Part shown: piece by piece, positions 1-64,000 of the stretch
How positions within the stretch are numbered: position 1 is the first letter of the stretch
How the letters are laid out: the number at the start of each line of letters is the position of its first letter
Assembly: GCF_000759855.1 (NCBI RefSeq)
Contig: NZ_JNAI01000003.1
Coordinates: 62,001-126,000 of the forward strand
Source: Prochlorococcus marinus str. MIT 9107
Lineage (GTDB): Bacteria > Cyanobacteriota > Cyanobacteriia > PCC-6307 > Cyanobiaceae
Reading direction: 5' to 3'
Length of the DNA: 64,000 nucleotides
Position numbers and translations under genes: made by a program
Notes under the pieces: model-generated
What the model was told of the DNA's origin: nothing
Databases searched by the model: none
Seen by the model: the letters and a program-made list of their open reading frames with translations, nothing else

Positions 1-89
1 AGATCTATATTTTTGAGGTATTTCCCAATTAAAAAGCCTGTGGGAAGAGATCCTAAAAGATAACTTACAGAAATTATTAAAATATTCAT
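1..89 (-). CDS. plsY: Glycerol-3-phosphate acyltransferase PlsY, N-terminal fragment
   Basis: Only the first 29 codons lie in the window; the gene runs off its left edge. The ATG is at 89 and the peptide begins [20 protein letters not shown], followed by IGKYLKNID. This is the first membrane helix of the PlsY family with its [11 protein letters not shown] signature; the family continues with a GSGNPGATN-type loop outside the window. PlsY transfers an acyl group from acyl-phosphate to glycerol-3-phosphate, the first step of phospholipid synthesis in the membrane. It starts 5 nt after the DUF3086 stop, so it is probably the last gene seen of a minus-strand operon that also holds a lipid-type ABC permease. 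Confidence 0.75.
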
Positions 90-94
90 AAGTA

Positions 95-1105
95 TCAGTT
101 TAGTTCAAGATCATCGTAAATTTCACTATCCGAACCAGCGAATGCAAGCCATAATGGGAATTGAAGTATTGGAATTTCAACAGATGTTTCTGCTGCATCA
201 ATAATAATAAATGGCAATTCTTCATTGGATTCTAATCTATCAGCTCTTTCGATAACTCCCTCAGGTCTTTCAAAAAGTACAATCCCACTATTAGGTCCAA
301 AGTCATCTCTTGTAAGACCAAGTGAATCTTGAAGAATTCTTCTCCACTCTCCTAATCGTTCAGGCTGGGAAGCTAAGATAAGCGTCTGAAACTGATCTCC
401 ATATAATTCGCCAAGAATAGATATTAAACCAGCTGATAATAAGGCATTTTTTTGTCGAGATCCTCTACTTTCAAGAGAACCTCTCCCACCCATATTGAAG
501 AACCAATCTTCCATGATTTCTATATCTGATGAATCAAGACTTCGTCTTAATTTCCATGGTTCAGCATAAAAATCAGGTTGTTCTGTAAAAGCTGAAAAGC
601 AGCTTTTTATAATCTTTTCATCTGGCTTAAATGTTTCAGAGAGAGCAGGAACATTAACCGAATTATTTATGCTAATGTCCTGCTTTTTTTCATCAAGCGG
701 AGATGGCTTTACAATTATTGGTTGAGAAACTAATTCAAGTTTCTCCACATTTTGTGAAAGGTTCTGCAAAGATCCCGTTAAATATTCTTGAAAGCCTTTA
801 ACTCTTTTAGCAATATTATCTGACTGTCCTTTAAAATTTGACTCAATATCTTTTTCTAGTTCATTTTTTTTTGTTTTTAATTCTTTTATTTCTTTAACTA
901 AAGAGTCTTTTTTTGAAATGAGATCGCTAAAGATCTCATTAGAAATTTCATCAAAGGATTTAATTGACTTGTCGTTTTTTGAAGTATTTTTTCTATTTTG
1001 AGTTGACTTTTTCTTATTAATTTGATTTGTTTTATCATCTGAAATCGTCTTGTCTGGGATTAACTCCTTCTCAGGATGATTGTTTGAAATTTCTGTATTG
1101 GTCAT
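95..1105 (-). CDS. DUF3086 domain protein (cyanobacterial, unknown function)
   Basis: This is a 336-residue protein. The N-terminus (about 1-50) is hydrophilic and rich in Lys, Asn and Ser. A heptad-like charged helix follows at about 55-125 and probably forms a coiled coil. From about 165 there is a compact conserved domain containing [34 protein letters not shown] and [10 protein letters not shown], which I recognise as DUF3086. No signal peptide or membrane helix is visible and no catalytic motif can be named. It lies between DUF3119 (35 nt upstream) and plsY (5 nt downstream) on the same strand, so it is likely co-transcribed with the lipid-type permease. The function is unknown; a scaffold role is only a guess from the coiled coil. 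Confidence 0.8.
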
Positions 1106-1140
1106 TTAAATAATTTTGATGATTAAGCAAATACTGGATT

Positions 1141-1545
1141 TTAGGAATTTTTAATTTCTAAGGAGTCAACTTTTTTTAAAAGTTCATCTTTTAATTGCTT
1201 TGGATTAAATAATATTGGTAATAAATGGGGACTGGACTTTTCTCTAAAATAAAAAATACCCGGGATTACAGGAAAAAAGAATTTCCAAGATATCCAGTTC
1301 TTGAATGGGAAAGTTCTAATCTCTTTTCCTAGTTGTAAAACGACAAAATCATCACTTGTTATTTTTATTCTTAGGGTAAATGATTGCAGTAATAAAAAAA
1401 AGCTAAAAGATGCAGAAACTATTGTTGGCAAAGAACCAATATTCAAGAATAAAAGCATAAAACTTAAAACTATCAGAATAATTGGTAATTGAAATGATGG
1501 TGATATTATTACTGGCTCTTCTTTTTTTGATTTAGTGTTAATCAT
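1141..1545 (-). CDS. DUF3119 family membrane protein
   Basis: The protein has 134 residues counted from the ATG at 1545 (MINTKSKKEEP). The open frame also has an upstream TTG at 1557, inside the permease stop region; I prefer the ATG because it leaves a clean 4-nt gap after the permease. Two hydrophobic helices near residues 15-60 are followed by a soluble part containing DDFVVLQLGKEIRTFPFKNW and FFPVIPGIFYFREKSSPHLL, features I recognise as the cyanobacterial and plastid DUF3119 family. The family has no established biochemical role. Its place directly after a MlaE/TGD1-like permease suggests, by context only, a part in lipid transport or envelope homeostasis. Confidence 0.75.
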   Translation of the reverse strand: MINTKSKKEEPVIISPSFQLPIILIVLSFMLLFLNIGSLPTIVSASFSFFLLLQSFTLRIKITSDDFVVLQLGKEIRTFPFKNWISWKFFFPVIPGIFYFREKSSPHLLPILFNPKQLKDELLKKVDSLEIKNS

Positions 1546-1549
1546 AGAA

Positions 1550-2305
1550 TCATCCAAATAAAATTTGTGTTAGTAATACATCCATTAAAGATACAGTAAC
1601 GAGAGTCATTACAACTGCCCCTGTAGTACTTGTTCCAACTTCTTTTGGACCACCTTTAGTTGTAAGTCCATATCCACAAGAAATAATTGAAATAAGTAAT
1701 CCGAACACTACAGATTTTATTAACATTGAGTTTAAATCTGTATTTGTCAAACTTACATTACCTGATCTTACAGATGTCCAAAAAACTATTGGAGGAACGT
1801 TATAAAAAATTGTGCTCCAAATTTGTCCACTCCACAAAGCTACAGATAAAAACAAAAGACACTGTATCGGAGACATTATTACCATCGATAGTAACCTCGG
1901 GACTACCAAATATTGGACTGGTTCCGTTCTTAACATTGTTATAGCCTCAATTTGTTCTGTAACTTTCATAGTGCCTAGTTGAGCAGCATAAGCGGTAGCA
2001 ACCTTCCCTGTCATTAAGGTAGCAGTTAGAAGGGGAGCCATTTCTCTTGCCATTCCTACTGCTAATAAACCTCCTATTTCACTTGAGACACCCATACTTG
2101 TAAGTTGTGATGCAACTTGAATATTAAAGACTGTACCTGCAGCAATTCCTGTAATTAAAACTATTAATAAACTTCCAGGTCCCGACTCCATTAGTTGCTC
2201 ATAGAGATCATTTTTAGAAATCTTACCTCTAAAGATAAAATTAATTGCTTGCCCGCCAATGATTAAGCTGCTTAGAAGTCTTATAAAAAACTTAGGGTAA
2301 TTCAT
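1550..2305 (-). CDS. MlaE/TGD1-type ABC transporter permease (Ycf63 family)
   Basis: This 251-residue integral membrane protein has five to six hydrophobic segments. It carries the family core GGLLAVGMAREMAPLLTATL (about 78-97) and a coupling-loop stretch ending GTMKVTEQIEAI (111-122). MlaE/TGD1 proteins are permeases of lipid ABC importers that move phospholipid between membranes; the partner ATPase and the MCE substrate-binding protein are not in this window. It begins 9 nt after the sugar-symporter-like gene and is followed closely by DUF3119, DUF3086 and plsY, all on minus. The family assignment is firm; the transported lipid is inferred from relatives. Confidence 0.88.
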   Translation of the reverse strand: MNYPKFFIRLLSSLIIGGQAINFIFRGKISKNDLYEQLMESGPGSLLIVLITGIAAGTVFNIQVASQLTSMGVSSEIGGLLAVGMAREMAPLLTATLMTGKVATAYAAQLGTMKVTEQIEAITMLRTEPVQYLVVPRLLSMVIMSPIQCLLFLSVALWSGQIWSTIFYNVPPIVFWTSVRSGNVSLTNTDLNSMLIKSVVFGLLISIISCGYGLTTKGGPKEVGTSTTGAVVMTLVTVSLMDVLLTQILFG

Positions 2306-2314
2306 ATCTCTAGA

Positions 2315-3688
2315 TTAGTTTGTAATTAATTCTTGATCCCATTTTCTCATAATTAATAGGCCCCAATAGACAAGAATTGAAGGTATTAATCCCATACAAA
2401 TTCTTACAGTTATTAATGCGGAATCTGGTTGAGTGATGTCTAAAATTCCTTGACAGGCTGCTTGTTTGAAACCAGTAAGAGTTAGTAGATATCCAAATAA
2501 TCCTACGCTTAAAGCTATACCAAGTTTTTGACATAAAACCATCCAAGCGGTGTAGATCCCTGCTGCTTTGTCTGGATCATGATCAATAGCATCTGGCAAT
2601 AAAGACCAAGGTATTAAATATGCTGTTGATGCTCCAAATCCAACAAATAATATTGTTAGAAACAAAATTAACATTTTTATAGAATCTATATTGAAATTAT
2701 TCATTTCAAAATTATTTGACAATGAAGGTAATATCATTGCGATCAAGCAACCACCAATCCATATAAATCCTCCTATTTTTAGTGCTTTAATTCTTCCATA
2801 TCTATTGGAATAAAAACTCCAAACCTGCAATCCTAAAAGAGCACTGATTTGAAAAGGAATGATGATCCAAAAAGATATCCCTCTTGGTAAATTCATCACT
2901 TGTTGCAAATATATTAATGAAACTGTTTGCATTAACTGCAATCCGCACCAAAGCAGTAAATAGAGATAGATTACTTTTATAAAAATTTTATTATTGAAAA
3001 TGCGCTTGAATTGATTTTTTATTGGTTGTATTTTATTAATGGGTTTTCTCGCATTTTTTGCAAATGGAGCTAAACCCCAAGTTGAAAGTAGAGTGATTAG
3101 TGCAACAATAGTACCAGATGTTCTTCCCATTGTTAGGTACCCAATATCCCCTTTCGTTAAGAATATTGCTCCTACAGTTAATCCCGATAAAGAAGCTAAT
3201 ATTGAACCAGTAAATCTCGCGGCGTTAAGTCTAGTTCTAATATTTTCGTCTTCACTAATTTCTGTTGCTAATGCTCCATAAGGAAGATTTACAGATGTAT
3301 AAGCTGTCATGTACAAAATTGATGTACATATGTAGTAAAAAGTTTTTTCTTTTATGCTGTAATCATTGGGAATCCACCACATTGCAGCTAAAAAAATTCC
3401 TAATGGAAGTGATGCCCCAATCATCCAAGGTAGTCTTGGACCCCATCTTGATTGAGTATGGTCACTCATCCAACCAATCAAAGGATCATTAATTGCGTCC
3501 CAGAGCTTAATTGTCATCAAGATAGAACTTGCTACCCATGGGGGTAAACCTGCCGCACAAGTAAAGAAAGGGAAGAGGTAAAAACCAAATTGAGCATTAG
3601 CAAGTCCTGTCCCAGCATCACCAAGCCCATAGGAAAGCATTAATCTAGTTCTTGATCCAGTTATATTTTTTGAGTGTGAATTTTCCAA
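2315..3688 (-). CDS. GPH-family (MelB-like) major facilitator transporter
   Basis: The protein has 457 residues and about twelve membrane helices. The diagnostic motif is in the TM2-TM3 region: WDAINDPLIGWMSD at 63-76, followed by RWGPRLPWM at 81-89. In MelB-type glycoside-pentoside-hexuronide cation symporters the acidic residues of this motif bind cation and sugar. A sugar substrate is plausible but cannot be read from the sequence. The gene is the first of the minus-strand run leading into the lipid-type permease. Upstream, separated by an opposite-strand tRNA-Gly, lies the debranching enzyme gene, so both may belong to carbohydrate metabolism. No truncation is seen. Confidence 0.8.
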   Translation of the reverse strand: MENSHSKNITGSRTRLMLSYGLGDAGTGLANAQFGFYLFPFFTCAAGLPPWVASSILMTIKLWDAINDPLIGWMSDHTQSRWGPRLPWMIGASLPLGIFLAAMWWIPNDYSIKEKTFYYICTSILYMTAYTSVNLPYGALATEISEDENIRTRLNAARFTGSILASLSGLTVGAIFLTKGDIGYLTMGRTSGTIVALITLLSTWGLAPFAKNARKPINKIQPIKNQFKRIFNNKIFIKVIYLYLLLWCGLQLMQTVSLIYLQQVMNLPRGISFWIIIPFQISALLGLQVWSFYSNRYGRIKALKIGGFIWIGGCLIAMILPSLSNNFEMNNFNIDSIKMLILFLTILFVGFGASTAYLIPWSLLPDAIDHDPDKAAGIYTAWMVLCQKLGIALSVGLFGYLLTLTGFKQAACQGILDITQPDSALITVRICMGLIPSILVYWGLLIMRKWDQELITN

Positions 3689-3749
3689 TCTTTTTAAGTT
3701 GTTGATTGTTTGATAATGTATTATTGCAATTGTAATTCTATTACGTATT

Positions 3750-3820
3750 GCGGGCGTGGTTTAGTGGTAAAACCTCAGCCTTCCAAGCTGAAGATGCGGG
3801 TTCGATTCCCGCCGCCCGCT
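3750..3820 (+). tRNA. tRNA-Gly (anticodon TCC)
   Basis: A 71-nt cloverleaf. The acceptor arms GCGGGCG (3750-3756) and CGCCCGC (3813-3819) pair perfectly, followed by discriminator T. The D-arm contains TTTAGTGGTAAAA, the anticodon loop is CTTCCAA with anticodon TCC, and the T-arm is GCGGG-TTCGATT-CCCGC. No 3' CCA is encoded. The 3' end lies one base from the stop codon of the convergent glgX gene. Confidence 0.97.
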
Positions 3821-3821
3821 T

Positions 3822-5855
3822 TTAGAATATATTTTTCCTTCCTCCAAATAATTCTTCTGAAATAATTAAAAGAGAGCTTCTACTCTTTATTAAAACAGTT
3901 TTTTCATTAACAGTTTGGGGTTCAAAAATCTCAGACATGCTAGTATCAATTACTTTTAACCAATTATATTTACATTTTGGTAATGGGAAATCGATACTTT
4001 TTGAATATGCATTTAAACCTATCCATACAAGAGGATTAGTTTTGCCTTTATTAATGCTAAAAGCAACTGTGTGCGACCAACTACTCCAATCGGGGCTATC
4101 TAACTTTGTTCCATGCCAATGATATCTTGGAATATCTTCATGGTTTTGATTGTTAGGTAAGAATAATGGATTGAAAATTTTTATAAGTTTTTTTCGAATT
4201 TTTATAACGTACTTTAAATAGTTTAATAATTCTAAATCTTGTTGATTATGATCCCAATTCATCCAACCCAATAAGGTATTTTGGCACCAAGAATTATTAT
4301 TGCCTCCTTGGGACCTTCCTATCTCATCTCCCATAAGTAGCATTGGAACACCTTTTGAAATAAGTAAACTAAGAAGAAGATTTTTTTGTTGTCTTTTTCT
4401 TAGGTCATTTATAAATGAATTTGTAGTTGGACCCTCTATCCCATGATTCCAGGAATTGTTATGGTTATCTCCATCTTTATTCTGTTCTTTGTTCGCGAAA
4501 TTATGTTTTCTATTAAATGTTACTAAATCTTTGAGAGTGAATCCATCATGAGAAGTAATAAAATTTATAGATTTAGGAAATATATTATCTTGTTTATAAA
4601 TAGATGGGCTACCTTTTATCTTATCGCTCATATTCCAAGCTGTATCTTTATCTCCTTTCCAAAATCTCCGTAAGTCATCTCTAAAGTGACCATTCCAAGT
4701 GAAAGTATTCCTAGATGGGAAATTACCCAATTTATATAGGCCACCACAATCCCATGGTTCACTTATCAATTTGATGTCAATAAGCTCTGGTTCACATTCT
4801 ATATCTTCAAAAATTGGAGGATTATCTAGTGGCAAAAGATTTTCTCCTCTTGATAGTGCAATTCCTAAATCAAATCTAAAACCATCAACTCCTAATTCAT
4901 TCGCCCAACATTTTAATGATTCAATTATTAGTTTTCTAACTAATCCTCTGTTTGCTGCAATAGTATTCCCACAACCAGATACGTCCTGATAATTTTTGTC
5001 TTTTCCAATAAAGTAATAAAGATTTTCATCTATCCCTTTCCAAGATATTGCAGGCCCTTGAGAATCTCCTTCAGATGTATGATTGTAAACAACATCTAAG
5101 ATGACTTCAATTTCTGCATTATGACATTCCTCTACTAATTTTCTAAATTCCTCTCTATTTTTTTCTGCAGATTCATTCGACAAATATTCAAAGTGCGGCG
5201 TAAACCAATTGATTGGACTATAACCCCAAAAATTTTCTAGACCATCTGGAGCATCAGTGGGATCAAAAGAAAAAATTGGAAGTAATTCTATTGTTGTGAT
5301 ACCAAGTTCTTTGAGATATGGAATTTTTTTTAAAAATCTCTTAAAACAACTTTCATCTTTATCCGTTGATTCAGTGAAGGCTTTGATATGGAGTTCATAA
5401 ATAATTGTTTCTTCCCAAGAATGTTTTGGTCTTGGATAATCTTTAAAATTAAATAATTTTCTATCGCAAACAACGCTTTTAAGACAAGAATTGGTATTTT
5501 CATGCTTTTCTAATGCATTTTCTCTCTTATAACTTCCCCATCCAGTAATACCCCTTGAACATGGATCAAGTAAAACTTTTTTTTCGTAGTTATTGTTGAT
5601 TCCATTATTTTTTTGTTTTATTCTAAAAGCATAAATACAGCCTTCATTTAGATTCCTTATTTCAGCATGCCAATAGGGACCTGTATTATGCTTCCTATCT
5701 AGTTTTAATATATTTTTTGGGCAAATAGAGTCCTCTTTCTCAAACAATAAGATTTCTACATATTCTGCATTTGTTGCTATGAGGGAAAAATTCACTCCTT
5801 GTGAAGTTAGAGAACTGCCTAGAGGGAATGGTTTACCTTTATTAATATGAGTCAC
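3822..5855 (-). CDS. glgX: Glycogen debranching enzyme / isoamylase (GH13)
   Basis: This 677-residue enzyme hydrolyses alpha-1,6 branch points in glycogen, in the cytosol. An N-terminal early-set (CBM48-like) domain covers about 5-100. The GH13 barrel then shows region I DVVYNH (254-259), region II GFRFDL (325-330, nucleophile D329), region III ISEPWD (364-369, acid/base E366) and region IV SHDG (435-438, D437). All catalytic residues are present and the length suits the GlgX/TreX group. The gene ends one base from tRNA-Gly on the other strand and has no same-strand neighbour within its own transcript, so it is probably expressed alone. Whether it acts on phosphorylase-limit dextrin or on more general substrates cannot be told from sequence. 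Confidence 0.92.
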   Translation of the reverse strand: MTHINKGKPFPLGSSLTSQGVNFSLIATNAEYVEILLFEKEDSICPKNILKLDRKHNTGPYWHAEIRNLNEGCIYAFRIKQKNNGINNNYEKKVLLDPCSRGITGWGSYKRENALEKHENTNSCLKSVVCDRKLFNFKDYPRPKHSWEETIIYELHIKAFTESTDKDESCFKRFLKKIPYLKELGITTIELLPIFSFDPTDAPDGLENFWGYSPINWFTPHFEYLSNESAEKNREEFRKLVEECHNAEIEVILDVVYNHTSEGDSQGPAISWKGIDENLYYFIGKDKNYQDVSGCGNTIAANRGLVRKLIIESLKCWANELGVDGFRFDLGIALSRGENLLPLDNPPIFEDIECEPELIDIKLISEPWDCGGLYKLGNFPSRNTFTWNGHFRDDLRRFWKGDKDTAWNMSDKIKGSPSIYKQDNIFPKSINFITSHDGFTLKDLVTFNRKHNFANKEQNKDGDNHNNSWNHGIEGPTTNSFINDLRKRQQKNLLLSLLISKGVPMLLMGDEIGRSQGGNNNSWCQNTLLGWMNWDHNQQDLELLNYLKYVIKIRKKLIKIFNPLFLPNNQNHEDIPRYHWHGTKLDSPDWSSWSHTVAFSINKGKTNPLVWIGLNAYSKSIDFPLPKCKYNWLKVIDTSMSEIFEPQTVNEKTVLIKSRSSLLIISEELFGGRKNIF

Positions 5856-6478
5856 TGTCTACTTATCATTGATTAGTTAAATATGAGATAAATTTATTTA
5901 AATTAGTGATATTGGAATAATAGATGCAAAATTTAAAAAAAAACTCAAATTTAAGGTTTCACTAATCAACTTCTTTAAATCTTGAACTATATTAATTTTT
6001 AACTTATTGCAATTTGCCCATATATCTGTTCAGTGAATTAAACCATTTAGGAAGAAAGATTGATTAAAAAAAACAGATTTTTTTTATTTCAAAATACTAA
6101 TTAAGCTTTTTCATGTGATGAGAAGGAAATATATCTGAAAGTTAATAAAAAATAATATAAAGTTCAAATTCTTAAATTCATTGCCTTTGGAATATTTTTT
6201 CTTTGATAAATGAAGTTAACTTTTTTAAGAATAAGGCTAGTATTACCAATGGATTTAGCTGTTTTCTAGGTGTAGAGCTAATGTTTAATATAAGAAAAAT
6301 TTGCGACTATAAACATAAACAATACAGCTAAAAATGTCCCTAAAGTTTGTATAAAGCTTTGCGCCGCCGGGATTTTCGGTTGCCGTATTCGTATTTGCTC
6401 CATATGATGTGCAAGTTCGAGGTTATAGGCTTGATTAACACTCTTGTCTTTTTGAATCTCTGCTTTATAAACAATTCA
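5856..6478. other. 623-nt intergenic region with long HU leader
   Basis: This divergent spacer lies between glgX and the HU gene. Most of it is AT-rich and holds no ORF I would support. A distinctly GC-richer patch at about 6355-6400 contains gcgccgccgggattttcggt and can fold locally (CCG...CGG). It ends about 80 nt before the HU ATG, so it may be a structured 5' leader or a small RNA. A TATAAA-like box is near 6308. The rest looks like promoter DNA for both genes. Confidence 0.5.
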
Positions 6479-6754
6479 ATGAACAAAGCTGATTTAGTAA
6501 ATCTTGTTGCTGCTCGTACCGAGCTCACAAAAACGGATGTTTCTTTAGTTGTTGATGCAGCTATTGAAACTATTGTTGATTCAGTAGTGGAAGGCAAAAA
6601 AGTCTCCATACTAGGATTTGGTTCTTTTGAACCAAGAGATCGTTCTGCAAGACAGGGATTAAACCCTAAGACAGGCGAAAAAATAGCAATACCTGCTAAA
6701 AGAGTTCCTACATTCTCAGCCGGTAAACTTTTTAAGGATAGAGTTCAAGGGTAA
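6479..6754 (+). CDS. hup: HU-type DNA-binding protein
   Basis: A 91-residue nucleoid protein that bends DNA without sequence specificity and works as a dimer. The ATG at 6479 gives MNKADLVNLVAA, the standard HU start. The open frame continues 44 codons upstream, but that stretch (GC-rich, basic, no family similarity) is leader sequence, so I reject the longer version. Conserved features are VVEGKKVSILGFGSFE (about 36-51), the beta-arm with GLNPKTGEKIAIPAKRVPTF (about 61-80) and the terminal FSAGKLFKDRV. A strong stem-loop with a T-run follows at 6786, so the gene is probably monocistronic. Its long leader suggests post-transcriptional control. Confidence 0.95.
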   Translation: MNKADLVNLVAARTELTKTDVSLVVDAAIETIVDSVVEGKKVSILGFGSFEPRDRSARQGLNPKTGEKIAIPAKRVPTFSAGKLFKDRVQG

Positions 6755-6785
6755 TCTTTTTTAATCTAATTCTTCCCTTAATACT

Positions 6786-6812
6786 AAGATGCTCTTTTAG
6801 AGCATCTTTTTT
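6786..6812 (+). terminator. Rho-independent terminator after HU
   Basis: Perfect 9-bp stem AAGATGCTC / GAGCATCTT with a 5-nt loop (TTTTA), followed directly by a T-run, 32 nt after the HU stop codon. It is one of the clearest intrinsic terminators in the window. Confidence 0.9.
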
Positions 6813-6827
6813 ATGTCTTAATAAGTA

Positions 6828-7142
6828 ATGAAATTTTTAACTATTTTATTCCTGAAATATTTGTTATTCTCTAATTTCGTTTTAGCAGAGACAATACCAA
6901 CAAAGTTCAAGGTTTTAAAACAATCGAGTGAATGTATTAAATATTCTCAAACCCAACAAGTATGTATAGAGTTAGTTTCTCAAATAGAAAAACTCCAATT
7001 ATTAGTATTTGATCAAAATAGATTCAAATGTCAATCTAGTTTATTGGGATTACAGGCTGAACTTATTGAAGCTTATTTTCTGAAAAATTTATCCAAGAAA
7101 AGAACCTCATTTATGATTCCGTATGTGAATAAAAATTGTTAA
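6828..7142 (+). CDS. Small secreted protein, function unknown
   Basis: A 104-residue protein with a clear Sec signal peptide: MKFLTILFLKYLLFSNFVLA, with likely cleavage after A20 or close by. The mature part of about 84 residues has four cysteines (in the motifs SSEC, QQVC, FKC and the terminal NKNC), suggesting disulfides in the periplasm or lumen. I do not recognise a family. It starts 16 nt after the HU terminator and is followed by two more small same-strand genes with an N-terminal or C-terminal membrane segment. Base composition resembles its neighbours, so recent transfer is not indicated. Confidence 0.6.
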   Translation: MKFLTILFLKYLLFSNFVLAETIPTKFKVLKQSSECIKYSQTQQVCIELVSQIEKLQLLVFDQNRFKCQSSLLGLQAELIEAYFLKNLSKKRTSFMIPYVNKNC

Positions 7143-7196
7143 TTATTAAAATAATTTCTTTTTTTGGAATATTATAAATCTGATATTTAAGTTGTA

Positions 7197-7442
7197 ATGG
7201 TTAAAGGTTTCTCTGAAAATGAAGGTAAGAATGAAGATCAAATAAAAGATTCAAAAAAAGAAAAAAAAGGATTAGCTTCTTTTCTTAAAGGCAAGAAATT
7301 TACTTACACCTTGCCAGGGAAAAAACAAATAAATATTTTTGGATCAATAGTACTAGGGTTGAATATGATTTTGTTGCTGTTAATTATCCTGTATCTAAAT
7401 AATCAAAAATTCCACGATTTTATTTTTAATGTCGGCCGTTAA
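7197..7442 (+). CDS. Small tail-anchored membrane protein, function unknown
   Basis: An 81-residue protein. Residues 1-40 are highly charged and rich in Lys, Glu and Asp. A short basic segment, KKFTYTLPGKKQ, precedes one hydrophobic helix at about 50-68 (GSIVLGLNMILLLLIILYL). The basic residues before the helix suggest a cytosolic N-terminus. No family was recognised. It lies between two small secreted or membrane genes on the same strand and could share their transcript. Confidence 0.55.
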   Translation: MVKGFSENEGKNEDQIKDSKKEKKGLASFLKGKKFTYTLPGKKQINIFGSIVLGLNMILLLLIILYLNNQKFHDFIFNVGR

Positions 7443-7501
7443 CTATATTTTTTGATCGCAAATTTTTTCTAAAATGATATATTTAAATTTTAGAAATTCT
7501 T

Positions 7502-7759
7502 ATGAAGTTAGTTAATTTGGTTTCTCAAGTATTTTTTTTGTTAGTACTTGTTTTTTTCTTGATATATTTTCTAACAGGTTATGGCTCTGCTTTTGAAGCG
7601 GATCAGTATTGCCATTCATATCTATCAAGTTTCGAAAACGTTTCTAGTAATTATGGTTGTGATCATGATACTGAAACACATCAGTGGATACTTTATGAGT
7701 CAAATGAAAACAAAGAACCTGCTAAGGTTATTAAGAAATTTAGGTACAAGTTTTTATAA
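7502..7759 (+). CDS. Small signal-anchored protein, function unknown
   Basis: An 85-residue protein with a hydrophobic N-terminal segment (about 8-26, VFFLLVLVFFLIYFLTGYG) acting as signal or anchor. A short external domain follows with two cysteines (QYC and YGC) that could form a disulfide. No family was recognised. Its 3' end overlaps the convergent membrane gene on minus by 6 nt. It is the last of three consecutive small envelope-type genes after HU. Confidence 0.55.
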   Translation: MKLVNLVSQVFFLLVLVFFLIYFLTGYGSAFEADQYCHSYLSSFENVSSNYGCDHDTETHQWILYESNENKEPAKVIKKFRYKFL

Positions 7760-7966
7760 ATCAATTTTTTTAAAAATAAATTTTGCACATATGACTGAAA
7801 GTATCGCTGTAATTGCGAAAGTAAGATATTGATATAGGCTCCCTTCTAAATAAATTTTATTTGTATATAGAGGATAATCTATCAAAGAGCCTAAAGTCCC
7901 CCAAATTATTACCCATACAGAAATGTATAAGAATACTTTTATTGGATTAGATTTTTTTTCTTCCAT
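7754..7966 (-). CDS. Small two-helix membrane protein next to an HLI gene
   Basis: A 70-residue protein with two predicted membrane helices (about 11-27 and 46-64), basic ends and no cysteine pair or known motif; family not recognised. It begins 2 nt after the HLI stop codon, so it is almost certainly translated from the same mRNA as the HLI protein. That tight coupling hints at a role at the thylakoid membrane, but this is context only. Confidence 0.6.
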   Translation of the reverse strand: MEEKKSNPIKVFLYISVWVIIWGTLGSLIDYPLYTNKIYLEGSLYQYLTFAITAILSVICAKFIFKKIDL

Positions 7967-7968
7967 TT

Positions 7969-8214
7969 TTAATTAATACCAAAGATTGAAGATGTAACGG
8001 GTCTGCCGCTAAAAACCAACTCTGTTAATATGAGCATCAAAAATCCGATCATTGCTGCTCTACCATTAACAAGCTCAGAACTATTATTAAATCCAAATAC
8101 ATTCTTTACTTCATCTCCCTGATTGTCTACCCAATTTGAGAATTCATTATTAGTTGATGATGTATTAGTAAAATCATTATCTTGATTTTCTATTGGAGAA
8201 TTTTGTTCTTGCAT
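7969..8214 (-). CDS. hli: High-light-inducible (HLI/SCP) chlorophyll-binding protein
   Basis: An 81-residue single-helix member of the LHC superfamily. A hydrophilic N-terminus of about 45 residues is followed by ELVNGRAAMIGF (47-58), the chlorophyll-binding signature in which the Glu-Arg pair and the Asn ligate pigment. The helix continues through LMLILTELVFSG. HLI proteins sit in the thylakoid membrane near photosystem II and its assembly intermediates and protect against excess light. The gene follows cobD by 44 nt and is coupled to a 70-residue membrane protein. Light-stress regulation is known for the family; no specific regulatory element was identified here. Confidence 0.92.
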   Translation of the reverse strand: MQEQNSPIENQDNDFTNTSSTNNEFSNWVDNQGDEVKNVFGFNNSSELVNGRAAMIGFLMLILTELVFSGRPVTSSIFGIN

Positions 8215-8258
8215 AAAGTCTTTTTGTTTATATTAATATTTTTAAAACTAATTTATTA

Positions 8259-9281
8259 TTAAATTAAACTCGAAACTATAAAAATTAAGATAAAAATTAT
8301 TATCCATAAAAATTGTAATCTCAAAATTAATTGACAAATTAAGTTAATTTTCTCTCCAGTACAAATACCTCCATTTGCATTGATTATTGGCTTTTCAATA
8401 ATTTCATTGTTATATACACTTTTTCCTCCCAATTTAATGTTAGAGATATAAGCAAATATAGCTTCTGAAATCCCAGAATTAGGCGAATCATACTTTTTGC
8501 CATCAAGATAACTTTTTTTTATGATTGATTTATAATCATTAACTTTAGAACCAACTATAGGTAATGTGATCAAAACTAATCTTGAAGGAATAAAAGTACA
8601 AATATCTTCAATTTTTGCACTAAAAAAACCTAAATATTTAAAGTAATCATATTTGTAACCTATCATTGAATCCAAAGTGCTTATAGCTTTATAAGAAAAA
8701 CCAAGTGATAAAGGCCCTGGAAAGAAAATTGAAAACTTCATTAAAATAATTCCAATAAATATCCAAAATAAGGGTCCAAATATTCCATCAACAGAATTTT
8801 CAGTAAGACTCTCAGTACTTGATCTCAAAAGGTGTTCTATCGAAGATACTCTTACATCCCTACTTACTATTCTTTGCACTTTCTCTTTAATTATTTTTTC
8901 AATTTGGTAATTAATTTCTTTGTGTTCTATTAGCTCTGCAATCTCTTTCACACTCAAAATAAGGCTCTTAGTAGCGATGCAACTTGAAAGTCCTAAAAAA
9001 ATTAATAATCCGCTCAAAGAATTATTTCTTGATTGCATATAACTGAGTTCTATAAATTTTCCTAAACTAAAACTAATTCCAATAGTAGATATAGCGACAA
9101 TCAAACCACCCCAGAATAATATCTTTTTATTTTCTCCAAAATGATTTATGAGGTAATCAGATATTTTTTTTATATAAAAGCCAATTATTTGAACAGGGTG
9201 AATGAAGTTTCTTGGGTCACCGATCAATAAATCAAAACCAATAGATCCCAGAAATATTAAGAATAAATTTATTTCAGCCAA
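8259..9281 (-). CDS. cobD: Adenosylcobinamide-phosphate synthase CobD/CbiB
   Basis: A 340-residue integral membrane enzyme of late cobamide synthesis; it attaches the aminopropanol-type linker to adenosylcobyric acid. Family marks are an N-terminal [17 protein letters not shown] (21-37), a central [17 protein letters not shown] stretch with conserved Glu-Asn and Asp-Gly, and several hydrophobic helices including the last one at the C-terminus. It overlaps the end of ilvC by 13 nt and is followed by the HLI gene, all on minus. Together with cobL (55662-56936) it shows that this organism makes a cobamide itself. No cobalamin riboswitch was seen upstream. Confidence 0.9.
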
Positions 9282-10258
9282 CTGAACATAGAGCGCAGAC
9301 CTTTACCTACTTTTTCAATTTCATGTTTTGAGTTCTCTTCTCTTAGTTTTGTCATTAAGGGTTTATTTTTATGGCATTCTTCTACAAAATTCTTAGCGAA
9401 AGTCCCATCTTGAATATCTTTTAGGATTTTCTTCATTTCTTTCTTTGTATCACTATTGATCAGTCTTTTGCCACTTACATAATCTCCATATTCTGCAGTA
9501 TTTGAAATGGAATCTCTCATTTGAGATAAGCCTCCCTTTACCATTAGATCAACAATTAGTTTTACTTCATGTAAGCATTCGAAGTAAGCAAGTTCTGGTT
9601 GATATCCCGCCTCTACAAGAGTTTCAAATCCTGACTTGACTAGTTCAGATAAACCTCCGCATAAAACCGCTTGTTCGCCAAATAAATCAGTTTCTGTTTC
9701 TTCTTTGAAATTCGTCTCAAGTATCCCAGCTCTTGTCCCCCCAATACCTTTAGCGTAAGCCATGGCTAATGATCTCGCACTACCAGAGGAATCCTGCTCT
9801 ACTGCGAATAATGCTGGAACTCCTTGACCATTCTGATATTCCCAACGAACAGTGTGCCCAGGTCCTTTTGGGGCAATCATTACAACATCTACAAAACTAG
9901 GAGGTTTGATAAGTTCAAATCTTATATTAAAGCCATGAGCGAAACTTAATATCTTTCCTTCTTTTAAGTTTGGTTCTATTTCTTTAAGGTAAACATCTTT
10001 TTGAAACTCATCGGGTAAGAGAATCATAATCCAGTCTGCTTTTTCGCAAGCTTCAGAAACACTAAAAACATTTAGACCATCGCTAATAGCTTTGCTTTCA
10101 GACTTACTTCCTTTGTATAATCCTACAATTACATCCATACCGCTATCTTTAAGATTTAGAGCATGTGCGTGACCTTGTGAACCATATCCTATTATTGCAA
10201 TTGTTTTATTATTTAAAAGACTTAGATCGGCATCTGTGTCGTAAAAGAGTTGGGTCAT
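9269..10258 (-). CDS. ilvC: Ketol-acid reductoisomerase (class I)
   Basis: A 329-residue cytosolic enzyme. It isomerises and reduces acetolactate or acetohydroxybutyrate with NADPH, the second step of valine and isoleucine synthesis. The Rossmann motif is [17 protein letters not shown] (24-40). The phosphate-binding loop YKGSKSESK (48-56) indicates NADPH preference. The Mg2+ ligands D191 and E195 are in [14 protein letters not shown]. Its length is that of the short class I type. It begins 111 nt after clpP3 and overlaps cobD by 13 nt. Confidence 0.97.
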
Positions 10259-10369
10259 TAGTTGTAAATACTTAACATTTGATAATTAGTATTTTAGACA
10301 TTAAATCTGTAAATAAACCAATAAATTATTAATTTAAAAATTAATATTAAAATATATAATTTAGAAAAA

Positions 10370-10981
10370 TTAAGACTGATTCGCTTCGCTTGGATGTGTG
10401 ATTACTCTATCAATTAAGCCATAGTTTTTTGCTTCTTCTGCGCTTAGAAAATAATCTCTATCTGTATCCTTTTCGATTTTCTCAAATGATTGACCTGTCA
10501 TGTCCGCCATAGACATATTTAACATGTCTTTAATTCTTAAAATTTCCTTAGCTTCTATTTCAATATCACTGGCTTGTCGCTGAGATGTTCCTCCAAGGGG
10601 TTGATGAATCATTATTCTGCTGTGCGGTAAAGCAACTCTTTTGCCTTTTGTTCCAGCGGCTAATAGGAATGCCCCCATTGAGGCTGCTAGGCCTACACAT
10701 ATTGTTACTACATCACTTTTAACGTATTTAATTGTGTCGTATATAGCCAAGCCAGCTGTTACTGATCCTCCTGGACTATTTATATATAAATAGATAGGTT
10801 TAGTATTATCATCAGAATCAAGATAAAGCATTTGAGCTACGAGGCTATTAGCAATAGCATCATTAACTTCTTGACCAAGAAAAAGAATTCTTTCAACACC
10901 TAGTCTGGTATATATGTCAACCCATCTTTCATATTGACTTCCTGGAAGTCTGTAAGGTACGCTTGGAGTTCCTATTGGCAT
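10370..10981 (-). CDS. clpP3: ATP-dependent Clp protease proteolytic subunit (ClpP3 type)
   Basis: A 203-residue serine protease subunit with an intact triad: S101 in LAASMGAF, H126 in MIHQPLGG and D176 in DTDRDYFLS. The N-terminus [14 protein letters not shown] matches what I know of cyanobacterial ClpP3. In Synechococcus, ClpP3 and ClpR form a mixed core that works with ClpC. Here the gene follows clpR by 25 nt on the same strand, the same arrangement as the known clpR-clpP3 operon. The paralogue number rests on this context, since other ClpP genes are outside the window. Confidence 0.9.
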
Positions 10982-11006
10982 GATTTTAAGTAGTTGTTTG
11001 TGAGAG

Positions 11007-11678
11007 TTAAATTTTATTTGGTAAATCTTTTTGGCTTGTGAGTATTCTATCGATCACTCCATAATCTAAGGCTTCTTGAGGGTTGAGATAACTCATCCTG
11101 TCTGAGTCTTTAGAGAGTTCTTCAACTTTCTTACCAGTATTGTGAGATAGAATTTCTAGCATTGATTTTTTATTTTTCAAAACTTCCTCGGCTCTTATTT
11201 GAATATCGGTTGCTTGCCCTCTTGCTCCGCTTATCGGCTGATGTAAAACAATTGAGGCGTGAGGCAGAGCGGCTCTTTGCCCCTTTGTGCCAGATGAAAG
11301 GATAACTGCAGCTGTACCCATTGCTTGTCCTATACAGATTGTATGGACTGGGGGCTTAATGTAGCTTATCGTATCGCAGATGGCGAAAGCTTCTGTTTCG
11401 AAACCAACTGCGTCACCAGTGTACCAACTTGTCCCTGTTGAATTTATATAAAAATAGATAGGTTTTTCAGGATCTTCAAACTCCAGATAAAGAAGCTGAG
11501 CAATTATTAGCTCAGTAACATCCATTCCTAGTTGTCTTTTTGCATCATCATCAGAAAATAATGGTAAACCAAGGTAGACAATTCTCTCTTTGAGTAATAG
11601 AGAGGGCAGATCAGGGGGTGGAGTCCTCATGACGGTGTTTTCGCCGTAATAAGGAGCAGATACAGTCATTTGTATCAC
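11007..11678 (-). CDS. clpR: ClpR, catalytically inactive Clp protease subunit
   Basis: A 223-residue ClpP homologue that has lost its active site. The position of the catalytic Ser is glycine (G121 in GQAMGTAAV), and the expected Asp is replaced (M195 in [10 protein letters not shown]); H146 in VLHQPISG remains. A roughly nine-residue insertion after [19 protein letters not shown] (80-98), compared with the ClpP handle region, is typical of ClpR. It is therefore expected to be a structural subunit of the ClpP3/R core. It lies 31 nt after the membrane PIN-TRAM gene and 25 nt before clpP3. The annotation ClpP, common in databases, would hide the missing residues. Confidence 0.92.
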
Positions 11679-11709
11679 AAAATTAAGATTGTTTTGATTC
11701 TAGCTAGAT

Positions 11710-12819
11710 TTAGCCCCGTGTCGCTGGTGATTTAAAAGATTTGTTTGACTCAGGATTATTTGTAAGTTTTCCGAAGACCATTCTTCCAGTGGGAGTTTGT
11801 AGTGCTCCTGTGATAATTATATCTAATCTGCTCCCCACAAAATTCTTTGCTTCATCAATAACAACCATTGTTCCGTCATCTAAATATCCAATACCTTGCA
11901 TTTTTTCTTTGCCTTCTCTTACGATTTTTATATTAAGTGATTCTCCTGGCTGTACTTCTGGTCTAAGTGCAATAACTAAATCACTCAAATTCATAACTTT
12001 TAATTCTTTAACTTCCGCAATCTGAGAGAGATTATAATCAGCCGTAATTAAAGTTCCTGTCATATCTTCAGTGATTTTCAAGAGTTTTTCATCTACGCCA
12101 TTACCTTCGTACCTTGTTGGGTTTATTACAAGTCTTCTCCCGTATAAATCTCTTAATTCTTTTAATAATTTTAGACCTCTTCTGCCCTTTGATCTTTTTT
12201 CATTACTGCTTGAGTCGGCTAAAGTTTGTAATTCATCAATTACACTTTGAGCAACGATTAATTGTCCTTCCAAAAGGCCACAGCTTAATAAGCCATTTAT
12301 TCTGCCATCAATAATTACACTTGTATCTAGAATCTTTGGACTTGCAGCAGGGAGTATTCCTTCATTAACTAGATATGCATCGGTATTATTTGGATTGAAT
12401 AATCTCAATAATGTCCTGCCATGAGTATCAGCTAACTTATAACCTAGTACTCCAAAGAAAATATTGCTTAATATAGCTGATAAGGGTTTTGCAAAAAAGA
12501 CTTCTCTAGGAAAGGGAATTAATAATATTGGAGCAAGCAAAAGATTCGCTACTAGTAATCCTAAAATTAAGCCAACTGACCTACTTATTAATAAATCCGT
12601 AGGCATTGTCCTTATTTGATCAAGAAACGTCTTCCTAAGTTGAAGGAATACAAAACCAGCTGCTAAACCTATAAACAAACCTATTATTGCTAAAACAATC
12701 CTAAAACCTTCTACATTAGACACCTGTTTGAGGACGTCTACTGGCAATAAATCAACCCCAAGCCATCCTGAAGCCGCGCCAGACAATACAAATAAAATTA
12801 ATACTAAGATATCTGTCAT
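11710..12819 (-). CDS. Membrane-anchored PIN-TRAM domain protein (YacL-like)
   Basis: A 369-residue protein with about four N-terminal membrane helices (1-130). A PIN nuclease-like domain covers about 160-285, starting at ILDTSVIIDGRI with acidic D165 and D171, then SNEKRSKGRRG and LITADYNLSQIA. A TRAM-like RNA-binding region follows at about 290-355 (VREGKEKMQGIGYLDDGTMVVIDEA). PIN domains are often RNases, but for this membrane family activity is not established to my knowledge. It is the first gene of the run PIN-TRAM, clpR, clpP3 and has a short divergent promoter region shared with hemW. Confidence 0.85.
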   Translation of the reverse strand: MTDILVLILFVLSGAASGWLGVDLLPVDVLKQVSNVEGFRIVLAIIGLFIGLAAGFVFLQLRKTFLDQIRTMPTDLLISRSVGLILGLLVANLLLAPILLIPFPREVFFAKPLSAILSNIFFGVLGYKLADTHGRTLLRLFNPNNTDAYLVNEGILPAASPKILDTSVIIDGRINGLLSCGLLEGQLIVAQSVIDELQTLADSSSNEKRSKGRRGLKLLKELRDLYGRRLVINPTRYEGNGVDEKLLKITEDMTGTLITADYNLSQIAEVKELKVMNLSDLVIALRPEVQPGESLNIKIVREGKEKMQGIGYLDDGTMVVIDEAKNFVGSRLDIIITGALQTPTGRMVFGKLTNNPESNKSFKSPATRG

Positions 12820-12915
12820 ATCTATAATCTACTAGGATTTACTTATTGAGTAAATAAGGATTTTATTTTTTTCGTTCCTTGATACTGTTTTGGGGTTTAA
12901 AAATGTATTTAGATT

Positions 12916-14139
12916 ATGAATAAGTTTCCAAGAAGTGCTTATGTACACATCCCTTTTTGCCATAGAAGGTGCTTTTATTGTGATTTTGCAGTAATTCCAC
13001 TAGGAAATAAAATAGAAACTTTAGAAGGATATGGAAGCAAAACTGTTAAAGAATACTTGCATTTTTTGCACAAAGAAATATTGTCAATTAAGCATAAATC
13101 CCCACTTTCGACAATTTATATAGGTGGTGGTACACCATCAATTTTGGATCCCCAACAAATTAAAGAGTTAATTGATCTTTTTAAAGAAAATTATGGAGTT
13201 GACTATGGCGCTGAAATCACTATGGAAGTTGACCCTGCAAGTTTTTGTTTAGATGATCTTTATGGATTCATAAATGCTGGGATAAATAGATTTAGTCTGG
13301 GAGTGCAAAGTTTCAATAATCAGATACTTCAAAATTCTGGAAGAAGGCATATGAGAGAAGATGCTGAAAAATCTTGTTTATGGTTAGGGAAAGTATATGA
13401 TTCTGGATTAATAAAAAGCTGGAGCTTAGACTTAATTCAAAACTTACCACTTAGTGGATTTATTGAATGGCAAGAAGACTTAAAAAAGACAATAAAGTTT
13501 TCTCCGCCGCATATATCCATATATGATTTAAATATTGAAAATGGAACTGTTTTTAAAAAATTAGCTAATTTAGGAAAATTAAAACTTCCAAGTGATGAAG
13601 AGGCTTTTAGAAATAGTGAATCAACTAATTTAATATTAAAAAAATCAGGTTACTCAAGATATGAAATTTCAAACTATTGTCTTCCGAGGCATCAATCGAG
13701 ACATAATAGAGTTTATTGGAGTGGTTTAGGCTGGTGGAGTTTTGGTCAGGGTTCTACTAGTTCTCCTTGGGGAGAAAAGTTAACTAGACCTAGAGTTAGT
13801 AAGGAATATAAAGAATGGGTAATTAACCAATATGAACTTAATTTGGATGTGTCCCTTATTAATAATGATTTTGTTTATAAAGAACTAGATGAGAAAATAA
13901 TGTTGGGATTGAGACTTAAAGAGGGTATAGATATTTATAAATTGTTTAAAGAACAAAACTGGGAAAATAAAAAATTTGAAAGCAAATTTATTAAGTTGCT
14001 TGAAGAATGGGAAAGATTTCTTGAAAGCGGACTATTAGTGAGAAAGGGGAAAAGATTCTTTTTAAGTGATCCAAAAGGAATGGAGTTAAGCAATCAAATT
14101 CTTATTTCTATGTTTAAGTGGTGGGATAAGGTGAATTAA
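12916..14139 (+). CDS. hemW: HemW-type radical SAM protein (HemN-like)
   Basis: A 407-residue protein with the radical SAM cluster motif CHRRCFYC (C15, C19, C22) and the SAM-binding GGGTPS (70-75). It has the HemW/HemN-type C-terminal region with SRHNRVYWSG. HemW proteins are usually annotated as oxygen-independent coproporphyrinogen III oxidase, but characterised members act as heme chaperones and lack the extra N-terminal cysteine of true HemN; here only the three-Cys motif is seen. The start ATG at 12916 gives MNKFPRSAYVHIPF. The gene is divergent from the PIN-TRAM gene, 96 nt apart. Exact function remains between chaperone and oxidase. Confidence 0.85.
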   Translation: MNKFPRSAYVHIPFCHRRCFYCDFAVIPLGNKIETLEGYGSKTVKEYLHFLHKEILSIKHKSPLSTIYIGGGTPSILDPQQIKELIDLFKENYGVDYGAEITMEVDPASFCLDDLYGFINAGINRFSLGVQSFNNQILQNSGRRHMREDAEKSCLWLGKVYDSGLIKSWSLDLIQNLPLSGFIEWQEDLKKTIKFSPPHISIYDLNIENGTVFKKLANLGKLKLPSDEEAFRNSESTNLILKKSGYSRYEISNYCLPRHQSRHNRVYWSGLGWWSFGQGSTSSPWGEKLTRPRVSKEYKEWVINQYELNLDVSLINNDFVYKELDEKIMLGLRLKEGIDIYKLFKEQNWENKKFESKFIKLLEEWERFLESGLLVRKGKRFFLSDPKGMELSNQILISMFKWWDKVN

Positions 14140-14494
14140 GACTAACTATATTCTTGAGGTCATAGCTAAAAAAATAGTTATTAATGGTTTTATCTCGATT
14201 TGAGATAATAAAATAAATCCCCTTAAAAACTTCCTTAAAAAAATAAGGGAAAGCAAATCCCTGAGATGAAAATGGTTGAATTTCGATCTAAATTAAAGGG
14301 TATAAAAATCCTCTTTTTCAATGTCTATTAATACATTCCTCTTGTTGTTATTAGTTATCGCAAACTACACAAACTTATTTTTAAATATCAAAAATAGGAA
14401 AAAATGAATCTCTTTCAAAATTAGCCATTTCTATAATGACTGTAGTAAAAACCTAATTCTCATGGGATTTTGCTTGATGTCAGAATATATGTGG
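14140..14494. other. 355-nt spacer with nested inverted repeats and a micro-ORF
   Basis: It lies between hemW (+) and panB (-), so both genes end here. It holds a 7-bp hairpin TTATCTC/GAGATAA at 14190-14208, and two mutually exclusive stems that share the AGGG of 14246-14249: CCCTTA (14220-14225) with TAAGGG (14244-14249), or AGGGA (14246-14250) with TCCCT (14258-14262). A 28-codon ORF at 14321-14407 (MSINTFLLLLLVIANYTNLF, then LNIKNRKK) could encode a single-helix membrane peptide. None of this is proven; a small RNA or a terminator region is possible. Confidence 0.4.
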
Positions 14495-15268
14495 TTAGTT
14501 AAGTCTTTCTGAGGCTACCCATTTTTTTAGTTTATCCTTAAATAAGTCCTTCCCCTGAATAATCGGTTGGCAAAATGGTGGTTGATCATCATTAAGGCCT
14601 AATAAATCTGCAGTAACTCTTACTTGCCCATCGCAATAATTACCTGCACCAATGCCTATTGTGGGAATTTTTAAGTTATTTTGTATTTCTTTTGCAAGTA
14701 ATTCAGGAATATGTTCAAGAACTATTGAAAAACATCCTAATTTTTCAAGAATTGAAGCCTCTCTTTTGATTTTTTCTTGGCTTTCTAAACTTTCTCCTTG
14801 TTTCTTTAATCCGAGTTTTAAATAGCTTTGTGGTGTAAGTCCTATATGACCCATAACAGGGATTCCCATTCTTATTAATCTTGAAATGACTTTTTGTATT
14901 TCAGGTTCAGCGCCTTCAACTTTTACAGCTTTTGCATAAGTGCTTTGAATTATTTTCCCTGCATACTCCACAGCTTTATCCTCCCCACATTGGTAAGTCA
15001 AAAAAGGCATATCGCAAACAAGCAAAGGTTGTTCTTCGATTTTATTCTTAAATCCTCTCGATACAGCATTAGTATGATAAATTATGTTTTCTAAAGTTAA
15101 GGGCAATGTCGATTTGTATCCTAAACAGACCATCGCTAGAGAATCTCCTACTAAGACGAGGTCAACATTAGCTTGTTCTGCAATAGATCCTGATATAGAG
15201 TCCCATGCAGTTAATGCAATAATCTTTTGAGATTTTTCTTTATACTTAATCAGTTCTGAAGGTAACAT
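14495..15268 (-). CDS. panB: 3-methyl-2-oxobutanoate hydroxymethyltransferase
   Basis: A 257-residue cytosolic enzyme for the first committed step of pantothenate synthesis; it adds a hydroxymethyl group from methylene-THF to ketoisovalerate. Conserved residues include the metal-binding LVGDSLAMV and LLVCDMPF, the substrate Lys and Glu in KVEGAE and VMGHIGLTPQS, and the VLEHIP and GIGAGNYCDGQV segments. Length and motifs are normal. The start ATG at 15268 is 46 nt from the 5' end of the divergent SRP RNA gene, so the two probably share a promoter region. Confidence 0.95.
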   Translation of the reverse strand: MLPSELIKYKEKSQKIIALTAWDSISGSIAEQANVDLVLVGDSLAMVCLGYKSTLPLTLENIIYHTNAVSRGFKNKIEEQPLLVCDMPFLTYQCGEDKAVEYAGKIIQSTYAKAVKVEGAEPEIQKVISRLIRMGIPVMGHIGLTPQSYLKLGLKKQGESLESQEKIKREASILEKLGCFSIVLEHIPELLAKEIQNNLKIPTIGIGAGNYCDGQVRVTADLLGLNDDQPPFCQPIIQGKDLFKDKLKKWVASERLN

Positions 15269-15314
15269 AAGTATTGTAAGTATCTTTTTTAATCAAGAAT
15301 TGCTAATATATCAT

Positions 15315-15410
15315 TGACTCGGCCTTTCGCGGTTTTAACACCTAAACCTGGTCAGGACCGGAAGGTAGCAGCCACAAGGGATGCTTGAGGCAGGCGAGAT
15401 AACCGAGTCA
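15315..15410 (+). ncRNA. ffs: Signal recognition particle RNA (4.5S type)
   Basis: A small SRP RNA of about 96 nt. The apical domain GGTCAGGACCGGAAGGTAGC carries the GGAA tetraloop and the AGCAG internal loop that bind the Ffh M domain. The ends pair perfectly: TGACTCGG (15315-15322) with CCGAGTCA (15403-15410). It is of the short bacterial type without an Alu domain. It lies between panB and ftsZ, both on minus. Its protein partner ffh is at 42022-43482 in the same window. The exact transcript ends are set by the pairing only. Confidence 0.95.
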
Positions 15411-15424
15411 CTCTATTTTACCTA

Positions 15425-16540
15425 TTAATTTATATCTTTTTTATTTTGCCTTAATCTCAAAAACTCAGGAATATTTGCACCTGTGTCTTTCTTCTCGGAA
15501 ACGTTATAAAAAGATTGATTAGTTAATCTGTTTTTAATTCTTTGTTGCTTCAATGTTTGGTTTGTATCAAAGCCTGTTGCAATGACTGTAACTTGTATCT
15601 CACCTTCCATCTCTTCATTAACCGCTTGACCTACAATTATATTTGCATCTTGATCTACGACATCACTAATTACATCTCCGACTGAGTTGACATCGTCAAG
15701 GGTTAAATCTCTCCCCCCAGTGATATTTACAAGGCAACCTTTTGCTCCATCAATTCTTCCTGCTTCTAGTAATGGACTATTGATTGCAGCTTGAGCAGCC
15801 TCTATAGCTCTAGATCGACCAGATCCAACACCTACACCAAGAAGAGCTGTACCAGCTTCAGTCATGACTGATCTCACATCAGCAAAATCAAGATTAACCT
15901 CGCCAGGGCGTGTAATTACTTCACTTATACCTTGAACTCCCATTCTTAAAACATCATCTGCATTCCTGAACGCTTCTTGAATAGAGGCACCTGCAGAAAC
16001 TTCTTTTAAACGATCATTTGGTATGACAATAAGAGTATCAACATTTTCTGCCAATCTTTCAATCCCTTCTTCTGCTTGACGCATTCTCCTTTTGCCTTCG
16101 AAAGAAAAAGGTTTAGTTACGATACCAATTGTTAACGCACCACTTTGCTTAGCAACTTCAGCAACAACTGGAGCTGCTCCTGTGCCAGTACCTCCACCCA
16201 TTCCTGCTGCTATAAAAACCAAGTCGGACCCCTCTAGTGATTGTTGTAGCTCCTCTCTTGATTCTTCTGCAGCCTTTTGACCAATACTTGGATTGCCTCC
16301 AGCTCCAAGCCCTCTTGTTAAGTTCTGACCTAATTGAATTCTTCTTTCTGCAGAAGACTGCAGTAAGGCTTGCGCATCAGTATTAAGAACTCTGAATGAA
16401 ACGCCTTCAAGGTCACTATCAATCATCCTGTTTACAGCATTACTTCCACCACCCCCAACGCCAATTACTTCTATTTTGGCATTCTGACTTGGTAGGATGT
16501 CTTTTGATTGATCAAAGTTTGGAATGTTACCTAAGCTCAT
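15425..16540 (-). CDS. ftsZ: Cell division protein FtsZ
   Basis: A 371-residue tubulin-like GTPase that forms the division ring. The GTP-binding signature GGGTGTG is at 115-121. The N-terminal nucleotide-binding loop [12 protein letters not shown] is at 28-39, and the T7 synergy loop [12 protein letters not shown] is near 215. A short variable linker precedes the conserved C-terminal peptide IPEFLRLR that binds FtsA/ZipN-type partners. The terminal tail after it (QNKKDIN) is short. The gene follows ftsQ by 176 nt, so it may have its own promoter as well as read-through. Its cyanobacterial partner Ftn2/ZipN is at 39862-41970. Confidence 0.98.
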
Positions 16541-16716
16541 CTCTTAATAGGATCTAATACTGGTGTTGGGTGCATTATGAACTTACTAAGCTCATCTGTA
16601 GGAAATTGTTGAGGAAAATCTTTAAATATTCATTTAATAGATATTTTGCGTTAAATGCTAAATCCTTTTCAACACTACAATAATAAAAAAAATTATTTTA
16701 AATCCACTCCCAATTA

Positions 16717-17439
16717 TTAGGGTTTGAACACTTTTATTTTTGGATTATTTGGATCAGTAAGGTCAATATTATCTATTTTTTCAGAAAAATTAATTTTCTT
16801 AAATTCATTATTTAGGTAATTGATTATTTGAATTTGATAGTTTATTAAATTAGGATTAAATCCAAGGAAAATTGTGTTTAAATTTTCTTCCTCAAGAGTT
16901 AGAAAACCGTTTGGTGAGAAGGTTATTTTATCTATCTCTAATTCATAATTTTCTTGGGCAATTAATAATTCAGATAATATTTTTTGAAATTTTTCTTCCC
17001 AACCAAAAACTTTTATAGTTAAACTCTCCAAATTGCTTTTTTCCGCATATTGTTTATTTATAAAAACTCCATCTTTATCAATAAAGCCAGATATTTTTTC
17101 GTTATTTACTATTCTCTCGCCGTAGGCTATTGGAATTCTTGTATTAACATGTACTCTCAAACCAAAAGGAAATATTTGTCTATTAACAGAAACATTCTTG
17201 AGGGATAAAGGTTGTTTTAACTCTTTTTCTAAAAAATTAGTTTTAATAAAAATTAACCGGATTGGAAATTTTAAAGATGAATTATTCACCACATCATTCT
17301 GCGAGAATAATTCACTTCCTGAAATTCTAATGTCCTGAATATTGACCTTTTTTAAGGTTTTTAGACTTATTAAGCTTGTTGATAAAAATAAAATTAGCAA
17401 TAAAAAGCTTCTATTGTTAATGGTTTTTTTTGTTTTCAC
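16717..17439 (-). CDS. ftsQ: Cell division protein FtsQ/DivIB (POTRA)
   Basis: A 240-residue bitopic membrane protein. A short basic cytosolic N-terminus leads into a helix at about 11-27 (SFLLLILFLSTSLISL). A POTRA-like domain at about 32-100 (VNIQDIRISGSELFSQNDVV, then INRQIFPFGLRVHVNTRIPIA) is followed by a beta domain. FtsQ links early and late division proteins. Sequence conservation in this family is low, so the assignment depends on domain order and on its place between ddl and ftsZ. It overlaps the upstream unknown gene by 4 nt (ATGA), which implies translational coupling. Confidence 0.85.
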   Translation of the reverse strand: MKTKKTINNRSFLLLILFLSTSLISLKTLKKVNIQDIRISGSELFSQNDVVNNSSLKFPIRLIFIKTNFLEKELKQPLSLKNVSVNRQIFPFGLRVHVNTRIPIAYGERIVNNEKISGFIDKDGVFINKQYAEKSNLESLTIKVFGWEEKFQKILSELLIAQENYELEIDKITFSPNGFLTLEEENLNTIFLGFNPNLINYQIQIINYLNNEFKKINFSEKIDNIDLTDPNNPKIKVFKP

Positions 17440-17846
17440 AAATCACATCGAGCTTTTTCCATCAATTGGTCCATCCATTTTCTTGCCTGTTCTGCATCTG
17501 AAAATGGTACATCCATCTCTTTCCCATTACCTACTAATCTCAATCTGCACTTACCTTGAGATTCACTTGTTAGAGGAGCTTCTCCTGAAGTTAAGGCCAT
17601 TAATTCAACTAATTCTAATTTCTTGATTGTGAAACTATCTTTTTCTTCAAATGAGCCAGCTTCAAATGCACTCCATCTTAATTCCCCATCTTTCAAAGAC
17701 GCAGCACCAGAACTATCTAACTTACAAAGTTCAGATCCATTTGCCCAGCTTCTAAAAAGATTTTGCCTTCTTCTTTCTAACCATCCTAGAGCAGTTAATA
17801 AAATAAAGATTAAAAGTAATGGTAACCAAAGAAATCCATGCAACAT
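17436..17846 (-). CDS. Conserved-looking membrane-anchored protein in the ddl-ftsQ run
   Basis: A 136-residue protein with one N-terminal membrane helix (about 4-22, GFLWLPLLLIFILLTALGW), then a basic stop-transfer segment (ERRRQNLFRSW). A soluble domain of about 100 residues follows, rich in beta-type stretches (GELRWSAFEAGSFEEKD, CRLRLVGNGKEMDVPF) and ending in an amphipathic helix. The layout resembles PH-like membrane-facing domains, but no family was recognised. It sits 10 nt after ddl and is ATGA-coupled to ftsQ. Its context suggests a part in cell wall synthesis or division. Its codon use looks slightly richer in G+C than its neighbours. Confidence 0.7.
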   Translation of the reverse strand: MLHGFLWLPLLLIFILLTALGWLERRRQNLFRSWANGSELCKLDSSGAASLKDGELRWSAFEAGSFEEKDSFTIKKLELVELMALTSGEAPLTSESQGKCRLRLVGNGKEMDVPFSDAEQARKWMDQLMEKARCDL

Positions 17847-17856
17847 TTTATTCGAA

Positions 17857-18924
17857 TTATAAATCTAGAGATATATCTACCAGTTTAGCCACAAGTTGTT
17901 GAATATTTAAACCTGAAGATTTCCAAAGCATAGGAAACATACTGTTTTTTGTAAAACCAGGAATTGTATTTATTTCATTTAACAAAATTCTATTTGAAGA
18001 CTTTTCTAAAAAGAAATCTACCCTTGCAAAACCAAAAATATTTAGTGCTCTGCAACTTTGAATAGCAATTTCTTTGATTTGTTGGGTGAGTTTAGGATCT
18101 ATTTCGGCTGGAATAGTTATTTTATTATTTGAGTTATATTTTGAATCGTAATCATACCATTCACTTTCGTACTTTACTTCGCCTATCTCAGAGGCTAAGA
18201 GTTTTGAATTTCCAATTATTCCACATTCAATCTCTCTTACCTCTAAACCTTCTTCTACTAAAATTCTTGGATCTATTTCAGAAGCTATTTTTAACGCTTG
18301 TAATATTTCTGATTCATTTATGACTTTAGAAATGCCAAGAGATGATCCAGAATTAGATGGTTTAACAAAAGCAGGAAAATTTATTTTTTTTGAAATCTCA
18401 TTAATACAATTATTTATAACTTCTTTATCATTGAAATCTTTATTTTGAAAAGCTAGATAATTAGCTTGTGGAAGTTTAAGACTGGAGAAAATTGTTTTCA
18501 TAGTTATTTTATCCATTCCGAGAGCAGAGCCTATGATTCCACATCCAACTAAAGGTTTCTTAGTAAATTTAAGTAAACCATGAATTGAACCGTCTTCGCC
18601 ATTAAATCCATGCAGAAGAGGAAACCAAACATCAACATTTTGAAATTCAATTCCTTCTAAGAAATTAATTTTTTCTTGATTTAAAAAACCTTGTTTTTTT
18701 GCTCTATTGCTTTCAATCTCACCAATTAGGATCTGTTCTGAGATATCACTATTAAGCCATTCTCCATATTTGTTTATGTAAAAGGCTTTAACAGTAAAGC
18801 GTTGCTTATTTATTTTTGAAGTAAAGGCTTGATAAACAGTCTTTGCAGAAGAAATCGATACATCATGTTCATTGGAATAACCACCAAATATTAGTCCTAT
18901 ACATTTTTTCTTATCCCCAATCAT
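17857..18924 (-). CDS. ddl: D-alanine--D-alanine ligase
   Basis: A 355-residue ATP-grasp enzyme making the D-Ala-D-Ala dipeptide for peptidoglycan. The N-terminal motif GGYSNEHDVS (14-23) contains the conserved Glu and Ser that bind D-Ala. The central lid has KPSNSGSSLGI, and the C-terminal Mg2+ site is NEINTIPGF (316-324). It follows miaB by 10 nt and precedes the unknown membrane gene by 10 nt. Family and function are clear. Confidence 0.96.
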   Translation of the reverse strand: MIGDKKKCIGLIFGGYSNEHDVSISSAKTVYQAFTSKINKQRFTVKAFYINKYGEWLNSDISEQILIGEIESNRAKKQGFLNQEKINFLEGIEFQNVDVWFPLLHGFNGEDGSIHGLLKFTKKPLVGCGIIGSALGMDKITMKTIFSSLKLPQANYLAFQNKDFNDKEVINNCINEISKKINFPAFVKPSNSGSSLGISKVINESEILQALKIASEIDPRILVEEGLEVREIECGIIGNSKLLASEIGEVKYESEWYDYDSKYNSNNKITIPAEIDPKLTQQIKEIAIQSCRALNIFGFARVDFFLEKSSNRILLNEINTIPGFTKNSMFPMLWKSSGLNIQQLVAKLVDISLDL

Positions 18925-18934
18925 TCAGAAAAAA

Positions 18935-20329
18935 TCATATGCAAAGTTCACCTGTCAAAGAAAAAGGTCTTGCTTCATTTATTCTGACATTAATCTCATC
19001 TCCTAATGAAAATTTAAAGTCACTATTATTTGGGAGTTCTACAAAAGTCAATCTATTTGTCCTTGTTCTACCCATAATTTGCGATGAATTCTTAGGATTC
19101 GACCCCTCAATTAGAATACTTTCTATATTATTTAAGTATCTTTCATTTCTTTTCTTAGCAGTAGTTTCTACCAATTCATTTATTTCTTTTAATCTTTCTT
19201 TTTTAATTTCCTCAGAAATTTGATTGTGCCATATAGCTGCAGGTGTATTTGGTCTTGGAGAATAGGCAGCTGTCATAACTTGATCAAAGCCAATATCAGA
19301 GATCAATTTCAACGTATCTCGATATTGTTCTTCGGATTCTCCAGGAAAAGCAACTATTGCATCTGCAGTAATAGAGGCATTTGGCATCAATGATCTTATG
19401 TTTTCAATGATTCTTTTGTATTTATCAATAGTGTATCCTCTGGCCATTAACTTAAGAATTTCATTATTTCCGCTTTGAAATGGAATATGAAAATGCTCAC
19501 AGACTTTGTCTAATTCATAACAAGCTTGTATCAATCTTTTAGAAAAATATCTTGGGTGGCTGGTAGCAAATCTTATTCTATGAATTCCCTCAACATCATG
19601 AATGTAATAAAGGAGATCAGTTAAGGTATTCTCTTTAATACCCTCTTTTGTAGTCTGAGGGAGATCTCTTCCATAAGCATCGATATTCTGACCCAAAAGA
19701 GTAATTTCCTTAAAATTATCATGTGCTAATTTTTGTATCTCACTTTTTATTGCATTTGGATATCTTGATTGCTCTTTACCTCTAACAGAAGGGACGACAC
19801 AATAAGAGCATCTTTCATTACATCCATAAATAATATTAACCCACCCACAAATTGAGCTCTCCCTTCTCGCATTTGTAATATCCTCAGAAATGAAGGTCTC
19901 TTCTGTCGCAGCGACTTGATTCCCTGAATCAACTTTACCCAAAAGATTTTCAAGGTTATTGACGTGTTGAGGCCCCATTACTAGATCAAGTTCAGGAACT
20001 CTTCTTAGTAAGGACTCACCTTCTTGTTGAGCAAGACATCCTGCCACAACGAGCTTTAAACTTGGTTTTTTATGCTTTCTTTTTGCCTGCCTTCCTAAAA
20101 AACTATAGACTTTTTGTTCTGCATTGTCTCTTATAGTGCAAGTATTATATAAAACCAAGTCTGCTTTTAGTTCATCATCAGCTCTTGTATATCCCATTTT
20201 TTCTAAAGTTCCAGCCATTCTCTCAGAATCAGCTTTATTCATTTGGCATCCAAATGTTGTTATCCAATATCTGCCAATAGTTGAATCTTTTTGGGATTTT
20301 TTTTCGTGATTTATTGTTTCTGTTAGCAC
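18935..20329 (-). CDS. miaB: tRNA-2-methylthio-N6-dimethylallyladenosine synthase
   Basis: A 464-residue two-cluster radical SAM enzyme that methylthiolates i6A37 of tRNAs reading codons that begin with U. The N-terminal MTTase domain has C28 (FGCQMN), C64 (NTCTIR) and C98 (AGCLA). The radical SAM motif CNERCSYC gives C170, C174 and C177. A C-terminal TRAM domain ends the protein. The tRNA-Leu(CAA) in this window has A36-A37-A38 and so is a likely substrate. The gene is the first CDS of the run to ftsZ and lies 71 nt after tRNA-His on the same strand. Confidence 0.96.
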
Positions 20330-20400
20330 TTTTCGAATAAATTTAATGACTCTATTATTTCAAAATTACAAGTTATATAATTTTGGTGCAATTTTTAGAG

Positions 20401-20474
20401 GGCGAGCGAGGGGATTCGAACCCCCGAATAGCGGCGCCACAAGCCGCTGCCTTAACCACTTGGCGACGCCCGCC
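20401..20474 (-). tRNA. tRNA-His (anticodon GTG)
   Basis: A 74-nt cloverleaf on minus. The anticodon stem GCGGC/GCCGC encloses loop TTGTGGC with anticodon GTG. An extra 5' G (G-1) faces discriminator C73, the identity element of tRNA-His, so it is genome-encoded. The D-arm is GCCAAGTGGTTAAGGC and the T-loop TTCGAAT. It lies 71 nt upstream of miaB, in the same direction. Confidence 0.97.
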
Positions 20475-20604
20475 TCACATTTATAAATTTAACAACTCAA
20501 GGGCAATATTTCATAGTCATTTTATCTTTTAGAAAAATTTGAATTAATTTTTTATTCAGTAAAGTTTTTTTATGTTTTAAAATAAACCTATAAGCAAAAA
20601 AAAT

Positions 20605-21837
20605 TTGAGTAATTCCGGTAAAATTGAGGCTCTAATACCTAGATGCCTTTGTTCAATTGAAAATAGTGATAATCTCAATATTGATTTTGAGGATTTATGT
20701 TCAGTTTCAATATCTTGGGAAAATGGATTTGTTTCTGAATTAAAGCCTTTAAAAATTAAAAATAAAAAACCAAATAATATTCTATTTCCTAGATTTGTCG
20801 AAGCTCATTCTCATATTGATAAATCTTTTACTTGGGAGGAATTCCCAAATTTAAGATCGAATTATGATGGGGCATTATCAATTAATTTGCAAGAACATAA
20901 GACTAGAAATACCAAAAAAGTACTTGAAAGAGCAGAAAAGTCATTAAATTTAGCTATTAAAAATGGATATAGAGCTATTAGAAGTCATATTGATACCTAT
21001 CAAAATCAGGAAAATGATGTGTGGACAGATCTCTTTAAGTTACAAAGAAAATATTCTTCTAAGTTACAACTTCAATTTGTTGCTCTTTCGCCTTTAGACT
21101 TTTGGCAAACTAAAAATGGAAAAAAGTTAGCAAAAAATTTTTCTATACAGAAAGGTATTCTTGGAGGGGTTGTAGTCCCTCCTTTTGATAAAAGAGAGAC
21201 AAGAAAATTGCTCTCTAAAATGCTTTTGCTTGCTGATAAATATAAATTAGAAATTGATTTACATATAGATGAATCAATTACGGAACCTGGAGCAGGAGTA
21301 AAACTTCTTTTAGAAGTTATAGATAAATTAAAGATTCAAGTTCCAATTACATGTAGTCACTTGAGTAGCATTTTATTTCTCAAAGAAAATGAGATATTAA
21401 ATTTAGGAAAAAAATTGGCTGACAAAAACATTAAGGTTGTTGCTCTACCTCTTACAAATTTTTGGTTACTTAATCACAAAAGTAAAATTACATCTTTAAA
21501 AAGACCAGTTGCACCTATCAAACAATTACAGAAATCATTAGTTGATGTTTCAATAGGTAGTGATAATGTTCAAGATCCTTGGTATCCATTTGGTGATTTT
21601 GATCCACTTTATATGATGTCTTGCTCAATACCTATGCTTCAACTAAATCCCTGGGAGAGAATGACACTATCTTCTATTTTTTTAGCTCCAAGCAGATTAT
21701 TAAACTTAAAATGGGATGGTTTAATTAAAAAGGGTTGCCCTGCTGATTTCGTGATTCTAGATGCACAAAAATGGGCAGATATTTTTTCGAGCACTTTAAA
21801 AAGAAAAGTTTATATCAAAGGCAATTTATATTGCTAA
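20605..21837 (+). CDS. Amidohydrolase, cytosine deaminase-like
   Basis: A 410-residue metal-dependent hydrolase of the amidohydrolase superfamily. The first metal site is EAHSHIDKSF with H68 and H70. Further ligand-type stretches are SHIDTYQNQ, LHIDES, TCSHLSS and the Asp in SIGSDNVQDPW, and a composite-domain strand (CPADFVILDAQ) is near the C-terminus. The arrangement HxHxDK is like cytosine deaminase and related N-heterocycle hydrolases, but the substrate cannot be deduced. The only early start is a TTG at 20605 (TTG AGT AAT). It is followed 36 nt later by an FAD-dependent oxidoreductase on the same strand, which may act in the same pathway. Confidence 0.75.
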   Translation: MSNSGKIEALIPRCLCSIENSDNLNIDFEDLCSVSISWENGFVSELKPLKIKNKKPNNILFPRFVEAHSHIDKSFTWEEFPNLRSNYDGALSINLQEHKTRNTKKVLERAEKSLNLAIKNGYRAIRSHIDTYQNQENDVWTDLFKLQRKYSSKLQLQFVALSPLDFWQTKNGKKLAKNFSIQKGILGGVVVPPFDKRETRKLLSKMLLLADKYKLEIDLHIDESITEPGAGVKLLLEVIDKLKIQVPITCSHLSSILFLKENEILNLGKKLADKNIKVVALPLTNFWLLNHKSKITSLKRPVAPIKQLQKSLVDVSIGSDNVQDPWYPFGDFDPLYMMSCSIPMLQLNPWERMTLSSIFLAPSRLLNLKWDGLIKKGCPADFVILDAQKWADIFSSTLKRKVYIKGNLYC

Positions 21838-21873
21838 TCTACTATTTTATGTAGAACATGAACAATTTAATTA

Positions 21874-23229
21874 ATGTCTTCAAATAATCTTGAACTTATA
21901 GACAAATTTAGGGAAGTAAATAACTTAGAAATTATTGAAAGCCAATCTGATATAAAAAGACTTTCAAAAGATTTTTATAACTACTCTCCAGTCCTTACAG
22001 AAAAATTAGACGGATGTATTGCTGATTTGGTGGTAAGACCTAGTGATCATTATGCAGTGAAGAAAGTAGCAGAAATTTGTTGGCAGTTTAGTATCCCACT
22101 TACTTTAAGGGGTTCAGGTACAGGTAATTATGGACAAGCGGTCCCTTTGTGTAGAGGAGTTGTAATGCAGATGACTCGCTTTAATAATCTTGAGGAGTTT
22201 GATCCTGATACAGGTTTTGTGAAAGTACAGTCTGGCTGTTTAATGGGAGATTTGAACAAACAATTAGAGAAGTATGGGAGGGAATTAAGGTTGCTTCCTA
22301 GTACTTGGAAAACCGCTACAATTGGAGGCTTTATTGCAGGTGGATCAGGAGGTATTGGATCGATTAGGTGGGGATTCTTAAGAGATCCTGGCAATCTTAT
22401 AGGTTTAGAAGCAGTGACGATGAATGAAAAACCTGAGTTATTAAAATTTGATGCTGAAGAATCCGAACCTCTAAATCACGCCTATGGGACTAATGGAATC
22501 ATTACTTCTTTATTACTTGCTACTGATATCAAACGTAGATGGCATTCAATGGTTATCGATTGTATTGAATTTCAAAAAACAATAGAAATACTAAAAACTC
22601 TTACCAGCGCAGCAATTGATCTGAAACTGGGAGCAATCCTCGAAGAAGAAATTGTAGATCAAATGCCAACTTGGCTTAAAAGTAAATCTAGAAGTCACAA
22701 GATCTTAATTCAAACTACTGTTGGAGGAATAAGAACAATCGAACTGATTTGTAAAAAATTCAAAGTTGAATCTTGTCTCCTAGGAGAAGAAGAAAAACTT
22801 ATTAATGGAATTTCTGAAGTCGTATGGAATCATACCACTCTTCATATGAGGTCTAGGGATAAAAATTGGACATATTTACAGATGCTTTTACCTTTGAATA
22901 ATGAACTTGAGTTAATTAATTTTTTGAGAAAGAAATGGGGTAAAAAAGTTCTTTGGCATATAGAGGCAGTTTCTCAGCAAGGATCGCCACGATTAGCTGC
23001 TTTACCAGTATTAAAGTGGAATGGTTTAGAAGAATTAAACGAAATAATAGATGATTGTAAGAGCCTTGGGGCGTTTATTTTTAATCCCCACGTTTTAACT
23101 GTCGAGGGCGGAGGACTTGGAGTGGTGGACGCTGATCAAGTAAAAGCAAAACTAAAATTTGATCCTAAAGGGTTACTAAATCCAGGAAAATTAGAGGGTT
23201 GGGCAATTAAGGAAAAATTTAATGTTTAA
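21874..23229 (+). CDS. FAD-binding oxidoreductase (GlcD/PCMH family)
   Basis: A 451-residue flavoprotein. A PCMH-type FAD-binding domain covers about 45-225: VVRPSDHYAVKKVAEICWQF, LRGSGTGNYGQAVP and ATIGGFIAGGSGGIGSIRWG. The C-terminal part has the FAD-linked oxidase cap ending LLNPGKLEGW, typical of the glycolate oxidase subunit GlcD and of D-2-hydroxyacid dehydrogenases. Only one such gene is seen, without the FeS partner GlcF, so glycolate oxidase cannot be assumed. It follows the amidohydrolase and overlaps the end of the convergent folC by 4 nt. Confidence 0.82.
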   Translation: MSSNNLELIDKFREVNNLEIIESQSDIKRLSKDFYNYSPVLTEKLDGCIADLVVRPSDHYAVKKVAEICWQFSIPLTLRGSGTGNYGQAVPLCRGVVMQMTRFNNLEEFDPDTGFVKVQSGCLMGDLNKQLEKYGRELRLLPSTWKTATIGGFIAGGSGGIGSIRWGFLRDPGNLIGLEAVTMNEKPELLKFDAEESEPLNHAYGTNGIITSLLLATDIKRRWHSMVIDCIEFQKTIEILKTLTSAAIDLKLGAILEEEIVDQMPTWLKSKSRSHKILIQTTVGGIRTIELICKKFKVESCLLGEEEKLINGISEVVWNHTTLHMRSRDKNWTYLQMLLPLNNELELINFLRKKWGKKVLWHIEAVSQQGSPRLAALPVLKWNGLEELNEIIDDCKSLGAFIFNPHVLTVEGGGLGVVDADQVKAKLKFDPKGLLNPGKLEGWAIKEKFNV

Positions 23230-24458
23230 TCTTTCTGTTCATTTGCAAATTTTATAAATTCAGCGACTAAAAAAATAGAACCTGTTAAAACAGGATGATT
23301 TATTGGCCATTTTTTAAGAGCAAATAAATATTTTAAGGCAAATTCAAATTTCTCGAACTCAATTATTTTTTGGAAATCAATCCCTTCAACTTCTAAGAGA
23401 TCTTTTAATTTCCAACTAGGTTGGTTGGGAACTGGTACAATTAGTAAATGATCGTTTTTCTTTAGAAGTGTTTTTAATATCGCTGGCATATCTTTTTGTT
23501 TTTGCACACCTATAATCCAATAAATCCCTTCCTCTTGATTATTCCAATTGCTTCTCTCATTTGAGAGCGCTTTTGCAGCAGGATAGTTGTGTGCACAATC
23601 TACAAGTATTTTTTTGTCCATGTAATTAATTATTTCTAGCCTTCCATGCCAAATTGTTTTCTTAAGACCTTCATAAATATATTTTTTTTTCACCTCAAAT
23701 CCAAGTTTATTAAGTGCTTCAATTACTCCAAAGGCCACTGAAGCATTTTGCTTTTGAAAAATTCCTTTTAACCCGATTTCACAACTGTTTGAAATTGAAT
23801 CTTTCCAGATAATTTCGGCTCCAACCTCTTCAACTTTTTTGTTTATTAAATTTTCAACTTGATTATTTTGACTACACGAGATGACTATTGAGTTTTTTTT
23901 TATAACTGCTAATTTTTCTTCGGCAATTTTCTCAATTGTATCTCCAAGAAATTCTTTATGATCTAATCCAATGTTCCCAATAGCAATAATTGGTCTTAAT
24001 TTATGGGCTGTTGTTGCGTCTAATCTTCCCCCTAAGCCTGCTTCAAGAATAAGCAATTCAACTTGCCTTTCATCAAAAAACTTAAGTGCACAGCAAATAA
24101 TTTTTTCAAAAGGAGTTAATTCATAAATTGCAAAATTTTTTTCTATCAACCTGAAAATTTTTTCAAACTCAATAGAGTTGATATTTTTTTTATTAACTCT
24201 AATCCTTTCACAAATATCAAAAAGGTGAGGAGATGTGGTTACACCAAAATTCTTGTGGGCTTCAAAAAGTATACTTTCTAAAAATGCAGTGATTGAACCT
24301 TTCCCGTTAGTTCCAATAATTTGAACTGCTGGAATATTTCTACACGGATTACCCATTTCTTGGAGAACTTTCTTAATTCTAGTTAAACATAAATTGATAT
24401 TATCCCTTTCATCTTTAGGCATTATTAATTCAAAAAATTTTAAGTTGGCATTTTTCAA
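23226..24458 (-). CDS. folC: Folylpolyglutamate synthase / dihydrofolate synthase
   Basis: A 410-residue Mur-ligase-like enzyme that adds glutamate to dihydropteroate or folates. The P-loop GTNGKGS is at 49-55. The family motif LEAGLGGRLDATTA and the downstream DCAHNYPAAKAL confirm FolC. It follows argD by 15 nt on minus, so it is likely co-transcribed with tRNA-Leu and argD. Its end overlaps the convergent oxidoreductase gene by 4 nt. Whether both activities are present cannot be decided from the sequence alone. Confidence 0.92.
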   Translation of the reverse strand: MKNANLKFFELIMPKDERDNINLCLTRIKKVLQEMGNPCRNIPAVQIIGTNGKGSITAFLESILFEAHKNFGVTTSPHLFDICERIRVNKKNINSIEFEKIFRLIEKNFAIYELTPFEKIICCALKFFDERQVELLILEAGLGGRLDATTAHKLRPIIAIGNIGLDHKEFLGDTIEKIAEEKLAVIKKNSIVISCSQNNQVENLINKKVEEVGAEIIWKDSISNSCEIGLKGIFQKQNASVAFGVIEALNKLGFEVKKKYIYEGLKKTIWHGRLEIINYMDKKILVDCAHNYPAAKALSNERSNWNNQEEGIYWIIGVQKQKDMPAILKTLLKKNDHLLIVPVPNQPSWKLKDLLEVEGIDFQKIIEFEKFEFALKYLFALKKWPINHPVLTGSIFLVAEFIKFANEQKD

Positions 24459-24473
24459 AATTTAGGGAGCTAT

Positions 24474-25649
24474 TTATATCTCTTCAAAAATTGAATTTAG
24501 TTTATCTAAAAGAATGTTAATTTCTCGTCGAGATATAACTAATGGTGGGACAATCCTAATAACGTTACCACCTGCAGGCACTACAAGTAATCCTTTATCA
24601 AAAGCTTTTAAGGTTATTTTTTTTGCATCTGCATAATTATTATTGATTACAAGACCTTGTATTAGACCTAAACCTCTTTTCTCGCAAATAATTTCAGGAA
24701 ATTGTGTTAACAATTTTTCAAACCCAGCGTTTAATTGTTCTCCTCTTAAATAAACGTTATTGAGAAGATTTCTTTTATTGATTTCTTCCAAGACAGTTAA
24801 GGCAGCCTTACAGGCGAATGGGTTGCCTCCAAAAGTGCTTGCATGGTCTCCTGGAGAAAAAATATTAGCTTTTTCCTTCACCAATAATGCACCAATTGCG
24901 TGACCTCCACCTAATCCTTTAGCCAGAGTAAACCCATCAGGTTCAATTCCTAAATGCTCATAACCCCACATTTTTCCAGTTCGACCTACCCCACTTTGGA
25001 CCTCATCAAAAATAAGAAGAGAATTATAATTATTGCATATTTCTCTAAGGCTTTTAAAAAAGATTTTACTTCCTGGAATTACGCCACCTTCTCCTTGTAT
25101 TGGTTCAACTAAAACTCCAGAAATTAATTGATCATTATTTTTACATTCTTCAAATAATTTTTTTACTGAATTGATATCGTTATATCTAAAAAACTTGAAC
25201 CCTTTAACCATTGGTTCGAAACCTTTTTGGTATTTGGGCTGACCAGTAGCACTCAAAGCTGCTAATGTTCTGCCGTGAAAACTAGATTCTGCTGCAAGAA
25301 TAATTGATTCTTTACCTTCATTTATTGCATTCCCATATTTCTTGATTAATTTAATCGCGGACTCATTTGCTTCAGCACCACTGTTGCAGAAAAAAACGCT
25401 TTCAGCGCAACTCAAATGGGTTAAAGTTCTGCTTAATTGTTCTTGTTCCTCAATGTTGTAGAGATTTGAAATGTGTTGAATTTTCTTTAGTTGATTTGAT
25501 AGCCTTCTTCTTAAAACTCTATCGCTATGTCCAAGACTACACGTCGCTATCCCCGCCACTGCATCTAGATACTTTTTACCTGCTTTGTCCCAAAGCCAAC
25601 AACCTTTTCCTTTTGTGAAAGAAATTTCGAATCGACTATAAGTATTCAT
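24474..25649 (-). CDS. argD: Acetylornithine aminotransferase
   Basis: A 391-residue PLP enzyme of arginine synthesis (class III aminotransferase). The start is the ATG at 25649 (MNTYSRFEISFTKG). The open frame runs 27 codons further upstream, but those bases are tRNA-Leu, so the longer start is rejected. Conserved motifs are NSGAEANESAIK, FHGRTLAALS, the PLP-contact Asp D215 in FDEVQSGVGRTG and the PLP lysine K244 in LAKGLGGG. The ATG lies only 5 nt after the tRNA 3' end, so its mRNA may be released by tRNA 3' processing. argF (60862-61788) is the other arginine gene in the window. Confidence 0.95.
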   Translation of the reverse strand: MNTYSRFEISFTKGKGCWLWDKAGKKYLDAVAGIATCSLGHSDRVLRRRLSNQLKKIQHISNLYNIEEQEQLSRTLTHLSCAESVFFCNSGAEANESAIKLIKKYGNAINEGKESIILAAESSFHGRTLAALSATGQPKYQKGFEPMVKGFKFFRYNDINSVKKLFEECKNNDQLISGVLVEPIQGEGGVIPGSKIFFKSLREICNNYNSLLIFDEVQSGVGRTGKMWGYEHLGIEPDGFTLAKGLGGGHAIGALLVKEKANIFSPGDHASTFGGNPFACKAALTVLEEINKRNLLNNVYLRGEQLNAGFEKLLTQFPEIICEKRGLGLIQGLVINNNYADAKKITLKAFDKGLLVVPAGGNVIRIVPPLVISRREINILLDKLNSIFEEI

Positions 25650-25654
25650 CAATG

Positions 25655-25736
25655 TGGGAGCGGTCGGACTTGAACCGACATACCCGAAGGTGCCGCATTT
25701 TGAGTGCGGTGCGTCTACCAATTCCACCACGCTCCC
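25655..25736 (-). tRNA. tRNA-Leu (anticodon CAA)
   Basis: An 82-nt class II cloverleaf on minus. The acceptor GGGAGCG/CGCTCCC has discriminator A. The anticodon stem CCGCA/TGCGG encloses loop CTCAAAA, giving anticodon CAA. A long variable arm CACCTTCGGGT follows, then T-arm GTCGG-TTCAAGT-CCGAC. No CCA is encoded. The argD start codon comes 5 nt after the 3' end. Confidence 0.97.
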
Positions 25737-25737
25737 A

Positions 25738-26022
25738 AGGCTTTTGAAAAATAAAGAACTTTATTATTATAACAAAAATTATTTTATTGACTATGCTGTT
25801 TGTAGCTTAAAGCGGCCGTTCAGAATTACTGTAGGCATTAAATAAAGTTTCTCTAGCAAAAGGTATAATCACATTTTTGGGATCGCTGACAAATAACAAG
25901 AAAAACAACGCATACTTATGCATTTTTGATGCATTTATGTGACAAATATAGAAAAACAGTCTTAAGTTCCTCGGTTTAGCTTCATATTGTGTAATATTGT
26001 GTTATATTAATAAAAAAAGTAA
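25738..26022. other. 285-nt spacer upstream of micro-ORF pair
   Basis: AT-rich spacer between tRNA-Leu (minus) and two micro-ORFs (plus). It holds two copies of ATGCATTT near 25918-25936 and a TATATT box (about 26003) 20 nt before the first micro-ORF. No ORF is supported here. It most likely carries the promoters of both directions. Confidence 0.4.
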
Positions 26023-26130
26023 ATGTCTAAAATTCAATCAAATAAACTTTCTTTAAAATTTGCATCTTATCTTTTTATAGCATTAACTATACTTACAACA
26101 TTTGGATTTAATGGCGGTACTTGGGTATGA
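26023..26130 (+). CDS. Micro-ORF 1, single-helix membrane peptide (35 aa)
   Basis: Thirty-five codons from the ATG at 26023. The product starts MSKIQSNKLSLKF, followed by a hydrophobic helix (ASYLFIALTILTTFGF) and the tail NGGTWV. A TATATT box lies about 15-20 nt upstream of the start. The stop TGA overlaps the ATG of a second micro-ORF (ATGA), which argues for real translation of both. I recognise no family. It could be a small subunit of a membrane complex, but nothing shows which. Confidence 0.5.
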   Translation: MSKIQSNKLSLKFASYLFIALTILTTFGFNGGTWV

Positions 26131-26237
26131 ACCATTCCAAGATTAATGGTTTAAATAAACATTGGTCTAAACGTTTTTTAGTATTATTTCTAGTATTTTT
26201 AGGATTCGTTTCATTAATAAATATCGCTTACGTTTAA
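26127..26237 (+). CDS. Micro-ORF 2, single-helix membrane peptide (36 aa)
   Basis: Thirty-six codons starting at an ATG that overlaps the stop of micro-ORF 1. A basic N-terminus (NHSKINGLNKHWSKR) precedes one hydrophobic helix (FLVLFLVFLGFVSLINIAYV) that ends the protein. By the positive-inside rule the N-terminus is cytosolic. It ends 25 nt before the convergent murA stop. No family was recognised; expression is supported only by the coupling and the layout. Confidence 0.5.
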   Translation: MNHSKINGLNKHWSKRFLVLFLVFLGFVSLINIAYV

Positions 26238-26261
26238 TAAATGAAATTTTAAATAATTTTT

Positions 26262-27632
26262 TTAAGCCGCTTTAATATTTGAAATACCCACTTTCATACT
26301 ATCAAATTCGTATTCTTTCTCCTCAACAATTTCATTATAAGATTCTCTAGATATAGAAATACCTAATTTTTTTAGTTTTAATTCGAAATTTTCATAACCC
26401 CTATCCAAATGTTCTAAACCGTATATCTTGCTATTCCCTTTAGCGATTATCCCGGCAATTATTAATGCGGCTGAAGACCTTAAATCTGAACCAACTAAAT
26501 TCATTCCCTTAATTGTATTAACACCTTTGATATAAGCTACGTTTTTATTTAATTTTATATTGGCACCCATTTTATTAAGTAAATGTATGTGATTCATTCT
26601 GTTTTCAAAAATTGTTTCAGTTATCTTTGATTCACCATTAGCGATTGTCATTAGAGCTGTAAATGGTGCTTGCAAATCAGTAGGAAACCCTGGGAACGGT
26701 GCTGTATAAATATCTACTCCTTTAATATCTCTACCCTTTATCGTTATTGAATTACCCTTTATAGTAATTTTGCTTCCACTCTCTTGAAGCTTATTTGTAA
26801 CAGCTTCAAGATGATGAGGGATCACAGGGGAAACTGTTATGGAAGACGAAGTAGCAGCAGCAGCTATTAAAAAAGTTCCAGCTTCTATACGGTCTGGAAT
26901 TACTTTATGAGTACATCCCCCAAGTTTATTTACACCATCAATAATTATCTTATCTTTCCCAGAGTCGTAAATTTTTGCTCCCATTTTATTAAGCATTATG
27001 CATAAATCCTGAATTTCAGGTTCTTTTGCAGCATTCTCAATAGTAGTTCTTCCTTCAGCTAATGATGCAGCCATTACGAGCGTTTCAGTTGCTCCTACGC
27101 TTGGACACTTTAATTTGATATGAGTACCTTGTAGTTTATTTATCTTTCCCTTTATTTTTGCTTTGACAATTCCTTCTTCAATAAGAATTTCTGCTCCTAA
27201 TGCTTTAAGTCCATTGATATGTTCATCTATTGGCCTTGAACCAATTTTGCATCCTCCAGGTAAGGGAAGTTTAGCTTCTCCAAATTTAGTTAATAGTGCA
27301 CCGATACAAAAGAAACTAGCTCTAATTCCATTTACAAGTTCATATGGAAGTTCTTTTATGGAAATATTTTTTGAATCTATTTCTAATTTATTGTTTTTAT
27401 CTACAAAGCAAACTCCTAAATTTCTAAGGATATTAGCCATTTTTTCAATATCTGTAAGACATGGAACATTCTCAAGAATTATTTTTTCATTAGTTAATAA
27501 AGATGCTGCAAGTAAAACCAAAGCAGAATTCTTTGCGCCACTTATTTCAACTATCCCTTTTAATTTACCTGGACCTATTATCTGTAAATTTTGAGATCTT
27601 AGATATGACTTTTTTTCACTTTCGCAAATCAT
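26262..27632 (-). CDS. murA: UDP-N-acetylglucosamine 1-carboxyvinyltransferase
   Basis: A 456-residue cytosolic enzyme, the first committed step of peptidoglycan synthesis, transferring enolpyruvate from PEP to UDP-GlcNAc. The N-terminus has ISGAKNSAL (30-38) with the conserved Lys-Asn. The active-site loop is PGGCKIGSRPIDEHI with catalytic C128, the residue also targeted by fosfomycin in homologues. It is somewhat longer than the usual 420 residues because of an N-terminal lead and a C-terminal tail. It stands alone on minus between the micro-ORFs and the TrmH-type gene. Confidence 0.95.
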   Translation of the reverse strand: MICESEKKSYLRSQNLQIIGPGKLKGIVEISGAKNSALVLLAASLLTNEKIILENVPCLTDIEKMANILRNLGVCFVDKNNKLEIDSKNISIKELPYELVNGIRASFFCIGALLTKFGEAKLPLPGGCKIGSRPIDEHINGLKALGAEILIEEGIVKAKIKGKINKLQGTHIKLKCPSVGATETLVMAASLAEGRTTIENAAKEPEIQDLCIMLNKMGAKIYDSGKDKIIIDGVNKLGGCTHKVIPDRIEAGTFLIAAAATSSSITVSPVIPHHLEAVTNKLQESGSKITIKGNSITIKGRDIKGVDIYTAPFPGFPTDLQAPFTALMTIANGESKITETIFENRMNHIHLLNKMGANIKLNKNVAYIKGVNTIKGMNLVGSDLRSSAALIIAGIIAKGNSKIYGLEHLDRGYENFELKLKKLGISISRESYNEIVEEKEYEFDSMKVGISNIKAA

Positions 27633-27818
27633 TAAAAGTTAATTGATTAGATGTATCATGACAAACTAATAATATTAAGTCCACCATCTGTAACGTGGGT
27701 AAATATTAATTAAAAATAAAAATATGTTATGTAATTTTTAGGAAATAAATTTTAAAAATTATTGATCAAAACTTTTATGGAATTAAAATAAAAGTGATAA
27801 AAATTTTAAAAATTCCTC

Positions 27819-28664
27819 ATAGAAAATACTTTTTTAAAAATAACTAGTAAAAACAATAATCTAGTTAAAAGATTTAGATCATTTAAAAGTGGTTCTTCTC
27901 GAAAAGACAAAGACTTTTTCTGCATTGAGGGTACTCATCTCATTGAAGAGTTGTTGAAGTCTGGAAATGTTCCTTCCAAAATTTTAGTTACTGAAAAATG
28001 GCTTGGAAAAAATCAAAATCTTAGTAAGAAGTTTGATCAGTCTGTAATAACTATTGTTTCAGAGGAAGTTTTAGCATCTGCGATATCAATAATTAATCCA
28101 GATGGCATTGCAGCATTAGTTGAAATTTCATCAATACCTAATTATCAATTTAATATTGAAGATGATTTAGTTCTTGTTCTAGATAGGATTCAAGATCCTG
28201 GGAATATGGGTAATCTTTTTAGAACTGCTTTAGCTGCAGGAGTCGATGCAATTTTTTTAGCCGGGGGGGCACACCCATTAAGTCAAAAGGTTTTAAGAGC
28301 ATCATCTGGTGCAGTCTTTCACCTCCCATTCCTAAGATTTGAGGGTACTGAAGAAGAAATAATAAATTCACTATTAAAGTCCTTATCTAAATTGTCAAAT
28401 AATAGGTTTCAGATATTTTCTACTAGTAGTCATAATAAAAGCTCTAAAAAATCTTCAAAGCCTTACTGGGAAATTGATTGGACTAAAAGGACTTCATTGA
28501 TTTTGGGTAATGAGGGTCAAGGTATTCATAAAAAAATTCAAGAAGCTTTTAATGAAACAATTTCAATTCCGCATAGTGAGCTAGTAGAATCATTGAATGT
28601 GGCTTGTGTTGCAGTTCCATTATTACTAGAACGGAAAAGAGTCGCATACATTTCTAATACATAA
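27819..28664 (+). CDS. TrmH/SpoU-family RNA 2'-O-methyltransferase (start unusual)
   Basis: SAM-dependent RNA methyltransferase with the trefoil-knot SpoU domain: VLDRIQDPGNMGNLFRTALA, LILGNEGQGI and SLNVACVAVPLLLERKR. The first ordinary start in frame is TTG at 27951, but the frame is open back to 27810. The 47 codons in between encode the N-terminal substrate domain expected for this family (TSKNNNLVKRFRSFK, then FFCIEGTHLIEEL). No ATG, GTG or TTG exists in that stretch. I therefore mark the gene from an ATA at 27819 as a placeholder. A second possibility is a GTG-started frame at 27794 joined by a +1 shift in the T6 run at 27830-27835. The target RNA is unknown. lpd follows after 7 nt. Confidence 0.8.
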   Translation: MENTFLKITSKNNNLVKRFRSFKSGSSRKDKDFFCIEGTHLIEELLKSGNVPSKILVTEKWLGKNQNLSKKFDQSVITIVSEEVLASAISIINPDGIAALVEISSIPNYQFNIEDDLVLVLDRIQDPGNMGNLFRTALAAGVDAIFLAGGAHPLSQKVLRASSGAVFHLPFLRFEGTEEEIINSLLKSLSKLSNNRFQIFSTSSHNKSSKKSSKPYWEIDWTKRTSLILGNEGQGIHKKIQEAFNETISIPHSELVESLNVACVAVPLLLERKRVAYISNT

Positions 28665-28671
28665 ATAAAAA

Positions 28672-30126
28672 GTGACTGATTCAAGTTTTGATTTTGATTT
28701 AATAGTAATAGGAGCAGGGTATGGAGGTTTTGATGCCGCCAAACATGCTGCTGGTAAGGGACTGAAAGTCGCAATAGTAGAATCTTCTGATATGGGAGGT
28801 ACTTGTGTTAATAAGGGTTGTGTCCCCTCTAAAGCTCTTTTGGCTGCAAGTGGAAAAGTTAGAGAAATAGCTGATTATGAACATTTAGCCAAATTTGGTA
28901 TTCATGCTTCCCCAGTAAGGTTTGAGAGATCAAAAATTGCAGATCATGCAAATAATTTAGTTAAAAATGTTAGAGAAAATTTAACAAAAACTCTCAAAAG
29001 GAGTGGAGTGGAAATCATTTTAGGCTTTGGAAGACTTGAAGGAAATCAAAAAGTGGGTGTGAGAGATAAAAATGGAATTGATAAAATCTTCACAACTAAG
29101 AATATTGTTATAGCAACTGGATCTTCTCCTTTTGTGCCTCGTGGAATAACTTTGGATAATAGGACTGTATTTACTAGTGATGACGCGGTTAAACTTGAGT
29201 GGCTCCCAAGATGGATAGCTATTATTGGCAGCGGATATATAGGCTTGGAATTTGCCGATGTTTATACCGCGCTAGGTTGTGAAGTTACCATGATCGAGGC
29301 TTTGGAAAATATTATGCCAACATTTGATCCAGACATTACAAAAATTGCTAAGAAGAACCTTATTCAATCAAGAGATATAGATACAAAATCAAATGTCTTC
29401 GCGACAAAAATAATACCTGGATGTCCTGTAAAAATAGAACTTACAGATGCAAAATCTAAAGAAGTGGTAGAAACTTTAGAAGTTGACGCTGTACTCGTTG
29501 CAACTGGTAGAAGTCCAAATAGTAATAATTTAAATCTTGAGTCTGCTGGGATCGAAACGGTAAAAGGTTTCATTCCTATAGATGATCAAATGAGGGTTAA
29601 AAATGGTGAGGAAATAATACCTAACATTTGGGCTGTTGGAGATGTAACTGGCAAGCTAATGCTTGCCCATACAGCGGCAGCGCAAGGTACTATTGCTGTT
29701 GATAATATTTGTGGTTGTAATGTTGAAATTAATTATAAAAGTATCCCTGCTGCAACCTTTACTCATCCTGAGATAAGTTCAGTTGGTTTCTCCGAAGCTG
29801 AAGCTAAAGAAATATCAGCAAAAGAAAAATTTTCTTTGGGAGTTGTCAAAAGTTTCTTTAAGGCTAATTCAAAAGCATTGGCTGAATTGGAGAGTGACGG
29901 GATGCTCAAGTTGATTTTCAATAAAGATAATGGGAAAGTATTAGGTGCTCATATTTTTGGGTTACATGCAGCTGATTTAATTCAAGAAATTTCGAACGCT
30001 ATTTCAAGGAACCAAGATGTAATTGGATTATCTACAGAAGTACATACTCATCCCACTCTTAGTGAAGTAGTTGAGGTCGCATATAAGCAAGCGGCTTCTC
30101 AAATAAAGGCTTCTCAAATAAAATAG
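28672..30126 (+). CDS. lpd: Dihydrolipoamide dehydrogenase (E3)
   Basis: A 484-residue flavoprotein that reoxidises dihydrolipoamide in 2-oxoacid dehydrogenase complexes and possibly glycine cleavage. It shows the FAD dinucleotide motif GAGYGGFDAA (14-23), the redox disulfide GGTCVNKGC (C45, C50), the NAD motif GSGYIGLEFAD and the C-terminal catalytic pair in HTHPTLSEVVE. The start is a GTG at 28672. It lies 7 nt after the TrmH-type gene and 12 nt before trpC, so all three probably share a transcript. pdhA, another subunit of the same complex, is at 38676-39713. Confidence 0.95.
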   Translation: MTDSSFDFDLIVIGAGYGGFDAAKHAAGKGLKVAIVESSDMGGTCVNKGCVPSKALLAASGKVREIADYEHLAKFGIHASPVRFERSKIADHANNLVKNVRENLTKTLKRSGVEIILGFGRLEGNQKVGVRDKNGIDKIFTTKNIVIATGSSPFVPRGITLDNRTVFTSDDAVKLEWLPRWIAIIGSGYIGLEFADVYTALGCEVTMIEALENIMPTFDPDITKIAKKNLIQSRDIDTKSNVFATKIIPGCPVKIELTDAKSKEVVETLEVDAVLVATGRSPNSNNLNLESAGIETVKGFIPIDDQMRVKNGEEIIPNIWAVGDVTGKLMLAHTAAAQGTIAVDNICGCNVEINYKSIPAATFTHPEISSVGFSEAEAKEISAKEKFSLGVVKSFFKANSKALAELESDGMLKLIFNKDNGKVLGAHIFGLHAADLIQEISNAISRNQDVIGLSTEVHTHPTLSEVVEVAYKQAASQIKASQIK

Positions 30127-30138
30127 TATTCATAGTTA

Positions 30139-31026
30139 ATGGAAATAAGACGCAGACCACCAAATCCAACAGTTAGGGTAGAAAATTTAGAATATGCTGT
30201 ACCTCACAGAGAGGCACAAGCAAAAAATATTCTCGAAGAAATTGTATGGCATAAGGACATTGAAATTAAAAATTTTAAAAAAATAGTTTCTTTGGAAGAT
30301 CTAATAAAAAAGATTGATAAACTAGCCCCTCCTAAAAATTTTTATAAAAGTATCTTCGAGTCAAGAATAAAACCAGGAGTAATTGCTGAGATTAAAAAAG
30401 CTAGTCCTAGTAAAGGTGTTATTAGAGAAGATTTTAATCCCGAAGAAATAGCCATTTGTTATGAAGGATTAGGCGCATCTTGTATCTCAGTATTAACCGA
30501 TAAAAGGTTTTTTCAAGGTAGTTATGAAATACTGGAATCTGTAAGGAAATCGACTAATCTCCCTTTGCTCTGCAAAGATTTTATTATTTCTGCTTATCAG
30601 ATATATAAAGCAAGGGTATCTGGTGCTGATGCAATATTATTGATAGCAGCGATTTTAAGCGATTACGATTTAGTTTATTTAAAAAAAATTGCTTATAATT
30701 TAGGGATGAGCGTTCTTGTTGAAGTCCATAATGAAAATGAATTAGAAAGAATATTAAAGTTAAAATCTTTTAATTTGGTTGGAATAAATAATAGGGACTT
30801 AAAGTCTTTTAATACAGATTTAAAAACATCAATAGAATTGATGAATATATATTCGGATATATTTTCAAAACAAAATATTCTTCCCATTAGTGAATCAGGA
30901 ATTAATTGCTCAGAAGATATAGAATCCCTTAGATCCATTGGAATCAAAGGTGTCTTAATTGGTGAAACTTTTATGAGAGAAAGTAATATAGAAAAATCTT
31001 TCAAAAAACTATTTAACTTAATTTAA
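30139..31026 (+). CDS. trpC: Indole-3-glycerol phosphate synthase
   Basis: A 295-residue TIM-barrel enzyme of tryptophan synthesis that closes the indole ring of CdRP. Family motifs are the catalytic-lysine strand [47 protein letters not shown] and the phosphate-binding end GVLIGETFM. About 40 extra N-terminal residues ([19 protein letters not shown]) precede the barrel, as in other cyanobacterial TrpC. It is the third gene of the TrmH-lpd-trpC run. Confidence 0.95.
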
Positions 31027-31106
31027 TTTGACATTAAATCGTGCTTTTTACTCTTGACACATAATTGTTCTATAAAATTAAATAGATAAAGTCGTATTAA
31101 ATATAA

Positions 31107-31778
31107 ATGCAGGCTGTAATACTAACAGGTATTTTCGCAGGATTTATTCATGTAATAAGTGGAGCAGATCACCTAATCGCAATGGCACCCTCAGCAATTA
31201 ATAGTCCCCAAAAAGCTCTTAAAAATGGCTTTTCATGGGGATTGGGTCACTCTTCGGGAGTTCTTTTATTAGCTTTTCTGGCAATTTTTATAAAGGATAT
31301 TACTCCGTTAAATAAATTCTCTAATATTGCTGAATTTTTGGTTGGAATTTCGCTTCTAATTGTTGGAGTAATTGCTATAAAAAATTCTTTTCAATTAAGC
31401 ATCCATTCTCACCCTCACAAACATGAAAATGGTTTTGCTCATCGTCACTACCACTTTCATACTAAGGAACAAAAAAATAATAAAAAGCACACCCATGCTT
31501 TAACAGGTTTAGGATTACTTCATGGTATTGCTGGAGGTTCGCATTTTCTTGCAGTTCTACCTGCATTAGCTCTTCCTTTAATTAGTGCATGCTTTTATTT
31601 GATTTTATATTTGATTGGTTCATTAATAAGCATGAATCTTTTTACTTGTTTAATATCTTTTACAACCTTAAACGTGGGTCAAAAATTTATTAAAAGACTA
31701 ATCTGTGTTGCAGGAGGGCTATCCTTTTCAATGGGATTATTTTGGATTCAAAGAAGTGCGTTTATTTTTTTGAATTAA
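31107..31778 (+). CDS. NicO/UreH-like nickel transporter candidate
   Basis: A 223-residue membrane protein with about six helices. The first helix carries HVISGADH (H15, D21, H22), similar to the metal motif of NiCoT/NicO transporters, though with one extra spacer residue. A later WGLGHSSGV and LLHGIAGGSH add more His. A cytoplasmic or external loop at 100-130 has ten histidines (for example HSHPHKH and AHRHYHFH), a typical metal-binding loop. It converges on sodX with a 17-nt overlap and lies next to sodN, so nickel for Ni-SOD is the likely cargo. The direction of transport (uptake or export) is not shown by the sequence. Confidence 0.75.
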   Translation: MQAVILTGIFAGFIHVISGADHLIAMAPSAINSPQKALKNGFSWGLGHSSGVLLLAFLAIFIKDITPLNKFSNIAEFLVGISLLIVGVIAIKNSFQLSIHSHPHKHENGFAHRHYHFHTKEQKNNKKHTHALTGLGLLHGIAGGSHFLAVLPALALPLISACFYLILYLIGSLISMNLFTCLISFTTLNVGQKFIKRLICVAGGLSFSMGLFWIQRSAFIFLN

Positions 31779-32094
31779 AAAAATCTTTTAATTTGGGAAT
31801 AATTAATTTAGAGGTGAAAATCCCAATGATTTTTTCGTTATTTAATAGTCCAAATTTATTACTATCTTCGCTAAATTTAATATTGTCGCCAAGAACCACA
31901 ATATTATTTTGATTAACTAAACTTATTCTTTTAATACAAATTATATTTTTAAGTGGATGATTGAAAATTACAATTTCTCCAGGTTTAGGTTCTAATTTCC
32001 CCTCCTTATACATTTTGAAAAATATAATGTCACCTTCTTTAAGGGAAGGCAGCATGGAATCACCCCTAACAATAGCGGTTTTTCTTAAACCCAA
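31762..32094 (-). CDS. sodX: Ni-SOD maturation protease SodX (S26 signal-peptidase-like)
   Basis: A 110-residue S26 family protease. The catalytic Ser is S13 in RGDSMLPSL and the general-base Lys is K55 in CIKRI; VLGDN follows. It has no membrane anchor, unlike ordinary LepB, which fits the soluble SodX type. SodX removes the N-terminal extension of the NiSOD precursor to expose the His-Cys nickel hook. It lies 42 nt downstream of sodN on the same strand. Identity is based on the motif, small size and neighbourhood. Confidence 0.88.
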   Translation of the reverse strand: MGLRKTAIVRGDSMLPSLKEGDIIFFKMYKEGKLEPKPGEIVIFNHPLKNIICIKRISLVNQNNIVVLGDNIKFSEDSNKFGLLNNEKIIGIFTSKLIIPKLKDFFNSKK

Positions 32095-32136
32095 GAAAAA
32101 TAAAATTAAGTCAAATAAAATTTTGAAGGTAATTAT

Positions 32137-32610
32137 TTAACTAGCTTTTACGAAAGCATCTGATCTTCCTTTGGATGCCCAGAAAATATTATGAATCTTT
32201 TCTACATAACTCATTAGTTCTTCAGCTTGAGCTAAATCAATATTAACTTTGCAAGCACTACATAATTTAGCTGCCTTCCAAATGGTTTCATGTAAGTCTG
32301 GATAAGTTTCTAAGTGCACTGGCTTAAAATAATCTGTCCATAAAATTAGAATTTCTTTTTTAGTTTCTTTTGCTTGCTCTTCTTTAACTGCAACATATCT
32401 AGCAAATGTATTACTGTAAGCAGCCCATTCTTCTGAGTCAGTGCTAGAAGGAGGGTCTAGTGAAATAAGTTTTTTTGTCATTGATAAAACTGCTTCTGCT
32501 GCAACCCTTGTAGAAGCTGGGTCGTAAACACCACAAGGAGCATCGCAGTGAGCGTTTACAGTCATTGGAGATGACTTATATAAAAGGGAATTGATGAATT
32601 TACTTAACAT
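32137..32610 (-). CDS. sodN: Nickel superoxide dismutase precursor
   Basis: A 157-residue precursor that disproportionates superoxide. A 20-residue leader (ending MTVNA) precedes the nickel hook HCDAPCGVYDP (21-31): after cleavage, the new N-terminal His, Cys2 and Cys6 bind Ni. The remaining helices form the four-helix bundle of the hexameric enzyme. The use of nickel instead of iron is well known for marine picocyanobacteria. It is followed by sodX and the convergent transporter candidate, giving a compact nickel module. Confidence 0.97.
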   Translation of the reverse strand: MLSKFINSLLYKSSPMTVNAHCDAPCGVYDPASTRVAAEAVLSMTKKLISLDPPSSTDSEEWAAYSNTFARYVAVKEEQAKETKKEILILWTDYFKPVHLETYPDLHETIWKAAKLCSACKVNIDLAQAEELMSYVEKIHNIFWASKGRSDAFVKAS

Positions 32611-32689
32611 TTCGAATATTTAATGTTGTACATATATTACTTAGATAATAACTAAATTGAAAAGTCTTAGATATTTTTCTTACTTAAAT

Positions 32690-33265
32690 TTAATTGACTT
32701 TTAATAATTCAACTTCAAATATCAAAGTGGCATTCGCGGGGATCACATTTCCTGCTCCTCTAGATCCATATCCAAGTTCTGGTGGGATTGTTAATTTTCT
32801 TTTACCTCCAACCCTCATGCCAGCAACACCTTCGTCCCAACCTTTTATTACTCTTCCGGCACCCAAGGGGAAGCTGAATGGGGCTTTGCCTATACTTGTA
32901 TCAAATTGTGTTCCGTCTTCTAGAGTCCCTGTGTAATTTACGGTAACTGTTTTTCCTGGACTGGCTTCATCTCCTTCTCCATTTAGGATATCTGCAATAA
33001 TTAGGCCACTTTCTGTAGTCCTTGAATTACTACTCTCTGATTGTGTTTCTTCTGCCATAGCGAAAAGGATTGGATTTGGATCTGATGGGTCTAGTTCAAA
33101 TAAATTATTATTTGAGACATTTGATGGTTTTGCTAAAGGTGTTTTTTGAACTAACTTGGTTTCTGATTCGGCAGCATTAACAACTTGTGGTGAATTAAAT
33201 TGACTGAAAAGAGTTAATGAAACGCAAAAAACAAAAACTGCAAAACTAATAAAGACTTCTTTCAC
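32690..33265 (-). CDS. FKBP-type peptidyl-prolyl isomerase, exported
   Basis: A 191-residue protein. The N-terminus has a hydrophobic signal or anchor ([17 protein letters not shown]), then a low-complexity linker up to about 95. The C-terminal FKBP domain (about 105-191) shows [50 protein letters not shown] and [10 protein letters not shown], with most of the aromatic pocket conserved. It catalyses prolyl cis-trans isomerisation in the periplasm or thylakoid lumen. It is divergent from lnt across a 55-nt shared promoter region. Confidence 0.92.
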
Positions 33266-33320
33266 TTAAATTTTGAAAGTTACTAACACTAATATTACAG
33301 AATAAAGGTACAATAAATGG

Positions 33321-34838
33321 GTGATTATAAATTTAATTTCGAATTTTAGATTGTTAATATCAACTCAAATTAAAAGTTTAAGACAATATTTTTACCCTTG
33401 TTTTGGTGGCATCTTAGGAGGAATATCTGTAGCATCTCATTTTTGGCTGATTTTTATGCCGATTTCTTTGTTCATTTTATGGAAGGGAAGTGAGAGAAAA
33501 ATAGCAAATTTTTGCTGGGGTTTTTTCTTTATTTTGATAAGTCATTCTTGGCTTTATGATCTTCATCCATTGACTTGGCTTGGGTTTTCATGGCTTGTAA
33601 GTTTAATAATTACCATTTCAATATTATTATTTTGCGCTTTTTTGGGTGGGTTATTAGTTTATTTATGGGGGCTGTTAGTTGAAATCTTTCTCTGGAAAGA
33701 GGATGTTTTTAAAATGAAAATTTTACCTTTAAGTGTAAAAGTAATTTTTTTATCTTTGACTTGGAGTATTGGTGAATTGATACTTTCTCAAACACCTTTT
33801 TTTTGGATAGGTTTAGGAGAGAGTCTTGTCCCAGGTGATATTTATCTTGCTGGTTTGGCAAGATGGATTGGTGCAACTGGTTTATGCGCATTACAAATAT
33901 TGATTGGATTTTGGATTTTTTTTAGTCACGGTAGATGGAGAAGAAAAATTCAATTTAAAAAAACATTTATTTACGGACTATTGGTGATTATTTTTTTACA
34001 TTTACTAGGGGGTTTAACAACGCCAATAAAAAGAAATTATGAATATCCAGTAGCTATTTGGCAAACCAATATACCAACAAGAGAAAAATTAAAAATAGAT
34101 GATGAATTCATTAAAGAAAAACTATCCATCGCTCAAAAATATACTTTAGCCAATAAAGCGAAACTTCTTGTTGCTCCTGAAGGAACTTTGTCTAATAACT
34201 TTAATCTGGGTAAAACGATTAAGGTTAATTTGTTGGCGGGAGGGTTCAGAAATTTTAATAATGAGATAAGAAGTTCTTTACTCGGATTTAAAATTGGAGA
34301 TCAATCTTTTACATCTTTTATAGATAAAAATAGACTTGTTCCATTGGGTGAAAAAATACCTAGATTTTTTAATAATTTTTCAAGAGGATTTTCCGCGGTA
34401 GGAGGGATTCAATCAGGCTCTGATTCAAGATTTTTTGATCCTAAATTTACACCACCTTTAGCTATAGCTATTTGTTACGAAATTAGTGATGGATTGAAAA
34501 TAAGAAAGGCTATCAATAGCGGTGCAAAATTAATAATAACAGCAGCAAATTTAGATCCCTATCCAAATAAGCTATATGATCAATTTCTATCTATGGCTAA
34601 ATTAAGAAGCATAGAAAATAGCAAAGACAATTTACTTGTTTCTAATACTGGACCCTCGGGTTTAATTAGTGATGTGGGAAAAACAATACGACTTCTGGAT
34701 CTGAATACTGAGCAAAATGAAATAGTGTTCCCTAATATTTCATCAGAAAAGACTTTCTATACAAAATTTGGAGATAAACCTATTTTGTTATTGTTAGTAT
34801 TTTTTTTGATATTAAATTTCTTTTGGGAAATTAATTAA
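33321..34838 (+). CDS. lnt: Apolipoprotein N-acyltransferase
   Basis: A 505-residue membrane enzyme that N-acylates lipoproteins at the outer face of the inner membrane. Several N-terminal helices (30-230) precede a nitrilase-like domain whose triad is E287 (VAPEGTL), K336 ([10 protein letters not shown]) and C385 (AICYEISD). A final helix at the C-terminus ([13 protein letters not shown]) anchors it. The start is GTG at 33321. The 3' end overlaps the convergent mnmA by 27 nt. Confidence 0.93.
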
Positions 34839-35981
34839 TCCACCACCTAGTAGAATTTCTCCTTTATAAATGACTGCAGCTTGGCCAGGTGTAACAGAAC
34901 TTTGGCTTTCTTCAAAAATTAATTTAAATAATTTAGTTGGACTATCTGAATTTTTCAAAGGAATTAGAGTCCCCTTTACTGGTTGACTTCTGTATCTGAT
35001 TTGCGCTTCTACTTCGATTTCTTTCTCGGGTTCTTCGATTGAAACCCAATTAAACTTATTTATTATTAATTCTTTTTTAAAAAGATGACTTTTTTCTGCT
35101 ACATATACAATGTTTTTTTTCTTGTCTAAACTTTCCACATAAAGAGGTTCTGGCCAAGCAATACCCAATCCCTTTCTTTGGCCTACAGTAAAGTGTTGAA
35201 TACCATCATGAGTTCCAAGAATCTCGCCATTAGTATGTATGATTTCTCCTTTTTTGGACTCAATGTGTTTATCAATAAACCTTTGCATTGATCCGTAATG
35301 CTCAACTAGGCACAGATCTTGACTTTCTGGCTTTTGAGCAGTTCGTAGTCCTAATCTTAGAGCTTCCTTTCTTGTCTCTTCTTTTTTCATTTCACCAAGA
35401 GGAAACTCTAATCTGCTTAACACTTCTTGCGTAAGAGAATAAAGAAAATAACTTTGGTCTTTGTTCTTGTCAGCACCTCTGAGAAGTAGGTAATCTCGAA
35501 ATTTAAGGCCCTTGCAATTAAGAATTTCACTAGAAGATGATTTCTTTATCCTTGCGTAATGTCCAGTTGCAATATGAGTAAAGTCTTTTTTGTTTATTGC
35601 GTAATTAAGCATCTCTTCAAACTTCACATTCTTGTTGCACATCGAACATGGAAGGGGAGTAAATCCTTTCTCATAGCTTTCAGTAGTTTTCTTAATTACT
35701 TCTCTTTCGAAAATTTCTCTTGAATCGATTATTTTATGATGAATTCCTAAATCTTCACAAAGACCAGCAGCATCTACTAATCCTTCAGAACAACAGGAAC
35801 CTTGTCCTTTCAAGAGCCAAAGAGTTAACCCTTCAACATTCCAGCCACTCTCTACAAGAAGAGCAGCTGAGAGTGAACTATCTACCCCACCAGAAAGACC
35901 TACAATAATATTTTTCTTCTTCTTAGCTTTATTATTAGTAAAACAGTTCTCTAATTTTTTATTCTTTTGTGTCTTTAACAT
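34812..35981 (-). CDS. mnmA: tRNA-specific 2-thiouridylase
   Basis: A 389-residue ATP-dependent enzyme that thiolates U34 of tRNA-Lys, -Glu and -Gln. The PP-loop SGGVDSS is at 30-36. Catalytic cysteines are C115 ([11 protein letters not shown]) and C224 ([11 protein letters not shown]); the persulfide mechanism uses this pair. The C-terminal beta-barrel has [13 protein letters not shown]. Its 3' end overlaps lnt on the opposite strand. A CCxE motif (GSCCSEG) near residue 62 adds further cysteines. Confidence 0.96.
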
Positions 35982-36027
35982 GGAAGTTTAAATTTTTGAA
36001 CAGTAATTAGATTGCTTTGTACTAATT

Positions 36028-37593
36028 ATGAATGAAATTGTATGGCCAACAATTGACTCGAAACATTTAATTGTTGATTCAAAGCAAATGTTGAGATTAG
36101 AGAAAGAAATGTTTTCTGATGGGATGCCTCAAGAAGCATTAATGGAAAAAGCTGGTATCCAAATTACTAGATGGCTCTTGAAACGGAAATCTCTACTAAA
36201 GCATGGGATAACTGTTTTAATAGGTCCTGGTCATAATGGTGGTGACGGCGCCGTAATAGCTAGAGAGCTTTCCCTAAAGGGTTATTTAGTTAAGGTATGG
36301 TGTCCATTCCCAATAAAAAAGACATTAACAATTAACCACCTTAATTATCTTACATCTATTGGTGTAGCAAAATTAGTAGAGCCTCCCGACGCACATGGGA
36401 AAGAACTCTGGATTGATGCTGTTTTAGGTAATAATCAAACAGGAGAAGTTGATAATAAATTAATTAAATTGTTTAATCAGAAATTTTATAATAAATATGG
36501 CAAAGTAATAAGCATTGATATTCCTACAGGATTATGTCCTGATAAAGGAGAGCCTTTTTTAAATAATGCAGTAAAGGCAGACTACACTTTAGCTATAGGT
36601 CTTAATAAAATCGGGTTAACTCAAGATTCTGCTTTACCTTTTATTGGCGAATTGAACCATATCGATGTTGGAGTACCTATTAGCAAATTGTCCAAGGAGG
36701 ATAAAAAGATTTTCAAGGTTACTTATAAAGATCTAAAAAATATTGATTTACCTTTGTTACCAAAAAATTCCAATAAATATAAAAGAGGAAGAACATTATT
36801 AATTGCAGGAAGTGAAAAATATCCTGGAGCTGCATACTTAGCATTAAGAGGGGCCATATCAAGTGGAGCAGGTTTTATCTCTGCGGTCTTGCCGGAGTTA
36901 GTGGCTAATTCTATTTGGCAAGTTGCCCCAGAAATAGTTTTAAAAGGAACTATGCAATGTGATCAAAATGGAAATGCATCTTTATTCAGTGCTTTAAAGA
37001 ATATTGATCTAAGCTCATATGATTCATTAGCTGTAGGTCCAGGAATAGGCATTGATAATGATGATTGGCAAAAGTCAAAAGACTACCTTTTGGATTTTGA
37101 AGGATTGTTGATTTTGGATGCGGATGCACTTAACAGAATTTCGGAATCTAATTTAGGATCAAAATTCTTTAGAGAGAGAGAGTTTAAAACATGGATTACA
37201 CCTCATAGGAAAGAATTTTTAAGATTATTCCCTGATATTAAATGTGAAACTAATGTTGGATTAGCTCTAAGTGCAGCAAAAGAATTTAATATTAGTGTTT
37301 TATTAAAGGGAGCTAACAGCATAGTTGCTGACAACAAAAAAGCTTGGCAACTTTTTGGGACTGATTCTCAGACAGCTAGAGCTGGATTAGGTGATCTTTT
37401 ATCTGGATTTATAGCTGGTAGTTCTGCGATTGATTTAACCTTTTGTAGAGATATAAGAACTGATTTTTTTGCTAAATACGTACTTTTGCATTCATTTGCT
37501 GCATCAAAGTGTAAAAATGGGTCAAATGCCTTTGCTATTGGTGATGAATTATCAAAATTAATGAGAAATAGGAAAACGAGACAAATATCTTGA
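36028..37593 (+). CDS. nnr: Bifunctional NAD(P)H-hydrate epimerase/dehydratase
   Basis: A 521-residue fusion that repairs hydrated NAD(P)H. The N-terminal YjeF_N epimerase domain has GPGHNGGDGAVIARELS (66-82). The C-terminal carbohydrate-kinase-like dehydratase domain contains ILDADALNRIS, TPHRKEFLRLF, LKGANSIVAD and the catalytic Asp D456 in LGDLLSGFIAG. Both halves look complete. It is divergent from mnmA (46 nt between starts) and is followed by the sigma factor gene after 139 nt. Confidence 0.93.
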   Translation: MNEIVWPTIDSKHLIVDSKQMLRLEKEMFSDGMPQEALMEKAGIQITRWLLKRKSLLKHGITVLIGPGHNGGDGAVIARELSLKGYLVKVWCPFPIKKTLTINHLNYLTSIGVAKLVEPPDAHGKELWIDAVLGNNQTGEVDNKLIKLFNQKFYNKYGKVISIDIPTGLCPDKGEPFLNNAVKADYTLAIGLNKIGLTQDSALPFIGELNHIDVGVPISKLSKEDKKIFKVTYKDLKNIDLPLLPKNSNKYKRGRTLLIAGSEKYPGAAYLALRGAISSGAGFISAVLPELVANSIWQVAPEIVLKGTMQCDQNGNASLFSALKNIDLSSYDSLAVGPGIGIDNDDWQKSKDYLLDFEGLLILDADALNRISESNLGSKFFREREFKTWITPHRKEFLRLFPDIKCETNVGLALSAAKEFNISVLLKGANSIVADNKKAWQLFGTDSQTARAGLGDLLSGFIAGSSAIDLTFCRDIRTDFFAKYVLLHSFAASKCKNGSNAFAIGDELSKLMRNRKTRQIS

Positions 37594-37732
37594 AAGAAAC
37601 AATTTAAGAGAGTTATTTCTAGTTTTAAACACATATATATACAAATATTACCTGAAATCTGAAGCCGGTATTAAATATTTGGGTATTTCTAAAAAAGTGT
37701 AGGAGAGTTTTATTACCTTATCAGGTTAAAAT

Positions 37733-38674
37733 ATGGTCTCTTCAATATCCACTCAAGCAGAACCTCAAAAAAGGAGAAGTAGTGATCCAATTAGTTGGTA
37801 TTTGCAGAACATTGGAAGAGTTCCTTTGTTAACACCTGCTGAAGAGATTGAATTGGGTAATCAAGTACAGAAGATGATGATTCTTACAGAAGATGGCCAA
37901 CTAAATGAAAAAAACAAAGAATTTACAACTCACGAAAAAAGAACAATAAAAATTGGCAGAAGAGCAAAAGAGAGAATGATGAAAGCAAATTTAAGATTAG
38001 TTGTTAGTGTTGCAAAAAAATATCAGGGGAAAGGACTTGAACTTCTCGATTTAGTTCAAGAAGGTTCACTTGGTTTGGAGAGGGCGGTTGAAAAATTTGA
38101 TCCTACAAGAGGATATAAGTTTTCTACTTATGCTTTTTGGTGGATTAGACAAAGTATGACAAGAGCCATTGCTTGTCAATCTCGAACAATCCGTTTGCCA
38201 GTTCATTTAAGCGAAAGATTAGCATCTATTAGAAAAGTTAGCAGGGATCTAGCACACAAACTTGGTGCTATGCCAAGCAGAATTGAAATTGCAGAAGCAA
38301 TGGAAATTGATGTTGAAGAATTAGATTCTGTTTTAAGACAGGCTCTATCAACAAGTAGTTTAGATGCTCCAGTTAAGGGTGATGATGGAAGAAGCTTTTT
38401 AGGGGATTTAATTGCAGATAGTAACAATGAAGAACCTCTAGATCAAGTTGAGCAGAAAATGCATCAAGAACAACTTGGGAAGTGGTTAAGTCATTTAAGC
38501 GAGCAAGAGCAACATGTTCTTAAATTGAGGTTTGGTCTAGATGGGAATGAGAGACACACTCTTGCTGAAATAGGAAGATTATTAGAAGTTTCCAGAGAGA
38601 GAGTAAGACAAGTTGAACTTAAGGCATTAAGAAAATTAAGAAATCTAACCAGAAAATTACCCAGCGGTATTTAA
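37733..38674 (+). CDS. Sigma-70 group 2 RNA polymerase sigma factor
   Basis: A 313-residue sigma factor. Region 1.2 starts at DPISWYLQNIGRVPLLTPAEE. Region 2 contains NLRLVVSVAKKYQGKGLELLDLVQEGSLGLERAVEKFDP and YKFSTYAFWWIRQSMTRAI (core and -10 recognition). Region 4 ends with the helix-turn-helix LAEIGRLLEVSRERVRQVELKALRKL. It lacks the long acidic N-terminal extension of the primary RpoD, so it is a non-essential type group 2 factor as found in cyanobacteria. It ends one base before the stop of convergent pdhA. Its target promoters are unknown. Confidence 0.93.
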   Translation: MVSSISTQAEPQKRRSSDPISWYLQNIGRVPLLTPAEEIELGNQVQKMMILTEDGQLNEKNKEFTTHEKRTIKIGRRAKERMMKANLRLVVSVAKKYQGKGLELLDLVQEGSLGLERAVEKFDPTRGYKFSTYAFWWIRQSMTRAIACQSRTIRLPVHLSERLASIRKVSRDLAHKLGAMPSRIEIAEAMEIDVEELDSVLRQALSTSSLDAPVKGDDGRSFLGDLIADSNNEEPLDQVEQKMHQEQLGKWLSHLSEQEQHVLKLRFGLDGNERHTLAEIGRLLEVSRERVRQVELKALRKLRNLTRKLPSGI

Positions 38675-38675
38675 G

Positions 38676-39713
38676 CTAATCTTCTGCCCAAATATATTTT
38701 GTTAATTCTTGTGAAGGTGGTTCAGGTGCTTCTAAAGCATTTTTAACCGACTCTGATATCTCTATATCAATCTTCTTCTCAATACTTTTTAATTCTTCTT
38801 CCGTTGCGAAATTATCATCAATAATTTCTTTGGCTAATTTCTTAATAGGATCTCTTTTCCCCCAAAACTCCTTCTCTTTCTCAGACCTTAATTCATCAGG
38901 ATCTGCGAGAGAGTGCCCCCTGTATCTGTAAGTCAAACATTCTAAAAGAGTTGGTCCCTGCCCTGCTCTAGCACGTTCAATTGCCCTTTTTGCTGCTCCT
39001 CTCACTGCTAATACATCCATTCCATCAACTTCCTCACCATGCATCCCAAAAGCAGAGGCTTTTCTCCATATTTCAGGATTACTAGTTGCTCTATCGTGAG
39101 CCATACCAATAGCCCATTTATTATTTTCAACAACAAAAATTATGGGTAATTTCCATAATTGGGCCATATTTAAACATTCAAAAAACTGTCCATTATTGCA
39201 AGTCCCATCACCAAAGAATGCAGCAGTTACGGCATCGCTACTTTTATTACCTGCAACTTCTTTTGTATATTTGCTTGAAAAGGCTGCTCCCAAAGCAACT
39301 GGAATTCCTTCCCCAATGAATGCATATCCACCGAGTAAGTGATGCTCTCTTGAAAATAAGTGCATTGACCCCCCTCTACCTTTACTACAGCCTGTAGCTT
39401 TACCAAAAAGTTCACTCATTACTTCGAAAGAGGGAACACCTGCACTTAATGCATGAACATGATCGCGGTAGGTACTACAAAACCAATCATGTTTCTTTCT
39501 CATGGCTCCAATCACTCCAGTACTAATAGCTTCCTGGCCGTTATATAAATGAACGAAACCAAACATTTTCCCCCTGTAGTACATTTCTGCACACTTATCT
39601 TCGAATCTTCGACCAAGTGTCATGTCTTCATAGAGAAATAATCCGGTTTCTCGATCTAATTTGGCTTTTTTTACGTCTTGAAGATTTGAGATTCTCTCTA
39701 CGTGTGTTTCCAA
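38676..39713 (-). CDS. pdhA: Pyruvate dehydrogenase E1 component, alpha subunit
   Basis: A 345-residue thiamine-diphosphate enzyme subunit that decarboxylates pyruvate with PdhB. The TPP/Mg motif runs from GDG (168-170) to ENN (196-198) with [15 protein letters not shown] between. Conserved [10 protein letters not shown] and [13 protein letters not shown], the phosphorylation-loop homologue, are present. In cyanobacteria and plastids this complex supplies acetyl-CoA for fatty acids. lpd (E3) is at 28672-30126. The gene lies on minus with its 3' end touching the sigma factor gene. Confidence 0.96.
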
Positions 39714-39861
39714 GAAAATACCTTAATGAAGTTTTGATTTGTTAACATTCTAGGGCGTGATGGTCAATTTTCATGATTTTTTTTAATAACTCTGTAAGAC
39801 CTTATGAAAAAAATTTTTAACTTGATAAAATTTGTCTAAGATTTTTCAATAGGATATTTGT

Positions 39862-41970
39862 TTGGAACTTCCATTAGACCATTTTCGTTTAATCGGCGTA
39901 AGCCCCTCTGCAACATCTGAGGAAATATTAAGGGCTTTTCAATTGCGGTTAGATAAAACGCCTGATGAAGGATTTACTTATGAAGTTTTAACCCAAAGAT
40001 CAGAGTTGCTACGCCTTACGGCTGATTTACTTACAGATCCAGAAAGCAGGAGAAAATACGAAAATTTGTTACTAAATGGCGCATCTGGATTGGAATTTCC
40101 CTCAAATAGAGAAGTGGCCGGGTTAATACTTCTTTGGGAATCAGGTTCTCCTAAAGAAGCTTTTAAAATGACAAGAAAAGCTTTGCAGCCTCCACAAACT
40201 CCAGCTTTAGGAAGTAGTAGAGAAGCCGATCTGACTTTATTGGCTGCTTTAACAGCTAGAGATTCTGCAATTCAAGAACAACAATTTAGATCTTATATAA
40301 ACGCTGCAGACTTTTTAAATGAGGGGATACAACTTCTCCAAAGAATGGGGAAGCTTGGTGAAATTAGGAAAGATCTTGAAGAGGACTTGGCTTCTCTGCT
40401 GCCATATAGGATCCTAGATTTAATTAGTAGGGACTTAAATGATCCGGAGTCTCATGCAAAAGGTTTAAGACTTTTGGAAAATTTGATAATTAAAAGGGGT
40501 GGTTTGGAAGGTAATAATAAATCTGAATATGGAGATTATCTAAATCAGCAAGAATTTGAAGCTTTTTTTCAACAAATCAAGCCATATTTGACAGTACAAG
40601 AACAGATAGATTTGTTTCTTGAACTACAAAAAAGAGGGTCATTAGAAGCAGGATTTCTAGCTTTTATATCTCTGACAGCAATCGGTTTCTCGAGAAGAAA
40701 GCCAGAGAAATTATTTGAAGCTAGAAGAATTTTAAAGAAACTTAATTTATCAGGTCTTGATTCAATGCCTCTTCTTGGTTGTTTAGATTTGCTTTTAGCA
40801 GATATTGATCAGGCCTCTGCAAGGTTCTCAAGCAGTTCTGATGAAAAATTAAGAGATTGGCTCAATAGCTATCCAGGAAATAAGTTAGAAGCGATATGTA
40901 TTTTCTGTAAAAATTGGTTAGAGAATGATGTTTTAGTTGGTTATAGAGATATTGAATCAAAAGTGGTGGATTTAAATTCTTGGTTTGAAGATAGGGAAAT
41001 TCAAGAATTTATTGAGAAATTAGAAATGAAATCGAATAAAATTTCAAATAAATTAAACCTGAACAACCCACAAACTAAAAAAGACTTTTCTAAAAGAATT
41101 AATAAAGATTTTGATAGGAAAAATTACAATATTGAGGAAAGGGGATTACCCTGGCCAGGTGGAATTAAAGAGCAAGAAGAGAATATAGATACCCAAGAAA
41201 ATCAATTTGAGGAAAACGTTTTAAAAAATAAGCCAATAGAGTTTTATGGATATCTAGTAGAGAAGATTGCTGAATTAAAGTTTAGTTTTGGAGAATTTTT
41301 GGAGAATAAAGCAATATTTTATAGGCCGCAATATTTAACTTATTTTTATGCTTTTGTGATTTTATTTTCTTTGGGGATAGGGTTTGGACTATTTAAAAAT
41401 AATTCTAAAAAAGAGTTTACAGAGAATAATGCAATTATTGAGAAGCCTTTATTTATTTCAAATGATAATCTTGATGTAACTAAAAAGAATATTTCTAAAG
41501 ATACTGAAAAAGAATTAAATAACGTAACTAAGGAAATCTTTGAAAAGAAAAGTGAGAATATTTCTTTTGAAGCTAAAGAACTTATTATTGCTTCTCCGTC
41601 AATTGAAGAAATAAAGTATTTGATAGAAACTTGGCTTGTAAATAAAAGTAATTACTTGGCTGGCAAAGATGAACTTAATATCTCTAAGATTGCAAAGACT
41701 GGGCTAATAAAAAGGACTATTAAAGAGAGACAAATCGATATTGAAAAAGGTAGATTTAAAGAAATTGATTCTCAAATTCAAGAAATAGTATTAAAATCTC
41801 AAAATTCTTCTAGGATAGTTGCGATGGTAGAAATGAATTATTTAGAGAGAATATTAAAAAATTCTGGAGAGTTGATTAACGAAACCTCTCTAACTCCTCT
41901 AAAAGTTAAGTATATTTTGGGTTTCTCGAAAAATTCGTGGAAATTAGCTGATTTTGTGAGTGGCCTCTAG
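39862..41970 (+). CDS. ftn2: Cell division protein Ftn2/ZipN (ARC6 homologue)
   Basis: A 702-residue bitopic protein of cyanobacteria and plastids that anchors FtsZ to the membrane. A J-like domain at 1-70 starts LDHFRLIGVSPSATSEEILR and ends DPESRRKYENLL. A helical repeat region runs to about 400, then a variable linker. One membrane helix sits near 494-511 (YFYAFVILFSLGIGFGLF). The C-terminal IMS/DUF4101-type domain (about 585-700) ends ILGFSKNSWKLADFV. The start is TTG at 39862, with AGGA about 8 nt upstream. Ftn2 interacts with FtsZ, whose gene is at 15425-16540. Confidence 0.9.
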   Translation: MELPLDHFRLIGVSPSATSEEILRAFQLRLDKTPDEGFTYEVLTQRSELLRLTADLLTDPESRRKYENLLLNGASGLEFPSNREVAGLILLWESGSPKEAFKMTRKALQPPQTPALGSSREADLTLLAALTARDSAIQEQQFRSYINAADFLNEGIQLLQRMGKLGEIRKDLEEDLASLLPYRILDLISRDLNDPESHAKGLRLLENLIIKRGGLEGNNKSEYGDYLNQQEFEAFFQQIKPYLTVQEQIDLFLELQKRGSLEAGFLAFISLTAIGFSRRKPEKLFEARRILKKLNLSGLDSMPLLGCLDLLLADIDQASARFSSSSDEKLRDWLNSYPGNKLEAICIFCKNWLENDVLVGYRDIESKVVDLNSWFEDREIQEFIEKLEMKSNKISNKLNLNNPQTKKDFSKRINKDFDRKNYNIEERGLPWPGGIKEQEENIDTQENQFEENVLKNKPIEFYGYLVEKIAELKFSFGEFLENKAIFYRPQYLTYFYAFVILFSLGIGFGLFKNNSKKEFTENNAIIEKPLFISNDNLDVTKKNISKDTEKELNNVTKEIFEKKSENISFEAKELIIASPSIEEIKYLIETWLVNKSNYLAGKDELNISKIAKTGLIKRTIKERQIDIEKGRFKEIDSQIQEIVLKSQNSSRIVAMVEMNYLERILKNSGELINETSLTPLKVKYILGFSKNSWKLADFVSGL

Positions 41971-42021
41971 GTATTAATTTAGGGATAATCTATAATAATT
42001 AAAATTACTTTGAAATAAAAT

Positions 42022-43482
42022 ATGTTTGATGAACTCTCTTCACGCTTTGAAGACGCAGTAAAGGGTTTAAGAGGCGAAGCGAAAATTAGTGAAAATAATA
42101 TCAACGATGCCTTGAAAGAGGTTAAAAGAGCACTACTCGATGCCGATGTTAGTTTGTCTGTAGTGAAAGATTTTATTTCAGACGTTAAAGATAAAGCTGT
42201 CGGAGAAGAAGTAGTAAGAGGTGTAAACCCAGGTCAAAAATTTATTGAGATTGTAAATAAAGAATTGATTAACATTATGGGGAATGAGAATTCTCCATTA
42301 AACGAAAATGAAAATAGCCCTACTGTTATTTTAATGGCTGGACTCCAGGGGGCTGGTAAAACAACAGCAACTGGAAAATTAGGACTTTATTTAAAGGAAA
42401 AAGAAAAAAAAGTTCTTTTGGTGGCTGCAGATATTTATCGACCAGCAGCTGTAGAACAGCTTAAAACATTAGGAAGTCAATACGACTTAGAAGTTTTTTC
42501 GGCCAAAGAAAAAAATAGTAAACCAGAAGAGATAACAAGGGACGCATTGCAGTATGCGAGTAAAAATAATTTCAACTCGATCATTATTGACACTGCAGGA
42601 AGATTGCAAATTGATGATTCAATGATGAGTGAAATGGTTCGGATAAAAGAAGTTTCTAATCCTGATGAAGTTTTGCTTGTTGTTGATTCTATGATTGGTC
42701 AAGAAGCTGCTGATTTGACAAAGTCATTTCATGAAAAAGTAGGGATTTCAGGTGCGATACTTACTAAGTTGGATGGAGACTCAAGAGGAGGAGCTGCTTT
42801 ATCAATAAGAAAAATAAGTGGTAAACCAATCAAATTTATTGGTGTAGGCGAAAAAATTGAAGCACTACAACCATTCCATCCAGAAAGAATGGCTAGCCGA
42901 ATCTTAGGAATGGGGGACGTATTGACTCTTGTTGAAAAAGCCCAAAAAGAAGTTGAGCTTGCTGATGCAGAGGCGATGCAAAAGAAGCTTCAAGAAGCAA
43001 CTTTTGATTTTAATGATTTTGTTAAACAAATGCGATTAATTAAAAGGATGGGATCACTTGGTGGATTGATAAAATTAATACCTGGCATGAACAAAATAGA
43101 TGACGGGATGATAAAAAATGGTGAAGATCAACTCAAAAGAATAGAATCGATGATCTCTTCAATGACTCTTGAGGAGAAACAAAAACCAGAGGTCCTTGCT
43201 GCTCAGCCTTCAAGAAGACAAAGAATTGCGCAGGGTAGCGGCTATGAAGCAAAAGATGTAGATAAAGTATTAGCTGATTTTCAAAGAATGAGAGGCTTCA
43301 TGAAACAAATGTCGAATGGCGGAATGCCAGGAATGGGTGGAATGCCAGGAATTGGTGGAATGCCAGGAATTGGTGGAATGCCAGGAATGGGCGGAATGCC
43401 AGGAATGGGGGGGATGAATAGTAATAAATCAATGAAAAAACAAAAAAATAATAAAAAGAAAAAAGGGTTTGCTGATTTGTAG
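42022..43482 (+). CDS. ffh: Signal recognition particle protein Ffh (SRP54)
   Basis: A 486-residue SRP GTPase that brings nascent membrane and secreted proteins to FtsY and the translocon. The N-domain covers 1-90. The G-domain has GLQGAGKTTATGKL near 107-120, then DTAGRLQIDD and TKLDGDSRGGAALS. The methionine-rich M-domain, which binds SRP RNA and signal peptides, lies at about 310-430. The tail (434-465) is built from repeated GMPGMG/GMPGIG units encoded by five 18-bp repeats, then a lysine-rich end. Its RNA partner ffs is at 15315-15410. rpsP follows after 54 nt. Confidence 0.97.
   Translation: MFDELSSRFEDAVKGLRGEAKISENNINDALKEVKRALLDADVSLSVVKDFISDVKDKAVGEEVVRGVNPGQKFIEIVNKELINIMGNENSPLNENENSPTVILMAGLQGAGKTTATGKLGLYLKEKEKKVLLVAADIYRPAAVEQLKTLGSQYDLEVFSAKEKNSKPEEITRDALQYASKNNFNSIIIDTAGRLQIDDSMMSEMVRIKEVSNPDEVLLVVDSMIGQEAADLTKSFHEKVGISGAILTKLDGDSRGGAALSIRKISGKPIKFIGVGEKIEALQPFHPERMASRILGMGDVLTLVEKAQKEVELADAEAMQKKLQEATFDFNDFVKQMRLIKRMGSLGGLIKLIPGMNKIDDGMIKNGEDQLKRIESMISSMTLEEKQKPEVLAAQPSRRQRIAQGSGYEAKDVDKVLADFQRMRGFMKQMSNGGMPGMGGMPGIGGMPGIGGMPGMGGMPGMGGMNSNKSMKKQKNNKKKKGFADL
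43321..43410 (+). repeat. Five 18-bp tandem repeats inside ffh
   Basis: Five consecutive 18-bp units, each GGAATGCCAGGAATKGGN, encode Gly-Met-Pro-Gly-Met/Ile-Gly. Differences between units are only at the Met/Ile position and in the last base. Because the unit is a multiple of three, copy number can change without frameshift. The repeats extend the methionine-rich tail of Ffh. Confidence 0.95.
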
Positions 43483-43536
43483 GTTCTAAATTTTTACCTT
43501 TAAATGATATTATTATTAAAAATGCATTAATTTAAG

Positions 43537-43881
43537 ATGATTAAATTGCGCCTTAAGCGCTTTGGAAAGAAAAAAGAAGCAAGTTTCAGAATTGTTGCAT
43601 GCAATAGTACTTCCAGAAGAGATGGCAGACCTCTTCAAGAACTAGGTTTTTATAACCCAAGAACTAAAGAAACTAGGCTTGATACAGAAGCTTTAAGAGC
43701 AAGACTTACTCAAGGTGCTCAGCCAACTGATGTTGTAAGAACTTTATTAGAGAAAGGTGGTTTATTAGAAAAAATAGAGAGACCATCTATTGCTATTGGT
43801 AAGACAAAGTTAGAAAAAGAAAAATTATCTAAAGCTAAAATTAAAGACGATCAAAGCGATAGTAATGAAGCAGAAAGCTAA
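43537..43881 (+). CDS. rpsP: 30S ribosomal protein S16
   Basis: A 114-residue ribosomal protein. The core [20 protein letters not shown] and [18 protein letters not shown], with YNPRTKE, is standard S16 (about 80 residues). A lysine- and aspartate-rich C-terminal tail of about 30 residues follows. It lies between ffh and phoH in the same direction, with short gaps of 54 and 36 nt. Confidence 0.97.
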
Positions 43882-43917
43882 TGTTTTGATAATTTTTTAT
43901 TCTAATACAATAACTAA

Positions 43918-44874
43918 ATGACAGAAGTTTCCAACACTGGTCACTTCACAATTGATTTGCCAAGCTCTGATGCTGCCACAGCACTATCAGGACCTGGGAA
44001 TTCTTTCTTAAAAAAGTTCGAGTCTCTGACGGGAGTTTCCTTAACTATAAGAGGTTTACAACTTGAGATGAATGGAGTCATGTCTAAGATTGAGAGAGCG
44101 TCGGCATTAGTAGAACTGACAAGACCAATTTGGGAACAAGGGTTAGAAGTTCCAGAGGTAGATCTTAAAGCTGCTCTAAGTTCTTTGAATATGGGCGAGT
44201 CATCTTCACATGCTGAACTTGGCAAAAAAGTTCTTGCACGTTCCAAAGAAGGAAGATATTTAAGACCAAGAACTATAAGACAAAAAGAATATGTTGATTC
44301 AATTGAAAACTTTGATCTTACGTTTGCAATAGGTCCAGCAGGCACTGGTAAAACATTTTTGGCTACTGTTTACGCAGCAAGATTATTGAACGAGAAAAAA
44401 ATAGAAAAAATTGTTTTAACAAGACCAGCTGTAGAAGCAGGTGAAAGTTTGGGATTCCTTCCTGGAGATTTACAACAAAAAGTAGATCCATATTTAAGAC
44501 CTCTATTTGATTCTTTACATAGTATTTTCGGATATGACAAAACAAATTCGTTAATCGAGAAAGGAATTATTGAAGTTGCTCCTTTAGCCTTTATGAGAGG
44601 TAGAACCTTGGATAACTCTTTTGTTATTTTGGATGAAGCACAAAATACAACTTGCTCTCAAATGAGAATGTTTTTAACCAGATTAGGTGAGAGATCTAAA
44701 ATGGTTGTAAACGGAGATATTACTCAAATTGATTTAAAAAAAGACCAGGAAAGTGGCCTCATCGAAGCAACAAGAATTTTCTCCGAAACTGAGGGTATAA
44801 AATTTTGTTATTTAACTGTTGAAGATGTAGTTCGTCATCCTTTAGTTCAGAAAATTATTGAGGCTTATAGATAA
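43918..44874 (+). CDS. phoH: PhoH-family ATPase
   Basis: A 318-residue P-loop ATPase. The Walker A is GPAGTGKTFLA (about 139-149); RPAVEAGESLGFLPGD, the Walker B-like VILDEAQNTT and MVVNGDITQIDL complete the PhoH core. An N-terminal domain of about 120 residues, with KH-like features (VSLTIRGLQLEMNGVMSKIE), is typical of the PhoH1 type. Roles in RNA metabolism are suggested for the family; the name comes from phosphate-regulated E. coli phoH and does not prove such control here. Confidence 0.93.
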   Translation: MTEVSNTGHFTIDLPSSDAATALSGPGNSFLKKFESLTGVSLTIRGLQLEMNGVMSKIERASALVELTRPIWEQGLEVPEVDLKAALSSLNMGESSSHAELGKKVLARSKEGRYLRPRTIRQKEYVDSIENFDLTFAIGPAGTGKTFLATVYAARLLNEKKIEKIVLTRPAVEAGESLGFLPGDLQQKVDPYLRPLFDSLHSIFGYDKTNSLIEKGIIEVAPLAFMRGRTLDNSFVILDEAQNTTCSQMRMFLTRLGERSKMVVNGDITQIDLKKDQESGLIEATRIFSETEGIKFCYLTVEDVVRHPLVQKIIEAYR

Positions 44875-44948
44875 CTTTATAGCTCTGGTGATCCGTACCC
44901 TGAAATTTCAAAAATCAAGTAGAATAGGTTTATATCTATTTAAAAAAA

Positions 44949-45686
44949 ATGCCAGCAAGTAGTAATTTTAATCAAGCTATTCGTGAAGCACAAACTAGCT
45001 CAATTGTTGGACCTAATGTTGTTCAAAAAGCTCTACCTTACGTCGGAGGAGGCATGGTGCTTACTTCTTTAGGTGTCTTAGCGGGTGTCTCACTAATAGC
45101 AACAAATCCTGGACTTTTCCAGCCTCTTTCAATAGTGGCTTTAATTGCAGAACTAATTTTGTTTTTTATAGCAACAAGCGCTGCAAACAATGCAAATAAT
45201 GCAAAGGCCTTGCCTTTGCTAACTGGATTTAGTTTGCTAACTGGATTTACTTTAAGCGGAATAGTTGCTTTAGCGATAGGAACAATTGGTATTGGTTCGG
45301 TAGGAACAGCAGCATTAGCAACAGGTATAACTTTCGTTATTGCATCTTACACTGGTCAAAGAATGAGCGATAGTGTTGGCCAAGCACTAAGTGGTGTAGT
45401 TGGACTTGGTTTGATAGGACTTCTCATAGCAATGTTTGTTCAATTGATTGGAGGGTTCTTTGCTCCAGGAGTTTTTGGAGGTTCTGGCTTTGAATTGATG
45501 ATTGCAGGATTTGGAACTGTCTTATTTGTTGCGATGTCTTTTGTAGATTTTTATACAATGCCAAGAAGATATAATGATGATCAATACCTAGCAGGGGCTT
45601 TAGGTATGTATCTAACTTATATAAATCTTTTCGTTTTTATTTTAAGATTAATGATTGCCCTACAAGGTGGCAACAGGAGAAATTAG
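44949..45686 (+). CDS. Bax inhibitor-1/YccA-like integral membrane protein
   Basis: A 245-residue protein with about seven hydrophobic helices and the BI-1 family signature in the last part (FGTVLFVAMSFVDFYTMP, then YLAGALGMYLTYINLFVFIL). In E. coli, the related YccA is a substrate and modulator of FtsH; ftsH is present in this window (58971), although far away. The gene is followed by an intrinsic terminator. Function in cyanobacteria is not established to my knowledge. Confidence 0.85.
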   Translation: MPASSNFNQAIREAQTSSIVGPNVVQKALPYVGGGMVLTSLGVLAGVSLIATNPGLFQPLSIVALIAELILFFIATSAANNANNAKALPLLTGFSLLTGFTLSGIVALAIGTIGIGSVGTAALATGITFVIASYTGQRMSDSVGQALSGVVGLGLIGLLIAMFVQLIGGFFAPGVFGGSGFELMIAGFGTVLFVAMSFVDFYTMPRRYNDDQYLAGALGMYLTYINLFVFILRLMIALQGGNRRN

Positions 45687-45714
45687 TTTTTACTAAGAAT
45701 TTTAATCACCAAAG

Positions 45715-45742
45715 AGCGTTGATTAAATTCAACGCTTTTTTA
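45715..45742 (+). terminator. Rho-independent terminator after BI-1 gene
   Basis: Perfect 8-bp stem AGCGTTGA / TCAACGCT with 6-nt loop TTAAAT, followed by a T-run. It starts 29 nt after the stop of the BI-1 gene. The T-run runs into the stop codon of the convergent gene at 45740. Confidence 0.9.
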
Positions 45743-46267
45743 TTTGGAGATATCAAGAATTTGTTTTTTTATAAATTCCTTTTGCTCTGAATCATATTTT
45801 GTTGAATTTTTAAAACTATTTCCCATATTATCTAAGTCTCTAAGCACTTGATTAACAGACTTTGTAACTAACTTAGTTTGAAGCAGTTTCAAGATAGCTT
45901 TACATCTATCTGAAATATTTTCTGATTTTATCCCATATTCATGATTATTATTTCTTCGATGAATAATAATTTGAGCGGAACTCATTATTAAATTCTTTAC
46001 TACTATTTCTGCTACAGCATCCCCACCTTCATTCAGTTTGTAAATTAGTGAAAAAGGAAGTTTATCTAACAAAAAACAATCTTTATCAGACAAAGTGTAT
46101 GCAAAAAATCCTCTGAGCCCATTTCTTGATTTAATTAACTCTGCAATTCTATCGGCTAAAACCTCTTCGCTTAGTAAATCTTCAGCCCACTCTTTACACC
46201 ATTGTGCGGATATGTTTATTGCTTGCGTAAACGAAGCTTCTTTTAAATTTATGGTTTTTTTTTTCAT
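45740..46267 (-). CDS. Hypothetical soluble protein, unknown function
   Basis: A 175-residue protein. It looks soluble and mostly helical, with no signal peptide or membrane helix. Noticeable stretches are QWCKEWAEDLLSEEVLADRI (about 22-41), GLRGFFAYTLSD (about 50-61) and a VVKNLIMSSAQIIIHRR segment. I believe such proteins are widespread in marine picocyanobacteria, but I cannot name a family. It is divergent from era (38 nt between starts) and convergent with the BI-1 gene. No function is proposed. Confidence 0.7.
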   Translation of the reverse strand: MKKKTINLKEASFTQAINISAQWCKEWAEDLLSEEVLADRIAELIKSRNGLRGFFAYTLSDKDCFLLDKLPFSLIYKLNEGGDAVAEIVVKNLIMSSAQIIIHRRNNNHEYGIKSENISDRCKAILKLLQTKLVTKSVNQVLRDLDNMGNSFKNSTKYDSEQKEFIKKQILDISK

Positions 46268-46305
46268 TTTTGATCAGAATTTTATTATTGATGCATTAAA
46301 AGTCT

Positions 46306-47220
46306 TTGACTAATTATAGATCTGGGTTTGTAACTTTACTAGGAAGGCCAAATGTGGGGAAATCTACTTTAATAAATAAATTGATTGGAGAAAAAATAAC
46401 AATTACTTCTCCAATAGCGCAAACTACTAGAAATAAATTAAAAGGAATACTTACTACAAAAAATGGGCAAATAATTTTTGTAGATACACCAGGTGTTCAT
46501 AAACCTCATCATCGCCTTGGAGAGATATTAGTAAAAAATGCAAAATCTGCAATTAATGGAGTTGATATGGTGATTTTTGTAATTGATTCAAGTGAAGAAC
46601 CTGGTAGAGGGGATGAATATATATTGAACTTTTTAATCGCAAATAAAACTGAGTTTATTGTTGCGTTAAATAAGTGGGATTTGGTTAATAAAGAATTTAG
46701 GAATTTGCGATTAGATCAATATAGAAGATTTTTTGGAATTAATAGAAATTTTCAAATTGTAAGTGCTTTTCAAGGAGAAGGATGTTCTGAACTAGTTGAT
46801 AAGGCACTTAATTTCCTTCCAGAGGGACCAAAACTTTATGACGAAGATACGATATGCGACCAACCATTAGATAATTTGTTATCTGATTTAGTAAGAGAGC
46901 AGGTATTAATAAATACAAGAGAAGAAGTACCTCATAGTGTTGCAGTAAAGATAGAAAAGATAGAGGAAATGAAAAGAAAAAATGGCAAAAATTTTACAGC
47001 TATTTTGGCTACTATTATTGTTGAAAGATCAACTCAAAAAGGCATTCTTATTGGAAAGAAAGGTTCAATGTTAAAAATTATTGGTCAGTCAGCAAGATTA
47101 AATATTTCAAAATTGATTGATGGCCCAGTTCACCTGGAGTTGTTTGTGAAAGTTGTTCCAAATTGGAGAAAAAAAGAATCAAGGTTAATTGAGTTTGGTT
47201 ATGAGGAAGATTTCAGATGA
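46306..47220 (+). CDS. era: GTPase Era
   Basis: A 304-residue GTPase for 16S rRNA maturation and 30S assembly. G1 is GRPNVGKS (13-20), G3 [14 protein letters not shown] and G4 NKWD. A C-terminal KH domain (about 215-300) contains [19 protein letters not shown]. The start codon is TTG at 46306, giving [11 protein letters not shown]. It overlaps trmD-ispF by 4 nt (ATGA) and is the first gene of a run of four ATGA-coupled cistrons. Confidence 0.96.
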
Positions 47221-48437
47221 GTAGTTTTAATTTTGATGTAATTACATTGTTCCCTAAAGCTTTTGAATTAATAAATAATTTAGGTGTTATAACAAGAGCT
47301 CTAGATAAGAATTTGATCGATGTAAATTTATATGATTTAAGAGAATATGGAGAAGGTTCTTACAGACAAGTAGACGATAAGCCTTATGGAGGAGGCGCAG
47401 GGATGGTATTAAAACCAGATCCTATTTATAAGGCATATGAATCAATTAGAAAATCACCTAAAAGTAAAACTTTGTTGATGACCCCACAGGGTAAAGTCTT
47501 AAAGCAAAATGATCTTACTAGATGGTCCACTTTGGATCAAATAATAATTATTTGTGGTCAATATGAAGGTTTTGATGAAAGGATTAGATGTTTAGCTGAT
47601 GAAGAGATATCGATAGGTGATTATGTACTTTCTGGAGGTGAAATACCTGCTATGTCAATAATTAACGGTTTGACAAGATTATTACCAGGAACACTTGGAG
47701 ATTCAAACTCTTTAGTGGATGAGAGTCATAATTCTTCTTTATTAGAATATCCTCAGTACACGAGGCCATTAACTTTTAGAGATATGAAAGTGCCAGATAT
47801 TTTAGTGAGCGGTAATCATGAAGAGATTAAATCGTGGAGAAGACGAAAAAGTATTGAAAGAACATTTGAGAGAAGAATTGACATAATTTCAAATGAAAAC
47901 TACAAAAAATCCCCACAAAGTAAGAGAATAATAAAAGAATATAATCAATTCATGAAATTTAGAATAGGTAATGGATACGATATTCATAGATTAGTAGAAG
48001 ATAGAGAATTGATTATTGGAGGTGTAAAATTGCACCATCCTGAAAATTTAGGATTGGATGGTCATAGTGATGCTGATGTTTTAAGTCACTCAATAATGGA
48101 TGCATTGTTGGGAGCACTTTCGCTGGGCGACATAGGAAAGTATTTCCCCCCATCTGATGAAAAATGGAAAAATGCTGATAGCTTGTTTTTGTTATCAAAA
48201 GTAATTGACTTGATAAGACAAGATGGTTGGGAAATAAATAATATTGATAGTGTTCTCGTCGCTGAAAGGCCAAAAATCATGCCACATATAAAACTAATGA
48301 AAAAAAACATTTCTGAAATATTAAATATTGATGAAAATTTAATTGGGATTAAAGCAACTACGAATGAAAAATTGGGTCCAGAAGGGAGAGAAGAGGGTAT
48401 AAGTTGCCATTCAGTAGTGCTAATTGAGAAAAAATGA
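47217..48437 (+). CDS. trmD-ispF: Fused TrmD (tRNA m1G37 methyltransferase) and IspF (MECDP synthase)
   Basis: One uninterrupted 406-codon frame encodes two complete enzymes. Residues 1-244 are TrmD, which methylates G37 of tRNAs: PYGGGAGMV (57-65), [11 protein letters not shown] (113-123) and the knot segment [14 protein letters not shown] (133-146). Residues 246-406 are IspF, which makes 2C-methyl-D-erythritol 2,4-cyclodiphosphate in the MEP isoprenoid pathway: metal ligands D255 and H257 in GYDIHRL, and H291 in DADVLSH. Both parts have the normal length of the separate enzymes. The junction is a CAA at 47946-47948, one transition from TAA, just before the ATG (47952) that would start IspF. 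Internal start at 47952 may still produce separate IspF. It is ATGA-coupled at both ends. Confidence 0.93.
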
Positions 48438-48880
48438 AATCAAATTTAAATTTGAAAAAGAAATTTCAAAGATTTTGTTTAGTATTGATTTTCTTAGTCG
48501 TTTTAATTTTTCAATCTGATATCCCCAATTTAAAAGCTCTTACTATGGAAAATTATCAAGGTGAAATGGTCATAGAGGAATTAAGACTTAAAGTCCCTGC
48601 CGATGTAAAAGCAGTATGGTTAAATGCTGAAAAAGAAATATGGGAGCCATGGTTATCTTCTCAAGATGGTTTTTTGGGTAGACAATTATTTTGGGATAAA
48701 GAAAAAGAAGAAGCTTTAATATTGGTAAATTGGAAAAGTAAAAAATTATGGAAAAGCATATCAATGTCAGAAGTAAATGTAGTCCAAAAAAAGTTTGAAG
48801 ATAATGTTAGAGCTGCTCTAAATGGTGGAGAAAATCCTTTTGAATTAATTTATGAGGGAGAGTTAGATAAGCAACGATGA
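48434..48880 (+). CDS. TIGR03792-family cyanobacterial protein, exported
   Basis: A 148-residue protein. A basic N-terminus and hydrophobic helix (about 12-28, [15 protein letters not shown]) form a signal or anchor. The following domain, [55 protein letters not shown], resembles the small ferredoxin-like dimeric fold of the TIGR03792 family, distantly related to antibiotic-biosynthesis monooxygenase domains. Activity is unknown. It overlaps ispF upstream and larB downstream by 4 nt each, implying coupled translation. Confidence 0.75.
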
Positions 48881-49533
48881 ATTTTGATATTAACTTTGAT
48901 TTTCAAAGAAGAGAGAGACTTGGGCTCATTGAGGCTATTTGGGGGCAAGATAAGAGTCTGGACCAATTAAAGAGATTATCTGAAAGTGTATTAAGTAAAA
49001 ATGAGGTTGTTTTCATTACTAGGATTAATAGAGAAAAGGCTTGTTATCTTTTGGATTTGTATGATGATGCACGATTCTGTGAAGAAGCAAATTGCCTAAT
49101 AATTGGTAAAAATCTGAAAAAAATAAATACAAATAAAAAAGTTGCAATAATTTCAGGAGGCTCAAGTGATTTAGCCGTAACACTTGAAGCACAATTAGCG
49201 CTTGAAATTTATGGAGTGAATTTTCAATCTTTCATAGATGTTGGAGTAGCAGGACTTCATCGATTAATTAGTCAGTTAGAAGAAATTAATAAATATGATG
49301 TATTAATAGTTTGTGCTGGTATGGAAGGGGCTTTGGCAACAGTTGTGGGAGGATTGTTGGCACAACCGATAATCGCAGTGCCCGTTTCAGTTGGCTACGG
49401 CATTAGCAAGGATGGAGAAACTGCTTTAAATAGTATGTTGTCAAGTTGTTCTCCAGGTATTGCAGTTATGAATATAGATAATGGTTACGGAGCAGCAATG
49501 GCGGCTTTGAGAATTATTAAAAGTATTTCCTAA
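48877..49533 (+). CDS. larB: LarB-like (PurE-related) carboxylase
   Basis: A 218-residue protein. The N-terminal RRERLGLIEAIWGQDKS matches the LarB signature. The PurE-like Rossmann part has VAIISGGSSDLAVTLEA, FIDVGVAGLHRL, VCAGMEGALATVVGGL and VSVGYGISKDGETAL. LarB carboxylates nicotinic acid adenine dinucleotide in nickel-pincer cofactor synthesis, together with LarC and LarE; neither is in this window. Older annotation as AIR carboxylase is less likely because of the N-terminal motif. It ends the era operon. The presence of Ni-SOD nearby makes the nickel link interesting, but no functional link is shown. Confidence 0.85.
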   Translation: MNFDINFDFQRRERLGLIEAIWGQDKSLDQLKRLSESVLSKNEVVFITRINREKACYLLDLYDDARFCEEANCLIIGKNLKKINTNKKVAIISGGSSDLAVTLEAQLALEIYGVNFQSFIDVGVAGLHRLISQLEEINKYDVLIVCAGMEGALATVVGGLLAQPIIAVPVSVGYGISKDGETALNSMLSSCSPGIAVMNIDNGYGAAMAALRIIKSIS

Positions 49534-49537
49534 ATAC

Positions 49538-49669
49538 TTACTTTTTTTCTATTTCTAATAGGTTCTCTATCCATAAATTAAGTTGTTTTGAAAGTATTCC
49601 TTCTTCTCTCATTTTGATTGCCTTTATAACGACTTCTGTGTTTACCCACTCTGGAAACCTTTTCAGCAT
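49538..49669 (-). CDS. Micro-ORF, 43-aa hydrophilic helical peptide
   Basis: Forty-three codons from the ATG at 49669 to TAA at 49538. The product starts MLKRFPEWVNTEVVIKAIKM and continues REEGILSKQLNLWIENLLEI, ending EKK; it is amphipathic and probably helical. It is too short for usual ORF cut-offs. Support is a clean frame in an otherwise empty region, codon use like the genome and plausible protein composition. No family was recognised. Confidence 0.45.
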   Translation of the reverse strand: MLKRFPEWVNTEVVIKAIKMREEGILSKQLNLWIENLLEIEKK

Positions 49670-49736
49670 TTATTTTAATATTCAGTAACTTTAATTTGGT
49701 ACAAATTTTTATAAAGACAAGATCTAAGTAACAAAT

Positions 49737-49904
49737 TTAATCTTTAATGTTTGATTTTGTACCTAATCTAGAAAGCTCAGATGAGGTATGTTCACTTTCT
49801 ACATTTTTTAATCTTTCAATTAACTCAGTGAGATCTTTGTGGGCTAACTCCCCATTTTGCTCCCATTTTAGGGACCTTGAGTTACTATCAATTTTTTCTT
49901 TCAT
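49737..49904 (-). CDS. Micro-ORF, 55-aa hydrophilic peptide
   Basis: Fifty-five codons from ATG at 49904 to TAA at 49737. The product starts MKEKIDSNSRSLKWEQNGEL and includes AHKDLTELIERLKNVESEHT; it is charged and likely helical or coiled-coil. It is soluble, without cysteine. Same strand as the 43-codon ORF 67 nt downstream and as the ribF-thiE-thiS run upstream. No family was recognised; expression is unproven. Confidence 0.45.
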   Translation of the reverse strand: MKEKIDSNSRSLKWEQNGELAHKDLTELIERLKNVESEHTSSELSRLGTKSNIKD

Positions 49905-50016
49905 TGTTCTATTTAAGTATTAAGAATATAAAACGAAAACAGGAAAAATTTGGTTATTGTTTCAAGCCTAAACTTAAAAAATTATGAAGATTTTTAATAT
50001 AAAAAAAATTTATCTT

Positions 50017-50226
50017 TTAACCACCACCAACTATTGAAACGATTTCTAAATTATCCCCATCTTTAAGTTTAACTTTTTCCCATTTTGTTGAATTAATAAT
50101 TAAATTATTTAACTCTACGACAATTGTGTTGGGTTTATATCCCATTAAATTTAGAGCTGTAGATAGTAGAGCATTTTCTTGATCAAGTTCTATTTTTTTT
50201 TCTTCTCCATTTACTTTAATTTTCAT
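50017..50226 (-). CDS. thiS: Sulfur carrier protein ThiS
   Basis: A 69-residue ubiquitin-like protein ending in Gly-Gly-Gly (VSIVGGG), so the functional C-terminal GG is present. Its thiocarboxylate gives sulfur for the thiazole of thiamin. The fold elements IKVNGEEKKIELDQE and PNTIVVELNNLII are seen. It overlaps the end of thiE by 11 nt, so both are translated from one mRNA. Confidence 0.92.
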   Translation of the reverse strand: MKIKVNGEEKKIELDQENALLSTALNLMGYKPNTIVVELNNLIINSTKWEKVKLKDGDNLEIVSIVGGG

Positions 50227-51271
50227 GAGACAACTCTTTTAGGATTATATTAGCGTCTTCTCTCGGATCTTCAGAATTCATTAATTGCGAAACTAAGGCA
50301 ATTTTTTTAAACCCATTTCTTCTTAAATATGAAATATTATTTGACTTGATTCCTCCGATAGCAAACCAAGGAATATTTAAATCTTTTGTTAATGTTTTGA
50401 TCTTTTCAATACCTATAGGTTTTTTGTTCTTTTTTGTAGCAGTTTCAAATACTGGTCCTATTCCTATGTAATCACAACCCTCCTCAAGAGCATTAGAAAT
50501 ATCAATTTCATTATTTGCGCTTATACCAATGATTTTTGAATATCCTAATAATTTTCTTGCGTTTTTCAAATCTAAATCATCTTGTCCAAGATGAATTCCA
50601 TCTGCATTAGATGCTAGAGCTATATCAAGTCTATCGTTAACTATGAATAACGAATTATATCTTTTACATAGATTTTTGATCTTAATTGCTTCTTGAAGAT
50701 GATCTTTATCAGTTCCCTTTTTAAATCTATGTTGAATGATTCTTACTCCCGCAATTAAAATCTCTTCAATTATTTCTAATAAATTTTCCTTTTGATCTGT
50801 GATAACGTATAAGTCATTTTCTTTTAATATTTTCTCCGACTTCCTGGATTTGCTTAAGCTTAATAGATCGATTTCTATAGTATAAATTTCATATCTAATT
50901 TCCGAAGCGATTTTTGAAAGTTCATGATTATGTAGCCTTGAGAATTCCTCTATGACTCTCAATGCTTCTTGAACTCTGCCGGAATTAGAACTTACAATTT
51001 GCTCAGGGGTTTTTCTTTTGATTTGCTCTTGATGAGTCAACCCCTTGCATTTGTCCTCAAGGTGATTTCTAGATTGTTTATAAACTTCTAAATGATTTTT
51101 TCCTAAAATTTGTCTAAAATTTTTAATCCTTTCAACATATTTTTCTTTGCCCAGACCAAATCTAGCCCAATCTTCAAGAACTCTTAGTCCCTCTCTAGCT
51201 CTATCAAGATTTGCATCAATAATTTGAAATGTTCTTAAATCTTCAGACTTTATAGAATTGAAATCTTGCAT
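50216..51271 (-). CDS. thiE: Thiamine-phosphate synthase with N-terminal extension
   Basis: A 351-residue protein. The C-terminal half (about 150-351) is a ThiE barrel joining HMP-PP and thiazole-P: LYVITDQKENL, IIQHRFKKGTDKD, LFIVNDRLDIALASNADGIH, LGQDDLDL, DYIGIGPVFETATKKNKK and FAIGGI. The N-terminal 140 residues (RTFQIIDANLDRAREGLRVL, EDWARF and following) form the helical extension found in cyanobacterial ThiE proteins. The role of the extension is not certain. The gene lies 7 nt after ribF and overlaps thiS. No TPP riboswitch was seen. Confidence 0.93.
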   Translation of the reverse strand: MQDFNSIKSEDLRTFQIIDANLDRAREGLRVLEDWARFGLGKEKYVERIKNFRQILGKNHLEVYKQSRNHLEDKCKGLTHQEQIKRKTPEQIVSSNSGRVQEALRVIEEFSRLHNHELSKIASEIRYEIYTIEIDLLSLSKSRKSEKILKENDLYVITDQKENLLEIIEEILIAGVRIIQHRFKKGTDKDHLQEAIKIKNLCKRYNSLFIVNDRLDIALASNADGIHLGQDDLDLKNARKLLGYSKIIGISANNEIDISNALEEGCDYIGIGPVFETATKKNKKPIGIEKIKTLTKDLNIPWFAIGGIKSNNISYLRRNGFKKIALVSQLMNSEDPREDANIILKELSHEN

Positions 51272-51278
51272 ATATAGT

Positions 51279-52202
51279 TTATTTTTGGGAATTTTTAAAA
51301 ATTTTTAGGGCATTATCTCTATCTTTTTTAATTTGATTAGAAAGTTGATTTATATTCTTGAACTGTATTTGAGATCTAAGCTTTTCAACTGGTTCTACAG
51401 CTAGATTTAAACCATATAGATCTATATCTTTATTAATTAAATGAACTTCAACTGCAGATGGCAATAAAGGATTTATTGTTGGTTGAGAACCAAGGTTCAT
51501 AACAGATTCAATCTTTTGGTTGGAATTTTCTATAGTTGTCCATGCTGCGTAAACTCCTTCCCCAGGTAAAAATTTTCTACCATCTATTTCAAGATTTGCG
51601 GTAGGCCATCCTATACTTTTCCCAATTCCTTTACCTTTAACAACCTTCCCATTAAAATTATAAGGCCTATTAAGAATTTTGAAAGCATTTTTAAGATCAC
51701 TTTTCTCTAATAAATCCCTTATTCTGCTGCTGCTTATTCTACCTTCTTTGTCTTCTAAAATTGGAGTAATTTTTAGTTTAATGTCCGTATCTTTAATCAT
51801 ATTTTTTATAGTATTTATGTCTCCACTTCTTTTAAAACCAAATTTAAAATTAGCACCCACAGAAATATTTTTTGCTTTTAATTGATTTATCAAAATATCT
51901 CTTACAAATATTTCTGCACTTAATTTGGATAGTTCTTTATCAAAAGGAATAAGAACTAATTGTTCAATCCCGAGATCTTCAAGAATAGGTAGTTTTTCAT
52001 AAGGAAGATCAAGTCTAAGACGCGTCTCTTTATATAACACTTCTCTAGGATGAGGCCAGAAGCTTGCAATTGTTGGGGTATATTGATTTTCTTCAACCAC
52101 ACTTTTTATTAATTTTCTGTGGCCAGCATGTAGGCCATCAAAACTTCCAATAGCTATTGAAGTAGGATTCTTAACTTCAGATGGAGATATTAAAGAGATC
52201 AA
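51279..52202 (-). CDS. ribF: Bifunctional riboflavin kinase / FAD synthetase
   Basis: A 307-residue enzyme making FMN and then FAD. The N-terminal nucleotidyltransferase domain has GSFDGLHAGHRKLI (H25, H28) and the SSSRIRDLL-type motif (RISSSRIRDLLE). The C-terminal flavokinase has GKGIGKSIGWPTANL and FLPGEGVYAAW. It is the first gene of the ribF-thiE-thiS run and is divergent from DUF3611 by 68 nt. Confidence 0.95.
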   Translation of the reverse strand: MISLISPSEVKNPTSIAIGSFDGLHAGHRKLIKSVVEENQYTPTIASFWPHPREVLYKETRLRLDLPYEKLPILEDLGIEQLVLIPFDKELSKLSAEIFVRDILINQLKAKNISVGANFKFGFKRSGDINTIKNMIKDTDIKLKITPILEDKEGRISSSRIRDLLEKSDLKNAFKILNRPYNFNGKVVKGKGIGKSIGWPTANLEIDGRKFLPGEGVYAAWTTIENSNQKIESVMNLGSQPTINPLLPSAVEVHLINKDIDLYGLNLAVEPVEKLRSQIQFKNINQLSNQIKKDRDNALKIFKNSQK

Positions 52203-52270
52203 AAGATTACGTGCAATTTTATGATTTTGATGGCAAATTTGAATAGATTATAGTTTATTCGATCAAATGA

Positions 52271-52804
52271 ATGTCTGACAAAATTGATTTTCAGTCCCTT
52301 TCATTTGTAATGCGGCGCATTGGATGGATACGCTTTTGGGTTCAATCCATTTTAGGTGTTGTTGTTGCAGCTGTTTTGCTTTTTTCAAATGTTGTAAATA
52401 ATAGCGAAGGACAGCTTAGCTTGGCGCCTGGTCTATCAATTACAACAATTTCTCTAATTTTACTACTTTTTAGTCTTTGGCAAGGTTGGTTAATAGTTAG
52501 AACAGGAAGAGCAATCGCAAGCAACGCAAGACCCTCAAGAGGACAAACAAGTAAATTAATAAAAAGAGGTCTAATAGTTGATTTGTTAGGAATTTTGTTT
52601 GGATTAATTGGATATCAAGCTCTTATGGGCGCCTTATTTATACAAGCATCTTCTCAGACGACTGGACAATTGATAACAGCGACATCTGATATCCCAATTA
52701 CTGGACTTGAAATATTATCAGTTCTCAGCAACACGCAAGTTATTGCTGCTCATTTTTTTGGACTTTGCTTTTCTTTATGGCTTTTAAGAAGGATTTACAA
52801 ATGA
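52271..52804 (+). CDS. DUF3611 family membrane protein
   Basis: A 177-residue protein with four hydrophobic helices (about 22-42, 57-77, 100-122 and 150-172). The pattern [20 protein letters not shown] at the start and [19 protein letters not shown] in the central loop fits DUF3611, a cyanobacterial and plastid family. Function is unknown to me. Its end overlaps the convergent surE by 21 nt. Confidence 0.78.
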
Positions 52805-53593
52805 ATTATTAATTTTAGGTAAGTCTTCTAAATTACCCCTCCAAAACAAATCTGGTTCTACAGGTGTAAGCGATATTATATTATCTTGAATTTGAGATAC
52901 ATCACTAGGCCAATTCTTAGGACCATAACCTTTTGATTTGAGATCTAAAACCACCTCACCTGCTAACCAATAATAATCATCACCTCTCGGGTCTTCTCTT
53001 TTTGAAAATTGATTTTTATATTTTCTTATTGATAATCTTGTCCAGGATAATTCTTTTATTTTGCTTTTCTCGCAAGGGGGTATATTCAAATTTAATAGAA
53101 GCGAAGCTGGCCAGCTATCCTTGATGGCTTGTTCGGCAATGTTCATTGCAATTTCTCCAGCAAATTCAAAATTCTTCCATTTAAAACTAGCTACACTTAT
53201 TGCCATGGAGGGAACATTTTCTAAAGTGCCTTCCATGGCTGCAGCAACTGTTCCTGAACAAAAAATATCTGTTCCTAAATTGGGACCGTGATTTATTCCA
53301 GAGAGAACTAGATCTGGTTTTTTGTCCAAGAGTTCAGATAGTGCTAATTTGACGCAATCAGCAGGCGTGCCCGAACATCCCCAAGCTTCAATTCCTTCTC
53401 CAAATAATTCGTCTGCTCTTTCCACTCTTAATGGAGACTGTAAAGTGAGACCATGACCAGTAGCTGATCTTTCTTGGTCAGGACATACTACTTTAACCTT
53501 ATGCCCTCTTTTTTGAGCTGATTTTGCTAAAGCTCTTATCCCCGCGGCAAAAACACCATCATCATTGCTAATTAATATATTTAACGGTTTCAT
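52784..53593 (-). CDS. surE: 5'/3'-nucleotidase SurE
   Basis: A 269-residue metal-dependent nucleotidase. The metal ligands are in [11 protein letters not shown] (N10, D11, D12); the family motifs [30 protein letters not shown] and the MEGT segment are all present. It removes phosphate from nucleoside monophosphates. It overlaps DUF3611 at its 3' end (21 nt) and is divergent from pheS. Confidence 0.94.
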
Positions 53594-53661
53594 TAATCAA
53601 TTAATTTTATTTATGGACGATATTTAAGTAAAATAAAGCCATACTTATTTTTACTATATCA

Positions 53662-54669
53662 GTGAGTCAGATTGAATCATTAGGTCAAATTGAGGAAAAA
53701 CTAAATAATCTTTCTCTAAAAGCAAAAAATAATATAGATAATGCTAATACTCATGAAGAACTGGATCAATTAAGAGTTTCCTTGCTAGGGAAAAAAGGTG
53801 ATTTATCAATTATCTTGAAAAAAATGGGTCAACTATCTGCTACTGATAGACCAATTGTTGGTCAGAAGGCAAATTTAATAAAGATAAATTTGCAAGAATT
53901 AATAACTGATAGAAAAAATCAACTAAATAGTGAAGCCTTAGACAAAAAGATTAAAACAGAAAAAATTGATGTAACTATCCCTTCAATTGGAACCCCCCCT
54001 GGGAATAAACATCCTTTAATTTCAACTCAAGATGAAATAATAGATATTTTTTGTGGTTTAGGATACTCAGTTGAAAGTGGCCCTGAAATAGAAACTGATT
54101 TTTATAATTTTGAGTCTCTTAACATACCCAAAAATCATCCAGCAAGAGATATGCAGGATACTTTCTACTTAGATGAAAATCGACTTTTAAGGACCCATAC
54201 TTCTCCTGTTCAGATAAGGTACCTAGAGAAAAATCCACCTCCAGTAAGAATTATTGCCCCAGGGAGAGTCTATAGGAGAGATGCTGTAGATGCTACTCAT
54301 TCCCCTGTATTTAATCAGGTTGAGGTTTTATGTATCGATCAAGATATTAATTTTAGTCATTTAAGAGGAACAGTTCTTACATTTTTAAAGACATTTTTTG
54401 GAGATATTCCTGTAAGATTCAGGGCTAGTTATTTCCCATTTACTGAACCTTCGGCAGAAGTAGATGTTCAATGGAAAGGTAAATGGTTAGAAGTAATGGG
54501 ATGCGGCATGGTAGATCCGAAGGTTTTAGACAAATTAGGAATAGATTCTGAGAAATGGACCGGATTCGCAGCTGGATTAGGAGTTGAGAGATTTTGTATG
54601 GTAAGACATCAGATTGACGATATCAGAAAATTTTATACAAATGATCTTAGATTCTTAGAACAGTTCTAA
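53662..54669 (+). CDS. pheS: Phenylalanyl-tRNA synthetase alpha subunit
   Basis: A 335-residue class II synthetase subunit. An N-terminal coiled coil (about 1-90) precedes the catalytic core: [49 protein letters not shown] (motif 2 region), [18 protein letters not shown] and [16 protein letters not shown] (motif 3). The start is GTG at 53662. pheT is outside the window. nadK follows after 70 nt. Confidence 0.97.
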
Positions 54670-54739
54670 TAAAATTGAAATTTTAAATTAGGATTGTCCA
54701 GCAAATTAGTTTAAGATAGTCATAGTTTTAGTTTTTTGA

Positions 54740-55648
54740 TTGGGACGTAAAGCAGGGCTAATCGTTAATGATGGGAAAGAACTTGCTGTTCAAACTGCAA
54801 GTTCTGTTCAGAAAAAATTGGAAAAATCCAATTATCAAGTTGTAAGGGTTAGTAGCTCTGGTGGAATGGTTGGATTCGCCAATCCTGATCAACATGTTCG
54901 TCCTTTGGGATATACGAACTGTGTACCGGAGGGGTTTGACTCTTCAATGGAATTTGCAATTGTTCTTGGCGGAGATGGAACCGTGCTTTCTGCAGCAAGG
55001 CAAACAGCACCTGCTAAAATTCCAATCCTTACAATAAATACTGGACATTTAGGCTTTCTCGCGGAAGCTTATTTATCAAATCTTGATGAGGCAATAAATA
55101 AAATCATTGCTGGAAATTGGGATATTGAAGAAAGAACATGTTTTATTATTAGTGTAATGAGGAATGATCAAAGGAGATGGGAGTCTCTTTGTCTTAATGA
55201 AATGGCTCTTCATAGAGAACCTCTGACAAGTATGTGTCATTTTGAGATTTCTATAGGGCGACATGCTCCTGTGGATATCTCAGCTGATGGAGTAATTTTA
55301 TCTACTCCAACTGGTTCTACGGCATATTCATTGAGTGCTGGAGGGCCAGTTATTACGCCTGATTGCCCAGTCGTGCAATTAACTCCAATTGCTCCACATT
55401 CATTGGCATCTAGGGCACTGGTTTTTAATGATTCAGAGCCAGTAACAGTTTTCCCCGCAACTCCTGAAAGGTTGGTAATGGTTGTTGACGGAAATGCTGG
55501 TTGTTATGTTTGGCCTGAAGATAGAGTTTTAATAAGAAAAAGTAAACACTCAGTAAAGTTTATTAGACTGGAAGATCATGAATTCTTCCAAGTTTTAAGA
55601 AATAAACTAGGTTGGGGTTTGCCCCATGTGGCTAAACCTAACAAATAA
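54740..55648 (+). CDS. nadK: NAD kinase
   Basis: A 302-residue enzyme that phosphorylates NAD. The [11 protein letters not shown] motif (77-87, catalytic D79), LNEMALHR and [14 protein letters not shown] are all present. The start is TTG at 54740; no in-frame ATG lies nearby. Cyanobacteria generally have two NAD kinases, and this could be either. It converges with cobL, 13 nt between stops. Confidence 0.94.
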
Positions 55649-55661
55649 AAATTATTCAAAT

Positions 55662-56936
55662 TTATTTTTTTCCTTTTAGTAGAAAAATAGGATTATTTGG
55701 TTCTAATCGCATTCCCTCGGCGATACTTAAGCTTTTATAAGTCTGAATTAAATTTAAATTTGTTTTGAAATTATTATCTTCTAATTCCTTTTTCAATTCT
55801 TTAATATTGTGAATGTCAATTATTGGGATAACAATAATATCTCCAATACTCATACCCTCAGCCAGGGTATTAATAATTTGAAGTTTAGTCTTTTTATCAC
55901 ATCCTCCAATTACTAATCTATTTGGTTTTTCAAAAGAACTTAAATTTCTCGTATTCAAAGTATTATTTATGTCTTCTTCAAAAATAAATTTTGGTTCAAC
56001 ACCAAGTCTTTTTGAGTTTTCTAATATTAATGCTTTTGAACCAATCCTTTGATCTATACAAAACAAATTTAAATTAGGCCTTAATTTTAATGCCTCTAAA
56101 CCAATTGACCCACAACCTGCTCCTATATCCCAAATGACACCATTTTTCGGGAGCTCTAAATCAGCTAAGATTTGAATGCGAACCTCCCTTTTAGTAAATA
56201 AATTTGGTCTATCATCAAAAGTTTTAAAAATATGGTCACTGATTCCAAAAAGAGGGAGATTATGGTTTGAGTAAATTTTCTTTGTTTGTGTAAGTATAAC
56301 AATGTTCAAACTTGATATATCAGAGGGTAATGACTCTTTAAGATTTAATTTTCTTATATTTTCATTGTCAAATCCTAGCTCTTCACAGAGCCAAATATCA
56401 TATAAGTCAATCAGATTTAATTCGGATAAGTTTTTTTTGATTATTTCTAAACTTCTCTTATTTGAATCTGTAATAATGGTCAAACTTTTCGGCCTTGCTT
56501 TAAGAGCCCCAATTAACTTAGTAGAATCTCTGCCGTGAATACTTACGCTAACAGAATCTTGCCATGGGATCTTTAACTTATTAAATGCTAATTGAATGCA
56601 AGTATTTGAAGGGTAGAAACTTAATTCATCTTTTTTAAAGTTTTCTAGTAGTATTCTCCCAATTCCAAACCAAAGTGGATCTCCTCTCGAAATTAAAATA
56701 ACATCTGTTTTTTGAGATCTAAGCCAGTTAAGAAGCTCGTTATTACTGTTGCTTGAAAAAAATGATTTCTTTTTTCCTAAATCATTTTCGCTCCATGATT
56801 TAATTTCTTCAAAATATGAATTGGGAACAGCAATATTCTCTGTCTTTAAAAATAGATCTTGTAATTTGGAAGATAAATCTCTAAATATATATGAATTAAT
56901 ACCTACTACATGAATTTTTCTATTAACTTCGGTCAT
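55662..56936 (-). CDS. cobL: Precorrin-6Y C5,15-methyltransferase (CbiE-CbiT fusion)
   Basis: A 424-residue two-domain enzyme of corrin-ring synthesis. The N-terminal tetrapyrrole methylase (about 5-220) has VILISRGDPLWFGIGR, FYPSNTCIQLAF and a SIHGRDS segment. The C-terminal CbiT methyltransferase (about 235-424) starts FTKREVRIQILADLEL and has the SAM loop WDIGAGCGSIGLEAL. It methylates C5 and C15 and decarboxylates the ring. cobD at 8259 is a later step of the same pathway. Confidence 0.93.
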   Translation of the reverse strand: MTEVNRKIHVVGINSYIFRDLSSKLQDLFLKTENIAVPNSYFEEIKSWSENDLGKKKSFFSSNSNNELLNWLRSQKTDVILISRGDPLWFGIGRILLENFKKDELSFYPSNTCIQLAFNKLKIPWQDSVSVSIHGRDSTKLIGALKARPKSLTIITDSNKRSLEIIKKNLSELNLIDLYDIWLCEELGFDNENIRKLNLKESLPSDISSLNIVILTQTKKIYSNHNLPLFGISDHIFKTFDDRPNLFTKREVRIQILADLELPKNGVIWDIGAGCGSIGLEALKLRPNLNLFCIDQRIGSKALILENSKRLGVEPKFIFEEDINNTLNTRNLSSFEKPNRLVIGGCDKKTKLQIINTLAEGMSIGDIIVIPIIDIHNIKELKKELEDNNFKTNLNLIQTYKSLSIAEGMRLEPNNPIFLLKGKK

Positions 56937-57019
56937 AAATATTTAATGAAAAGGAACTAAATTGTTTGAATGTTGTATTAAATTATCTTATTATTATTCG
57001 AGTTATCATAGTAAATTAA

Positions 57020-57271
57020 TTGTCTGAAAGGAGAAAGAGATTACATGATTTATTGTTAACTCTAATTAATAAAGATAGTGAATTTGAGTTTATTGAAGAA
57101 GATTCTAGTGATTTAACATCTAGCTATTCTGAAAAAGACACTTTGAATTTATCTCGAGTTATAAAAAAAAATCGTAAAATAATCAAAAGATACCAAGCTA
57201 TTGTTAGAACAGCTGTAACTCTAGATGCTCTGATGGATTCTGAAAATGAAGAAAATTACAAAATCAAATAA
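57020..57271 (+). CDS. Small hydrophilic protein, unknown function
   Basis: An 83-residue charged protein, probably helical, from a TTG at 57020 (SERRKRLHDLLLTLINKD...). It has an acidic middle part and a basic segment KKNRKIIKRYQAIVRTAVTL. It overlaps the next gene by 26 nt. No family was recognised, but the layout of similar small genes upstream of an exported protein suggests real coding. No function is proposed. Confidence 0.6.
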   Translation: MSERRKRLHDLLLTLINKDSEFEFIEEDSSDLTSSYSEKDTLNLSRVIKKNRKIIKRYQAIVRTAVTLDALMDSENEENYKIK

Positions 57272-57746
57272 AAATATTTTTTTAAAAGGAATATTACCTT
57301 TACTTTTACTAATATCCTTTGTTTTTAGCCCAATAAAAGTATCTGCAGAAGTGGCAGAAACAGAAATAAATGGAGAATTAATAAATGCTAGCAGTGAGTT
57401 TTTAAGGGACCTGGACTTTGAAACTTGGCAATTAGTAGCTTATAAATCTCCACTTTTTGAAGATAAATTGATCTTGAGGGTAATAGGATATCCAGGTAAT
57501 CTTAGGATTGATCATCCCACAGGATTAAATGTTGAATCTGGAAGAAAGAAATGGATCTTAGATGACAAGACATTACTTAACGTGGCATTAGCAAATGACG
57601 GAAGGCAAGCTGCTGCCGAATTTGATCTTGATGAGCTTATTCAAACAATAGATAAAAATAGACCATTAAGACTATCTTTGTCAGGTGTTTTTTCAGAGTT
57701 ACCTGTTCCTCCCTTTGTTGTTAAAGAGTGGAGATCATTAAACTGA
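57246..57746 (+). CDS. Exported DUF3122-like protein
   Basis: A 166-residue protein with a Sec signal peptide (FLKGILPLLLLISFVFSPIKVSA, likely cleaved near residue 34). The mature domain has FETWQLVAYKSP, LILRVIGYPGNLRIDHPTGL and KKWILDDKTLLNVALAN, which resemble the cyanobacterial DUF3122 family as far as I recall. It should act in the periplasm or lumen. It overlaps the previous gene by 26 nt and lies 15 nt before ribD. Function is unknown. Confidence 0.6.
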   Translation: MKKITKSNKNIFLKGILPLLLLISFVFSPIKVSAEVAETEINGELINASSEFLRDLDFETWQLVAYKSPLFEDKLILRVIGYPGNLRIDHPTGLNVESGRKKWILDDKTLLNVALANDGRQAAAEFDLDELIQTIDKNRPLRLSLSGVFSELPVPPFVVKEWRSLN

Positions 57747-57761
57747 ATTTGATTTTTGAGG

Positions 57762-58856
57762 ATGTCTAAAAAAAATGTAAGCCATGCAAAATGGATGAAA
57801 AGAGCAATTTTTTTGGCTTCGTTAGGTAGAAATACAACGAGTCCCAACCCTAATGTAGGAGCGGTAATACTTGATAAAAATGGAGATCTTATTTCAGAAG
57901 GATTTCATTACAAGGCTGGGATGCCTCATGCTGAGGCAATGGCTTTTAATAATCTAAAAAAAGATGCTAAAGGAGGATCAATGTATGTAAATCTTGAACC
58001 TTGCTGCCACCATGGTAAAACACCTCCATGTGTAGATAAGGTCATATCCTCTGGGATAAAAAAGGTATATGTATCAATTGAGGACCCTGATAAAAGAGTC
58101 TCTGGTAAAGGTATTAAGCTGCTAAAAGAAGCTGGAATACAAGTTCACTTAGGATTGTGTAAAAAAGAATCCTTAGATTTAAATAAGGCTTTCATTCATA
58201 AGAATATTACTAAAAAGGCATTTGGTGTTCTTAAATGGGCTATGAGTATTGATGGAAGAATAGCTTTAAAAAATGGGAAAAGTAAATGGATTACTAATGA
58301 AGAATCGAGGTCATTAGTTCACTATTTGAGAGCAGAATTTGATGCAATAATCATTGGTGGAAACACTTTAAGAAATGATAACCCACTTTTGACTACTAGA
58401 GGTTCAAAAAATCCTGAGCCTTTGCGAGTTGTTTTTACAAAAAGTTTGAATCTGCCTTCAAAATCTAATCTTTGGGATTGTAATAAGGCAAAAACTTTAG
58501 TTATTTATGATTCTTCTACAGCAAATGAACATTACCTCACAAGGATTCCGAAATGTGTGGAGGTTGAAAAGGTATCGTCAGATAATCCAGAGTTAATTTC
58601 AAAAATACTTGCTAAAAGAGGGTGTAATAAAGTTCTTTGGGAATGTGGCCCTAGATTGGCTACCGCAGCTATCCAATCTAATTGTATTCAAGAAATTATC
58701 ACTTTTATTGCTCCAAAAATTTTAGGTGGAGAAAATAGTATGAATCCCTTTGGTGATTTTGAGTTTAAAGAAATGCATGAAATTATTAAATTAAGAGCTT
58801 CTCAGTTTAGTTTGATTGGGAATGATATATGCGTTAAGAGTTCATTTGAAAATTAA
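57762..58856 (+). CDS. ribD: Riboflavin biosynthesis deaminase/reductase RibD
   Basis: A 364-residue bifunctional enzyme. The N-terminal Zn deaminase has PHAEAMAFNNL and NLEPCCHHGKTPPC, giving the His and two Cys ligands. The C-terminal reductase domain has LKWAMSIDGRIALKNGKSKW, FDAIIIGGNTLRNDNPLLTT and GPRLATA. I start at the ATG at 57762; a TTG two codons upstream is also possible. A GAGG lies immediately before the ATG, which is closer than ideal for a ribosome-binding site. It follows the DUF3122-like gene closely. Confidence 0.95.
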   Translation: MSKKNVSHAKWMKRAIFLASLGRNTTSPNPNVGAVILDKNGDLISEGFHYKAGMPHAEAMAFNNLKKDAKGGSMYVNLEPCCHHGKTPPCVDKVISSGIKKVYVSIEDPDKRVSGKGIKLLKEAGIQVHLGLCKKESLDLNKAFIHKNITKKAFGVLKWAMSIDGRIALKNGKSKWITNEESRSLVHYLRAEFDAIIIGGNTLRNDNPLLTTRGSKNPEPLRVVFTKSLNLPSKSNLWDCNKAKTLVIYDSSTANEHYLTRIPKCVEVEKVSSDNPELISKILAKRGCNKVLWECGPRLATAAIQSNCIQEIITFIAPKILGGENSMNPFGDFEFKEMHEIIKLRASQFSLIGNDICVKSSFEN

Positions 58857-58970
58857 TTTTTATACTAATTTCTATGGGTCAATATATCGTACGGTTCTTA
58901 CCCAAAAAAAATAATACAGATACGGAAACTATTCATTTAGTTTATAATAAGTTCAAAATTGATCACAACC

Positions 58971-60833
58971 ATGCCAATAAGACAAGACGATAATCAACCT
59001 AATAGAAGATTTGGAATTGTGAATATAATTTTGATAGGAGTTGGAGCATTACTTCTTTTTAGTAGCCTCTTCCCTAATCAAAATATGCAAATTCCCAGGG
59101 TTCCTTACTCTTTATTTATAGATCAGGTTAATGATGGAGAAGTTAAGCGTGCATATATAACTCAAGAACAAATTAGATATGAGTTAAATGGAGCTGAAGA
59201 AGGTGCACCTTCAGTTTTAGCAACAACTCCAATTTTTGATATGGACCTCCCCCAAAGGTTAGAAAGTAAAGGGGTTGAATTCGCGGCTGCTCCTCCGAAA
59301 AAACCTAATATTTTCTCAACTATTTTGAGCTGGGTAGTTCCTCCTTTAATTTTCATCCTTGTTTTACAATTTTTTGCTAGAAGAAGCATGGGAGGTGGAG
59401 GTGCCCAAGGAGCTCTAAGTTTTACCAAAAGTAAAGCTAAAGTTTATGTCCCCGATGATGAATCAAAGGTAACATTTGCCGATGTTGCAGGAGTTGATGA
59501 AGCCAAGGATGAATTAACAGAAATAGTTGATTTTTTGAAAAAACCAGAAAGATATACTGATATAGGAGCTCGTATACCTAAAGGAGTTCTTCTTGTAGGA
59601 CCTCCAGGAACAGGAAAAACTCTTCTTTCAAAAGCCGTAGCGGGAGAAGCAGAAGTTCCTTTCTTCATTATTTCGGGTTCTGAATTTGTTGAACTTTTTG
59701 TTGGTGCTGGTGCTGCAAGAGTTAGGGATTTATTTGAACAAGCTAAGAAAAAAGCTCCTTGCATAATTTTTATTGATGAATTGGATGCTATCGGTAAAAG
59801 TAGATCTGGTTCTATGGGTGTCGTTGGCGGAAATGATGAAAGAGAACAAACTTTGAACCAGCTTCTTACTGAAATGGATGGTTTTGCTTCTGCAGATAAA
59901 CCAGTAATAGTTCTTGCAGCTACTAACCAACCAGAAGTCCTTGATGCTGCTTTATTAAGGCCTGGAAGATTTGATAGACAAGTGTTAGTTGATAGACCAG
60001 ATTTGTCTGGAAGAAAGACAATTTTAGAGATATACACCAAAAAGGTTAAATTATCAGATTCTATTGATTTAGATTCTATAGCTCAAGCTACAAGTGGTTT
60101 TGCTGGTGCAGACTTGGCGAATATGGTTAATGAGGCGGCTCTACTAGCAGCAAGAGCCAAGAGAAAAAGTGTTGAGCAACAGGATTTGAGTGAAGCGATA
60201 GAAAGAGTTGTAGCTGGTTTAGAAAAGAAGAGTCGTGTTTTGCAAGATGATGAGAAGAAAGTTGTTGCCTATCATGAAGTTGGTCATGCAATCGTTGGTC
60301 ATCTTATGCCTGGGGGGTCAAAAGTTGCGAAGATTTCAATTGTACCGAGAGGGATGAGTGCACTTGGTTATACTCTTCAACTGCCAACTGAAGAAAGGTT
60401 CTTGAATTCAAAAGAGGAGCTAAAAGGACAAATAGCTACACTACTTGGAGGAAGATCTGCAGAGGAAGTTGTTTTTGGAAAGATTACAACTGGTGCTTCA
60501 AATGATTTACAAAGAGCAACTGATATTGCAGAACAGATGGTAGGTACATTTGGTATGAGTGATATCCTTGGTCCACTTGCTTATGATAAGCAAGGTGGTG
60601 GGCAATTTCTGGGGAATGGAAATAATCCAAGAAGATCTGTTAGTGATGCTACTGCTCAAGCAATAGACAAAGAGGTTAGAGATCTTGTTGATGATGCGCA
60701 TGAAACTGCACTCAATATTTTAAGGAATAACTTACCATTACTTGAATCGATTTCTCAAAAAATTCTTCAGGAAGAGGTTATAGAAGGAGAAGATCTGAAA
60801 ACTCTCTTAGCAGAAAGTAAAATGCCCGCATAG
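58971..60833 (+). CDS. ftsH: ATP-dependent membrane metalloprotease FtsH
   Basis: A 620-residue AAA+ protease from the ATG at 58971 (MPIRQDDNQPNRRFG); four extra codons upstream begin with TTG and are unlikely. Two membrane helices (about 16-33 and 115-135) flank a lumenal domain. The AAA module has Walker A GPPGTGKT (about 210-217), Walker B IIFIDELDAIG and the SRH ATNQPEVLDAALLRPGRFDR. The Zn site is HEVGH at 435-439. In cyanobacteria FtsH complexes remove damaged D1 from photosystem II. Which of the several paralogues this is cannot be decided here. argF follows after 28 nt. Confidence 0.96.
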   Translation: MPIRQDDNQPNRRFGIVNIILIGVGALLLFSSLFPNQNMQIPRVPYSLFIDQVNDGEVKRAYITQEQIRYELNGAEEGAPSVLATTPIFDMDLPQRLESKGVEFAAAPPKKPNIFSTILSWVVPPLIFILVLQFFARRSMGGGGAQGALSFTKSKAKVYVPDDESKVTFADVAGVDEAKDELTEIVDFLKKPERYTDIGARIPKGVLLVGPPGTGKTLLSKAVAGEAEVPFFIISGSEFVELFVGAGAARVRDLFEQAKKKAPCIIFIDELDAIGKSRSGSMGVVGGNDEREQTLNQLLTEMDGFASADKPVIVLAATNQPEVLDAALLRPGRFDRQVLVDRPDLSGRKTILEIYTKKVKLSDSIDLDSIAQATSGFAGADLANMVNEAALLAARAKRKSVEQQDLSEAIERVVAGLEKKSRVLQDDEKKVVAYHEVGHAIVGHLMPGGSKVAKISIVPRGMSALGYTLQLPTEERFLNSKEELKGQIATLLGGRSAEEVVFGKITTGASNDLQRATDIAEQMVGTFGMSDILGPLAYDKQGGGQFLGNGNNPRRSVSDATAQAIDKEVRDLVDDAHETALNILRNNLPLLESISQKILQEEVIEGEDLKTLLAESKMPA

Positions 60834-60861
60834 TAGAATCTAGATCTAACTAGAATTATTC

Positions 60862-61788
60862 ATGATAAAACCAAATAAGCTTGCTAATAATAATTTTCTA
60901 TCAAGCCTGGATGTATCAACAGATGAAGCTTTACATATTCTAGAACTTGCAAAAAATTTTAAAAATAAAAGAATAGATATTGATTCAAATAATAAAGTTT
61001 TAGGCTTAATTTTTGATAAGTCATCAACTCGTACAAGAGTTAGTTTCCAAGTTGCTATGTCGAGGCTTGGTGGAACCACTATCGATCTCAATCCGACAAC
61101 ATCGCAAATAGGAAGAGGAGAGCCAATTAAAGATACTGCAAGAGTTCTAAGTAGATATTGTGACGTTATAGCAATTCGAACATTTGATCATTTAGATTTG
61201 GAGGAATATGCAAAGTGGTCTACGAAGCCAGTTATTAATGCTCTTACAGATTTAGAACATCCTTGTCAGGCCTTAGCAGATTTTTTAACAATTCAAGAGG
61301 AATTTCTTGATTTTAAAGATGTAGTTTTGACATTTATTGGTGATGGCAATAATGTCGCAAATTCTCTTATTTTATGTGGGGCATTATTAGGAGTAGAAGT
61401 TAGAATTGCCTGCCCTAAAGGTTATGAACCTAACTCTTTGGTGCTTAAAAAAGCATATGAAATTTATAAAAATAAAGATTTACTGAAAATTACTAATGAT
61501 CCTAACATTGCTGTTTTAGGAGCAAACGTTATCTATACAGATGTTTGGTCATCCATGGGTGAAGAAAATAAAAAGGCAGAAAAAGATAAATCTTTTAATG
61601 GATTCACTATTGATAGTAATTTAGTTAGTAAGGCTAATAAAGATGCTATTGTTCTACATTGCCTTCCTGCTTATAGATCTAAAGAGATAACTGATGAGGT
61701 ATTTGAAAGTAAAAAAAATAGAATTTTTGGTCAAGCAGAAAATAGATTGCATGCTCAACAAGCACTTTTGGCTTGTCTTCTTTCATAG
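60862..61788 (+). CDS. argF: Ornithine carbamoyltransferase
   Basis: A 308-residue enzyme making citrulline from ornithine and carbamoyl phosphate. The carbamoyl-phosphate motif STRTRVSFQ starts at residue 55; HPCQALADFL and the ornithine motif HCLPAYR (266-272) are present. It lies between ftsH and lexA. With argD at 24474, it is one of two arginine genes in the window. Confidence 0.96.
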   Translation: MIKPNKLANNNFLSSLDVSTDEALHILELAKNFKNKRIDIDSNNKVLGLIFDKSSTRTRVSFQVAMSRLGGTTIDLNPTTSQIGRGEPIKDTARVLSRYCDVIAIRTFDHLDLEEYAKWSTKPVINALTDLEHPCQALADFLTIQEEFLDFKDVVLTFIGDGNNVANSLILCGALLGVEVRIACPKGYEPNSLVLKKAYEIYKNKDLLKITNDPNIAVLGANVIYTDVWSSMGEENKKAEKDKSFNGFTIDSNLVSKANKDAIVLHCLPAYRSKEITDEVFESKKNRIFGQAENRLHAQQALLACLLS

Positions 61789-61815
61789 CATCACTTGCAA
61801 ACTTAATTTTTAAAT

Positions 61816-61829
61816 GATACAAATGTATT
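61816..61829. promoter_or_regulatory. Candidate LexA operator upstream of lexA
   Basis: GATACAAATGTATT is a near-perfect inverted repeat (ATACA-AA-TGTAT) placed 17 nt before the lexA ATG. Its layout fits the cyanobacterial SOS pattern RGTAC-N3D-GTWCB with one symmetrical mismatch on each side. It would suit autoregulation by LexA. No binding is proven. Confidence 0.45.
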
Positions 61830-61846
61830 AGAGTATATTTGTTTTA

Positions 61847-62464
61847 ATGACATCTCCTGTTGATAGCGATCTTACTGATGCTCAAAATGAGCTTTATGGA
61901 TGGATCAAGGATTATATGAAAAATTTTCAACATAGTCCATCTATAAGGCAAATGATGCAAGCAATGGGATTGAAATCGCCTGCACCTATTCAAAGTCGTT
62001 TAAAGCATCTTCAGGAAAAAGGCTATATTTCATGGCAAGAGGGCAAAGCTAGAACACTTCAAATTGTTGATGAAATAATAGAAGGAGTTCCAATTATGGG
62101 TTCTGTTGCGGCCGGTGGATTAATTGAGACGTTTTCAGACATTAATGAAAATTTAGATATTTCTGATGTTTTAAAGAAAAAGGATGTATTTGCTCTTACC
62201 GTTAATGGTGATTCAATGATAGATGCATATATAGCGGATGGAGATATGGTTTTGATGGAGCCAATTACTGATTCATATACTTTAAGAAATGGAACAATTG
62301 TTAGCGCAATGGTTCCAGGTTTAGGAACAACTTTAAAGTATTTTGTTAAGAGAGGAGGAAAAATATTTCTAGAAGCAGCAAATCCAGCTTATGACCCTAT
62401 TGAACTAAATTTAGATGAAGTTGTTTTTCAAGGAAAACTTTTAGCAGTTTGGAGGAAAATTTAA
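61847..62464 (+). CDS. lexA: LexA repressor (S24 family)
   Basis: A 205-residue repressor. A winged helix-turn-helix at about 8-75 (HSPSIRQMMQAMGLKSPAPI) precedes the self-cleavage site A89-G90 (SVAAGG). The catalytic dyad is S123 (GDSMID) and K164 (TLKYF). All elements for RecA-stimulated autocleavage are present, unlike the Synechocystis LexA, which lacks them. It is the last densely packed gene before a gene-poor region. Confidence 0.94.
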   Translation: MTSPVDSDLTDAQNELYGWIKDYMKNFQHSPSIRQMMQAMGLKSPAPIQSRLKHLQEKGYISWQEGKARTLQIVDEIIEGVPIMGSVAAGGLIETFSDINENLDISDVLKKKDVFALTVNGDSMIDAYIADGDMVLMEPITDSYTLRNGTIVSAMVPGLGTTLKYFVKRGGKIFLEAANPAYDPIELNLDEVVFQGKLLAVWRKI

Positions 62465-62595
62465 AGTTTGTAATGATAATAAATAGAAATATTAATTAAA
62501 TTGTTCAAGTTCTTAATTTAAAAAGATAAATAAAATTTCAAAATTCTGAAGAACCCTGAGGAACCTATATTTTTCATATTTATGTTGATCAGTAA

Positions 62596-63318
62596 TCATT
62601 GAATTTGTATCACAACTTGTCCAGCGTTCATATTGAAAGCTTTATATTTAAACTCATTGCTTTCAAATACCTCTATAAGTGCTTTATATTCTCCCTCTTT
62701 CCAATTAATGTGATTATAAAGCTCATCAAAAATAATTACACTCCCTTTTATAAGAAATGGTTTAATTTTTTCTAATGTGAATTTTGTTGGATTATAAATA
62801 TCCATATCCAAATGAACAAAATTAATTTTAGGGTTATGATTTTTTAAAAATTGATCAAGTGTATTTTCAACATAACCAATTACTGGATTAACGTTTTTAT
62901 TTAATTTAGGTAATTTACCTCCTAAAGATAAACTTCCTTTTGGAGCATTGCCTTCCCATTCCTCTTTGAAACCATGAAAACTATCAAATGCGTAGAATTC
63001 CTTGACAAATTTTGAGAAAAAATTAGCGCTTTCCCCTCTCCAAACACCAAATTCTAGAGAATAGGTTGCATCTGTATTACTCATATCATTTTCCAAAGCT
63101 AAATTTATTGCATAATTTCTAATTGATTTGATATCAAAAAACCTTTGGCTACTTTTTAATTCATTTGAAAATACATCCCAAATTTCTTCTGACTTTTGTT
63201 TATTAAGCCTATTTATTAAACTATCTTCTTTAAATTCTGTAGGGGTAAGATAATAAAATATTCTAGATAATTTCTCAAGTAAATTTTTTACTAGAAGATT
63301 TTTATTTAAAGATTTCAT
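62596..63318 (-). CDS. TylF/macrocin-O-methyltransferase-like SAM enzyme
   Basis: A 240-residue protein with a class I SAM-methyltransferase fold: LEFGVWRGESANFFSKFV (the SAM loop; about 108-125), FYAFDSFHGF, VHLDMDIYNPTKFTLEKIKP and IIFDELYNHINW. The DMD and FDE acidic groups match the metal site of TylF and macrocin O-methyltransferases, which methylate sugar hydroxyls. Such genes are common in polysaccharide clusters. It stands alone with 131 nt (upstream lexA) and 620 nt (downstream) of spacer, in opposite direction to lexA, so it may belong to a variable island. The substrate is unknown. Confidence 0.75.
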   Translation of the reverse strand: MKSLNKNLLVKNLLEKLSRIFYYLTPTEFKEDSLINRLNKQKSEEIWDVFSNELKSSQRFFDIKSIRNYAINLALENDMSNTDATYSLEFGVWRGESANFFSKFVKEFYAFDSFHGFKEEWEGNAPKGSLSLGGKLPKLNKNVNPVIGYVENTLDQFLKNHNPKINFVHLDMDIYNPTKFTLEKIKPFLIKGSVIIFDELYNHINWKEGEYKALIEVFESNEFKYKAFNMNAGQVVIQIQ

Positions 63319-63938
63319 CTTGAATAACTAAATTGTTTTAACAACGTGATCATTTTATTCGATTTATTTATTAAATGTAGAATGTTAAGGGTTCAAAATA
63401 CTTAAAAAAAAATAATAAAGTAATTTTATTTACATGTGTGCTCTACTAATTTGAATATAAAATTTTTGTTTTACAAAACTGATCTTAGAAGTCTATTTTT
63501 TAATTAAAACAATGTTAAGAAGTACTAGATAATTTTAATTCATAATTCAGTTTATTTTCTGCACTAGAAAAGCTAGGAATATATTCAATCTAACAAAATT
63601 TATCTACATTAAAATTATGATCTATTTGTGACATCAGTAATTCTTATAATTATTTATGTAATGTAAGTATTAAATTTTTTACCTTGAAAAAATACTTTTA
63701 GATTAAATATTTTATACATCCTTTTTGGAAATAAATTAAATATATTCTTAGCCTAATAAAAGTTCAGGCTCGAAATGCTCTAATTATTGAATTAAAATAA
63801 ATTAAAACTTATAGAAATATAGACTCAGAGAAAATTACTTTTGTGTTTTACAATAAAACAATATATAAATTATTATTATTTTATTCTTGGTTTTAGAATA
63901 ATTAATTTAATTTTAAATGATACCTTAGTCCCATAATT
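63319..63938. other. 620-nt very AT-rich spacer without genes
   Basis: I find no credible ORF, tRNA or terminator in it. It is more AT-rich than the rest of the window, with long A/T runs. It separates the TylF-like gene from the start of a new plus-strand gene at 63939. It may hold promoters for both divergent genes. Its size is unusual for this compact genome. Confidence 0.5.
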
Positions 63939-64000
63939 ATGAAAAAATTTCTTAGAAAGTTTATTAATAGGCATTCATTTTTTATAGCTTTTGTTTCGAT
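63939..64000 (+). CDS. Start of an unidentified CDS, cut by the window edge
   Basis: Only 20 codons are present, from ATG at 63939: MKKFLRKFINRHSFFIAFVS. The basic start and following hydrophobic residues suggest a membrane segment or signal. Family cannot be recognised from so short a piece. It could also be a chance ORF. Confidence 0.35.
   Translation, partial: MKKFLRKFINRHSFFIAFVS

Follow-up and report, generated by a model that had tools for sequence, protein, structure and literature searches.

What is a tRNA methyltransferase doing in one reading frame with an enzyme of isoprenoid synthesis, and is the joint between them an accident of one strain or a feature with a history of its own? 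The question arises from a window of 64,000 nucleotides (the whole stretch of DNA analysed) from Prochlorococcus marinus str. MIT 9107 (contig NZ_JNAI01000003.1, positions 62,001 to 126,000), in which a preliminary description had reported trmD and ispF within one open frame at 47217-48437. This proved correct: the frame runs through 406 aa with no stop, both families score above their cut-offs, and the landmarks named at the joint, a CAA codon (Gln244) at 47946-47948 and an ATG at 47952, are both in place. The features of the gene, in window coordinates, are as follows.

47217..48437, + strand: fused trmD-ispF gene, a single stop-free open reading frame of 406 aa
47217..47891, + strand: TrmD domain (m1G37 tRNA methyltransferase), residues 1-225, above the PF01746 and NF000648 cut-offs
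47892..47951, + strand: inter-domain linker, residues ~226-245, including the CAA at 47946-47948; length and sequence differ among genera
47952..47954, + strand: internal start codon, conserved across fused junctions; probable second start, for free IspF
47952..48434, + strand: IspF domain, residues 246-406, above the PF02542 and TIGR00151 cut-offs
47967..47973, + strand: GGTAATG, putative 7-bp crossover core of the empty attB, placed by the change-over of insert ends
47952..47990, + strand: putative attB region, its pre-core part found in left ends of inserts and its post-core part in right ends

The frame is a complete TrmD fused in-frame to a complete IspF. In the window's protein Pfam places tRNA_m1G_MT at residues 27-220 (E 2e-60) and YgbB/IspF at residues 248-404 (E 2e-63). 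Among the NCBIfam models, the TrmD equivalog cut-offs are passed for NF000648 (287 bits vs 220) and TIGR00088 (274 vs 195), as is that of TIGR00151 for IspF (206 bits vs 116, model positions 1-155 of 155). The IspDF model NF006899 is among the hits but is not reached (208 bits vs 417, with the match confined to residues 240-403), and the NCBIfam hits include no TrmD-IspF model. Many residues of the TrmD half are invariant in an alignment of 22 fused proteins, and the MIT 9107 genome (1.70 Mb, rated 100% complete) holds a single trmD-ispF match and no second copy. The long frame probably encodes a bifunctional TrmD-IspF protein. Its domains had been described as joined directly; a linker of ~20 residues (~226-245) in fact lies between them. 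The overlaps at both ends of the gene are of the ATGA type (era/trmD at 47217-47220, ispF/next ORF at 48434-48437), so that the fused gene is part of a tightly packed gene run.

The union of a dimeric TrmD with a trimeric IspF, presented earlier as a structural puzzle, has a precedent in the IspD/IspF fusions (PDB 1w55, 8xhu), solved structures in which IspF is likewise the C-terminal half of a bifunctional protein; here, however, the partner is TrmD, a tRNA methyltransferase outside IspF's pathway. Such ispDF fusions are described in PMC5821942, where the title of a cited reference mentions a hexameric assembly. An AlphaFold model of the TrmD-IspF fusion built from 22 sequences had a mean pLDDT of 58, too poor to use.

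How old is the fusion? Of the 266 genomes of the window's genus (g1), 221 gave a match and 45 did not, and 143 of the 221 have a single frame across the joint. When the remaining 78 were searched again, two more proved fused (G025 and G065, the match in the latter beginning only at residue 122), 58 had trmD and ispF apart on one contig, and 18 were left undecided, since they gave a match to just one of the genes or had the two on separate contigs. The fused gene of G025 (locus L282) has a stop or frame break in its trmD part. Neither trmD nor ispF was matched in G018, G109, G130 and G153, g1 genomes rated 91-99% complete, through either an assembly gap or loss. A search of the family, which we take to be Cyanobiaceae, with Prochlorococcus and Synechococcus, matched 264 of 271 genomes at least 90% complete. 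Counted over the matches listed, 52 of the 181 matching genomes from other genera have a stop-free fused frame, the fused members belonging to 11 genera (g2, g3, g8, g13, g14, g19, g20, g21, g22, g24 and g29), and in 19 of the 181 both genes fall within one match with a stop inside. Outside the family, 245 of 246 genomes of the class matched; among the matches listed there was no stop-free frame spanning the joint, although a fusion with a long linker could show up as two matches, and in at least 8 genomes the match spans the joint with one or more stops.

The preliminary description had taken the fusion to be recent, through loss of a TAA stop at 47946, and CAA is indeed one transition from TAA and is followed by the internal ATG. 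Comparison of the junction with relatives speaks against this. The frame is common to most matching genomes of the genus, and it runs uninterrupted through both domains in 81 of 81 loci, comprising the window's own and 80 from another genome collection (the best 80 of 405 relatives, two of them opposite ends of one contig). Among 146 genus loci, which come from two overlapping collections and do not represent distinct genomes, the codon equivalent to 47946-47948 is CAA in 131, another sense codon in the rest and a stop in none. Fused frames also occur in other genera, at 53-60% identity to the window's. A fusion arising within this strain is thus practically out of the question, as is a base-calling error at that position; sequencing error at the joint is ruled out by the same open frame in the relatives. 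The fusion is old within the window's family, as judged from these comparisons.

What happens where the two genes lie apart? In all 58 split g1 loci the order and strand of trmD and ispF are unchanged, with a gap of 673-9389 bp (median 1911) between them. The TrmD tails fall into 26 of the type YPDW/YPNW, 12 that are WFWDM-like and 20 that are neither. Many YPDW-type and some WFWDM-type tails retain the fused joint and IspF codons and then diverge. The same ending is found after the local joint in g22 (G366, G373) and g24 (G384), and it is also present in g16 (G328). On the other side of the insert, ispF begins at a new ATG, which lies 5 codons ahead of the conserved part in 49 of the 58 loci.

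The ends of the inserts are hybrids, and their switch points lie close together. Host sequence in the 26 YPDW-type left ends, registered by counting back from YPDW and including several that are decayed or have no host remnant, matches on average to +12, and the host G at +13 is present in none. In the right ends, 51 of 58 of which encode arginine by CGN where 129 of 144 fused loci use AGA, the last non-host position is +5 and the sequence is host-like from +6. These points bracket the 7 bp GGTAATG, the candidate crossover core, and seven bases is the usual change-over length for tyrosine recombinases. We compared 75 inserted loci, 58 from the genus and 17 from other genera, of which 19 have a core recognisable on both sides. 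When the flanks of these 19 testable loci were joined at the core, 18 gave an open frame of 406-408 aa and one (G385) failed; an integrative element is expected to have the site duplicated at its two ends and an exact empty site in relatives, and this pattern was found in 18 of the 19. The core copies are identical in 10 of the 19 and differ mostly at third codon positions in the others, differences that we read as later change. Two further candidate signals were rejected: an arm-site motif, RTTACA, occurs at both ends in only a minority of the 58 inserts, its left copy being the 5' coding end of the recombinase gene described below, and a TATRAT-like box that might have marked a promoter is present in only 11 of 54 right ends.

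Fused and inserted states interleave on a tree of the flank proteins, whose 79 tips require at least 21 changes (FastTree, four linked genes, a topology that recombination may blur; L314 and L320, 2 of the 81 loci, were left off since their flank genes are missing). In the closest pair compared, G029 (fused) and G164 (insert), the flanks are 97.4% and 94.6% identical. Such interleaving would also be expected if the separate, insert-bearing arrangement were ancestral and the fused genes were products of repeated insert deletions, and g23, g31 and g32, together with some other cyanobacteria, do have the two genes as separate neighbours with a stop between. The remnants of the fused joint in the split TrmD tails of g1, g22 and g24 run counter to that polarity, as do the non-host codons at the right ends and the fused members in 11 other genera, and we consider it very improbable.

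Recombinase genes provide a candidate agent for the insertions. Two of the 58 inserts contain an open recombinase gene, of 524 codons in G009 (L163) and 505 codons in G128 (L145); a TAG in G128 sits just ahead of the recombinase start, outside the gene. Both proteins match a PHROG integrase (E 2e-13 and 1e-20), and R329, K366, R448, H449 and Y481, the catalytic R, K, R, H and Y of a tyrosine recombinase, are invariant among 11 recombinases (these two and nine relatives). Their scores against the Pfam integrase family PF00589 are below the curated cut-off, and a PDB sequence search with the recombinase gave no match at E 0.01. A recombinase N-terminus lies near the trmD stop in 13 of the 75 left ends at E<1e-3, vs 0 of 1500 shuffles; these 13 are the intact L145 gene (a self-match), a fragment ahead of the intact gene in L163 and fragments in eleven other inserts, and the other 62 left ends have no recombinase match at that threshold. 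In G256 the N-terminal match extends over 157 residues and contains two TAA codons. The L163 insert of G009 has a fragment and a tandem junction in addition to its intact recombinase, and that of G175 (L157) contains two recombinase fragments; the island may grow by tandem integration.

Directly 5' of the intact L163 recombinase gene is MTRKSPQLRIGNEYDIYPDW*, a sequence in which one element's right end seems to run straight into the left end of another. This junction looks like the form expected for an attP, and similar tandem joints are present in L143 and in G273, which belongs to another genus. The L163 recombinase found no match in the window's genome, and no viral contigs were found with either the recombinase query or the attP-like pattern.

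Could the locus simply be hypervariable, swapped by homologous recombination within trmD and ispF, with the recombinases as passengers? Most inserts have no recombinase, and TrmD identity between split alleles and the window's ranges from 68 to 94%, both of which would fit such exchange. It would hardly account for a change-over confined to 7 bp, for recombinase fragments at a fixed place, for the tandem attP-like junction or for the same tail across genera, and as the sole explanation it is improbable. Homologous exchange may, however, spread inserts after they have integrated and, since an open recombinase is present in only 2 of 58 inserts, may be the main route of present-day spread.

The hybrid ends, the 7-bp switch, the recombinase genes and fragments and the attP-like junction together indicate that the window shows an empty attachment site. 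We consider it very probable that the window is the empty form of an old fusion in which the 5' end of ispF serves as the attachment site of tyrosine-recombinase elements, and that free IspF is probably also made. Integrative elements would target the 5' end of the IspF part, with strand exchange within GGTAATG. At its left end an element would terminate TrmD by a short stop-ended tail (..NEYDxYPDW* or ..WFWDM*), and at its right end it would provide ispF with an ATG of its own together with, in most cases, five new codons. With both replacement ends coming from the element, the two enzymes would remain intact, and presumably functional as separate parts, but as two genes with cargo between them; excision would restore the fusion. 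Most integrated copies appear to have lost the recombinase and to persist as cargo islands. The 20 TrmD tails with neither type of element end count against this explanation, as do the 62 left ends with no recombinase match, the recognisable core in just 19 of the 75 loci and its identical copies in only 10 of these 19.

If free IspF is also made, its start should be retained within the fused frame, and the suspected use of the internal ATG is borne out to that extent. A start codon stands exactly 3 codons upstream of the IspF RIGN motif in every fused junction of the genus (ATG in 73 of 73 distinct g1 junctions) and in 45 of 49 distinct junctions from other genera (ATG 30, GTG 13, TTG 2). The 4 exceptions, all from g29, have an ATG two codons further downstream. 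L286 and L378, also fused, were missed by the junction motif and lie outside these counts. In the seven genes with Val or Leu at the start position, GTG accounts for 4-32% of the Val codons and TTG for 13-30% of the Leu codons, which makes chance a poor explanation of the conservation; many of the rows are close relatives, and amino-acid preference and common descent could contribute. In two g14 genomes, G303 and G314, GGAGG is found directly 5' of the internal start. Since the start codon has been kept within the fused frame, free IspF is probably made from it alongside the fusion.

That raises the question of whether the long product has any role of its own, or whether most IspF is translated from the internal start, the long product being in effect a TrmD with an IspF extension that does no harm. 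The conserved start, the GGAGG in G303 and G314, the poor conservation of the linker among genera and the frequency of splitting all favour this reading. Set against it is the lack of any stop before IspF in 145 genus loci, where ~3.5 would be expected given the 69 variants observed in the linker (P ~0.03), a deficit that hints that the long product matters. At the amino-acid level the linker appears unconstrained in this count, nonsynonymous changes making up 51 of the 69 single-step variants. Since the frame lacks a stop after the TrmD part, every full translation from the trmD start yields the long product. We hold a fusion protein with no role of its own to be unlikely, while giving the idea real weight, and it can be combined with attachment of elements at the joint.

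The inserts each contain at least one ORF of at least 60 aa, and 136 ORFs were kept in all. A Pfam scan of 40 of the 136 identified 2 recombinases and 28 members of other families and left 10 with no match; an NCBIfam search with eight insert proteins gave no match. Most of the 28 are glycosyltransferases, FkbM/TylF-like and other methyltransferases, and formyl-, sulfo-, acyl-, amino- and carbamoyltransferases, together with a flippase, a UDP-sugar dehydrogenase, a polysaccharide deacetylase and a polysaccharide-export protein, and a few less specific types (aldo/keto reductase, AMP-binding, beta-lactamase fold). Judged by the families recognised, the cargo appears to be mostly of the cell-surface-sugar type, and it may have a role in surface change and escape from phage. 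A cluster of polysaccharide-export proteins, one member of which was Pfam-scanned, is found in 14 of the 58 inserts. In these (L169 and 13 others) the export gene is often the first after trmD, and the TrmD tail is WLWDL-like in 7 of the 14.

Prochlorococcus is among the most abundant phototrophs, and some integrative elements whose attB lies inside a protein gene are known to supply a replacement gene end. The inserts described here do likewise but, unlike such elements, would restore two gene ends at once and turn one bifunctional gene into two. The closest likeness within the same organisms is to the tycheposons, which also combine a tyrosine recombinase with cargo-bearing islands. Tycheposons are given as 4-200 kb in length, with one of 7 tRNA genes at the border (PMC10872708), whereas the inserts here, of 0.7-9.4 kb, lie at the joint of a protein gene, between trmD and ispF, and their ends are hybrids of the ispF start. 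The insert recombinases are 25-49% identical to other large recombinases of the window's family, and six loci of related recombinases, with short flanks, have no tRNA within ~1.5 kb. Our search found no earlier report of the fusion or of the insertion site in literature from which most subscription papers were out of reach. Given this, and the larger size and tRNA siting of tycheposons, we regard the joint of a bifunctional gene, where these elements would attach, as a site of a new kind for integrative elements.

An unusual fusion of two essential genes is in this way tied to an attachment site in a protein gene and to a hotspot for surface-sugar genes, with a predicted attB/attP pair, and the naturally fused and split pairs of essential enzymes offer material for studying what the fusion is used for. 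A more tentative thought, possible but to be doubted somewhat more than believed, is that elements specialised on the joint split one fused enzyme into two separately controlled ones and re-fuse them on exit, so that the form of TrmD-IspF would report, and perhaps respond to, occupancy of the island, a slot for surface genes that may decide phage sensitivity.

Relatives of the insert recombinases are also found away from the joint. In L333 (G362, g21), a recombinase gene at 1438-3072, whose product is 47-49% identical to that of L163, adjoins an ABC-transporter ATPase-like ORF. The trmD-ispF gene of G362 is fused although this related recombinase is present elsewhere in the genome, and an element related to that of L163 may use another site there.
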